DNA from: an uncultured Sutterellaceae bacterium
GTDB lineage: Bacteria > Pseudomonadota > Gammaproteobacteria > Burkholderiales > Burkholderiaceae_F
Assembly: GCA_902797695.1 (NCBI GenBank)
Contig: CADBTW010000061.1
Span: 1-39,083 of the forward strand
Length of the DNA stretch: 39,083 bases
Reading direction: 5' to 3'
The position numbers and the translations under genes are program-made. Of the stretch, positions 1 to 39,083 are shown one piece after another (within the stretch, counting starts at the first letter, position 1; the number at the start of each line of letters is the position of its first letter). The notes under the pieces are model-generated. The model was not told where the DNA came from. It worked only from the letters and a program-made list of their open reading frames with translations, and did no database searches.

Positions 1-77
1 CGGGGACACTCCATATCGTTTGGCAACAAGGCCGATTGGGCATAATGTCATGATCGCCTCCGCAGTGCTGTAGAAGC

Positions 78-163
78 CTCAGGACCGTTTTTCCATGACT
101 CCACCGAACCACTGCACAGCGAATGACAAATTTGGAAGATTTTTCTTCGACTAGCTAAACCCT
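78..163 (+). repeat. 86-bp repeat, left copy (inverted relative to right end)
   Basis: Bases 78-163 match the reverse complement of 38998-39083 with one visible mismatch (G at 87 against A). Homology stops after CTAAACCCT at 163. On the left it may continue only to 78, because the right copy is cut off by the window end. The remaining sequence of 1-284 holds no gene I can support; a short minus-strand reading frame crosses the repeat but resembles nothing known. In the right copy the same sequence sits directly upstream of the iscB non-coding region, so this copy may be an empty or uninterrupted version of that site. Confidence 0.85.
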
Positions 164-284
164 TGGCGGACGCTGCCGTTATGAAGCAAACAGGGCGGTT
201 CCCGGCTTGTCGTTCCACGAAAACCGTGGAAAGGCTTTTCCAGCTGGATGGCTTTGGCCGACATCTGTCCACGGCTTCCGTTCG

Positions 285-1853
285 CTACGACTCGGCCGAC
301 TTCAGGATCCCGAGCTTCTGGAGGCGGCTTCGGAGCGTGTTCGGGTTGAGGCCGCAGATTCTTGCCGCCCCCCTGGGGCCCGAGATCCTCCCGAGCGTCC
401 GCCCGAGCACCGCCCTGAAGTAGAGCCGCTGCATCTCTTCGAACGTGAGTTCCGAAAGACTGTCGGCAGAAAGCCTGGGGGCAGGGGACACAGGAACAGG
501 ACACTCTTCCTTCACCGCGACGTATGGCGAATCGGGTACGAGCCTCGTCACCCGCGCTCCCTCCTGCAGCACCGCGCGCTCCGCCGCGTTCTCAAGCTCC
601 CGGACATTCCCGGGCCAGCGGTAGGAGGCGGCTTCCTGCAGGGCGTCCGCCGTAACCTCGGGATCCCCCTCCACGCCGTACTTCTTCGCGAACTGCCGGA
701 CGAAGAGGAGGGCGAGGCTCTTCAGGTCGCGGGGCCGCTCGCGAAGCGGCGGAACCCGGATCGGGAAGACGGCGAGCCGATAGTAGAGGTCCTCCCGGAA
801 GCGCCCGTCCCGGACGAGCGACGCGAGGTCGCGGTTCGTCGCCGCGATGATCCGGACATCGACCTTGATCGGCTTCTCGCCCCCGACCCGCGTGAAGGAT
901 CGGGCCTGGATCGCCCGAAGCAGCTTCACCTGGGCGAGAAGCGGGAGCTCGCCGACCTCGTCTAGGAAGAGAGTCCCCCCGTCCGCCTGCTCGAAGTACC
1001 CGATGTGGCGGCTCCGGGCGTCAGTGAACGCGCCGCGCTCGTAGCCGAAGAGCTCGCTTTCGAGCAGGTTCTCCGGAATCGCCCCGCAGTTCACGGCGAT
1101 GAAGGGGCCGGACCGCCTCGGGGACATCCGGACCGCCGCCCGGGCGACAACCTCCTTCCCGACGCCTGACTCCCCCTCGATCAGGATCGTGACTCCGGAA
1201 GGCGCCGCCCGGAGGAGCTTTTCCGCCACCTCTCCGAGGTCCGGGGAATTCGCGGTGAGCGCGCGCGCCGCCGCCCGTTCGTTCCCTTCGAGCGCCTTCT
1301 TCAGCCGCTCGTTCTCGATGTCGAGGCTCCGGACGCAGATTTGCGAAGCCCAGGTGGAGAGCGGAAGGAGAAGGGACGAGACAAACCGGGCGTTATCTGC
1401 CGTGAAGGCACCAGGTCTCCGGCTCCAGAAGGCGACGATCCCGACGTGGCGCCCGCCGAGCTCGAGCTGCTGCATGACGAAGGACCCGATTCCCGGGACC
1501 AGGTCCCGTGTCGCCGCCTCAGTCACCGGGTCCTCAGAAATGTCCCGGACGAGAAGGGTCTGGGGGCGTCCTCCCTTCCTGAGGAGCGCCGCGGACTCCT
1601 CCGTCACCTTCACGTCCACCGTGTCGGGCCATTCCCGCTCATCAGTTGCCCGGGCGTAGAACCGGATCACGCCTTCCCCCGGAAGGTACGTGTTCACGAA
1701 GACCCCGTCCGCAGGGATCCCGAATTCCCGGACGATCCGGACGAGCTCGGTGAGCCTCGGGCGCTCCTCGCCCTTCCTCACGCTCGAAAACCGTTCGAGG
1801 AACCGGAAGAAAGATTCCTCTGCCCGGAACAGGCTGTCCTTCCTCTCCGCCAT
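285..1853 (-). CDS. sigma-54-dependent transcriptional activator (GAF-like, AAA+, Fis HTH)
   Basis: A 522-residue NtrC/NorR-type enhancer-binding protein that would use ATP hydrolysis to open sigma-54 promoters. The N-terminal ~180 residues look like a GAF-type ligand-sensing domain and carry no receiver Asp pattern. The AAA+ domain has Walker A GESGVGKE (227-234), Walker B TLFLDE (294-299) and the sigma-54 contact loop GAFTDA (274-279), where most relatives have GAFTGA. A Fis-type helix-turn-helix closes the protein (AARICGLNPNTLRSRLQKLG). I chose the ATG at 1853 because GGAGGG lies just upstream; longer starts would run into the palindromic sites at 1893-1941. It is divergent from the reductase-cytochrome-lyase-porin run, whose promoter is of the sigma-54 type, so it is very probably the dedicated regulator. 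The effector is unknown; the module's substrate is the obvious candidate. Confidence 0.93.
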   Translation of the reverse strand: MAERKDSLFRAEESFFRFLERFSSVRKGEERPRLTELVRIVREFGIPADGVFVNTYLPGEGVIRFYARATDEREWPDTVDVKVTEESAALLRKGGRPQTLLVRDISEDPVTEAATRDLVPGIGSFVMQQLELGGRHVGIVAFWSRRPGAFTADNARFVSSLLLPLSTWASQICVRSLDIENERLKKALEGNERAAARALTANSPDLGEVAEKLLRAAPSGVTILIEGESGVGKEVVARAAVRMSPRRSGPFIAVNCGAIPENLLESELFGYERGAFTDARSRHIGYFEQADGGTLFLDEVGELPLLAQVKLLRAIQARSFTRVGGEKPIKVDVRIIAATNRDLASLVRDGRFREDLYYRLAVFPIRVPPLRERPRDLKSLALLFVRQFAKKYGVEGDPEVTADALQEAASYRWPGNVRELENAAERAVLQEGARVTRLVPDSPYVAVKEECPVPVSPAPRLSADSLSELTFEEMQRLYFRAVLGRTLGRISGPRGAARICGLNPNTLRSRLQKLGILKSAES

Positions 1854-1892
1854 CCTGCCCTCCGATGGAATTAAATGGTCCCGGCGACATTC

Positions 1893-1941
1893 ACGAAATT
1901 TCGTCATTTCATGAAGCAACGTCAATTGTACGATATTTCGT
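1893..1941. promoter_or_regulatory. paired palindromic sites, probable enhancer (UAS) of the sigma-54 activator
   Basis: ACGAAATTTCGT at 1893-1904 is a perfect 12-bp palindrome. ACGATATTTCGT at 1930-1941 is the same with one change. Flanks match too: ATTC before the first and GAAT after the second, in inverted arrangement. Centres are 37 bp apart. They lie roughly 105-155 bp upstream of the sigma-54 promoter, the usual enhancer distance, and 40-90 bp upstream of the activator's own start, so autoregulation is also possible. Binding by the activator is inferred from position. Confidence 0.7.
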
Positions 1942-2045
1942 GAATTAGGGGAATTTTAATCTCCGCTCGCTTTTTTCTGAGGAAATCTGCCTAAGCCTTG
2001 GGGACAAAAGGATTATTCGACCGCATAGTGCGAAAGGATTAAAAC

Positions 2046-2062
2046 TGGCACGCCTCTTGCTT
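2046..2062 (+). promoter_or_regulatory. sigma-54 (-24/-12) promoter of the reductase operon
   Basis: TGGCACG-CCTC-TTGCTT matches the sigma-54 consensus TGGCACG-N4-TTGCW closely. The invariant GG (2047-2048) and GC (2059-2060) are separated by exactly 10 bases. Transcription would start near 2072, leaving a leader of about 40 bases before the ATG at 2114. This rules out upstream in-frame starts for the reductase and links the operon to the divergent activator. Confidence 0.92.
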
Positions 2063-2113
2063 CTTGCAAGGCACAAGAAAAATCCCAGCCTTTCATCATT
2101 CCGAGGAGAAGAG

Positions 2114-3640
2114 ATGCAAACGAACGAGATGGCCCCGGTCCAGAGCCGCAGGCGTTTCCTCGCCGGAGCGGCCGCCGCCGCTGCCGCTGTCGCGGCCCCT
2201 TCCGCAAACGCTGCCGCGAAGAAGGTCGCCTTTGACAAGATTTTCGACGTGATCGTCGTGGGTTCCGGGTTCGCGGCCCTCGCCGCGGCGCTCCGCGCGA
2301 AGGAAGAGGGGGCGTCGGTTCTTCTCGTTGAGAAGATGCCCGCCTTCGGCGGCAACTCCGCGATCAACGGCGGCGCGTTCGCGGTCGCCGGTTCTCCCCT
2401 CCAGGAGAAGGAAGGAATCAAGGATTCCCCTGAACTCATGCTGAAGGACATGATCCGCTCGGGCCGCGGACTCTCCCACGTCGACCTCCTCAAGATGATC
2501 GTCGAGGGCACCCGCCCGGCGTTTGACTGGGTCGTGAAGTACGGCGTCAAGTTCAAGCCCTTCGTGCAGCACTTCGGCGGCCACAGCGTTCCCCGCATCA
2601 TGCAGACGCTCGAGTCGACCGGCGGCGGCATCACGCGCCCGCTCACCGAAGCCTGCGCGAAGAACGGGGTCGAGCTCCACAAGCGCTGCCTGATGGAAGA
2701 CTTCGTCCGCAACGATTCCGGCCGCATCATCGGAATCCGCGCCCGCGAGGGCTACCTCTTCCCGAACGAGAAGTCTGGGGTCCCAATGACCTACGGCGCC
2801 CGCCGCGGGGTCGTGATGGCGACCGGCGGCTTCGCCCGTAACATCTGGTTCCGCAAGCAGCAGGACCCGCTCCTCGACGAGCGGCTCGACTCGACGAACC
2901 AGCCGGGAGCCACCGGCGAAGGCCTCCTCAAGATGCTTTCGATCGGCGCCGCCCCGGTGCAGCTTGACCAGATCCAGCTCGGGCCCTGGTCGAGCCCCGA
3001 GGAAAAGGGTTTCGGGCTCGTGAGCCAGTTCAACACGATCGCCGGGTTCCCGATGGGGATCATGGTCGACCCCCGCACCGGCCGCCGCTTCTGCAACGAG
3101 CTCGCCGACCGCAAGGAGCGCGCTGACAAGATCCTCACGATGATCGAGAACGGGAAGCCCGTCTACCCGATCTGTTTCACGGACTCGAAGGGGGTCGAGA
3201 AGGCCCAGACCCTGAAGAACGGCCTGAAGTACAACGTGATCCACAAGTTCGACACGCTCGAAGGGATCGCGAAGGCGTTCGGAATGCCGGTCGCTCCCTT
3301 CGTGAAGCAGGTCGAGGAGTTCAATGGCTATGTGAAGGCGAAGAACGACACCCAGTTCCACCGCCCGCTCCAGCTCGCGATCGTTCTCGACAAGCCGCCC
3401 TTCTACGCCGTGAAGGTCTGGCCGAAGGTCCACTACTGCATGGGCGGCGCCGCGATCAGCCCGAAGGCCGAGGTGCTTGACGTCATGGGGAAGCCAATCC
3501 CCGGGCTCTTCGCAGCGGGCGAAGTGACGGGAGGAGCGCACGGCGCGAGCCGGCTTGGCGGGTGCGCCATCGCCGACGGCCTCTGCTTCGGTCGCATCGC
3601 GGGCGAAACCGCGGCCCACAACAAGGCCGCCTCGATCTAA
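2114..3640 (+). CDS. Tat-exported FAD-dependent acrylate-type reductase (fumarate/urocanate reductase family)
   Basis: A 508-residue flavoprotein of the flavocytochrome c/fumarate reductase family, expected to reduce the C=C bond of an unsaturated carboxylate in the periplasm. A twin-arginine signal (SRRRFLAG, 11-18) and an Ala-rich stretch end near ANA|A (33/34). The FAD-binding GSGFAA is at 50-55. The catalytic-type Arg (ADRKERAD, R333) and the late motifs HYCMGGA (H440) and GASRLGG (R480) are kept. Where fumarate reductases have the first substrate His (QAHPT), this protein has QIQLGPW, so fumarate is an unlikely substrate. It has no heme domain; the tetraheme partner is the next gene, 20 bases downstream. 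Start: ATG 2114 behind GAGGAG. The lyase-like neighbour suggests an aromatic or imidazole acrylate such as urocanate or cinnamate, but I could not place the published urocanate-specific residues with confidence. Confidence 0.9.
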   Translation: MQTNEMAPVQSRRRFLAGAAAAAAAVAAPSANAAAKKVAFDKIFDVIVVGSGFAALAAALRAKEEGASVLLVEKMPAFGGNSAINGGAFAVAGSPLQEKEGIKDSPELMLKDMIRSGRGLSHVDLLKMIVEGTRPAFDWVVKYGVKFKPFVQHFGGHSVPRIMQTLESTGGGITRPLTEACAKNGVELHKRCLMEDFVRNDSGRIIGIRAREGYLFPNEKSGVPMTYGARRGVVMATGGFARNIWFRKQQDPLLDERLDSTNQPGATGEGLLKMLSIGAAPVQLDQIQLGPWSSPEEKGFGLVSQFNTIAGFPMGIMVDPRTGRRFCNELADRKERADKILTMIENGKPVYPICFTDSKGVEKAQTLKNGLKYNVIHKFDTLEGIAKAFGMPVAPFVKQVEEFNGYVKAKNDTQFHRPLQLAIVLDKPPFYAVKVWPKVHYCMGGAAISPKAEVLDVMGKPIPGLFAAGEVTGGAHGASRLGGCAIADGLCFGRIAGETAAHNKAASI

Positions 3641-3660
3641 GGGAAGGGAAGAAGGAGAAG

Positions 3661-4029
3661 ATGAAAATGAACGCCATGAAGAAAATCGCCGCCCTCGCCC
3701 TTTCGCTCGGGGCCTTCGCAACGGGCGCCTTCGCCGCTTCCGCGATGCCGATGGGAAAGCACCACGCGCAGATGAAGTGCGAGGCGTGCCACACGCCGCA
3801 GAACGCCGTGAAGGGGAACGCCTTCGTGCCGCCCTCTGACAAGACCTGCGAAGGCTGCCACGGCTCCTACAAGGACCTCGCGAAGAAGACCGCTGGCGGG
3901 TCGGAACCCAATCCGCACTACTCCGCGCACTACGGCACGAGCCTCTCTTGCTCGGCCTGCCACAAGCAGCACTCGGAGCCGAAGTCCTACTGCAACAACT
4001 GCCACGCCTTCCGCCACACGATGCCGTAG
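3661..4029 (+). CDS. periplasmic tetraheme cytochrome c (electron donor to the reductase)
   Basis: A 122-residue protein with a Sec signal (cleavage near AFA|A, residue 25) and four CXXCH heme sites: CEACH (40-44), CEGCH (63-67), CSACH (97-101) and CNNCH (111-115). Extra His residues (34, 35, 86, 90, 104, 119) could be distal ligands. This matches the small tetraheme domain that is fused to the flavin domain in Shewanella flavocytochromes c; here it is a separate gene just after the flavoprotein. It should carry electrons from a membrane quinol dehydrogenase (not in this window) to the reductase. AAGGAG at 3652-3657 can serve the ATG at 3661 or the in-frame ATG at 3667; the exact start is not certain. 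Confidence 0.93.
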   Translation: MKMNAMKKIAALALSLGAFATGAFAASAMPMGKHHAQMKCEACHTPQNAVKGNAFVPPSDKTCEGCHGSYKDLAKKTAGGSEPNPHYSAHYGTSLSCSACHKQHSEPKSYCNNCHAFRHTMP

Positions 4030-4133
4030 CAGTTCAGTCCTGAAAAGATTTTTTTATTGTCAGCAACCAACAGGCCCGGATCCGCACGCCAAAAGGAAAA
4101 AGCGGACCGGAGCCGCTTAGGAGAGCACCAGAA

Positions 4134-5783
4134 ATGACCAAGACTCGTGTCATCGCCGCCGCCGTCGCCATGGCTTTCGCCGGCACCGCGTTCGCGGGAA
4201 CCGTCCAGCTTGACGGCCATCACCTCACGATGGAGCAGGCCTGGGACGTCGCGAACGGGAAGTCGACCGTCGAGATCGCGCCTGAGGCGAAGACCTTCAT
4301 CGTCAACTCCCACAAGCTCGTGATGGCAGCGGCCGCCCAGGGGAAGCCCGTCTACGGCCTCACCACCGGCGTTGGCCTCAATAAGGACAAGAAGCTCTTC
4401 GACGCGAGCGGCAAGCTCACGAAGGAAGTGCTCGACGCCTCCCGCGCCTTCAACTACAACGCCTTCCGCGCCCACTCCGCCGGCATCGGTCCGATGATGC
4501 CCGAGAACCTCGCGCGCCTCTCCATGGTGATCCGCCTGAACACGATGCTCGCCGGGCAGACCGGTGCCCAGTACCGCGTGGCCGAGCTCTACCGCGACTT
4601 CCTCAATAAGCACATCACCCCCGAGATCCCCTCCCGCGGCACGATCGGCGAAGCTGACATTCTCCTCGCCTCGCACGTCGGCAGCGTGATGATCGGCGAG
4701 TGGAAGGCCCGCGTCGACGGGAAGCTGATGACTGGCGCCGAGGCGCTCAAGGCGAAGGGCATCACGCCGCTCGTTCCTGAAGGCAAGGACGCGCTCGCGG
4801 TGCTCTCGAACAGCTCGGTCGCGATGGCCTACACGCTCGACGGCTACAAGAAGGCGGCCCAGGTCGTGAAGACGACGCCGGTCGTCTTCGGCCTCTCGCT
4901 CGAAGGCCTCAACGGCAACGTCGCCCCGTTCCTCCCGCAGACCGTCGCCGTCCGCCCGTTCCCGGGCCTCGCTGACGCCGCGGCGTCGCTTCGCGTGTCG
5001 CTGAAGGGCTCCTACCTCTGGCAGCCGAACGCCGAGCGTCCGCTCCAGGACCCGCTCTCCTTCCGCACCACGGTCTACGCGCTCGCCGAGGCGAACAACG
5101 CCCTCAAGGACCTGAAGAAGGTGATCGACGTCCAGATCAACGCGGGCGACGACAACCCGGCTACGATCCTCAACGCGAAGCAGGACTACCGCGCTGAAAG
5201 CCGCCAGGTCGCGAACTACTTCGTCGACGGCGCTGACGTGAAGGGCGCGATCATCCCGAGCGCGAACTTCGAAGTGCTCCCGGTCGCCCTCGCCGTGCAG
5301 CGCGCGTCGCTCGCGATGGCGCACCTCTCGCACTGCGCGGTGCAGCGCACGATCCACCTCTCCGACGACCACTTCACCGGGCTCTCCCGCTTCCTCACGG
5401 CGGCCGGCAACAAGGGCCACGCCTTCGGCGCGATCCAGAAGGCCTTCATGGGGATGCACGTTGACACGATGGCCCTCGCGCAGCCGGTTTCCCTCTACGG
5501 CATGCCTGTCGCGGGCGACATCGAGGACACCTTCACGCAGCTCCTCCAGACCGGTGACCGTCTTGGCCAGATCGCCGAGAACACCCGCTACGTCTACGGC
5601 CTCGAGCTCCTGCACGCGGCCCAGGCGATTGACCTCCGCAGGATCAAGAGCGGCAAGTTCGCGATGAGCTCTGACACCGACAAGCTCTACACCGCCTTCC
5701 GCAAGGTCTCCCCGTTCGTCGACCGCGACCGTCAGTTCACCCCTGACATCGAGAACGCCGCCCGCCTGATCGGCGAGTGGTAA
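4134..5783 (+). CDS. secreted histidine/phenylalanine ammonia-lyase homologue lacking the MIO triad
   Basis: 549 residues: a Sec signal (1-21, cleaved at AFA|G), then a full-length aromatic amino-acid lyase fold. Family landmarks are kept: VYGLTTG (Tyr74), RAHSAGIG (His114), LSNSS (Asn226), QDPLSFR (Arg311), DDNPAT (339-344) and NFEVLP (Phe379). However, the loop that should read G-S-V-G-A-S-G-D reads GTIGEAD (169-175). It is one residue short and has no Ala-Ser-Gly, so the MIO electrophile cannot form in the usual way. The catalytic Tyr of YSLR is Leu308. Ordinary HutH/PAL enzymes are cytoplasmic, so the signal peptide is also unusual. It probably binds or converts the reductase's substrate in the periplasm; ammonia-lyase activity should not be assumed. 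TAGGAG at 4119-4123 precedes the ATG. The 104-bp gap before it has a small AAGCGG/CCGCTT hairpin touching this ribosome site. Confidence 0.85.
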   Translation: MTKTRVIAAAVAMAFAGTAFAGTVQLDGHHLTMEQAWDVANGKSTVEIAPEAKTFIVNSHKLVMAAAAQGKPVYGLTTGVGLNKDKKLFDASGKLTKEVLDASRAFNYNAFRAHSAGIGPMMPENLARLSMVIRLNTMLAGQTGAQYRVAELYRDFLNKHITPEIPSRGTIGEADILLASHVGSVMIGEWKARVDGKLMTGAEALKAKGITPLVPEGKDALAVLSNSSVAMAYTLDGYKKAAQVVKTTPVVFGLSLEGLNGNVAPFLPQTVAVRPFPGLADAAASLRVSLKGSYLWQPNAERPLQDPLSFRTTVYALAEANNALKDLKKVIDVQINAGDDNPATILNAKQDYRAESRQVANYFVDGADVKGAIIPSANFEVLPVALAVQRASLAMAHLSHCAVQRTIHLSDDHFTGLSRFLTAAGNKGHAFGAIQKAFMGMHVDTMALAQPVSLYGMPVAGDIEDTFTQLLQTGDRLGQIAENTRYVYGLELLHAAQAIDLRRIKSGKFAMSSDTDKLYTAFRKVSPFVDRDRQFTPDIENAARLIGEW

Positions 5784-5820
5784 TCCCGAAAAAATCCGAA
5801 AGTTTCTCTCCCGGGCTGTT

Positions 5821-5859
5821 CCCGCGCCCGGCGCCCTGAAGAAAGGCGCCGGGCACGGG
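5821..5859 (+). other. strong hairpin between lyase-like gene and porin
   Basis: A perfect 10-bp stem, GCCCGGCGCC (5826-5835) with GGCGCCGGGC (5845-5854), has a 9-base loop. It is extended by CCCG/CGGG across one mismatch. No T run follows, so it is not a standard terminator. It could protect the upstream mRNA end, be a processing site, or lower porin expression relative to the enzymes. A smaller GGCGG-caac-CCGCC hairpin follows at 5874-5887, just before the porin ribosome site. Confidence 0.6.
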
Positions 5860-5910
5860 GAAAGTCCGCTCCAGGCGGCAACCCGCCGCCCAGCCAGGAC
5901 CATAGTCAAA

Positions 5911-7038
5911 ATGAAAAAATTCCACATCGCCGCCGTCGCCGCTACCATCGCGCTCGCCGCCGGCTCCGCCGTCGCGGCCGAGCCTTCCGTCACTCTCTAC
6001 GGCGTCGTCGACACGGGCCTCCAGTACACCCATGTCGAGAACTCCTCGAAGGACGTCTTCGAAATGAACTCCGGCAACTACGCGGGCTCCCGCTGGGGCC
6101 TGAAGGGCTCCGAGAAGATCGCCGGGAACACGAGCGTCGGCTTCATCCTCGAGTCGGGCTTCGCCTCCGACACCGGCACTTCCGGTCAGGGCGGAAAGCT
6201 CTTCGGCCGCGAGGCGCAGATCTACGTCTCCGGCAACTACGGCCGCTTCGGCGCGGGCCGCGTCGGCGCCTTCACTTCCGGCTCCTCCTCCCTCTCCCGC
6301 TACTGGGACTTCGAGCCGTTCGAGACCGGCTACACCGACGCCGGCATCCAGGCTACGCAGGTGAATGTGTGGTCGCTGCACAGCAACACCCTCTACTACG
6401 TGTCGCCGAAGTTCTCCGGGTTTGAGTTTGGCGCCCAGTACGCTCTCGCGGGCGACGCGGACAAGGAAACTACCGGACTCGCGAACGACGACCACTTCGC
6501 AAACGCCTACGTCCGCTGGGACGGGAAGAACGCGAAGGCGATCGCGGGCCTCGAATACTACCGCGTCGGCCACGCGAACCAGTCGAGCTACCCGAACAAG
6601 GACCGGTGGTCCGCGAAGCTCGCCGGGGCCTGGACCCCGAACGGCGGCCCCGCGACCCTCTTTGCTGGCTACAACTACTACCGGAACCAGGCGAAGTTCG
6701 CGGACTCCACGTGGGACGACGACGGGCTCGTCCAGTATGACGAGAGCGGGAAGGGCCTCGAAGGCCACGCCTTCTACCTCGGCGGCCGCTACAACATCGG
6801 CGCCGCGAGCCTCCTCGCCCAGTTCCAGTTCCTCACCGGGAAGAACAAGGGCGCCCGCACGGGTGACGACGACGAGTACAAGCGTTACGTCGCTTCCCTC
6901 GGCTGCCACTACTTCTTCTCGAAGCGCACGATGGGCTACGCCGTCGCGAGCTACGCGAAGGGCACCGGCCTTCTCGACCAGGACGAGGGCGGCTCGAACC
7001 GCGTCGTTACGACTGTCGGCGTGACGCACTGGTTCTAA
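5911..7038 (+). CDS. outer-membrane general porin (Gram-negative porin family)
   Basis: A 375-residue beta-barrel porin. It has a signal peptide ending AVAA|EPS (about residue 23), the SVTLYGVVDTGLQY start typical of betaproteobacterial trimeric porins, the family motif SRWGLKGSE, alternating aromatic strands, and a C-terminal Phe (THWF) for barrel assembly. It is last in the sigma-54-controlled run and followed by a clear terminator, so it probably admits the substrate or releases the product of the periplasmic reductase. AGGA at 5896-5899 is the likely ribosome site. A paralogue of equal length lies at 7509-8636 on the other strand. Confidence 0.93.
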   Translation: MKKFHIAAVAATIALAAGSAVAAEPSVTLYGVVDTGLQYTHVENSSKDVFEMNSGNYAGSRWGLKGSEKIAGNTSVGFILESGFASDTGTSGQGGKLFGREAQIYVSGNYGRFGAGRVGAFTSGSSSLSRYWDFEPFETGYTDAGIQATQVNVWSLHSNTLYYVSPKFSGFEFGAQYALAGDADKETTGLANDDHFANAYVRWDGKNAKAIAGLEYYRVGHANQSSYPNKDRWSAKLAGAWTPNGGPATLFAGYNYYRNQAKFADSTWDDDGLVQYDESGKGLEGHAFYLGGRYNIGAASLLAQFQFLTGKNKGARTGDDDEYKRYVASLGCHYFFSKRTMGYAVASYAKGTGLLDQDEGGSNRVVTTVGVTHWF

Positions 7039-7070
7039 ACCCAGGGCTTTCCTGCCGAAGCAGGCATGAG

Positions 7071-7097
7071 AGGGGCTCCCGAAAGGGGGCCCTTTTT
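7071..7097 (+). terminator. intrinsic terminator of the reductase-porin operon
   Basis: AGGGGCTCCC, loop GAAA, then GGGGGCCC followed by TTTTT (7093-7097). The stem pairs over about 10 positions with two G-T wobbles. It lies 33 bases after the porin stop. A small CCTGC/GCAGG hairpin precedes it. Confidence 0.88.
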
Positions 7098-7194
7098 AGT
7101 TATTCGCCGTCCGGGCAAGCTCTTGGGATCGGGAAGATGAAAGGAGTAGCCCCGGGAAAGCATTTTCCTGGGCGATGAGGTGTTCCGGAAGTGA

Positions 7195-7458
7195 ACGGGA
7201 AGCCTCAAGACCCCGAAGTCCCTTCAGAAGACGACGGAGCAGGGCGCCGCGACCAGTGTCCTTCTCGCGGTTTCCCCACTGCTCGAAGGCGTGGGCGGAA
7301 GGTATTTCGAAGACTGCAACGAGAGCAGGATGGTCGAAAGGCGCCCAACTGAATTTTCGGGCGGCGTCGCGCCCTATGCCCTGGATCCCGGGAACGCCCG
7401 GAGGCTTTGGAGCATGGCGGAAACGCTGCTTTCAGAGGAAGGGATCCGGGCTTCGTAG
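7195..7458 (+). pseudogene. C-terminal remnant of a short-chain dehydrogenase/oxidoreductase
   Basis: In the frame ending at TAG 7456-7458 the translation contains KTTEQGAATSVLLA, SPLLEGVGGRYFEDCNE and GVAPYALDPGNARRLWSMAE. This is the C-terminal signature of SDR-family oxidoreductases annotated as retinol/protochlorophyllide reductase-like. The frame is stopped by TGA at 7192 and no N-terminal Rossmann half is present upstream, so about 87 codons remain of a gene that should have about 300. It lies between the porin terminator and the convergent second porin. The N-terminal part was probably lost when neighbouring genes were inserted or rearranged. Confidence 0.72.
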
Positions 7459-7474
7459 GAAGGCCCGGATCCTT
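7441..7474 (-). terminator. hairpin downstream of second porin (probable end of nik-porin transcript)
   Basis: GGATCCGGGC (7442-7451) and GCCCGGATCC (7463-7472) form a perfect 10-bp stem. On the minus strand it is followed by CTTCCTCTG, a poor U tract. A second inverted pair, GTTCCCC/GGGGAAC (7478-7504), lies between it and the porin stop. The stem overlaps the end of the SDR remnant. Termination is plausible but not certain. Confidence 0.5.
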
Positions 7475-7508
7475 CCGGTTCCCCAGGCGGTCCGGGCGGG
7501 GAACGCGT

Positions 7509-8636
7509 CTAGAACTTGTGGACGAGGCCGGTTGAGAGGATCACGCGGTTAGTCGTCGTTTCGCCGTCATCGAGCGCCCCGGTGCCCTTCGCGTAGGAGA
7601 GGTTCCCGTAAACGCTCGTGCGCTTGGAGAATCGGTAGTGGGCGCCGACCGCGGCGACATAGCGCTTGTAGTCGCCGTCAGCCCCGGTCTCGGCTCCCTT
7701 GTTCTTCCCGTCGAGGTACTGGAAGGACGCCTTGCAGCTCGTCGCCCCGACGTCATAGGTCGCGCCGATGAAGCCCGCGATCCCTTCCATTCCGCGGCCG
7801 GAATCGTCGAACGCCGGCGTGTCGTAGATGACGTCGGAGAACTGGCTGTAATTCTTGAACCAGTTCGCGCCCGCGTAGAGCGTGAACGGGCCCTTCCCCG
7901 GGGTCCAAGTCGCGGCGGCCTTCACGGAGTACTGGTTGCGGTTAGGCTTCGTCGTGGCTTCCTTCGCGTGGCCGACGTAATAGGACTCGGCGCCGAGGAT
8001 CGCCTTCGCTTCCGACCCGTCCCAGCGGATGTAGACGGCGCCGTAGTGGTCGTCCGCGGCAAGGCCCGTGGTCTCCTGCTTCGAAAGGCCCGCGAGCGAA
8101 TAGAAGGCGCCGGCTTCGAACCCCGCGAACTTGGGCGAAACGTAGTAGAGCGAATTGTCGTAGCGGTTCCAGGTGAAGGCCTGCGTTCCCTGGAGGCCCG
8201 CGTCCGTGAAGGCGCCTTCAAACGGGTCGAAGTCCCAGTACTTCGAGACCGACCCGCAGGTGGAGAGGGGGGACCCCATGCGGCCAGCGCCGAATTCGCC
8301 CCAGGCTCCCGAGAGGTAGAGGCGGGCTTCGCGCCCGAAGAGCCTCCCGCCCTGGCCGGAGGTGCCGGCGTCAGACGCGAACCCGGACTCGAGCTGGAAG
8401 CCGACCTTCGTGCTTCCGATCATTTCCGAGCCCTTCAGCCCCCAGCGGGAGCCGCTGTACATGCCGGATGTCATCTCGAACTGGTCGGAAGAGGAGCCTT
8501 TCGGCGCGTCCATCGTATGGGTGTAGGCGAAGCCCGTGTCGATCCTTCCGTAGAGCGTGACGGAGGGAGCGGCGGAGGCGACGCCGAACGACGCCGCAAG
8601 GGCAGCCGCAACGGCGCATTTGGTCAAATTTTTCAT
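7509..8636 (-). CDS. outer-membrane general porin, paralogue of the upstream one
   Basis: A 375-residue porin, the same length as the one at 5911-7038 and clearly related along its length. Shared motifs include SRWGLKGSE, GTSGQGG.LFGREA, KYWDF.PFE and LYYVSPKF. The signal peptide ends ASA|APS (about residue 22). The C-terminus HKF ends in Phe. AAGGAAAG lies 6 bases before the ATG. The nikE stop is only 58 bases upstream with no obvious terminator between, so it is probably the last gene of the nickel-transport transcript and may provide the outer-membrane path for the metal complex. That role is inferred from position only. Confidence 0.92.
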   Translation of the reverse strand: MKNLTKCAVAAALAASFGVASAAPSVTLYGRIDTGFAYTHTMDAPKGSSSDQFEMTSGMYSGSRWGLKGSEMIGSTKVGFQLESGFASDAGTSGQGGRLFGREARLYLSGAWGEFGAGRMGSPLSTCGSVSKYWDFDPFEGAFTDAGLQGTQAFTWNRYDNSLYYVSPKFAGFEAGAFYSLAGLSKQETTGLAADDHYGAVYIRWDGSEAKAILGAESYYVGHAKEATTKPNRNQYSVKAAATWTPGKGPFTLYAGANWFKNYSQFSDVIYDTPAFDDSGRGMEGIAGFIGATYDVGATSCKASFQYLDGKNKGAETGADGDYKRYVAAVGAHYRFSKRTSVYGNLSYAKGTGALDDGETTTNRVILSTGLVHKF

Positions 8637-8694
8637 GGTCTTTCCTTTTTGTCTCGTCAGCCTCGGTGGCCGGCCTTTTCGTTATGGGAAACTC

Positions 8695-9492
8695 TTATCC
8701 GGTCCCGTCCGGAGCCACTTTCCCCGCCTTCGCCTCGGTTTCGAACGGAAGGACCGAGCGGAGGAGCTGCGTCGCCACGCGGCTTCTGACTCGGGAACTC
8801 CCGGCCGTTTCGACATCCTCCACGACTTTCCCTTCCCCGAGGAAGAGGATCCGCGGGCAGAGGTTCGCGATCGCGCAGAGATCGTGCGAAATGAAGATCC
8901 AGGTCGAGTCCGGCGTGTGGAGTTTCTTGAGGAGCCTCAGGATCCCGGCCTGCACCGGAACGTCGAGCGAGCTCACCGCTTCGTCGAAGAGGACGATTTC
9001 GGGGTTCGCCGCGAGGGCCCTCGCGATGCAGACACGCTGCAGCTGGCCGCCTGAAAGCTGGTGCGGGTAGCGGTCGGCGTAGCTCTCGGGGAGCTCGACC
9101 GCGCGGAGAAGTTCCTCCGCCCTTCCCTTCGGCTTTTCCCTGAGGATCCGGAGCGGCTCCTCGATCACCTGCCGCACGGTCCAGCTCGGGTTCGCGGAAT
9201 CGGCGTAGTCCTGCATCACGATGCTCATGCGGGCCGGGTGGCTCTTCCGCCAGCGGGACGCTGGAATCCCTTCGATCAGCATTTCGCCTCGGCTCGGTTC
9301 GTCGAGCCCGATGATGAGGCGCCCGAGGGTCGACTTTCCGACGCCTGAGGGTCCCGCGAGCCCGACGATCTCCCCGCGCCGGATCCGGAAATCCACGTCG
9401 GTAAAGAAATCCTTGTATTTCCTGAGGAACAGAGTCGGAAGCAGGTAGCTCTTCGCGATGTGCCGGGCTTCGATAAGGACGGGATTGGTCAT
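8695..9492 (-). CDS. nikE: nickel/peptide-type ABC transporter ATP-binding protein NikE
   Basis: A 265-residue ATPase of the oligopeptide/nickel ABC family. It has Walker A GPSGVGKS, the Q loop (VMQDYADSANP), signature LSGGQLQR, Walker B IVLFDEAVSSLD and the switch His in FISHDL. It shares a 4-base overlap with nikD upstream (9489-9492), so the two are translationally coupled. With NikD it would power import through NikBC at the inner membrane. The family assignment is firm; the nickel assignment rests on the NikA-like binding protein at the head of the operon. Confidence 0.88.
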   Translation of the reverse strand: MTNPVLIEARHIAKSYLLPTLFLRKYKDFFTDVDFRIRRGEIVGLAGPSGVGKSTLGRLIIGLDEPSRGEMLIEGIPASRWRKSHPARMSIVMQDYADSANPSWTVRQVIEEPLRILREKPKGRAEELLRAVELPESYADRYPHQLSGGQLQRVCIARALAANPEIVLFDEAVSSLDVPVQAGILRLLKKLHTPDSTWIFISHDLCAIANLCPRILFLGEGKVVEDVETAGSSRVRSRVATQLLRSVLPFETEAKAGKVAPDGTG

Positions 9493-10307
9493 GGCGCCAG
9501 CCTCCCTTCAAAGCACCTGCGGAAGGCCTTCTCCATGTCGCCGCGGGTCCCGGCGAGATAAGCCGTGTAGGGGTCCTCGGGGTGGACGAGAAGGTCCGCG
9601 GTGCCGTAGCCGACCCGCTTCCCCTTCTGCATGACGAGAACCCGTTCGCAGAGCGCCTGCACGGCCCCGAGGTCGTGGGAAACGAAGAGGAGCGCGGTGC
9701 CTGAGAGTTCCAGCAGCTTCCTGAAGGCGTCGATCGCACCCCGCACGTTCTCGGTGTCGAGGGCGCTTGTCGGTTCGTCCGCGATGAGGACCTTCGGCTT
9801 CGTGAAGAGCGCGATGGAGAGCATCGCGCGCTGGAGCTGGCCGCCCGAGAGTTCGCAGCTGTACGACTCCCGCACCTTCTTCGGGTCGAGGTTGAGCGCC
9901 TCGAGCGCCGCGTCCACCGCCTCGGCCCGCTCAGGTTTTCCGGAACGCGGCATCGCGACGAGGGCGGACTCGTCAAGCTGGGAGCCAAGCCGGACGAGCG
10001 GATCGAACGCGCTCATTGCCTGCTGCACGAGGTACATCGCCTCGTGCCCGAGCACTTTCGACCGATGCATGCCGAGCGGCTGCGGGTCGCCAAGGAACCG
10101 CGCTTCGCCCGTCACGTCGAATGTCGGTGGAACAAGCCCGAAGATCGAGCGGGAAAGCGCGGTTTTCCCCGCGCCCGACTCGCCGACGATCCCAAGCGAC
10201 TCGCCTTCGAAGAGCTCGAACGAAACCCGGTCGACGATTCTCCTGCGAAGCTTTCCGGAAACGACATCGATGGACCGGTCACGCACGGTAAGGATCGGGG
10301 AAGTCAT
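9489..10307 (-). CDS. nikD: nickel/peptide-type ABC transporter ATP-binding protein NikD
   Basis: A 272-residue ATPase: Walker A GESGAGKT, signature LSGGQLQR, Walker B VLIADEPTSALD, switch His in FVSHDL, and the C-terminal stretch typical of oligopeptide/nickel ATPases (HPEDPYTAYLAGT). It overlaps nikC (ATGA type) at 10304-10307 and nikE at 9489-9492. It is the partner of NikE; each ATPase contacts one permease subunit. Confidence 0.88.
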   Translation of the reverse strand: MTSPILTVRDRSIDVVSGKLRRRIVDRVSFELFEGESLGIVGESGAGKTALSRSIFGLVPPTFDVTGEARFLGDPQPLGMHRSKVLGHEAMYLVQQAMSAFDPLVRLGSQLDESALVAMPRSGKPERAEAVDAALEALNLDPKKVRESYSCELSGGQLQRAMLSIALFTKPKVLIADEPTSALDTENVRGAIDAFRKLLELSGTALLFVSHDLGAVQALCERVLVMQKGKRVGYGTADLLVHPEDPYTAYLAGTRGDMEKAFRRCFEGRLAP

Positions 10308-11146
10308 TCTTCGGGCCTCCCGGATGCCTGGGTGTCGAAGGCGTCGCGGAGGGCGTCCCCGAGGAAATTGAACGCCGCGACGACGAGAAGGATCGCAACG
10401 CCGGGGGCCGCCATCTGGCCCGGATAGGCGAAAAGCACGCCCTTCGCCTCAGAAAGCATCATGCCCCACTCGGGTGCCGGAGGCTGGACACCGAGGCCGA
10501 GGAAGGAGAGTGTGGAGATGTCCAGAACCACGGCCCCGGTGTCAAGCGTAAGCAGTACGAAGAACTCCCCGGCCGCGACCGGGAAGAGATGGCGGAAAAG
10601 GACGCCGGCGGGGCTTTCGCCCGCGGTCTCGGCGAACGTCACGTATCCGGAAAGCTTCGCCTTCCGGATAACCGCCCGCATCATGCGGGCGTACCAGGCC
10701 CATTTCGACGCGATGCAGGCGATCACGATGTTCCCGAGCCCGGGTCCGAGGATTCCGACCATCGCAAGGATCAGCACTTCGCTCGGGAAAGACATGAAGA
10801 AGTCTGCGAACCGCATGAGGGCGGAATCCGTTTTTCCGCCCGCGGTTCCGGCGATTCCGCCGTAGAGCGCCCCGATCACCGAGGTCGCGATCATCGCGAG
10901 AATCGACGTGTAGACCGTCGTCCGGATGCCCCAGATGATCCGGGAAAGCGTGTCCCGCCCCAGGTGGTCAGTTCCGAAGGGGTGGAGCGCGGAGGGTCCG
11001 AGGAGCTTCTGCATCGGGTCCATGGCGACCGGGTCCCCGAGCGGAAGGACCGGCGCGAAGAGCCCGACAAGCAGCACGACGCCGAGGAACGTGAGCATGA
11101 TCCGGCCGGTCCAGCCTGCCCAGAGCCTTGAGAGCACGCGCTTCAT
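10304..11146 (-). CDS. nikC: nickel/peptide-type ABC transporter permease NikC
   Basis: A 280-residue inner-membrane permease of the DppC/NikC type. It has an N-terminal transmembrane segment, the family motif HPFGTDHLGRDTLSRIIWG, several hydrophobic segments, and the EAA-like cytoplasmic loop that docks an ATPase (TFAETAGESPAGVLFRHLFP). It overlaps nikB and nikD by 4 bases each. It forms the translocation channel with NikB. Confidence 0.88.
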   Translation of the reverse strand: MKRVLSRLWAGWTGRIMLTFLGVVLLVGLFAPVLPLGDPVAMDPMQKLLGPSALHPFGTDHLGRDTLSRIIWGIRTTVYTSILAMIATSVIGALYGGIAGTAGGKTDSALMRFADFFMSFPSEVLILAMVGILGPGLGNIVIACIASKWAWYARMMRAVIRKAKLSGYVTFAETAGESPAGVLFRHLFPVAAGEFFVLLTLDTGAVVLDISTLSFLGLGVQPPAPEWGMMLSEAKGVLFAYPGQMAAPGVAILLVVAAFNFLGDALRDAFDTQASGRPEE

Positions 11147-12087
11147 TTCGCGCTCCCGTTAAGCGCCATCCGCTCGCGGGGATCGAGCCACGCGATGAAG
11201 AGGTCGGAGGCGAGGTTGAAGAGCACGAAGAGCGTCGACGTGATCAGCACGTAGGCCTCGATCACCGGGAAGTCGCGGTTGAAGATCGCGGAAACGCAGA
11301 GCCTCCCGATCCCGGGCCAGGCGAAGATGCATTCGACGACGAACGCTCCCGCGACGAGCTTAGGGATCGACATGCCGAGGGAAACCGCGGCGCCCCGGAG
11401 AGAATTAAGGAGCACGTGGGCCGTGATTGTCCGCTCGGGGAGTCCGCGCGAGCGGGCGAAGAGCACCCAGTTCTGGTGCTTCGTCTCGATCATCTCGGTC
11501 CGGATGAGCCGGGCATAGGTCGAGATGTAGGCGAGCGACAGCGTCGCCGCGGGCAGCACCACGGACGAGAGCCCGTTCCGGCCGCTCGTCGGGAAAAGGT
11601 CGAACTTCACCGCGAAGAGCCACATGAGGAGCATGCCGGCCCAGAACGCGGGGAAGGCGGACGTGAGGAAGATGAGGCTCCGGATCGCGGCGTCAGTTCT
11701 GGAGCCCGGGTGCCGTGCGCAAAGAACTCCTGAAACAGTCGCGACCACCGCTGTGATGAGGAGCGCGGCAAACGCGAGCTCAAGCGTCGCGGGAAGCGCC
11801 GCGGCGATGTCCCCCGCGACGTCTCGGCCCGTGATGTAGCTTTTCCCAAGGTCCCCGTGGAGGACGCCCGAGACCCAGTGGCCGTATCGCGTGAGGAACG
11901 GCTGGTCGAGCCCGAGCTCGTGGCGCGTGAGCGCGATGAGCTCCGGGGTCGGCACCATGGCGTTCTCTCGGATCGAGACCTCCGCCGGATCCGAGGGGGA
12001 GAGCGCTTCGAGGCTGAACACCGCGATCGTGATCCCGAAGAGAATCGGGACGAGGATCGCGATCCGCCTGAGGAAGATCTTCAGCAT
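11143..12087 (-). CDS. nikB: nickel/peptide-type ABC transporter permease NikB
   Basis: A 314-residue permease of the DppB/NikB type. It begins with the membrane segment RRIAILVPILFGITIAVFSL, has the periplasmic part GHWVSGVLHGDLGKSYITG, then a binding-protein-dependent permease domain with the ATPase-docking loop (LFARSRGLPERTITAHVLLN), and ends in LDPRERM. It lies 14 bases after the nikA stop and overlaps nikC. Confidence 0.88.
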   Translation of the reverse strand: MLKIFLRRIAILVPILFGITIAVFSLEALSPSDPAEVSIRENAMVPTPELIALTRHELGLDQPFLTRYGHWVSGVLHGDLGKSYITGRDVAGDIAAALPATLELAFAALLITAVVATVSGVLCARHPGSRTDAAIRSLIFLTSAFPAFWAGMLLMWLFAVKFDLFPTSGRNGLSSVVLPAATLSLAYISTYARLIRTEMIETKHQNWVLFARSRGLPERTITAHVLLNSLRGAAVSLGMSIPKLVAGAFVVECIFAWPGIGRLCVSAIFNRDFPVIEAYVLITSTLFVLFNLASDLFIAWLDPRERMALNGSAK

Positions 12088-12101
12088 GGCGGGGGAGACC
12101 G

Positions 12102-13703
12102 CTACTTGCCGGACTTCACGACGGACATCTGCTCGAACGGAATCTCGTACTGGGAAACCGCGAAGTCGACCCCCGTGATGCGGGGCGAATAGACCGCCTT
12201 CGTCCTCGAGTAGGAGACCGGGATGTAGACGCCGGCCTTGTGGATCCGGGTGATGATGTCGGTAGCGAGCTCCTCGCGCTTCGCATCGTTCGCTTCGATC
12301 ATGAGCTGCCCGATCTCCTTATCGATCACGGGCTTGTCAGGAAGCCCCATCTGGGCCTGGTAGTCGCCGTGCGCCGGGATGCGCCAGGAGGAGAAGTAGC
12401 TCTGCGGGTCGTACGGGGCGCCCCAGGAGAGCGAGTACTGGAGGTCGAATTCGCCGGTCCTCTGCCGGTCGAGGAACGCCTGCTTCTCCTCGCCCACCAC
12501 CTTCATCTCGACCCCGATCTTCTTGAGGTCAGCCTGGAGGGCCTCGGCGATCGACTTCTCCTCGGTGTTCTGGGAGTTGAAGTAGAAGGTGACGGTGCAG
12601 CGCTTCCCGGCTTTCTCGCGGATGCCGTCAGAGCCCGCCTTCCAGCCGGCGTCATCGAGGATTCTCTTCGAGAGCTCGGGGTCGTACTTGCGGACTTCAA
12701 GCGGGACGTTGCAGAGCGGAACGTTCTTCGCGAAGAGCGTTTCGGCGGCCGTTTCGCGGCCGTTCAGGATTCCCTTCACGACAGCGTCGCGGTTGAAGGC
12801 GTGCTGGATCGCCTCGCGCACCTTCTGGTCCTTTGTGATCGGCTGGTGGGCGTTCAAGAGGATCGCGCGGCTCGCGATAGGCTGGCTGTAGGCGACCTTG
12901 AACTTGCCTTCGTTCTGGAGCTTCGAGAAGGCGTCGGCGGAAAGCTGGTCGCCGTCAGCGCCGAAGATCAGGTCGATTTCGCCCTTCTGGAGCGCGAGGA
13001 GCATCGCCTGGGGATCCGGCATCACGGTCCAGCGGACCTTGGCGGCCTTCGGCTTCTCGCCCCAGTAGCCCTGGTTCACGGTGAAGACCGCGTACTGGTT
13101 GTTCTTATGCTCGGAGAGGACCCAGGGGCCGGTGCCTGCGAGGCAGGAAACGCCGTCCTTCGTGCCGCCCGCCTTCATGCATTTCGGGGAAATGAAGCGG
13201 AACGGACGCACGAGCGAGAGTTCGGTGAGCGTCGGGAAGTACGGATGCTTCAGGTGGAGGACGAAGGTGGAAACGTCCGTCGCCTCGGTCCAGTCGATCT
13301 CGCGGATCATGTCGAGCCAGGCGTGGCGCTTGAAGTTCGCGAGGATCGCGTCGAAGTTCTGCTTCACGGATTCGGCCGTGAAGGGGGTGCCGTCTGTATA
13401 CTTCACGCCCTTCCTGAGATGGAACGTGTAGGTCTTCCCGTCCTTCGAGATGTCCCAGCTTTCGGCGAGCCACGGCTTGATTCTCCCTTCCTTCGTCGTG
13501 ACGATCAGGGGCTCGAACACCATGCCCTGGGCAGACATTTCCCCGAGGTAGAGATGCGGGTTGATGTCGCGCACGTCCTTCATGCTCGCGTAGCGGATGG
13601 TGTCCGCGTCCGCTTTCGGAGCGTCTCCTTTGCCGCAGGAGGTGGCAAGGAAGGCGACCGCGACGAGGGCCGCGCCGGCAGCGAGAAGTTTCTTCGATTT
13701 CAT
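12102..13703 (-). CDS. nikA: nickel ABC transporter substrate-binding lipoprotein NikA
   Basis: A 533-residue SBP of the oligopeptide/nickel family. It resembles E. coli NikA closely at many places: INPHLY, QGMVFEPL, HAWLDMIREID, RPFRFISP, GTGPWVL, GYWGEKP, WGAPYDPQSYFSS, IPAHGDYQAQMGL and ADP/DKPVIDKEIG-type stretches. Residues known to line the nickel-chelate site in E. coli NikA, an Arg in RPFRF, a Trp in WGAPYDP and a His in PAHGDYQ, all have counterparts. The lipobox LATSC shows it is a membrane-anchored lipoprotein, whereas E. coli NikA is soluble. E. coli NikA binds nickel as a complex with two L-histidines. Start: ATG 13703, at the lipoprotein signal; longer frames cross the upstream palindrome. 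Confidence 0.87.
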   Translation of the reverse strand: MKSKKLLAAGAALVAVAFLATSCGKGDAPKADADTIRYASMKDVRDINPHLYLGEMSAQGMVFEPLIVTTKEGRIKPWLAESWDISKDGKTYTFHLRKGVKYTDGTPFTAESVKQNFDAILANFKRHAWLDMIREIDWTEATDVSTFVLHLKHPYFPTLTELSLVRPFRFISPKCMKAGGTKDGVSCLAGTGPWVLSEHKNNQYAVFTVNQGYWGEKPKAAKVRWTVMPDPQAMLLALQKGEIDLIFGADGDQLSADAFSKLQNEGKFKVAYSQPIASRAILLNAHQPITKDQKVREAIQHAFNRDAVVKGILNGRETAAETLFAKNVPLCNVPLEVRKYDPELSKRILDDAGWKAGSDGIREKAGKRCTVTFYFNSQNTEEKSIAEALQADLKKIGVEMKVVGEEKQAFLDRQRTGEFDLQYSLSWGAPYDPQSYFSSWRIPAHGDYQAQMGLPDKPVIDKEIGQLMIEANDAKREELATDIITRIHKAGVYIPVSYSRTKAVYSPRITGVDFAVSQYEIPFEQMSVVKSGK

Positions 13704-13734
13704 GTTTTGCCTCGGGGAGAGGAGGGAAGGGGTG

Positions 13735-13761
13735 TTCATACAAAAATAATGTTTGTATGAA
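13735..13761. promoter_or_regulatory. perfect palindromic operator upstream of nikA
   Basis: TTCATACAAA (13735-13744) and TTTGTATGAA (13752-13761) form a perfect 10-bp inverted repeat around 7 bases, 31 bp before the nikA start. The TCATAC/GTATGA half-sites are those of enterobacterial NikR boxes, but there the order is GTATGA-N16-TCATAC and here it is TCATAC-N13-GTATGA. A nickel-responsive repressor is the natural candidate; no nikR gene is in the window. Confidence 0.65.
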
Positions 13762-13991
13762 ATATACACCTCACATGCCCCTGGATGTGTTGTTTTCCAG
13801 ACAACTCGGGGACAACCGCATCGGTACCGCTTCAAGCGGGCTGCCCAGCGTGATGGTTTGGAAGGTTGCCAAGGCACCCCTGCCGGGTCGGCGACGAGAA
13901 TGCCCTGCAAGGAAGAAAGAAGTGGAAGATGCGCCCGCGCCCTTCAGGAACGAGAAGCGGGACGGAGTGATGATTTTGCAGGGCTTCGGGC

Positions 13992-14026
13992 AAAGAAAAG
14001 CCCCGGCTGCCTTCGCAGCCAGGGCC
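13992..14026 (-). terminator. ssrA: tmRNA terminator
   Basis: On the minus strand, CCCTGGCTGC-GAAG-GCAGCCGGGG is followed by CTTTTCTTT. It lies 10-40 bases past the tmRNA CCA end. The rest of 13762-13991 holds nothing I can assign. Confidence 0.75.
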
Positions 14027-14035
14027 CGGATGTCC

Positions 14036-14402
14036 TGGTGGAGCTGGCGGGAGTCGAACCCGCGTCCGCAAATCGTCCAAGGACGGTTCTACATGCTTAT
14101 CTGATGAACTTTAGAGTCTCGGCCGCGGCCATGCCCTCAGCAGGCCATCCGCGGTCCAGCCGCTTGTTCTCGACCCCGCCGTCACGGCTCCGGCGAAGTA
14201 CCAGCCTGAGAAATATGGCGCTGCTGTCGGTTTTACCCGACCCGGCCCTCAGGCGAACCGGTGCAGCGTCCCGCTGGATTAAGCAGCGAGAGCGTAACGC
14301 TCGTTATTGGCGTTTATTGCTTTCCGAACTGTTTTACGAGGATCTCGGACCTCGGCATGCCCCGTGCCCCTTCGTGACCCACGTCGAAACCAAGGCAGCC
14401 CC
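14036..14402 (-). ncRNA. ssrA: transfer-messenger RNA (tmRNA)
   Basis: A one-piece tmRNA of about 367 nt that rescues stalled ribosomes and tags the nascent protein for proteolysis. The 5' end GGGGCTGCCTTGGTTTCGAC and the 3' end with the T-arm GGGTTCGACTCCCGCC and acceptor AGCTCCACCA are diagnostic. The reading frame at 14311-14279 encodes the tag ANNERYALAA followed by TAA, ending in the usual LAA protease signal. TAAGAT on the minus strand (14413-14418) is positioned as a -10 box; I see no clear -35. The terminator lies at 13992-14026. Confidence 0.97.
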
Positions 14403-14542
14403 GGGAAAACGAATCTTACCCGCTTTCAGGATTTCGTGCGAGGCAGGCCTGGCGCCGGGGGGAAACCCCATGGGCCGGGGCGGGAGCCCCTTCGTGTCCG
14501 GAAAGGGGGCGTCCGGGGCGATTCCGGCCTGCTACCCGGCAA

Positions 14543-14577
14543 GAAAAAATCCCCCCGGCTGCAGGACCGGAGGGATT
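14543..14577 (-). terminator. terminator of dcuC
   Basis: On the minus strand AATCCCTCCGG pairs with CCGGGGGGATT and is followed by a TTTTTTC run (plus-strand A tract at 14543-14549). It is 60 bases after the dcuC stop. Bases 14419-14542 show GC-rich inverted pairs but no gene. Confidence 0.85.
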
Positions 14578-14635
14578 CCATCGTCCCTTCCCCCCGGAAG
14601 GGCGGGAGGAAGGATTTCTTTCAGGCCTGAGGGAA

Positions 14636-15928
14636 TCAGGACATGATGTAGAGGACGACGAGCAGCACGAACATCGGGGGCGCCGTGCGGCGGACGACTT
14701 CCATCGGGGAGACGCCCGCGATGCCGGCGACGAGGATCAGGCCGCCGCAGAGAGGCGAGGCCTGGCGCCCGAAGGAGCCGGCGAGGGCCGCGAGAACGCC
14801 GAGGGACGGGATCGTCATGCCGAACTCAGCAGCGTGCGGGGTAACGGCTTCGTTGAATGCGAAGGCCGCCGCGTCGCCGGAACCCGTGATGAGGCCGAGG
14901 AGGAACGGGCCGACCGAGCCGCCGAGCTTTGCAACCGCCTGGGCGTGCTTCAGGAAGTCGACGAGGAGGTCGACGACGCCAGCCGCGCGAAGGCCGGCAG
15001 CGAAGACGCCGGCCGCGATGATGATGCCCATGATCTTCGCGTAGCCGCTTCCCATGCCGTCGAAGAACTTCTTCGTCACTTCAGCGGGGTTCGCGCGGGC
15101 GACGATGAGGGCGTAGATCGTGCCGAGCAGCATTGCGGTGCCGACCGACATCTTCAGCTCGCGGAACCAGATGGAGCAGACGACGAGGATCACGACCGGG
15201 AGCATCGGGGCGATAGCCTTGAGGAGGTTCACGTGCTCAGGAAGCTCGGAGCCCTTCCCGGCGCCGCCGAGCGCGAGGTTCGCTTCCATCTCTTCCTTCG
15301 TCTGGTTCTTGTTGTAGTCGTGGTAGAACCAGGCCATCGCGGAGATCAGGATGATGCCGAGGATGCCGCAGGTGATCGTGCGGGTCATGTGGGTCGCGAT
15401 GAGGTCCATCACGTCCATGCCCGCCATCTTCGCGATGAAGGCGTTATGCGAAATGCCAGGGTTCAGGAAGGCGGTCGCAGGAATGCCGCCCACCACGATC
15501 GCGGCGGCCGCCGCGGGCTTGAAGCCGGAGCGGACGAGGAGCGGGATCAGGGTCGGGCCGACAGCCGCGGAGCACCCGGCGGTGGAGGGGAGCGCGATCG
15601 CAACGACCGCGGTCACGAGGCCGCAGGCCGGAAGGAGGAAGAAGCCGATCTTCTTAAGAGGAGCGGTGAGGAGCTTCACGAGGTGGACGTCGCAGCCCGT
15701 GAGCTTCACGACCGCGGCAAAGCCCATTGCCGTACAAATCGCGATGATGAGGTTCGCGTTCGTCATCGACTTGTCGAACTGGTGGAACGCCATCATCGGC
15801 TTCAGGGAAACGAGCGCCATGAAGAGGCCGCCCGCGATCAGCACGAGGCGGGTCTCATAGCGCTTCACGAGGCCCCAGATGACCCCGATTACGGCAATGA
15901 CCGCCACTATGGTAGTGAATGTCTGCAT
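14636..15928 (-). CDS. dcuC: anaerobic C4-dicarboxylate carrier, DcuC family
   Basis: A 430-residue, highly hydrophobic inner-membrane protein with about 12 membrane segments. It reads like DcuC along its length: an N-terminal TIVAVIAVIGVIWGLVKRYETRLVL, then AICTAMGFAAVVKLTGCD, LPSTAGCSAAVGPTLIPLL, ITGSGDAAAFAFNEAVTPHA and SFGRQASPLCGGLILVAG. DcuC carriers exchange or export dicarboxylates such as succinate during anaerobic growth. GGAG in GGTGGAGATACC precedes the ATG. It is a single-gene unit with its own terminator. The 241 bases upstream (15929-16169) are AT-rich near 16080-16160 and probably hold its promoter; I could not fix one. Confidence 0.85.
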   Translation of the reverse strand: MQTFTTIVAVIAVIGVIWGLVKRYETRLVLIAGGLFMALVSLKPMMAFHQFDKSMTNANLIIAICTAMGFAAVVKLTGCDVHLVKLLTAPLKKIGFFLLPACGLVTAVVAIALPSTAGCSAAVGPTLIPLLVRSGFKPAAAAAIVVGGIPATAFLNPGISHNAFIAKMAGMDVMDLIATHMTRTITCGILGIILISAMAWFYHDYNKNQTKEEMEANLALGGAGKGSELPEHVNLLKAIAPMLPVVILVVCSIWFRELKMSVGTAMLLGTIYALIVARANPAEVTKKFFDGMGSGYAKIMGIIIAAGVFAAGLRAAGVVDLLVDFLKHAQAVAKLGGSVGPFLLGLITGSGDAAAFAFNEAVTPHAAEFGMTIPSLGVLAALAGSFGRQASPLCGGLILVAGIAGVSPMEVVRRTAPPMFVLLVVLYIMS

Positions 15929-16169
15929 TTGGTATCTCCACCGCTTCCAAAAAGCCCCCGGGAAGCCGCGGCGCGAGCCGCCGTTCCCGAATTCATCTGG
16001 CGCGGATTTCTTCTAAAACGGCAGACGAGGGGAGGCCCTGCAGCCTCTCCCGCCTTTGAAACGGATTAATTTTGGAGAAAAAAAGCCGACATGACTACCC
16101 CTTCAGGAATACATATACATGATTTCCGCTAGGAGTTGCTCTCTAAGGAAAATATTGTTCGGCAAGTAG

Positions 16170-16820
16170 TCAGGAAACCGGGCCCGAGACGATCTGCCAG
16201 AGCGCCGAGAGCGCGAGAAGGACGAAGATCACGGCCGAGCCCTTGTTCATCACGCGCTGGAAGGCGGGCTTCCGGAGGCGGGAGGCGACCGCGCCCGCGA
16301 AGTACGCGATGAAGGTGAAGACGATGAGTGTCGCGAGGATGAAGGTGAGGCCCATCAGGAGCATCTGCACCCAGACCGGGGACGCGCCCGTGCCTTTTTC
16401 GAGGAACTGGGGGAAGAACGCGAGGAAGAAGATCTGGACCTTCGGGTTCGTGATGTTCATGATCGTCCCGCGGCGCCAGGCGGCGGCGGGGAGGAGGAGC
16501 GGCGCGCGCGCGGCGGCACCCGGGCCTTCCACCACGACCGGGGCGTGCCACGCGCCCCAGGCGAGCCAGAGGAGGTAGAGCGCGCCCGCAATGCAGATCG
16601 CGGCGAAGAGCCATGGGCTCGCGGCGACGACCGCGGCGAGCCCGAGCGTCGCGCAGAGCGTCTGGAAGACGAGTCCCGTGCAGAGCCCGAGGATCACGAA
16701 GAACCCGGCCCGGAACCCGTGCGACGCCGACTGGAGCAGCACGAAGATGTTGTCGGGACCCGGGGCGAAGGATAGGAAGACGCTCGCCGCGAAGAAGCTC
16801 AGCCAGGTGGAGAGTTCCAT
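16170..16820 (-). CDS. LysE/RhtB family amino-acid exporter
   Basis: A 216-residue inner-membrane protein with about six hydrophobic segments. It has the family start (FLSFAPGPDNIFVLLQSASHG) and central GTIMNITNPKVQIFFLAFFPQFL, the typical N-P-K loop. Such proteins export amino acids or related compounds; the substrate cannot be told from sequence. It stands alone, divergent from the DUF488-nhaC pair. Confidence 0.9.
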   Translation of the reverse strand: MELSTWLSFFAASVFLSFAPGPDNIFVLLQSASHGFRAGFFVILGLCTGLVFQTLCATLGLAAVVAASPWLFAAICIAGALYLLWLAWGAWHAPVVVEGPGAAARAPLLLPAAAWRRGTIMNITNPKVQIFFLAFFPQFLEKGTGASPVWVQMLLMGLTFILATLIVFTFIAYFAGAVASRLRKPAFQRVMNKGSAVIFVLLALSALWQIVSGPVS

Positions 16821-16941
16821 TTGTTCCCTATGGTTTTTCTTTACGGAATGGTGACGGAAAGTGATTCTAGCGGCGGCTCGGAAATTAAGCCCGAGAGGAC
16901 AGCTATGATTCCATCATGTTTTTTCGTTTGGGGGAAAGCCG

Positions 16942-17304
16942 ATGGAATTCGTGATGAAGCGGGTCTACGAGGAACCGTCTGACGCGGACGGCTTCCGCGT
17001 CCTCGTCGACCGGCTCTGGCCCAGGGGGATCCGGAAGGCGGATGCCCGGGTCGACCTCTGGGCGAAGGACCTGACTCCGAGCCCCGGGCTCCGGAAGTGG
17101 TTCCACGAGGACCGCGAGGGGCGGTTCGGGGACTTTTCTTCCCGGTACGCGGCGGAACTCCGCGAGTCCGGGGCTCCGGAATCGTTCGTGAAGTCCCTTC
17201 CCGAGGGGACGGAGCGTGTCACGCTCCTCTTCGCCGCGAAGGCGGGCGCCCCGAACCATGTCGGGATCCTGAAGGAAGCGCTCGAGCGGGCGGCGAAGAA
17301 GTAA
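16942..17304 (+). CDS. DUF488 family protein (YeaO-like)
   Basis: 120 residues with the YeaO/DUF488 signature: KRVYEEPSDADGFRVLVDRLWPRGI near the start, LWAKDLTPSPGLRKWFHED in the middle, and VTLLFAAK near the end. The family's biochemical role is not established. GGGGAAAG precedes the ATG at 16942; an internal ATG at 16954 also begins at the conserved region. It is 12 bases from nhaC, so the two are probably co-transcribed. Confidence 0.88.
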   Translation: MEFVMKRVYEEPSDADGFRVLVDRLWPRGIRKADARVDLWAKDLTPSPGLRKWFHEDREGRFGDFSSRYAAELRESGAPESFVKSLPEGTERVTLLFAAKAGAPNHVGILKEALERAAKK

Positions 17305-17316
17305 AAGGATTCGCCC

Positions 17317-18612
17317 ATGACCCTCCGGAACGCGGTGCTCGGGGCGTTCGCCCTGCTTCTCGTCCTCTGCGTCGCGCTCGGGCGCCCGGTCGCCCTCGCG
17401 CTCGCGGCGGGCTGGGCGCTTTTCTCCGCCTACGCGCTCCACGAGGGGTTCAGTGTCCGGGACGTCTGCCGGATGTCTTCGAAGGGCATTCGCCAGATCG
17501 GACCGATCCTCCTCTCGCTCGCGATGATCGGAATGCTCACCGCGTCCTGGCGCGCGTCCGGCACCATCGCCGTGATCGTTTCGGACTTGTCTACGTTCGT
17601 GAACCCCGGGGCGTTCCTCCTCTTCGCCTTCCTCTCGAACGCCTTCCTCTCGGTCCTCATGGGGACTTCCTTCGGAACCGCGGCGACGATGGGGGTGGTC
17701 GCGGCGTCGCTCGGCGCGTCGTTCAGCGTTCCTTCACTCCTCACCGCGGGCGCCGTCATGTCCGGGATCTATTTCGGGGATCGCTGGTCCCCGATGTCCA
17801 CCTCCGCGATGCTCACCGCCGCGGTGACCGGGACGCGGGTCCGCCAGAACCTCCCGCCGATGCTCGCGCGGGGTACGCCCGCCTTCATCCTCGCCGCAGC
17901 CCTCTACTTCGTGCTCGGGCTCTGGTACCAGGGGTCGGGCGAAGTGACTGACATCGCGGGGCTCTTCTCTTCCGGTTTCAGGCTCGATCCCCTCTGCTGG
18001 ATTCCGGCGCTCCTCGTCGTGCTCCTCGTCCTCTTTCGGATCGGAATCCGGATGACGATCGCGGTGAGCATCGCGTCCGCCTTCCTTCTCGCCGTTTTCC
18101 TCCAGGGGCTCGGGCCGATGGAGGTCGTGAAGGCGCTTCTTTTCGGGTACGAGTCGCGGGTTCCTCATCTCCGGGCCCTGATGGACGGAGGGGGTGCCGT
18201 GTCCTTCGCGCTCCCGATCACGATCATGGTGATCTCAGGCACCTACGCGGGGCTTTTCGAGGGAACGGGGCTGCTCGGCGGGATCGAGGGCCTCGTGAGG
18301 ACGGTGGCGAAGCGCGTGTCAGTCTTCGCCTCAATTCTTTTCGCCGCCGCGGGCGCCTGCATGGTGTCTTGCAACCAGAGCTTCGCGATCATGCTGCTCT
18401 CGAGCCTCGCCCGGGGCGTCCGGCCGGACCGGCAGCGGCTCGCGCTTGACATCGAGGACTCGGTGATCACGGTCGCGGCGCTTATTCCCTGGTCCGTCGC
18501 CGCGGCGGTGCCGCTCGCGGTGCTCGGGGTCGGCCCGGCGGCGCTCCCGCTCGCCTTCTTCCTCTGGCTCCTCCCGCTCTCGCGCCTTCTCCTCGACCGC
18601 GGGAAGCTATAG
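17317..18612 (+). CDS. nhaC: Na+/H+ antiporter, NhaC family
   Basis: A 431-residue inner-membrane protein with about 11-12 hydrophobic segments. Family stretches include GTSFGTAATMGVV, the GDRWSPMSTSAMLTAAVTG loop with its acidic residue in a membrane region, and SCNQSFAIMLLSSL near the end. NhaC-type proteins exchange sodium for protons, and some relatives exchange organic acids. AAGGA lies 8 bases before the ATG. It follows the DUF488 gene and converges on the 18630 gene. Confidence 0.8.
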   Translation: MTLRNAVLGAFALLLVLCVALGRPVALALAAGWALFSAYALHEGFSVRDVCRMSSKGIRQIGPILLSLAMIGMLTASWRASGTIAVIVSDLSTFVNPGAFLLFAFLSNAFLSVLMGTSFGTAATMGVVAASLGASFSVPSLLTAGAVMSGIYFGDRWSPMSTSAMLTAAVTGTRVRQNLPPMLARGTPAFILAAALYFVLGLWYQGSGEVTDIAGLFSSGFRLDPLCWIPALLVVLLVLFRIGIRMTIAVSIASAFLLAVFLQGLGPMEVVKALLFGYESRVPHLRALMDGGGAVSFALPITIMVISGTYAGLFEGTGLLGGIEGLVRTVAKRVSVFASILFAAAGACMVSCNQSFAIMLLSSLARGVRPDRQRLALDIEDSVITVAALIPWSVAAAVPLAVLGVGPAALPLAFFLWLLPLSRLLLDRGKL

Positions 18613-18629
18613 GAAATGGAAGGGGAAAA

Positions 18630-19016
18630 TCAGGCGTTCTCGAGCCCGACCTGCTCAAGCGCGGCGTCGAGCTCTCCCGCGATCGCCTCCGACTCCTCTT
18701 CCGAGTAGAGGCCTTCCGCGGGGCTCGACACGTAGGCGTTCATGAAGTCGTCCCACGGGATCCGCTCGAAGTAGTCGCTCGCCCAGCCGAAGACGTCGAA
18801 CCCCTCCGGGAACTGCGCCTCGTGGAAGAGGAGGTCGATCGCCTGGGCGACCGCGCCCCGGTCCTCGCCCCTCTCGATCAGCTCGTAGCCGTGCTTCAGG
18901 GCGACCATCGCGAAGCCGGCCCGCACGTCATCGGTCGTGAGGAAGTGCGAGAAGTCGCGCTCGTCGACACCCGCCTCGTCGGGGTCGTCCTCGTCAAGAT
19001 CCGGATCAAAAAGCAT
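18630..19016 (-). CDS. acidic protein of unknown function
   Basis: A 128-residue, very acidic protein (N-terminus LFDPDLDEDDPDEAG). It has no signal peptide or membrane segment and looks alpha-helical. GAGGAAA lies upstream of the ATG, and codon use matches the neighbours, so it is probably a real gene. I do not recognise the family. It converges on nhaC and lies downstream of trx behind a terminator, so it is likely transcribed alone. Confidence 0.75.
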   Translation of the reverse strand: MLFDPDLDEDDPDEAGVDERDFSHFLTTDDVRAGFAMVALKHGYELIERGEDRGAVAQAIDLLFHEAQFPEGFDVFGWASDYFERIPWDDFMNAYVSSPAEGLYSEEESEAIAGELDAALEQVGLENA

Positions 19017-19050
19017 CGGGTTTCATTTCCTCATAGGAAAAAACTGCAGC

Positions 19051-19092
19051 AAAACAGGCCCCGTGTCCCCGGGAACCGGGAACGCGGGGCCT
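19051..19092 (-). terminator. terminator downstream of thioredoxin
   Basis: On the minus strand AGGCCCCG pairs with CGGGGCCT (19085-19092 with 19056-19063), with an inner CCCGG/CCGGG pair, and is followed by GTTTTGC. It lies about 120 bases after the trx stop and upstream of the acidic protein gene. Confidence 0.6.
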
Positions 19093-19214
19093 CATATCTT
19101 AGCCGGAGGGAAGCGCGGGTGAAGCGCTGCCGCACGGCGCCCGAACCGCTTCCGCAGGCAAGGAAAGGAACCTGCGGTGCGAGGGGGCGGCGAGCCCGGC
19201 CATGAGTTCCGGTC

Positions 19215-19532
19215 TTAGACGAGGGCGTCCAGCTTCTTCTCGAGCTCCGAGGAGGGAACGGCGCCGAGGACGCTGTCCACGACCTTTCCGTCCTTCACGA
19301 AGGCGAAGAAGGGGATCGAGCGGATGCCGAACTGCGCGGCAAGCTCTTCCTGCTCGTCAACGTTCACCTTGCCCACCTTCGCGCGGCCCTCGTACTTCTC
19401 GGCGAGCGCCTCGACCGCAGGCATCATCGAGCGGCAGGGGCCGCACCAGTCCGCGTAGAAGTCGACGAGAACGGGCTTGTCGCTCTTCACGACTTCGGCT
19501 TCGAAATTGTCCTTGGTGAACTTGTATTCCAT
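19215..19532 (-). CDS. trxA: thioredoxin
   Basis: A 105-residue cytoplasmic disulfide reductase. It has the active site WCGPC in VDFYADWCGPCRSM, the cis-Pro loop RSIPFFAFV, and the usual thioredoxin length. I chose the ATG at 19532 (MEYKFTKDNF) rather than the longer frame from 19583, because it fits family length and has GGAG about 10 bases upstream. It is divergent from an HxlR-type regulator across an AT-rich region full of repeated motifs. Confidence 0.93.
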   Translation of the reverse strand: MEYKFTKDNFEAEVVKSDKPVLVDFYADWCGPCRSMMPAVEALAEKYEGRAKVGKVNVDEQEELAAQFGIRSIPFFAFVKDGKVVDSVLGAVPSSELEKKLDALV

Positions 19533-19572
19533 TTCTTCTGTCTCCGTCAGGCTATCAGCCCGGTGTTGTTTG

Positions 19573-19642
19573 TTGGTATTCAAAGTATACCAAGTATTTT
19601 GAAAATATCAAGTATTGATGATAAACTTGGTTTCAACAAGTA
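19573..19642. promoter_or_regulatory. AT-rich divergent control region of trx and HxlR regulator
   Basis: TTGGTAT (19573-19579) and ATACCAA (19587-19593) form a perfect inverted repeat with a 7-base spacer. TATTTT-G-AAAATA is a second palindrome nearby. CAAGTA recurs at 19591, 19609 and 19637. The stretch is strikingly AT-rich for this genome. It is the likely operator region of the HxlR protein and contains both promoters. Confidence 0.6.
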
Positions 19643-19668
19643 ACTGACATGGACGAGGCAGGGGCGTG

Positions 19669-20028
19669 ATGGAGAATCCGGAAGGGAAGGCGGGCGAGGC
19701 GGGATGCCGGTGCCGCGAGGTGGCGGGCGAAGGCTGCGGGCTTAAAAAAGTCCTCGGCCTCGTCGGGGGCCCCTGGAAGGTGCTGATCCTCTGCGTCCTG
19801 AACGAGATCGGGGAGCCGGTCCGCTACAGCGTCCTCCGGAAGGGGATCTACGGGATCACGAGCCGGATGCTCGCGTCGTCGCTCCGCGAGCTCGAGTCGG
19901 ACGGGCTCGTCATCCGGCGCCAGTACATGGAGGTGCCGCTCCGGGTCGAGTACGAGATTTCCCCGAAGGCGAAGACCCTCGTCCCGATCCTGATGGAGCT
20001 CGGGCGCTGGGGGCGGGAGAACCTCTGA
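19669..20028 (+). CDS. HxlR-family winged-helix transcriptional regulator
   Basis: 119 residues: a MarR-like winged helix of the HxlR type with GGPWKVLILCVL, RYSVLRKGIYGITSRMLASSLRELESDGLVIRRQY and VEYEISPKAKTLVPIL. Cys residues cluster before the DNA-binding domain (GCRCREVAGEGCGLKK), which fits thiol-based sensing as in YodB/HypR relatives. It is divergent from thioredoxin, so control of trx by redox state is plausible. GTG 19666 is directly followed by ATG 19669; GGGG upstream could serve either. Confidence 0.9.
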   Translation: MENPEGKAGEAGCRCREVAGEGCGLKKVLGLVGGPWKVLILCVLNEIGEPVRYSVLRKGIYGITSRMLASSLRELESDGLVIRRQYMEVPLRVEYEISPKAKTLVPILMELGRWGRENL

Positions 20029-20060
20029 CGCCGCGAGGAAAGGAGCCTCTGGAAGAAGCG

Positions 20061-20088
20061 AAAGGCACGCCGTTCGGGCGTGCCTTTT
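20061..20088. terminator. bidirectional terminator between HxlR gene and mutS
   Basis: AAAGGCACGCC, loop GTTCG, GGCGTGCCTTTT. The stem is 8 bp of GC-rich pairs flanked by A and T runs. It lies between convergent genes and should work both ways. Confidence 0.9.
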
Positions 20089-20109
20089 CGTTATTGGAAC
20101 CGGTTTTCC

Positions 20110-22788
20110 CTACGGCTCCTTTGCCTTCTTCGCCGCGTCGACGAGCTTATAGAGCGCCGCGAGCGCTTCGCGGGGCGTGAGGGAGTCCGGGTCGATCGCG
20201 AGCACCTCGTCCCGGAACGCCCGGGCCCGCTCGTCCTCGGGGGAGGGTCCGGCGGGGATCGTGACGAAGTCGTCCGGCACGGGTTCCTCAGGAGCGGGTG
20301 CGGAGAAGAGGTCGGGCTGGGGACCGGTCTTCTTCGCCCGGTCCTCGAGGTCCCGCAGCATCCGCTTCGCTTCGCGGATCACGGGGGCGGGGACGCCGGC
20401 AAGGCCCGCGACCGCGATCCCGTAGCTCTGGCTCGCGGGGCCTTCCCGCACTTCGTGCAGGAACACGACCCGGCCCCCGGACTGCGCCGCGCGCACGTGC
20501 ACGTTCGCGACCTCGGCGCAGGTCTGCGAGAGGAGCGTGAGTTCGAAGTAGTGCGTCGCGAAGAGCGTGAAGGAGCGGATGCGGTCCGCGAGGTCGCGGG
20601 CGATCGCGCCTGCGAGCGCGAGCCCGTCGAAGGTCGAGGTTCCGCGCCCGATCTCGTCCATGAGGACAAGCGACCGGTCGGTCGCCTGGTGCAGGATCGC
20701 GGCCGCCTCCACCATTTCAACCATGAAGGTTGAGAGCCCCCGCGCGAGGTCGTCAGACGCCCCGATCCGGGTGAGGACCCGGTCGAGCGGCCCGATCCGG
20801 GCGCTCTCAGCCGGCACCCAGGACCCCGAGAGCGCGAGGATCGCGATCAGCGCGACGCTTCGCATGTAGGTCGACTTCCCGCCCATGTTGGGGCCGGTGA
20901 CGACGAGGAGCCGCCTTCCGGGGACGAGCTCGCAGTCGTTCGCGACATAGTGCTCGAGCGCCTTCTCGACCACGGGGTGCCGCGCCCCGCGGATCACGAT
21001 CCCCGGGGGGTCGGTGAGTTCGGGCTTCGCCCACCCCATGTCGCGCGCGTGGCGGGCAAGCGAGAGGAGGGCGTCAGCGGACGCTGCGGCTTCCGACGCC
21101 GCGGTGAGCGCCTCCACATATGCCCCGCACTTCGTGACGAGGTCCTGGTAGAGGCTCCGCTCGAGCGCGAGCGACCGCTCCTTCGCGGCGAGCGCCTTGT
21201 CTTCCCACGCCTTCAGTTCCGGCGTCGTGAAGCGTTCGGCGTTCTTGAGGGTCTGGCGGCGCCTGTAGTTCGCGGGGACCTTGTCGGCCTGGGCTCGCGA
21301 GACCTCGATAAAGTACCCGGCGAGCTTGTTGTACTCGACCCGGAGGGTCGGGATCCCGGTCCTCGCCCGCTCTTCCGCCTCCATTTTTTCGAGGAACGCC
21401 CCCGTGTTGCTCCGAAGCGCGCGGAGCTCCGCGAGTTCGGTGCTGTAGCCGTCCGCGATCACGGAGCCGTCCCTGAGGGTGACGGCGGGCTCTTCGAGGA
21501 GCGCGGCCCGGAGGAGCTTTTCGAGTTCCGGGGCCGGCCTCACCGCGGGAGCGGCTTCCTTAAGCGCCGGGGACGCGGCTTTTTCAAGGGCCGACGCGAG
21601 AGAGCGGAGCTGCGGGAGAGAGTCCCGGAGCCCGGCGAGCTCGCGGGGCCGCACGGAGCCGAGCGCGATCCGGGACGCGATCCGCTCGAGGTCGGGGAGC
21701 GACTTCATCGCGTCCGCGATTTCCTCCGCGAGCGGCTCGTTCCCGACGAGTTCCCCGATCGCGTCGTGGCGCGCCCTCGGAACCGCGGGGTCCCGGAGCG
21801 GCTGCGTCACCCAGGCGCGGAGCATTCGCGACCCCATCGGGGTGAGGCAGTGGTCGATCGTGGAGAGGAGCGTCGGCCCCGTTTCGCTACGGAGCGACTC
21901 GGTGAGCTCGAGGTTCCGGCGGGTCGCGGGGTCGAGCCCGACGAACCGGCTCGACTCCTCGAGGACGAGCGGCCGGATGTGGGGCGCGGCGTCAACCTGC
22001 GTTTCCTCGACGTACTCGAGGATCGCGCCCGCCGCGGCGAGCACTCCCGGGTGCTCCGACACCGCCCACGCTTCGAGGCTCTCCATCTGGAAGTGGTGCA
22101 GGATCTCGGTCTCCCCGTGCTCCGCGTCGAAGTGCCAGTCGGGGAGCGGGGTCACCTGGGCCGCGCCCGAAAAGGCCCGGATCCGCTCCCTCAGCGAATC
22201 CGGGACGAGGAGCTCGCGCGGGGAGAGCCGCGAGAGCTCGGCCGCGAGCTCCGCTTCGGGGCAGGTCGCAGCCCGGAAGGCGCCGCTCGAGAGGACGAGC
22301 GAGACGATCGACCACTCGGGGTCCTTCTTCCCGGAGGGCGGGACGACCGCGGCGAGCGCCGCGTCCGATTTCGAGGGGAGGAGCTCAGTCTCCGTTATCG
22401 TCCCCGGGGTCACGATCCGGACGAGCTTCCGCGTCATCGTCCCCTTCGACGCCTTCGGGTCCCCGAACTGCTCCACGATCCCGACCGACTTCCCGAGCTT
22501 CACGAGCCTCGCGAGGTAGGAGTCAAGCGTGAGGTAGGGGACGCCCGCCATCGGGATCGCGTCGGGCTTCCCCTTCCCCCTCGTGGTGAGCGTCGTCCCG
22601 AGGAGCCGGTTCAGTTCGACCGCGTCCTCGAAGAACGTCTCGTAGAAGTCCCCCATCCGGTAGAGGAGGATCACGTTCGGATGCTGCTTCGCGACGGAGG
22701 CCCGGATTTCGATGAACTGCCTCATCGCGGGGGTGAGGCTTTCGGGGTCGGCGTTCTTCGTGGACTTCGTGGTGTCGGGAGTGGTCAC
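20110..22788 (-). CDS. mutS: DNA mismatch repair protein MutS
   Basis: 892 residues, slightly longer than E. coli MutS. It recognises mispairs and starts repair with MutL. The mismatch-binding Phe-x-Glu lies in YRMGDFYETFFEDA near the N-terminus. The C-terminal ATPase has GPNMGGKSTYMR (Walker A), VLMDEIGRGTSTFDG (Walker B/signature) and LFATHYFELT. The protein ends in the helix-turn-helix/dimer region TPREALAALYKLVDAAKK. The start is GTG at 22788, giving the usual N-terminus; there is no better ATG. Confidence 0.97.
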   Translation of the reverse strand: MTTPDTTKSTKNADPESLTPAMRQFIEIRASVAKQHPNVILLYRMGDFYETFFEDAVELNRLLGTTLTTRGKGKPDAIPMAGVPYLTLDSYLARLVKLGKSVGIVEQFGDPKASKGTMTRKLVRIVTPGTITETELLPSKSDAALAAVVPPSGKKDPEWSIVSLVLSSGAFRAATCPEAELAAELSRLSPRELLVPDSLRERIRAFSGAAQVTPLPDWHFDAEHGETEILHHFQMESLEAWAVSEHPGVLAAAGAILEYVEETQVDAAPHIRPLVLEESSRFVGLDPATRRNLELTESLRSETGPTLLSTIDHCLTPMGSRMLRAWVTQPLRDPAVPRARHDAIGELVGNEPLAEEIADAMKSLPDLERIASRIALGSVRPRELAGLRDSLPQLRSLASALEKAASPALKEAAPAVRPAPELEKLLRAALLEEPAVTLRDGSVIADGYSTELAELRALRSNTGAFLEKMEAEERARTGIPTLRVEYNKLAGYFIEVSRAQADKVPANYRRRQTLKNAERFTTPELKAWEDKALAAKERSLALERSLYQDLVTKCGAYVEALTAASEAAASADALLSLARHARDMGWAKPELTDPPGIVIRGARHPVVEKALEHYVANDCELVPGRRLLVVTGPNMGGKSTYMRSVALIAILALSGSWVPAESARIGPLDRVLTRIGASDDLARGLSTFMVEMVEAAAILHQATDRSLVLMDEIGRGTSTFDGLALAGAIARDLADRIRSFTLFATHYFELTLLSQTCAEVANVHVRAAQSGGRVVFLHEVREGPASQSYGIAVAGLAGVPAPVIREAKRMLRDLEDRAKKTGPQPDLFSAPAPEEPVPDDFVTIPAGPSPEDERARAFRDEVLAIDPDSLTPREALAALYKLVDAAKKAKEP

Positions 22789-22870
22789 TTTCTTTTCCGG
22801 GTTCCTTCTTGAAGAAGGGAAGTGAAAGGCAGGCGTCGGGAGGAAATCTTCCCTGAGGCAAAAGACGCCG

Positions 22871-22910
22871 AAGGGCGGCTCAGAGCCGGTTCTCCCGGCC
22901 TGCCGCCCTT
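22871..22910 (-). terminator. hairpin between suhB and mutS, possible terminator
   Basis: AAGGGCGGC (22871-22879) pairs with GCCGCCCTT (22902-22910), and CCGG/CCGG can pair inside. On the minus strand CTTTT appears 7 bases after the stem; on the plus strand CCTTTT follows it. It may end the suhB transcript, leaving mutS its own promoter in 22789-22870. Confidence 0.45.
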
Positions 22911-22967
22911 CCTTTTCCCCTTCGGGAGGCGGTTCCGGGAGGGGATTCCCGGAACGCTCGCCGCTAC

Positions 22968-23756
22968 CTAGGCCGCCTTCCGGGAAACGATCGGGAAGAG
23001 CGTCCCGAAGACCTTCGGGGTGCCGGCGACGATCGCGCCGGTCTCGAGGTACTTGTCGTCGCCCGAGAAGTCGGTCACGAGGCCGCGGGCTTCGAGGACG
23101 AGGAGGGACCCCGCCGCGATGTCCCAGGGCTTCAGCCCCGACTCCCAGAAGGCGTCAAGCCGCCCGCACGCGACATACGCGAGGTCAAGCGACGCCGCGC
23201 CCGCGCGCCGGATGCCGGAAGTCTGCTTCGCGACCGAGGTGAACACCTTCGCGTAACCCTCGAAGTCGTCCCCGCCCCGGAACGGGAAACCGGTCCCGAT
23301 CAGCGCCGCGCCGAAGGTCGAGCGGCCGGAAACGCGGATCCGGCGGTTGTTCAGCCTCGCGCCTTCGCCGCGGGTCGCCGTGAACATCTCGTCCTTCAGG
23401 GGGTCGTACACGACGGCTTCCACGACGTCCTCCCCGCTCTTCAGCGCGATCGAGACCGCGTACTGCGGGAACCCGTGGATGAAGTTCGTCGTCCCGTCGA
23501 TCGGGTCGACGACCCAGACGAACTTGGAGTTCTTCTGGCCGACGAGGCCCGACTCCTCGGCGAGGATCGCGTGGTCCGGACAGTAGTGGGAGAGGACGTC
23601 GACGATCGCGCGCTCGGAAGCCTTGTCGGCATCCGTCACATAGTCGTGGAGGGCCTTCGTCTGGACATTGAGGGAGTCAATGTTGCGGGAAGCCTGGTTG
23701 ATGATGTCGCCTGCTTCGCGGGCCGCACGGATGGCGATGTCAAGGTAGGAGGTCAT
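22968..23756 (-). CDS. suhB: inositol-1-monophosphatase family protein SuhB
   Basis: A 262-residue magnesium-dependent sugar-phosphatase-fold protein. It has the metal-site motifs WVVDPIDGTTNFIHG and, near the C-terminus, LKPWDIAAGSLLVLEA. In Proteobacteria SuhB also acts in ribosomal RNA antitermination. ATG 23756 (MTSYLDIAIRAARE) is preceded by AGGAAG; the longer frame from 23858 is not supported. It is divergent from trmJ, an order common in Betaproteobacteria. Confidence 0.95.
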   Translation of the reverse strand: MTSYLDIAIRAAREAGDIINQASRNIDSLNVQTKALHDYVTDADKASERAIVDVLSHYCPDHAILAEESGLVGQKNSKFVWVVDPIDGTTNFIHGFPQYAVSIALKSGEDVVEAVVYDPLKDEMFTATRGEGARLNNRRIRVSGRSTFGAALIGTGFPFRGGDDFEGYAKVFTSVAKQTSGIRRAGAASLDLAYVACGRLDAFWESGLKPWDIAAGSLLVLEARGLVTDFSGDDKYLETGAIVAGTPKVFGTLFPIVSRKAA

Positions 23757-24009
23757 GTTCTTCCTGGTGCACCTGGAGGGGTGGAAAAGATGGGTTTCCG
23801 GAAGCGGGGCCCGGGGCCGGAACGGCGGGGCGCGGTTTTCTCCGGAAAGACATGACATTTTAGCCGCTTGGAGGTCCTGCAGGGTTCCTTCTCCTCTTCC
23901 CGGGACTGGACCGGGCTCCTTCCTGCGCCCGCTTTCGTCCGCAGGACGCGGGAAAGAGCCCTAATATCTCCACATTTCCAACACCTCTTTCCCCTTCGAA
24001 GGAAGAAAA

Positions 24010-24840
24010 ATGCAGACACCGCTCTCCTCTTCCCGCGTCCGGTTCGTGCTCTGCGACCCGAGCCTCCCCGCGAACATCGGGGCGGCGGCGCGGGCGATCA
24101 AGACGATGGGCTTCCGGAACCTCTGGGTCGTGAACCCGAAGCACCCGGACTACCGGGAGCACCCGGACGCGATCGCGCTCTCGACAAGCTCGGTCGACGT
24201 GCTGCGCGCAAGCCATTCTGTCCCGACGCTCGTGGAGGCGCTCGCGGGAGTCCGCTACGCCTGGGCGCTCTCGGGCTACGACCGCGAGTTCGGGCCCCCG
24301 ATCGAGGACCTCCGGGGGGCGGCGTCGAAAGCCTGCGACTTCCTCGAGTCCGAGTCGGGCGACATCGCGTTCGTCTTCGGAACCGAGCGGAGCGGACTCA
24401 CGAACGAGGAGATCGAGGTCTGCCAGGCGGTCGCGGCGATCCCCGCGGACCCCGAGAGCACGAGCCTCAACCTCGCGCAGTCCGTGCAGGTGACGGCCTA
24501 CGAGCTCCACATGCGGCAGCTTGAGCGTGCCGGGAACCCGCACCGCCTCTACGACTGGGAGCAGCGCTTCGAGCACGAGCCCCCGGCCGAGGTCCCGGCG
24601 ATCGAGGGCCTCTTGCGGCACTGGGAGCAGGCGATGATTTCCTGCGGCGCCCTCAACCCCGCGGAGCCCAAGTTCCTGATGCCGATGACGCGGCGGATCG
24701 TCGCGCGGGCCGGCCTCACGCAGAGCGAAGTGGACATGCTGCGCGGGGTCTGCGCCGCGATCATCCGGCCGAAGGCCGAGCGGAAGGGAATGAAGAAAGA
24801 GAAGGAAGCCGCCCGGAAGGCCCGGAAGGACGTGGCCTGA
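24010..24840 (+). CDS. trmJ: tRNA (cytidine/uridine-2'-O-)-methyltransferase TrmJ
   Basis: A 276-residue SPOUT methyltransferase that methylates the ribose at tRNA position 32. It has the N-terminal VRFVLCDPSLPANIGAAARA, the knot motifs FVFGTERSGLTNEE and SLNLAQSVQV, and a C-terminal Lys/Arg-rich tail (MKKEKEAARKARKD). It is divergent from suhB and followed after 211 bp by cysE. GAAGGAAG lies just before the ATG. Confidence 0.94.
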   Translation: MQTPLSSSRVRFVLCDPSLPANIGAAARAIKTMGFRNLWVVNPKHPDYREHPDAIALSTSSVDVLRASHSVPTLVEALAGVRYAWALSGYDREFGPPIEDLRGAASKACDFLESESGDIAFVFGTERSGLTNEEIEVCQAVAAIPADPESTSLNLAQSVQVTAYELHMRQLERAGNPHRLYDWEQRFEHEPPAEVPAIEGLLRHWEQAMISCGALNPAEPKFLMPMTRRIVARAGLTQSEVDMLRGVCAAIIRPKAERKGMKKEKEAARKARKDVA

Positions 24841-24907
24841 CGGAGGAAATTCTCTCGGCCGCCGGCTCCCGTGGCTCCCGCATTTCCGGATAAGCGAGTG
24901 GCGGGAT

Positions 24908-24935
24908 ATACCCGAGTGAAAAACTCGGGTATGAT
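24908..24935 (+). promoter_or_regulatory. IscR/Rrf2-like operator overlapping a -10 box upstream of cysE
   Basis: ATACCCGAGT (24908-24917), GAAAA, ACTCGGGTAT (24923-24932): a perfect 25-bp inverted repeat that closely fits the E. coli IscR type-1 pattern (ATA..YGACT-RWWWY-AGTC...TAT). TATGAT at 24930-24935 overlaps its right end and resembles a sigma-70 -10 box. It lies about 120 bp before cysE. Regulator identity is inferred; no iscR is in the window. Confidence 0.7.
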
Positions 24936-25051
24936 GACCGCCATGCCCCTTCCCCTTCCGGAAGGCCGCGGGCGGGACCCGGGGCGGCCGCGACGAAACC
25001 AGCCGCCGCCCCGGGCTCCTGAAGAAGAACGAAAAGAAGAGACCCCCTCAA

Positions 25052-25798
25052 ATGTTCGAACGCATTCTCGAAGACATCCGCACGATCAAGGAGCGCGACC
25101 CCGCCTGCAAGGGGTCGCTCGAGGTCCTCATTGCCTATCCCGGGTTCCACGCGGTCCAGTTCTGGCGCTTCTCGCACTGGTGCTGGATCCAGGGCTGGTT
25201 CACGTTCGCGCGCTGGGTGAGCCACGTCGCGCGCTTCCTCACCGGGATCGAGATCCACCCGGGGGCCCGGATCGGGCGCCGGGTCTTCATCGACCACGGG
25301 ATGGGAACGGTGATCGGGGAGACCGCGGAGGTCGGGGACGACTGCACGATCTACCAGGGAGTGACGCTCGGGGGCACGAGCCTCGGGCGCGGTGAAAAGC
25401 GCCACCCGACGCTTGAGGAAGGGGTGATCGTCGGCGCGGGGGCGAAGGTGCTCGGCGGCTGGACCGTGGGACGCAACGCCCGCATCGGCTCGAACGCCGT
25501 GTGCCTGAAGCCGATCGCGGCCGAAACCACCGTGGTCGGGGTCCCGGGGCACGTGGCAGGGGAGAAGCGGAAGGCGCAGGAAGCGGAGCACAGCCGCTTC
25601 TCCGCCTACGGGGTCGTCCGCGGCGCCGAGGACCCGGTCACGAGGGCCTTTGTCCAGGTGAAGCGGGAGCTCGACGCCCAGCGCTCGACCATCAACGCCC
25701 TGCGGCTTGAGCTTGAGAAGCTGCGCGGCGCGGACGCCTCCCGGATCCCGCCGCTCGAGGACCCGAAGGAGCAGAGCTTCCTCGACTCCGCGCTCTAG
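25052..25798 (+). CDS. cysE: serine O-acetyltransferase CysE
   Basis: A 248-residue hexapeptide-repeat acetyltransferase making O-acetylserine from serine and acetyl-CoA, the first step of cysteine synthesis. The left-handed beta-helix part has GIEIHPGARIGRRVFIDHG, MGTVIGETAEVGDDCTIYQG and ARIGSNAVCLKPI, with the catalytic His in the IDHGMGT stretch. It is shorter at the N-terminus than E. coli CysE, like the plant/cyanobacterial-type enzymes, and has a C-terminal coiled-coil-like tail. An IscR-like operator lies upstream, linking it to iron-sulfur or cysteine demand. Confidence 0.95.
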   Translation: MFERILEDIRTIKERDPACKGSLEVLIAYPGFHAVQFWRFSHWCWIQGWFTFARWVSHVARFLTGIEIHPGARIGRRVFIDHGMGTVIGETAEVGDDCTIYQGVTLGGTSLGRGEKRHPTLEEGVIVGAGAKVLGGWTVGRNARIGSNAVCLKPIAAETTVVGVPGHVAGEKRKAQEAEHSRFSAYGVVRGAEDPVTRAFVQVKRELDAQRSTINALRLELEKLRGADASRIPPLEDPKEQSFLDSAL

Positions 25799-25820
25799 CG
25801 CCGTCCCCTTCAGGGGACGA

Positions 25821-25850
25821 AAAAACGCTTCCGGTCCGGAAGCGTTTTTT
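25821..25850. terminator. bidirectional terminator between cysE and nitroreductase
   Basis: AAAAACGCTTCCGG and CCGGAAGCGTTTTTT flank a single T. The stem has 9 GC-rich pairs plus A-T pairs, with T runs on both strands. Confidence 0.93.
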
Positions 25851-25865
25851 GTTTTGGAGAAAGCC

Positions 25866-26597
25866 TTACTTCAGGGCGAAGCCCTTCTTCCTGAGGAAGG
25901 GAAGGATGAACTGCCGCCGCTCGCGGAGCAGGATCCTTTTCAGCCCGTCCGACCACCGCTCGTCCCGGGGGTTCCGCCGGCGAGCGAGGTAGTACGCGTT
26001 CATCTCGCGGTCGTAGGCTTCGAGCGCCGCCTTCGGGGCTTCCGTGTAACGGTTCTCCTGGAAGAGGATCCCGTCCGGGAGCCTCGGCTTCACTTCGTTC
26101 CGGTAGGCGGGGTGCCCGAACGCGAGCCCGAGGACGGGGAACGTGTCCTTCGGGAGCCCGAGGAGCGCGTCAACTTCCTCGATATGGTTCCGGATCCCGC
26201 CCGCGTAGACGCCCCCGAGCCCGAGCGACTCGGCGGCTGAGAGCGCGGCCTGCGCCATGATCGCGGCGTCGGTGCAGGCGACCATGAGCTGCTCCGTCCA
26301 CCCGAGGTCCGAGTCGGGAACGAGCGCCGCGTTCCGGTGGTAGTCCGCGCAGAAGACCCAGAACTCGGGCGCCGCCGCGATGTGCATCTGGTTCCCCGAG
26401 AGCACCGCGAGCTGCCTCTTCTCCTCCTCGTCCGTCACGCGGATCACGGTGGTGACCTGCAGGAAGCAGGAGGACGAGGCGCCGCGGGCCGCGGCCATCA
26501 CCGCCCGGAGCTCTTCCGGCGTCACGGGGTCCGGCGTGAAGTCCCGGACGGAGACGTGGCGCGCGAGCGCTTCGGCTACTGTGTTTTCGTTAGCCAT
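25866..26597 (-). CDS. nfsA: NfsA-type oxygen-insensitive NADPH nitroreductase
   Basis: A 243-residue FMN flavoprotein. The N-terminus ALARHVSVRDFTPDPVT carries the FMN-phosphate Arg/Ser pattern. Other family stretches are ARGASSSCFLQ, ALSAAESLGLGGVYAGGIRN, LGLAFGHPA and PRLPDGILFQENRY. Length and layout fit NfsA/FRP rather than NfsB. It probably reduces quinones or nitro compounds with NADPH. ATG 26597 was chosen over the longer frame because AAGGA lies 9 bases upstream and family N-termini begin here. Confidence 0.85.
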   Translation of the reverse strand: MANENTVAEALARHVSVRDFTPDPVTPEELRAVMAAARGASSSCFLQVTTVIRVTDEEEKRQLAVLSGNQMHIAAAPEFWVFCADYHRNAALVPDSDLGWTEQLMVACTDAAIMAQAALSAAESLGLGGVYAGGIRNHIEEVDALLGLPKDTFPVLGLAFGHPAYRNEVKPRLPDGILFQENRYTEAPKAALEAYDREMNAYYLARRRNPRDERWSDGLKRILLRERRQFILPFLRKKGFALK

Positions 26598-26668
26598 TGG
26601 ATGGGTCCTTTGCGAAGAAAGAGTGGGAAATTCCCTTTTGGGAAGAGGATAGCGCAGCCCTGGGGACG

Positions 26669-26716
26669 AAAAAGGGGCTTCTGCAGGATGCTCGCGCATC
26701 CCCGAAACCCCTTTTT
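26669..26716 (-). terminator. terminator of the ppiB-lpxH transcript
   Basis: On both strands AAAAAGGGG (26669-26677) pairs with CCCCTTTTT (26708-26716), with an inner GGATG/CATCC hairpin. It lies about 55 bases past the lpxH stop and before the nitroreductase start. Confidence 0.8.
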
Positions 26717-26772
26717 CCCGTCCGTCCCTTCGAATCGACGAGGCGGGCCGGCAGCGAGCGAAGCCCGCGGCC

Positions 26773-27549
26773 CTACATGATGATCTGGAGCCGCTGCCCG
26801 TTCACCGTGCGGATGTAGCCCCAATGGTCCTTCCCGGACCCGGCGTCGAGGTCCCAGTCCGGGATCACCCAGCGCTCGATCTCGGCGAGCTCGTGGCTCG
26901 CGGGGCGGTGCGTGTGGCCGTGGACCACAATGTCCGCGCCCGCCGCCTTCGCCGCCTTGTAGACGTCGACATCCACCACGTCCATCATGACGGAGGACGC
27001 GGTCTTCTTCGCCTCGATCGACTTCGCGCGGGCGCTCTTCGCGAGCTCGATCCGCTTCTCGATCGGAAGCGCGAGCGCGGCGAGTTGCCAGTCGGGGTCG
27101 CGGGTCATCGCGCGGAACTTCTGGTACTCGGTGTCCTTCGTGCACCATTCGTCGCCGTGGGAGAGGAGGAACTTCTTCCCCATGCATTCCGCAGTCACTT
27201 CCGGGGCGATGAGGGTCGCGCCGCAGGCCGCGGCGAAGTCGCGCCCCAGCATCACGTCGCGGTTCCCCTGCGCGATGAGGACGCGCTTCCCGATGGAGGA
27301 CGCGTAGGCGAGCGCCTTCACGACCGGGGCCGCCGTGTCGATCGCGTCGTCCCCGAGCCAGTAGTCGAAGAGGTCGCCGAGGATCACGAGCTCGGAATAG
27401 TACGGGACCTGCGTCTTCATGAAGCGGAAGAACTGCATCAGGGTCTTCGGGTGCTCGGGCGCGAGGTGGAGGTCCGCGATGAAGACCGGGTTCGCGAGCG
27501 GAGCGACTTCCTTCTCCCCGGCGAGCGCCGGTGCAATAGTGTCAGCCAT
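26773..27549 (-). CDS. lpxH: UDP-2,3-diacylglucosamine diphosphatase LpxH
   Basis: A 258-residue calcineurin-like metallophosphoesterase of lipid A synthesis that cleaves UDP-2,3-diacylglucosamine to lipid X and UMP at the inner membrane. The metal-site motifs are all visible: FIADLHL (D26, H28), GDLFDYW (D59), GNRD (N96), SHGDEW (H131) and GHTHRP near residue 217. It follows ppiB on the same strand, a common Proteobacterial order. It confirms a lipid A-bearing outer membrane. Confidence 0.94.
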   Translation of the reverse strand: MADTIAPALAGEKEVAPLANPVFIADLHLAPEHPKTLMQFFRFMKTQVPYYSELVILGDLFDYWLGDDAIDTAAPVVKALAYASSIGKRVLIAQGNRDVMLGRDFAAACGATLIAPEVTAECMGKKFLLSHGDEWCTKDTEYQKFRAMTRDPDWQLAALALPIEKRIELAKSARAKSIEAKKTASSVMMDVVDVDVYKAAKAAGADIVVHGHTHRPASHELAEIERWVIPDWDLDAGSGKDHWGYIRTVNGQRLQIIM

Positions 27550-27657
27550 AAGTTCCTAGTCCTTCCCGTGCTGCCTGCCCCGGGGGGGCCTGCGCGCGGG
27601 CGAAGCACGGGCGGAAAGGGGAGGGCGTCCTCGCCCTTCCCTTCCATCCGGGCCCCT

Positions 27658-28146
27658 TTAGATGATTTCAGCCTTGATGATCTTCACGGTTTCGCGCGGC
27701 GCGTCGTCGTACCAGCCGTGGCGGGTGGTCGGGACCTTCTCGATCTTGTCGACCACTTCCGTCCCCAAAACCACGCGCCCGAAGACAGCGTACCCCGCGT
27801 CGCGAGGCGACCGGTCGAGGTAGGGGTTGTCGACGGTATTGATGAAGAACTGCGCGGTCGCGGAGTTCGGGTCGCTCGTCCTCGCCATCGCGATCGTGTA
27901 CTTCTTGTTCGAGAGCCCGTTCCCCGCCTCGTTCACGATCGGCTCGTGGGTGTCCTTCTCGGAATAGTTCTCGGTGAGGCCGCCCCCCTGGATCATGAAG
28001 CGCTTGATCACGCGGTGGAAGATCGTGCCGTCGTAGAACCCCTCGCGGACGTAGCGCTCGAAGTTCTTCGCGGTGACCGGGGCCTTTTCTGAGTCGAGCT
28101 CAAGCTCGATCGTTCCGAGGGAAGTCGTGAGGCGAATCCTGCTCAT
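27658..28146 (-). CDS. ppiB: cyclophilin-type peptidyl-prolyl cis-trans isomerase (PpiB-like)
   Basis: A 162-residue cyclophilin without a signal peptide, hence cytoplasmic. It has the catalytic core FHRVIKRFMIQGGG, AMARTSDPNSATAQFFIN and YAVFGRVVLGTEVVDKI, with Arg, Phe, Gln and the active-site set kept. It is 108 bases upstream of lpxH on the same strand and probably co-transcribed; that gap holds GC-rich inverted pairs but no T run. Confidence 0.95.
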   Translation of the reverse strand: MSRIRLTTSLGTIELELDSEKAPVTAKNFERYVREGFYDGTIFHRVIKRFMIQGGGLTENYSEKDTHEPIVNEAGNGLSNKKYTIAMARTSDPNSATAQFFINTVDNPYLDRSPRDAGYAVFGRVVLGTEVVDKIEKVPTTRHGWYDDAPRETVKIIKAEII

Positions 28147-28322
28147 TGCTTTCAGTTCCTAAGTTCAAAGAAATGGTTCATGCGCGGAGGGGCGTCGCGA
28201 CGCCATGCCCCTTCCCGGGGCCGGCCCCTTCGCCGGTTCAGGGAGGGTCTGACAACGCCCCCCTTTTGCCGTCAGCCCGTCCATTCTAGCGGTTCGGGCG
28301 TATGCCGCCCGGCACGCCCCGC

Positions 28323-29156
28323 CTACTTCAGGTCGGGAAGCGGCTGGAAGAGGGTGTTTTCAGCGCCGCTCCCGGATTTCGACGCCGAGACCGGGGCGCG
28401 GACGTCGGGCGACGCGGCGGACGCCCGGCTTTCGGGCGCCGTCTTCCGGGCGGCTTCGGCGCGCTCTTCCTCGGTCTTAAGGGGTTCGGACGTCACCGTG
28501 TAGCCCGGCTTCGAAGCCTCTTCGCCCGGAGCGGCCTTCGCTTCCTGATCGCTTTCAGGCGCTTCCGCCTTCGTGTTCCCGGTCGCGCGCTCGAGGAGCT
28601 CGACCTTTTCGCCCACCCGAGCCCGCGCCTCGCGGTACGCGTTTCCTTTCGGCGGCAGCGCCTCGCGGTAGTTCTGCAGCGCCCGGAGCGCGTAGATGTC
28701 GCCTAGGTTCTCGCGCGCGGTCCTGAACTTCGGGTTCGCGGTGATCGCGCGTTCCAGCAGCTCCGCCGCGTGCCCGATGTCGCCCCGCCCGCCGTCCGCG
28801 ACGAGCACCGCGAGGTTGTTGTAGGGCTCGGGGATCTCAGGATAATTGTTGATCAGCTGCTGGTAGGCCGCCATCGCCTCGTCACGCCGCCCGAGCGCCT
28901 CGAGCCAGGTCGCGCGCTTGAACATGAGGCCGACGTTCTTCGGGTTCTTCGCGAGCCCGTCCTCCGCGTACTGGATCGCCTTCCGGTAGTCGCCTGACGC
29001 GGCCGCGCCCTCCGCGAACTTCTGGTAGTCCTGGAGCGTGATCGGGTGGTCCTGGGGAGCCCGGATCGGCTCCATCACGACCTGGGCGGAAGCGGTGGCG
29101 CAGAGGAGCGTGGCGGCCGCCGCTGCGGCCGCGGCCTTCAGTGTTTCTTTCAGCAT
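28323..29156 (-). CDS. exported tetratricopeptide-repeat protein
   Basis: A 277-residue protein with a Sec signal (cleavage near ASA|QVV, about residue 24). It has TPR-like helix pairs from about 40 to 160: DYRKAIQYAEDGLAKNPKN, RRDEAMAAYQQLINNYPE and HAAELLERAITANPKF. A charged, Ala/Glu/Pro-rich tail of about 75 residues is probably disordered. TPRs usually mediate protein-protein contacts, so a periplasmic scaffold role is likely, but the partner is unknown. It is divergent from cysS and upstream of ppiB on the same strand (176-bp gap with no T-run terminator). Confidence 0.88.
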   Translation of the reverse strand: MLKETLKAAAAAAAATLLCATASAQVVMEPIRAPQDHPITLQDYQKFAEGAAASGDYRKAIQYAEDGLAKNPKNVGLMFKRATWLEALGRRDEAMAAYQQLINNYPEIPEPYNNLAVLVADGGRGDIGHAAELLERAITANPKFRTARENLGDIYALRALQNYREALPPKGNAYREARARVGEKVELLERATGNTKAEAPESDQEAKAAPGEEASKPGYTVTSEPLKTEEERAEAARKTAPESRASAASPDVRAPVSASKSGSGAENTLFQPLPDLK

Positions 29157-29365
29157 GTGTGTCGGAGTCCGGATAAAAGCGGCTTGTCGTGCCAGAACCG
29201 AAAAAGCGAACCCCGGGCTCTCCGCCCCCCGCGCAATGCCGGGGTGGGGAGCATCCGAGCGGCTATACTTTTTCGAATTGGCGTTGTTCTGCGATTCTAA
29301 CCGTTCGGGGCGGCACGCCCGCCCCTTCGGTTTTTCTATTTTCTACTAGGAGTCTCGTTCTCACC

Positions 29366-30787
<1,422 letters not shown>

Positions 30788-30808
30788 CGGAAGCTTCCGC
30801 CGCGAGCC

Positions 30809-30845
30809 CTCTCTCCCTCGGGCGACGAACCCCTGAGGGAGGGAG
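30809..30845 (+). terminator. hairpin after cysS, possible terminator
   Basis: CTCTCTCCCTC (30809-30819) pairs with GAGGGAGGGAG (30835-30845), with GGG/CCC inside; no T run follows. Further on, CCGCTA-aac-TAGCGG (30862-30876) is a small palindrome containing a -10-like TAAACT, possibly part of the accA promoter. Nothing else stands out in 30788-31023. Confidence 0.4.
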
Positions 30846-31023
30846 CGGCGTGCCCCCGGAGCCGCTAAACTAGCGGAATACGCTTAATTTTCCGGCGCCC
30901 TTTCCGGATTCGCGGCCAGGAGTTTCCTTTCTCTTCCCAGAAGGAAGAGAAGCTTCGCGGGCTTAAAGGAGGCGGATCGGGCGGGAGCCGCGCCGGGATG
31001 AAAGACTCAGAATCGGGACAATC

Positions 31024-32139
31024 GTGAAAAAGACCTTCCTCGAATTTGAAAAGGACATCAAGGCGCTCGACGAAAAGGTGGAGGAACTGCGCGCGATGCA
31101 GGACTCCGACTCTTCGGTCGACATTTCCGAGGACGTCGACCACCTCGAAGCGAAGTCGGTCGAGCTCCTGAAGCAGACCTACGCCGAGCTCACCCCGTGG
31201 CAGATCACGCAGGTCGCGCGGCACCCGGACCGCCCGTACACCCTTGACTACATCCGCATGATGTTCACGGACTTCCAGGAGCTGCACGGCGACCGCCACT
31301 ATTCGGACGACCCGGCGATCGTCGGCGGCCTCGCGCGGCTCGCGGGCGACCCCGTGATGGTGATCGGGCACCAGAAGGGCCGCGACGTGAAGAGCCGCAC
31401 CTACCGGAACTTCGGCATGGCGAACCCGGAGGGCTACCGGAAGGCGCTCCGCCTCATGAAGCTCGCGGAGAAGTTCGGTCTCCCCGTGATCACCTTCGTC
31501 GACACCCCCGGGGCGTACCCCGGGATCGACGCCGAGAAGCACGGGCAGTCGGAAGCGATCGGGCGGAACCTCGTCGAGCTCACGCACCTCCAGGTCCCCG
31601 TGATCACGACGATCATCGGGGAAGGCGGGTCGGGCGGCGCGCTCGCGATCGCGGTCGCGGACTCGGTCCTCATGCTCCAGTACGCGACCTACTCCGTGAT
31701 CAGCCCGGAAGGCTGCGCCTCGATCCTCTGGAAGGACGCGGCGCACGCGCCGGAGGCGGCTGACGCGCTCGGGATCACGGCCGACCGGCTGAAAGCCCTG
31801 AAGCTCGTTGACGAAGTGGTGCTGGAGCCTCTTGGCGGCGCGCACCGCGACCCTGAGCTCATGGCCCGCACGCTTCGGAAGGCGATCATCGACCGGATCA
31901 AGTACCTGAGGCGCTTTACGCCTGAGAAGCTGATCGCGCGGCGCCTCAACCGCATCATGCGATACGGCGACTACGAGACGCTCACCGAGGCGGCGGCCGA
32001 CAAGCTCCGCGCTGACGCCGTCGCGGCGCACGAGGCCGCGAAGGAAGGAGCGAAGACCGAAAAGGCGGCGCTTCGCGTGAAGGCCGCGGAAGCCGCGAAG
32101 GACGCGGGGAAGAAGGCTGAAGAGGCGTCCGGGAAGTAA
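31024..32139 (+). CDS. accA: acetyl-CoA carboxylase carboxyltransferase subunit alpha AccA
   Basis: A 371-residue subunit that, with AccD, transfers the carboxyl group from biotin to acetyl-CoA in fatty-acid synthesis. Alignable stretches include [84 protein letters not shown] and EPLGGAHR. The start is GTG 31024; an upstream ATG at 30998 is out of frame and stops at this point. The last ~48 residues (after [15 protein letters not shown]) are an Ala/Lys/Glu-rich helical tail that E. coli AccA lacks. It is followed 18 bases later by tilS. Confidence 0.95.
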
Positions 32140-32157
32140 GGAGAGGAGCGCTAGGGC

Positions 32158-33657
32158 ATGGCGGAGGAGACTGAGAAAAAGCGGATCCCGGGTCCCCGGA
32201 CGATCGCGGCGAAGCTCGCGGGCGCGCTCGAACAGTGCCTTGAAAAGGCGCGCGAAACGCTCGGACGCCGCACGGGCGGGATCCTCGCGCCGCTTCCACC
32301 TCCGCTCCGGGTCGGAGTCGCCTTTTCAGGAGGCCGCGACTCGATGGCGCTCCTTGAAGCCGTTCACAGGTTCTCCCGCTCGAAGAGGAATGACGGGATT
32401 ATCGGATCGGTCTTCGCGCTCCACGTGAACCACGGGCTCTCGCCCCACGCGGACGAGTGGGAAGAGACCTGCCGGGCGTTTTGCGAAAAGCGGGGGATTC
32501 CTTTCTCGGCGCTCCGCGTGAAGGTCGACCGGAAGGGGAAGGGGGTCGAGGCCGCGGCGCGCGACGCGCGCTACCAGGCGCTCGCCTCTGAAGCGAAGCG
32601 CGAGGGCCTTGACATCGTCCTCACGGCGCACCACCTCGACGACCGCCTCGAAACGTTCCTCCTCCAGTGGATCCGGGGGTCAGGGGTAGACGGCCTCGCC
32701 GGGATGCCTTCGATCCGGGCGTTCGGCCCTGAGGGCGTCCTCCTCGGGCGCCCGTGGCTCGACGTCCCGAGGCCCTGGATCGAGTCGTACGCGGCGTCCC
32801 GCGGCCTCTCCTGGGTCGAGGACGAGAGCAACGAGGACACGGCGATCCTCAGGAACCTGATCCGGCACGAGATCCTCCCGGTGCTCGACCGCGCGAGGCC
32901 GGGGTTCCGGCGCGCGGCGGGGCGTTCCGTCGAGCTCGTGACGGAGGCCGCGACGGTCCTCCATACGGTGGCGGATGACGACGCTGCGAAGTGCCGCGAC
33001 CCCAGGAACCCGCGCGCGATCCGGATCGAGCCGCTCCTCGCGCTTCCTCCCGAACGTCAGGCGCTCTGCCTCAGGGAGTGGATCGCGGGGAACGGGATCG
33101 AGCCCCCGGCCCGTTCTACCCTTGCCGAAGCGCTCCGCCAGGCGCGCGAAACTCACTCCGACACTTCGCTCACGATCCGGCTCGGGTCGAGTGAAATCCG
33201 CCGCTCCCGCGGCCTTCTCGTCCTCCGGGACTTCGCGAAGCCGGTCCGCGACACGACGCGTGTCGTCCCGTTCTCGTGGAATGGCGAAGAGGAGATTCCG
33301 CTCGGGCTCTGGGGAGGCGTGCTCCGCTTCCGCCGCGCCCTGCCTGACGAGGACGGGTTCCCGGGGGAACTCCTCCGTACGGGACCGCTTGTCGTCCGGC
33401 CCCGCGCCGGGGGCGAGAAGATCAAGCTTTACCGGCTTCGCCCGAGCAGGAACCTGAAGCACCTCTATCAGGCGGCGGGGATCCCTTCCTTCGAGCGGGA
33501 CGGGCTCCCGCTCCTCTGGTGCGGCGAGGACCTTATTTTCGCTGCCGGCCTCGGGAGCGAGGTCCGGAAGCTCCTGCATCCGGATCCAGCCGCCCCGGAC
33601 CCCGACCGGTGGGTCGTCGAGTGGAACCCTGACCGTCCGCTCTTCACCGGATCCTAG
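32158..33657 (+). CDS. tilS: tRNA(Ile)-lysidine synthase TilS
   Basis: A 499-residue N-type ATP pyrophosphatase that converts C34 of tRNA-Ile(CAU) to lysidine so that it reads AUA. It has the PP-loop SGGRDSMALLE (about residues 57-67), HVNHGLSPHADEWE, ARDARYQAL, TAHHLDDRLETFLLQWIRGSG and DESNEDTAILRNLIRHEILP. The C-terminal domain ends with the usual GEKIKLYRLRPSRNLKHLYQ-type stretch. It has an N-terminal extension of about 45 residues compared with short homologues. AAGGAGAGGAG precedes the ATG. The order accA-tilS-lysC is common in Betaproteobacteria. Confidence 0.94.
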   Translation: MAEETEKKRIPGPRTIAAKLAGALEQCLEKARETLGRRTGGILAPLPPPLRVGVAFSGGRDSMALLEAVHRFSRSKRNDGIIGSVFALHVNHGLSPHADEWEETCRAFCEKRGIPFSALRVKVDRKGKGVEAAARDARYQALASEAKREGLDIVLTAHHLDDRLETFLLQWIRGSGVDGLAGMPSIRAFGPEGVLLGRPWLDVPRPWIESYAASRGLSWVEDESNEDTAILRNLIRHEILPVLDRARPGFRRAAGRSVELVTEAATVLHTVADDDAAKCRDPRNPRAIRIEPLLALPPERQALCLREWIAGNGIEPPARSTLAEALRQARETHSDTSLTIRLGSSEIRRSRGLLVLRDFAKPVRDTTRVVPFSWNGEEEIPLGLWGGVLRFRRALPDEDGFPGELLRTGPLVVRPRAGGEKIKLYRLRPSRNLKHLYQAAGIPSFERDGLPLLWCGEDLIFAAGLGSEVRKLLHPDPAAPDPDRWVVEWNPDRPLFTGS

Positions 33658-33828
33658 GCAGTCTTCCCGAAGCCAATTCACGGGATCCCGCTTCCTTCAT
33701 CCCCGGAACACGCTATTGTCTTTAGTTAGGGCGGCTTACCTGCCTATAGAAGCGCGCCCTCGCCGCAGGGAAACAGACTGCGGGGACGATGGAAATTTTC
33801 CAACTTCCGACTAGAGAAGCGATACATC

Positions 33829-35094
33829 ATGGCTCTGATTGTTCATAAGTACGGTGGCACCTCGATGGGGTCGCCGCAGCGCATCCGCAACGTCGCGCAC
33901 CGCGTTGCGAAGTGGCGCAAGGCCGGCCACCAGATGGTGGTCGTGGTTTCCGCGATGAGCGGCGAGACGAACCGTCTCCTCGCGCTCGCGAAGGAGGTCT
34001 CCCCGCATCCCGATCCCCGGGAGCTCGACGTCGTCGCGACGACGGGCGAGCAGGTCTCGATCGGGCTCCTTGCGATGGCGCTGAAGGACCTCGGCGTTGA
34101 CGCCGTGAGCCTCACCGGCTGGCAGGTCGGGGTCTTCACGGATAACGCCTACATGAAGGCCCGTATCGACACGATCTCGCAGGAACGGATCCGCCGGGAG
34201 CTCGACGCCGGCCGCGTCGTGATCGTCGCGGGGTTCCAGGGAATCGATCCTGACGGGAACATTACGACCCTCGGCCGCGGAGGCTCGGACACTTCCGCCG
34301 TCGCGATCGCCGCCGCACTCCATGCGGACGAGTGCCTCATCTTCACGGATGTCGACGGCGTCTACACCACCGACCCCCGGATCTGCTCGGACGCGAAGCG
34401 CCTTCCGAACATCACGTTCGAGGAAATGCTCGAGCTCGCGAGCGCGGGCTCCAAGGTCCTGCAGATCCGTTCCGTTGAATTCGCCGGCAAGTTCAAGGTT
34501 CCCTGCCGCGTCCTTTCGAGCCTTACCGATCCGGACCTCCCGGTCGAAGAGGAAGCGGTTTCCGGCACTCTGATTACTTATGAGGAAGATCCCAAAATGA
34601 TGGAAAAAGCCCTGGTTACCGGCATTGCCGCGTCCCGCAGCGACGCTAAGGTCACGCTTCACGACGTGTCCGACACCCCCGGCGTGGCGTCCTCGATCCT
34701 GCAGCCGATCGCTGACGCGAACATCGATGTCGACATGATCGTCCAGAACGTGAGCGTCCAGGGGAAGACCGACTTCACCTTCACGGTGCCGCGCGGCGAC
34801 CTCGAGAAGACCGTCCAGGTCTTGAAGGAACAGGTGCTTCCGAAGGCGGGCGGCGAGGGCATCGTGACGAACGACCGCATCGCGAAGATCTCTGTGGTCG
34901 GGATCGGCATGCGGACCCATTCCGGCGTCGCGTCCCGCATGTTCAAGGCGCTGTCCGAGGAAGGCATCAACATCCTGATGATCAGCACTTCCGAGATCAA
35001 GGTGAGCATCGTGGTGGACGAGAAGTACACGGAACTCGCGGTCCGCGCCCTGCACCACGCCTTCGGCCTCGAGAACGGCCCGAGCGAGGTCTAA
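33829..35094 (+). CDS. lysC: aspartate kinase LysC
   Basis: A 421-residue enzyme phosphorylating aspartate at the head of the lysine/threonine/methionine/diaminopimelate pathway. The kinase domain has the N-terminal KYGGTSMG, TTGEQVSIGLLA, GRGGSDTSAVAIAAAL and FTDVDGVYTTDPR. Two ACT domains follow (about 265-335 and 345-415) with SDTPGVAS and GMRTHSGVASRMFKALSEEGINI, indicating feedback control by end-product amino acids. The layout fits the alpha2beta2-type aspartokinases. A good internal start at 34597 would give a separate regulatory subunit. The 171-bp leader (33658-33828) has a CCGCAG/CTGCGG hairpin but no riboswitch I recognise. Confidence 0.96.
   Translation: MALIVHKYGGTSMGSPQRIRNVAHRVAKWRKAGHQMVVVVSAMSGETNRLLALAKEVSPHPDPRELDVVATTGEQVSIGLLAMALKDLGVDAVSLTGWQVGVFTDNAYMKARIDTISQERIRRELDAGRVVIVAGFQGIDPDGNITTLGRGGSDTSAVAIAAALHADECLIFTDVDGVYTTDPRICSDAKRLPNITFEEMLELASAGSKVLQIRSVEFAGKFKVPCRVLSSLTDPDLPVEEEAVSGTLITYEEDPKMMEKALVTGIAASRSDAKVTLHDVSDTPGVASSILQPIADANIDVDMIVQNVSVQGKTDFTFTVPRGDLEKTVQVLKEQVLPKAGGEGIVTNDRIAKISVVGIGMRTHSGVASRMFKALSEEGINILMISTSEIKVSIVVDEKYTELAVRALHHAFGLENGPSEV
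34582..34599 (+). promoter_or_regulatory. lysC: internal ribosome site and start inside lysC (probable beta subunit)
   Basis: GAGGAAG (34582-34588) is 8 bases before an in-frame ATG at 34597 (MMEKALVTG), exactly between the kinase domain and the ACT domains. Local codons turn AT-rich (ACT, ATT, TAT, GAT, AAA) in a gene otherwise full of G/C-ending codons, as expected for an open initiation site. Aspartokinases of Bacillus subtilis and Corynebacterium use such an internal start. Confidence 0.6.
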
Positions 35095-35142
35095 TGATCC
35101 TTGGCGCTTCCTTTCCGGAGTCGCCTAGGTGATGGGGAAATG

Positions 35143-35174
35143 GCGCCGGAAGCGAATTTGCCTCCGGCGCTTTC
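35143..35174 (+). terminator. lysC terminator
   Basis: GCGCCGGA (35143-35150) and TCCGGCGC (35163-35170) form an 8-bp stem followed by TTTC. It overlaps the -35 box of the tRNA promoter. Confidence 0.55.
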
Positions 35175-35186
35175 AGCCTGTAAAAT
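35158..35186 (+). promoter_or_regulatory. sigma-70 promoter of tRNA-Ser
   Basis: TTGCCT (35158-35163), 17-base spacer, TAAAAT (35181-35186). The tRNA 5' end follows 15 bases later. Confidence 0.65.
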
Positions 35187-35201
35187 CCACGTCTCGCATC
35201 A

Positions 35202-35291
35202 GGAAGGATGGCAGAGTGGTTGAATGCACCGGTCTTGAAAACCGGCGAAGCTTCAAAACTTCCGTGAGTTCGAATCTCACTCCTTCCGCCA
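35202..35291 (+). tRNA. tRNA-Ser (anticodon UGA)
   Basis: A 90-nt type II tRNA. The acceptor GGAAGGA (35202-35208) pairs with TCCTTCC (35281-35287), followed by the encoded GCCA end. The anticodon stem CCGGT/ACCGG encloses a loop with TGA. It has a long serine variable arm and the T-loop GTTCGAATC. It is followed by a terminator. Base composition drops directly downstream, so its 3' end may be an island boundary. Confidence 0.97.
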
Positions 35292-35300
35292 GAACATAAG

Positions 35301-35340
35301 AAAAGCCCCGAATCGATCGCCTTGATCTTCGGGGCTTTTT
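35301..35340 (+). terminator. tRNA-Ser terminator
   Basis: AAAAGCCCCGAA (35301-35312) pairs with TTCGGGGCTTTT, followed by a T run. It probably works in both directions and could also stop the minus-strand ATPase transcript. Confidence 0.9.
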
Positions 35341-35447
35341 GTTCATCTCTGAAAAATCCGCTTGACTCACTGCTTCAGGCGGGGTGCAGTTAGGATTTCC
35401 GTTCGAAAGAGCTCTCAGTCATACCTAAGCGGGAAATGCGCGCGCTT

Positions 35448-36827
35448 TCAGAAGGGAACAGTTTTTCCAAGAATCCTTTCGAGGCTGGAAAGCGTGTCCT
35501 CTGTTGACAAGCCGCCGATCCTGACGTGATAGGATCTGATCGCAGGGTTTGCCGTGAGGAACGCCTCCACTTTCAGGCGGAGGAGGGCCTCGCTGTATTT
35601 TTCCTTGTTTTTCTTGACTTCGAAAAAATAAGCTTCCTTGCTCTCATCGCTTATCGCGACGAGGTCGAGTTCGTTTGTGCCTTTCCTGTCCCACCAGGAA
35701 CCAATGGTCAGGAAACGATGGCTTTCCGCTAATTTTTCCCGGAAGAACTGCTCCAGGGCCCTGCCGGCAAATTCAGGGTAACCGTTGAGGAAATCCCGGC
35801 GCATGCCTTTGAAATCGTTCAGGGAGGCACGCGCTGAGTTCTTGAGTACGAAGTTGAACCAGAAATTCAGATAGCGGTCCTTGAGGCGATAGCGAACCTT
35901 TCTCGTTGCCTTGGAAAGGGCAGGGGAATTTCGCTCAATTAGTTCAAATTGCTTCTCAAGCCTCGACAGGGCTCCGCTGATGCTTTCGTCTGTCAGGTTC
36001 TGCAGTTCGTCACGTCGGGTGATTCCACCTGCCAATGCTCTGAGTATCGTTCGGTTGAGCCCGGACTCGCCTCGAAATTCGTTAGCTATCAGAATCTCGC
36101 CATCCATGAGGAAAATCGAACCGTTCCGGAATGCGATCTTCGACATGCTCTCAAGGTCCGTTGCATCATGATCCATCAGCGAGGAGACGAACCATGGGAC
36201 GCCTCCCGTCAGGCAGTAAAGCGCGAGAAGGTCTTCGCCGGTGCAGCGTGGCTTGTAATCCGAAAGCACTTGTTGGAGAACCGAAGGCGGGAAGGGCTTT
36301 ACGTGAATAAAGCGGTCAACCCGGCCGTAGAGCGGTTCACTGTACTCCTCAAAGATGTTCCTCATTGCTGATCGGACGGATCCGCTCATCACAAGTAGGA
36401 CATGGCTTTGCCGTGAGAGAAGATCCCAGTCCCGCTGCAGTTCAGACCAGAAGGAAGGTTCAGCGAACCCCAAGTCCTGGCATTCGTCGATGACGAGATT
36501 GATCAATTGGTTTTGCCCCAGACCAATCACGAACCGGATAACCTGCGACGGTTTTTCGAAGGGAATCTCTTGGATTCCTTCGACAGCTTGCCGAACCACT
36601 GACATCCACTCTCTTGCCAGATCCCTGCTGGAAACCCGAGTGGCGAAGAGGTAGATAAAAGTTCCCTCAGCGCACTGCAAGGTTCTCCTGATGAGTTCAG
36701 TCTTGCCGACACGCCTTCGCCCGGTGATGACGGCAATCCGGCCAGAACCAGTCTGTTTGACCAGCTCCAGTTCTTCGCGGATGGCTTCCTGCTCTGACTC
36801 ACGGTCGTAAAACTTCTTGAGTGGCAT
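35448..36827 (-). CDS. AAA-type ATPase with C-terminal DUF234 (nuclease-like) domain
   Basis: 459 residues. The N-terminal ATPase of the archaeal/STAND-like type has Walker A TGRRRVGKT (35-43), Walker B-like LINLVIDECQD and sensor LLVMSGS. A winged-helix middle (ITRRDELQNLTDESISGALSRLEKQ) follows. The C-terminal domain has the DUF234 start KVRYRLKDRYLNFWFNFV and a PD-(D/E)XK-like core, NELDLVAI...YFFEVKK. Such proteins are common on mobile islands and in toxin-like contexts; their function is poorly known. GC content and codon use are lower than in the housekeeping part. An array of GTTC/GAAC palindromes lies 44-84 bp before its start and recurs upstream of hicB. Confidence 0.85.
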   Translation of the reverse strand: MPLKKFYDRESEQEAIREELELVKQTGSGRIAVITGRRRVGKTELIRRTLQCAEGTFIYLFATRVSSRDLAREWMSVVRQAVEGIQEIPFEKPSQVIRFVIGLGQNQLINLVIDECQDLGFAEPSFWSELQRDWDLLSRQSHVLLVMSGSVRSAMRNIFEEYSEPLYGRVDRFIHVKPFPPSVLQQVLSDYKPRCTGEDLLALYCLTGGVPWFVSSLMDHDATDLESMSKIAFRNGSIFLMDGEILIANEFRGESGLNRTILRALAGGITRRDELQNLTDESISGALSRLEKQFELIERNSPALSKATRKVRYRLKDRYLNFWFNFVLKNSARASLNDFKGMRRDFLNGYPEFAGRALEQFFREKLAESHRFLTIGSWWDRKGTNELDLVAISDESKEAYFFEVKKNKEKYSEALLRLKVEAFLTANPAIRSYHVRIGGLSTEDTLSSLERILGKTVPF

Positions 36828-36870
36828 GGGATTTCTTGATGTGGGGTTTAAGTCAATGGAATTTTAATTC

Positions 36871-36911
36871 GTTCAACGAACGTTCGTTCAGTGAACGTTC
36901 ATAAAATGAAC
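36871..36911. promoter_or_regulatory. overlapping GTTC/GAAC palindromes upstream of the ATPase gene
   Basis: GTTCAACGAAC (36871-36881), GAACGTTC (36878-36885 and 36893-36900), GTTCA-G-TGAAC (36886-36896) and GTTCAT-AAA-ATGAAC (36897-36911) overlap in tandem. The part 36875-36898 matches 37440-37463 with one mismatch. It is a multi-site operator, probably bound by a ribbon-helix-helix protein such as the adjacent HicB. Confidence 0.75.
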
Positions 36912-36981
36912 AATACCATCTAGAACCAAACCCATTGGTCGTGAGACACCGCAGGAATGATCTTTCGAGTCATGAGTTATC

Positions 36982-37329
36982 TCATGCGGCGGTTTGCTTA
37001 TCAAATCTTTCGGCCAGCACTTTTTCTATTACCGCGTTGATTGACTCCGACCTTTGGGCTGCATACACGGCAATTTTGTGATGCAGGTCTTGCCCGATCC
37101 GGATGTTAAAGCTTCCAGAACAGGGTTTTTCTGGTTGAACGCCATCAATCCTGCAGTCTGCAAGATACTCATCAACAACTTCGTGAAACTGTGTCTCTAG
37201 TTCGGTCAGCGAATCCCCCGAATAAGACAGCAGTGGCCTGATGAACTGCACTTTGCCGAAAAGGACATGATCTTCAGGGCTGAATTCAATGGAACCCTCA
37301 TAATTTTTGTATTTCATGAAATTAGCCAT
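36982..37329 (-). CDS. hicB: HicB-family antitoxin (no hicA next to it)
   Basis: 115 residues. The N-terminal half is HicB-like (MKYKNYEGSIEFSPEDHVLFGKV, LTELETQFHEVVDEYLADC). The C-terminal half is a ribbon-helix-helix DNA-binding domain (GSFNIRIGQDLHHKIAVYAAQRSESINAVIEKVLAERF). HicB proteins block HicA mRNA interferases and repress their own operon. No intact hicA is present; the 100 bases upstream could be translated to a short stretch ending KLRQILNFLENF that only faintly recalls a HicA C-terminus. No good ribosome site is visible for ATG 37329; ATG 37317 is an alternative. The ATPase gene lies downstream on the same strand. Confidence 0.88.
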   Translation of the reverse strand: MANFMKYKNYEGSIEFSPEDHVLFGKVQFIRPLLSYSGDSLTELETQFHEVVDEYLADCRIDGVQPEKPCSGSFNIRIGQDLHHKIAVYAAQRSESINAVIEKVLAERFDKQTAA

Positions 37330-37438
37330 GGTTTTCAAAAATTTTCTAAAAAATTAAGAATTTGCCTAAGCTTATCTTCCTTGTTCTCGTTTTTCTGATT
37401 CCTGGGCGTGGAGTGGGGCTGGGAAAATTGCCTTCGAA

Positions 37439-37463
37439 GAACGAACGTTCGTTCAATGAACGT
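37439..37463. promoter_or_regulatory. GAAC/GTTC palindromic operator upstream of hicB
   Basis: GAACGAAC-GTTCGTTC (37439-37454) is a perfect 16-bp palindrome, overlapped by GTTCA-A-TGAAC (37451-37461). It matches the operator before the ATPase gene over 24 bp with one difference. It lies about 110 bp before the hicB start and 92 bp after the iscB stop. Confidence 0.75.
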
Positions 37464-37554
37464 CAGCAAATGAAGAGTAGGAAAAGAACAAAAGGGAGCT
37501 TGATGTTTGTGTGGATTATCCGAACCTGTGAGCGAAACTTTAGGAGCAGTTGGT

Positions 37555-38853
37555 TCAGGAATATCCATAGCCGTCACCGCGCTGCAGGAGCCTGCAGTGC
37601 CGCCAGCAGATTCCCTGCACTGTCCCAGAGGCGGTTTGAATGTTGAAGCCGCCGGATTTCCGGACGGCAACCCGGCCCTTGTAGTGTCCGGCCTTCTTGC
37701 CCTTCGAGACGAAAGCTTCGACCATGTCACCGGTAGCGAAGCCGTGGACCATTTTCTTTCGGGTCCGGTAGCCTCTTGGGAAACCATAAGCGTTGGTAAG
37801 GGTACGGCAATAGACTCCCCGCCCGGTGCATCTGATTCGGAGCACGTCAAGGTCGGGGTCAAACTCGACCCCGTTGATGCGACCGGCACAGGCGGCGTCA
37901 AACCAGTGCTCTTTCGGAACATGGAAAGCATGGCGGTTGAATTTCGTCAGAGCACCGGATGGCGCCTTGACCGGAAGCCCTGTCACTGCCTTGAGTGACC
38001 TGAGAAGGGCCCAGCGGGTACTGTTCACGACCCCAGCGTCCTGAAGGGGTTTCTTGAGTAGGGCCTTTACCCGTTTATACACGCGGGGTTGTCCCTTCAG
38101 GAAATCCTCGAGTGTCCGGCTGCCTTTTTTCTGATTGCAGGAAACGCACGCGAGCACAAGGTTGGACAGACGGTTCGAGCCCCCGGCTGCTTTTGGAACA
38201 ACGTGGTCGACGTTCAGAGGCACGTTGGTCCTGCCGCAGTACACGCACTTTCTGCCAAATTTTTCCAGCAGATATTCCCGGACGTTGTAACCATAAAGTT
38301 CGCCGTGCATGTAATCTGTACCGACAGCCGTGGGGTGTTCCAGCTTGAACGTATCGAACTTCACCAGCTCCTGAGTAATTCCAGCAACGGGCGCCAGCCT
38401 GCAGAGGCGCTGTACCCAGGCTGAGGTTGTCACTACCCGGTGCCGCAGGCTGGGCGAGAGCCAGCCCTTTGGCCTTGCACGATTGGAAAAGCGGGGCTTC
38501 CGATATCGCAAATGGGTGGTGCGCCTTTGGTTTCTATTCATTGCGCGAATTAGCAGGGCTTGGTGGATACTTTCCCCGCGGTGGGCAAGACAGAAAAAGG
38601 CAAGCGCATGATGCACCTTTTTTTCGTCTTCCCGAACAACGGCCATTCCCGTTTTCCGGGAGCCCGGGTCGATTTTGACGATGACGGGCTGTACTGCGGA
38701 TTTCTCCAGCAACCTGTCAGTCAGCCGGATGGTAAACGGATACAAACGGGCTATACGCGCGCGTCCCGATTTGAGAAGACGCCGCGCCCGTGCCGCCGAG
38801 CACGGCATGAGAGGTCGTTTCTTCTTGTCGAGAACAAAGACACGAGTAGTCAT
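37555..38853 (-). CDS. iscB: IscB RNA-guided HNH/RuvC nuclease
   Basis: A 432-residue IscB, the transposon-encoded ancestor type of Cas9. Parts in order: PLMP domain (KKRPLMPCSAARARRLL, 11-27), RuvC-I (KIDPGSRKTG, D62), Arg-rich bridge helix (NQRRTTHLRYRKPRFSNR), RuvC-II (ITQELVKFD, E162), HNH (CVYCGRTNVPLNVDHVVPKA with H217, then RLSNLVLACVSCNQKKG), RuvC-III (EHWFDAAC, H316/D319), and a C-terminal TAM-interacting part. All catalytic residues are present and the frame is intact, so it is probably active. ATG 38853 starts at the PLMP domain; AAGGAAA lies about 12 bases upstream. No tnpA transposase is in the window, as is common for iscB. The omega-RNA is expected directly upstream. Confidence 0.95.
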   Translation of the reverse strand: MTTRVFVLDKKKRPLMPCSAARARRLLKSGRARIARLYPFTIRLTDRLLEKSAVQPVIVKIDPGSRKTGMAVVREDEKKVHHALAFFCLAHRGESIHQALLIRAMNRNQRRTTHLRYRKPRFSNRARPKGWLSPSLRHRVVTTSAWVQRLCRLAPVAGITQELVKFDTFKLEHPTAVGTDYMHGELYGYNVREYLLEKFGRKCVYCGRTNVPLNVDHVVPKAAGGSNRLSNLVLACVSCNQKKGSRTLEDFLKGQPRVYKRVKALLKKPLQDAGVVNSTRWALLRSLKAVTGLPVKAPSGALTKFNRHAFHVPKEHWFDAACAGRINGVEFDPDLDVLRIRCTGRGVYCRTLTNAYGFPRGYRTRKKMVHGFATGDMVEAFVSKGKKAGHYKGRVAVRKSGGFNIQTASGTVQGICWRHCRLLQRGDGYGYS

Positions 38854-38997
38854 TATGTAAAAGGTTTCCTTACGGATGCGGGATTTCTCCCGTGACGCCT
38901 GCCCGAAGCAGGTCTCCCTTCGCCAATGTTGATGCCCGGCGTTGCCTTCCGTTCCCGTTTCATGGATACCCAAACCTTGTCTGCTGAACGAAATTCC
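38854..38997 (-). ncRNA. probable omega-RNA (HEARO-type) of iscB
   Basis: The 144 bases upstream of iscB, same strand, have no reading frame of note but many short stems: AAACC/GGTTT across the 5' part, CGCC/GGCG, CCTGC-TTCGG-GCAGG, and CGGGAGAAATCCCG just before the gene. Position and structure fit the omega-RNA of IscB systems, whose guide lies at the 5' end, here near the junction with the 86-bp repeat. Boundaries and guide are not defined by the sequence alone. Confidence 0.6.
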
Positions 38998-39083
38998 AGG
39001 GTTTAGCTAGTCGAAGAAAAATCTTCCAAATTTGTCATTCGCTGTGCAGTGGTTCGGTGGAGTCATGGAAAAATGGTCCTGAG
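38998..39083 (-). repeat. 86-bp repeat, right copy, directly upstream of the iscB element
   Basis: The reverse complement of 78-163 with one mismatch; it may continue past the window end. On the minus strand the repeat runs straight into the presumed omega-RNA and iscB, with homology ending at CTAAACCCT. The last bases of the repeat therefore sit where an IscB guide would be taken from. Confidence 0.85.

Follow-up and report, generated by a model that had tools for sequence, protein, structure and literature searches.

A putative exported and MIO-independent lyase of the ergothionase branch encoded with a flavin reductase in gut Sutterellaceae

Background

The closest described relative of the lyase analysed here is the ergothionase of T. 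denticola (PDB 6s7j/6s7q), a protein with the PF00221 fold and without the Ala-Ser-Gly (ASG) triad. It has no MIO and yields trimethylamine and thiourocanic acid (PMC13405746, cited here from an excerpt). According to the same excerpt, thiourocanic acid supports the growth of a gut Bacteroides by cross-feeding, in which ergothioneine is converted to thiourocanate that is then used anaerobically (Zhou 2025, cited in PMC13405746).

A second related system is the reductive histidine pathway of HutH and UrdA, in which a lyase and a flavin reductase turn an imidazole amino acid into the corresponding propionate during anaerobic growth (PMC13320830, preprint, 2026, excerpt). In that excerpt, Parasutterella excrementihominis converts 13C6-histidine to 13C6-imidazole propionate, and 'hutH' is stated to co-localise with urdA in Burkholderiaceae. 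An MIO-free lyase on the PF00221 fold is thus already known in ergothionase. Here we describe a locus of an uncultured, Mesosutterella-like Sutterellaceae bacterium in which a lyase of this kind, with a signal-like N-terminus, is encoded together with a flavin reductase and a multiheme cytochrome.

Results and discussion

Operon and promoter

The window, that is, the whole stretch of 39,083 nucleotides that was analysed, contains the following features:

285..1925, minus strand: sigma-54-dependent activator (AAA+) in divergent orientation to the operon, with a tentative start codon (Pfam Sigma54_activat, 8.6e-69)
2045..2061, plus strand: sigma-54-type promoter CTGGCACGCCTCTTGCT, a pattern match facing the reductase
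2114..3640, plus strand: flavin reductase of the fumarate/urocanate-reductase family with a Tat-like signal (SRRRFLAG; TIGR01813 flavocytochrome c, 2e-145)
3661..4029, plus strand: tetraheme cytochrome c (4 CxxCH) with a signal-like N-terminus, start inferred (PF14537, 1.2e-14)
4134..5783, plus strand: type A lyase of the ergothionase branch, MIO-free and apparently exported, with Tyr74, Lys84, Glu173, Ser225, Leu308, Lys436 and Glu464
5911..7038, plus strand: porin, possible outer-membrane entry (PF13609, 7.2e-33)
14036-14402, minus strand: tmRNA gene (Rfam)

Reductase, cytochrome, lyase and sigma-54 regulator are found together in the window and in 8/8 relatives with a lyase of the same type (type A). 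In each of these eight loci a relative of the activator lies beside the reductase and a relative of the tetraheme cytochrome is present. The sigma-54-type promoter motif faces the reductase in 8/8 type A loci scanned, as a weak variant in G063; the pattern has four matches on both strands of the 39-kb window, the operon promoter included. The porin is not part of every type A locus, as none was recognised in L036, L039, and L045. Export signals on the lyase, reductase, and cytochrome were all assigned by inspection. The window's own genome encodes one NapC/NirT-type cytochrome. Elsewhere in the window, a protein with RRXRR and HNH domains (37555-38973, minus strand) is IscB-like; no omega-RNA family was matched in the window, where the Rfam gathering search gave only tmRNA and tRNA.

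Active-site residues of the lyase

The lyase is encoded by an unbroken open reading frame of 549 amino acids (4134-5783, plus strand) and covers the PF00221 profile end to end (E 1.7e-115, Pfam profile search). Its loop reads RGTIGEADI, whereas VGASGDL stands at this position in 21/21 histidine ammonia-lyase (HAL) rows of a 50-row site table (20 fetched sequences plus that of P. putida). With no Ser-Gly pair in this loop, MIO could not form by the known route. Leu308 aligns with the catalytic HAL Tyr280, and HAL Asn195 (Asn in 21/21 HALs) aligns with Ser225, a column that is also Ser in type A (8/8), types B (7/7) and C (4/4), the soil homologues (5/5), and T. denticola ergothionase. Tyr74, His114, Arg311, and Phe379 align with HAL Tyr53, His83, Arg283, and Phe329 (HAL numbers above 316 are shifted by +3, the aligned HAL row being three residues short). 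The N-terminus (MTKTRVIAAAVAMAFAGTAFA/GT) resembles a Sec signal peptide by inspection. The lyase thus shares with HutH, the MIO-type HAL, the fold and the Tyr53, His83, Arg283, Phe329, and Glu414 columns, but is without Ala-Ser-Gly, Tyr280, and Asn195, and scores far under the NCBIfam hutH cut-off (263 vs 539 bits). An ordinary HAL was ruled out, since loop, Tyr, and Asn are all absent. The initial annotation of this gene had described a full-length ammonia-lyase homologue with a signal peptide, lacking both the MIO triad and the catalytic Tyr, and these points agree with the alignments, the profile match, and the Sec-like N-terminus. Among the landmark residues that it listed as kept, Tyr74, His114, Arg311, and Phe379 stand, but Asn226 does not, since the HAL Asn aligns with the neighbouring Ser225.

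An ordinary HAL might in principle show such a loop through a mistake in sequencing or assembly, and an error at 4640-4660 had been raised as a possibility in the initial annotation. This was refuted by the relatives, as the seven other type A rows likewise lack ASG and have loops of the matching form GEADI. The intact 549-residue frame also speaks against an error, as does the comparison with an 89%-identical relative (dN 0.086, dS 0.60, dN/dS about 0.14), by which the lyase is under purifying selection. We regard the probability of such an error as negligible.

Placement in the ergothionase branch

Ergothionase 6s7j is the best PDB sequence match of the window lyase (290 bits vs 180 for the next, a HAL). 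It is also the top fold match (E 2.6e-31; HAL 1.4e-25) of an AlphaFold model built from 15 lyases of the exported clade, with a pLDDT of 84 that falls below 50 at residues 12-20 and in two active-site loops (170-175 and 459-467). A 50-row tree separates ergothionase and the exported clade from the HALs (100/99), with the caveat that T. denticola ergothionase is a long branch (1.59), to which the long-branch warning applies. The tree omits the G047 lyases, which nearly duplicate those of G044, as well as the lyases of G052, G055, and G020, which are broken or cut; the loops of the G047, G052, and G055 lyases were read separately. L053 was left out of both site table and tree.

At 25 columns, type A (8/8) agrees with ergothionase and differs from at least 20/21 HALs. 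These include Lys84, Glu173, Ser225, Leu308, and Lys436, and Lys occurs at the Lys84 and Lys436 columns in 0/21 HALs. Tyr53, Lys63, Lys383, and Glu411 of ergothionase, which we take to be its four essential residues and which were reportedly established by Maurer in 2019, correspond to Tyr74, Lys84, Lys436, and Glu464 of the window lyase. Ergothionase Ser194 and Leu277 are likewise matched at the aligned columns, together with Lys63, Lys383, and Glu411, and the loops share the form IGE-x-D (IGEGD in ergothionase). The ergothionase-type residues are invariant in 8/8 type A rows. By the sequence tests run here, the window lyase belongs to the ergothionase branch. It is unlike T. denticola ergothionase in its signal-like N-terminus and its reductase/cytochrome operon, and the two are only 37.8% identical.

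The idea that the MIO-free lyase might form a new branch of the family did not survive this comparison, because its nearest solved relative, ergothionase, has already been described as lacking MIO. The accompanying proposal of the initial annotation, that the fold was re-used for another job tied to the reductase, a non-MIO lyase being one of its options, is supported in that form by strong linkage and co-occurrence. Comparison with relatives, which it had suggested as a check, found signal-peptide-like N-termini and reductase neighbours to be common to them. What appears to be new by sequence is the exported, reductase-coupled sub-branch. The literature matches listed contained no description of such an arrangement, and no paper among them dealt with a hercynine lyase or a periplasmic ergothionase.

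Distribution and co-occurrence

Nine of 67 family genomes carry lyase A (61-100% identity), and the same nine carry reductase A (70-100%); two of them (G044 and G047) are near-copies. The next best full-length match to reductase A is only 48% identical, and Fisher's exact test on 9/0/0/58 gives p = 2e-11 with the genomes treated as independent despite their kinship. The reductase search scored the best 22 first-look candidates per genome, so that weak distant copies could escape it; lyase A is absent from G049, where reductase A occurs as a 66% fragment. Named carriers are Mesosutterella porci, Sutterella wadsworthensis 2_1_59BFAA, Sutterella seckii, and an uncultured Duodenibacillus. The presence of type A is patchy, and G045 and G046, a pair of genomes from the same genus, lack PF00221 genes altogether. 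With at most three candidates scored per genome, 4 of 399 genomes in an order-level sample gave a match at E<=1e-60, all within the Sutterellaceae family and with no close relative outside it; in a phylum-level sample 24 of 398 genomes did so at E<=1e-45, all but the window's own being only 26-31% identical.

The loss of MIO and of the catalytic Tyr might suggest that the window protein is a pseudoenzyme, exported for binding and without catalysis. We consider this very improbable, given that ergothionase, a characterised enzyme in the PMC13405746 excerpt, is without the same features, that the ergothionase residues do not vary within type A, and that the lyase is under purifying selection and co-occurs with its reductase.

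The partner flavin reductase

The best PDB match of the window reductase is UrdA (6t85), at 37% identity. Several UrdA ring-pocket residues are exchanged in it (Tyr373 to Gly, Glu177 to Ala, Phe243 to Gln, and Arg390 to Gly), and Asp388 is replaced by Gln or Ile, depending on the alignment. Arg411, His520, and Arg560, which bind or protonate the acrylate in UrdA (PMC7921117, excerpt), are kept. So are two of the three lid Phe residues (245 and 391), which are found in 0/11 other family reductases that are 43-45% identical to the window reductase. A Pfam profile search found no FMN domain (FMN_bind) in this protein. Judged by these residues, the pocket is different from those of both UrdA and fumarate reductase, and both identities were ruled out for the partner. 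The retained acrylate residues in combination with the altered ring pocket would fit an imidazole-like acrylate other than urocanate, with thiourocanate as the obvious choice. This organism and its relatives have dozens of candidate flavin reductases per genome, each perhaps serving another acceptor; the window's own genome has 62 first-look candidates, and the best 19 of these include no UrdA match at E<=1e-120.

Proposed pathway

Our preferred reading, held with moderate confidence, is that the window lyase is exported, works without MIO as a member of the ergothionase branch, and converts ergothioneine to thiourocanate in the periplasm, thereby feeding thiourocanate respiration. The lyase would most likely eliminate trimethylamine from ergothioneine in the periplasm, giving thiourocanate. 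Saturation of thiourocanate to thio-imidazole propionate would fall to the Tat-type flavin reductase, whose gene lies two positions upstream of the lyase gene. Its electrons would be drawn from the quinol pool by a NapC-type quinol dehydrogenase and delivered via the tetraheme cytochrome of the operon. Such a periplasmic route, with electrons from the quinol pool, would make ergothioneine a source of respiratory acceptor without import. We infer substrate, product, location, and electron path alike from gene content and sequence.

The scheme resembles thiourocanate cross-feeding as outlined in the PMC13405746 excerpt. Cross-feeding splits the work between two species, whereas the window operon appears to encode both steps, with export signals. 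It also resembles the HutH-UrdA pathway in pairing a lyase with a flavin reductase. Unlike that pathway, the window pair consists of a type A lyase with ergothionase residues and a reductase that is not UrdA, and the lyase that is linked to UrdA is of another type (type B).

Sister types and a possible route from histidine to imidazole propionate

Full-length type B lyases are 53-57% identical to the window lyase, and lyases of a third type, C, are 35-38% identical to it. Type B adjoins a reductase in 9/9 distinct loci with readable neighbours (L034, L035, L038, L041, L043, L047, L048, L049, and L050); of the two remaining loci, L005 is a near-copy and L051 is truncated where its contig ends. 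The nine neighbouring reductases are 57-63% identical to UrdA and all carry its Glu177, Phe243, Phe245, Tyr373, Asp388, Arg390, Phe391, Arg411, His520, and Arg560; FMN_bind is present in 2/2 scanned. Since its partners carry the UrdA specificity residues, lyase B should supply urocanate. UrdA is present in 25/67 genomes (E<=1e-120; best 19 or fewer candidates per genome) and type B, intact or broken, in 11/67. Many genomes have UrdA without any lyase, so UrdA does not need one. The type B lyase genes of G052 and G055 (L049 110-1267 and L050 7988-9398) contain in-frame stops beside a UrdA-type gene and may be decaying.

In 7/7 rows, type B departs from type A and ergothionase in having Asp for Glu173, Thr for Ile434, Asp for Lys436, and Glu for Ala460, and it differs from them at 399 as well. 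Its pocket gains acids where ergothionase has Lys; Lys would suit a thione and acids an imidazolium. Type C has Gln at the His114 and Lys436 columns (4/4 rows) and probably uses another ring. Reductase and cytochrome adjoin the lyase in two of three type C loci (L044 and L046), and neither was recognised beside that of L037. As types B and C keep the fold and lose Lys436, the substrate has shifted within the exported clade.

PF00221 genes occur in 24 of the 67 family genomes. Thirteen of these have exported-clade members only, with MIO-free loops in 12 and the loop part missing in G020. The other 11 have a HutH-like gene, with ASG in 10 and the loop missing in the G040 fragment. UrdA and a HutH-like gene occur together in 0/67 genomes, and all UrdA-linked PF00221 genes with a readable loop in these genomes are MIO-free. 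The GC content of about 47-50% in stretches of G048 and G049 would fit Parasutterella, so that their genus (g15, G048-G050) may be Parasutterella. If it is, a lyase without MIO would account for the histidine activity of Parasutterella, type B being the simplest choice, unless an unrelated route is used, for example transamination plus dehydration. Taken together, the MIO-free loops of the UrdA-linked genes and the conversion of histidine to imidazole propionate by Parasutterella suggest that type B may be an MIO-independent histidine (or hercynine) lyase. A role as hercynine lyase only, derived from the pairing with UrdA, was dropped in view of the histidine data in the PMC13320830 excerpt, and histidine ranks as at least as likely a substrate as hercynine. 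Histidine deamination by type B, if true, would mean that MIO is not obligatory for this reaction on the PF00221 fold.

These findings bear on whether the window lyase itself might be an MIO-independent ammonia-lyase, with ammonia in place of trimethylamine as the leaving group and histidine or a thio-histidine-like amino acid as the substrate. Such an activity would be in keeping with the urocanate expected from sister type B, whose nine neighbour reductases have all the listed UrdA residues, and with the absence of genomes combining a UrdA match with a HutH-type PF00221 gene. The labelled-histidine experiment in P. excrementihominis and the placement of hutH beside urdA in Burkholderiaceae (PMC13320830, excerpt) point the same way. 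Type A, on the other hand, keeps the ergothionase residues that are changed in type B (Glu173, Ile434, Lys436, and Ala460), and the window reductase is not UrdA-like at the ring pocket, which makes an ammonia-lyase distinctly unlikely here. The trimethylamine elimination that we favour carries one caveat: should plain histidine be deaminated by type B, the window lyase need not depend on a trimethylammonium leaving group.

Soil plasmid relatives and other possible betaine substrates

Homologues on soil plasmids (Paracoccus, Burkholderia arboris, Sinorhizobium meliloti, and Polaromonas) are 37-43% identical to the window lyase, and the five examined of 88 records (L076-L080) have signal-like N-termini by inspection and no ASG. 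Unlike the window, three annotated soil stretches list no such reductase; in one of them, a 'flavin reductase family protein' of small size lies at a distance of about 8 kb. Coupling to a reductase is therefore not a feature of the whole exported clade. The Paracoccus saliphilus copy lies directly after hutI-hutH-hutG-hutU, the Polaromonas copy follows a YeiH-family gene, and the S. meliloti copy is without Lys436. Outside the exported clade, another MIO-free PF00221 clade (L057, L060, and L075; GS[IV]GAADLA, LQKP, no Lys84) comes from one genus, g260, which belongs to another class in the phylum sample, and a bathyarchaeal PF00221 protein (L007 2517-4094) has a normal ASG loop and Gln at the Glu464 column.

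The window lyase could also eliminate trimethylamine from hercynine, ergothioneine sulfonate, or another N-trimethylated aromatic amino acid. For T. denticola ergothionase, the sulfonate serves as a substrate too, the soil homologues follow a hut operon or a YeiH-family gene, and a reductase pocket that is neither UrdA- nor fumarate-like would be compatible with such a substrate. Hercynine would yield urocanate, though, and this fits poorly with a partner reductase without Tyr373 and with a window genome that has no UrdA match at the threshold and among the candidates given above. We consider these other betaines unlikely substrates, and ergothioneine remains the one that we prefer.

Conclusions

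The exported MIO-independent lyases and their respiratory flavin reductases might be seen as a radiation within gut Sutterellaceae, in which type A breathes ergothioneine, type B is the MIO-free histidine ammonia-lyase behind the imidazole propionate of Parasutterella, and type C acts on a third aromatic substrate; as a whole, we offer this scheme only tentatively. If the reading proposed for type A is correct, gut bacteria with a gene that looks like a HAL degrade the dietary antioxidant ergothioneine outside the cytoplasm, releasing trimethylamine and using the lyase product for respiration. Ergothionase has been judged rare among gut microbes by BLAST, with divergent homologues noted as uncovered (PMC13405746, excerpt), and the exported lyase genes described here would be such divergent homologues. 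Type B raises the further question of whether histidine can be deaminated on the PF00221 fold without MIO, which bears on the origin of imidazole propionate, a diabetes-linked metabolite.
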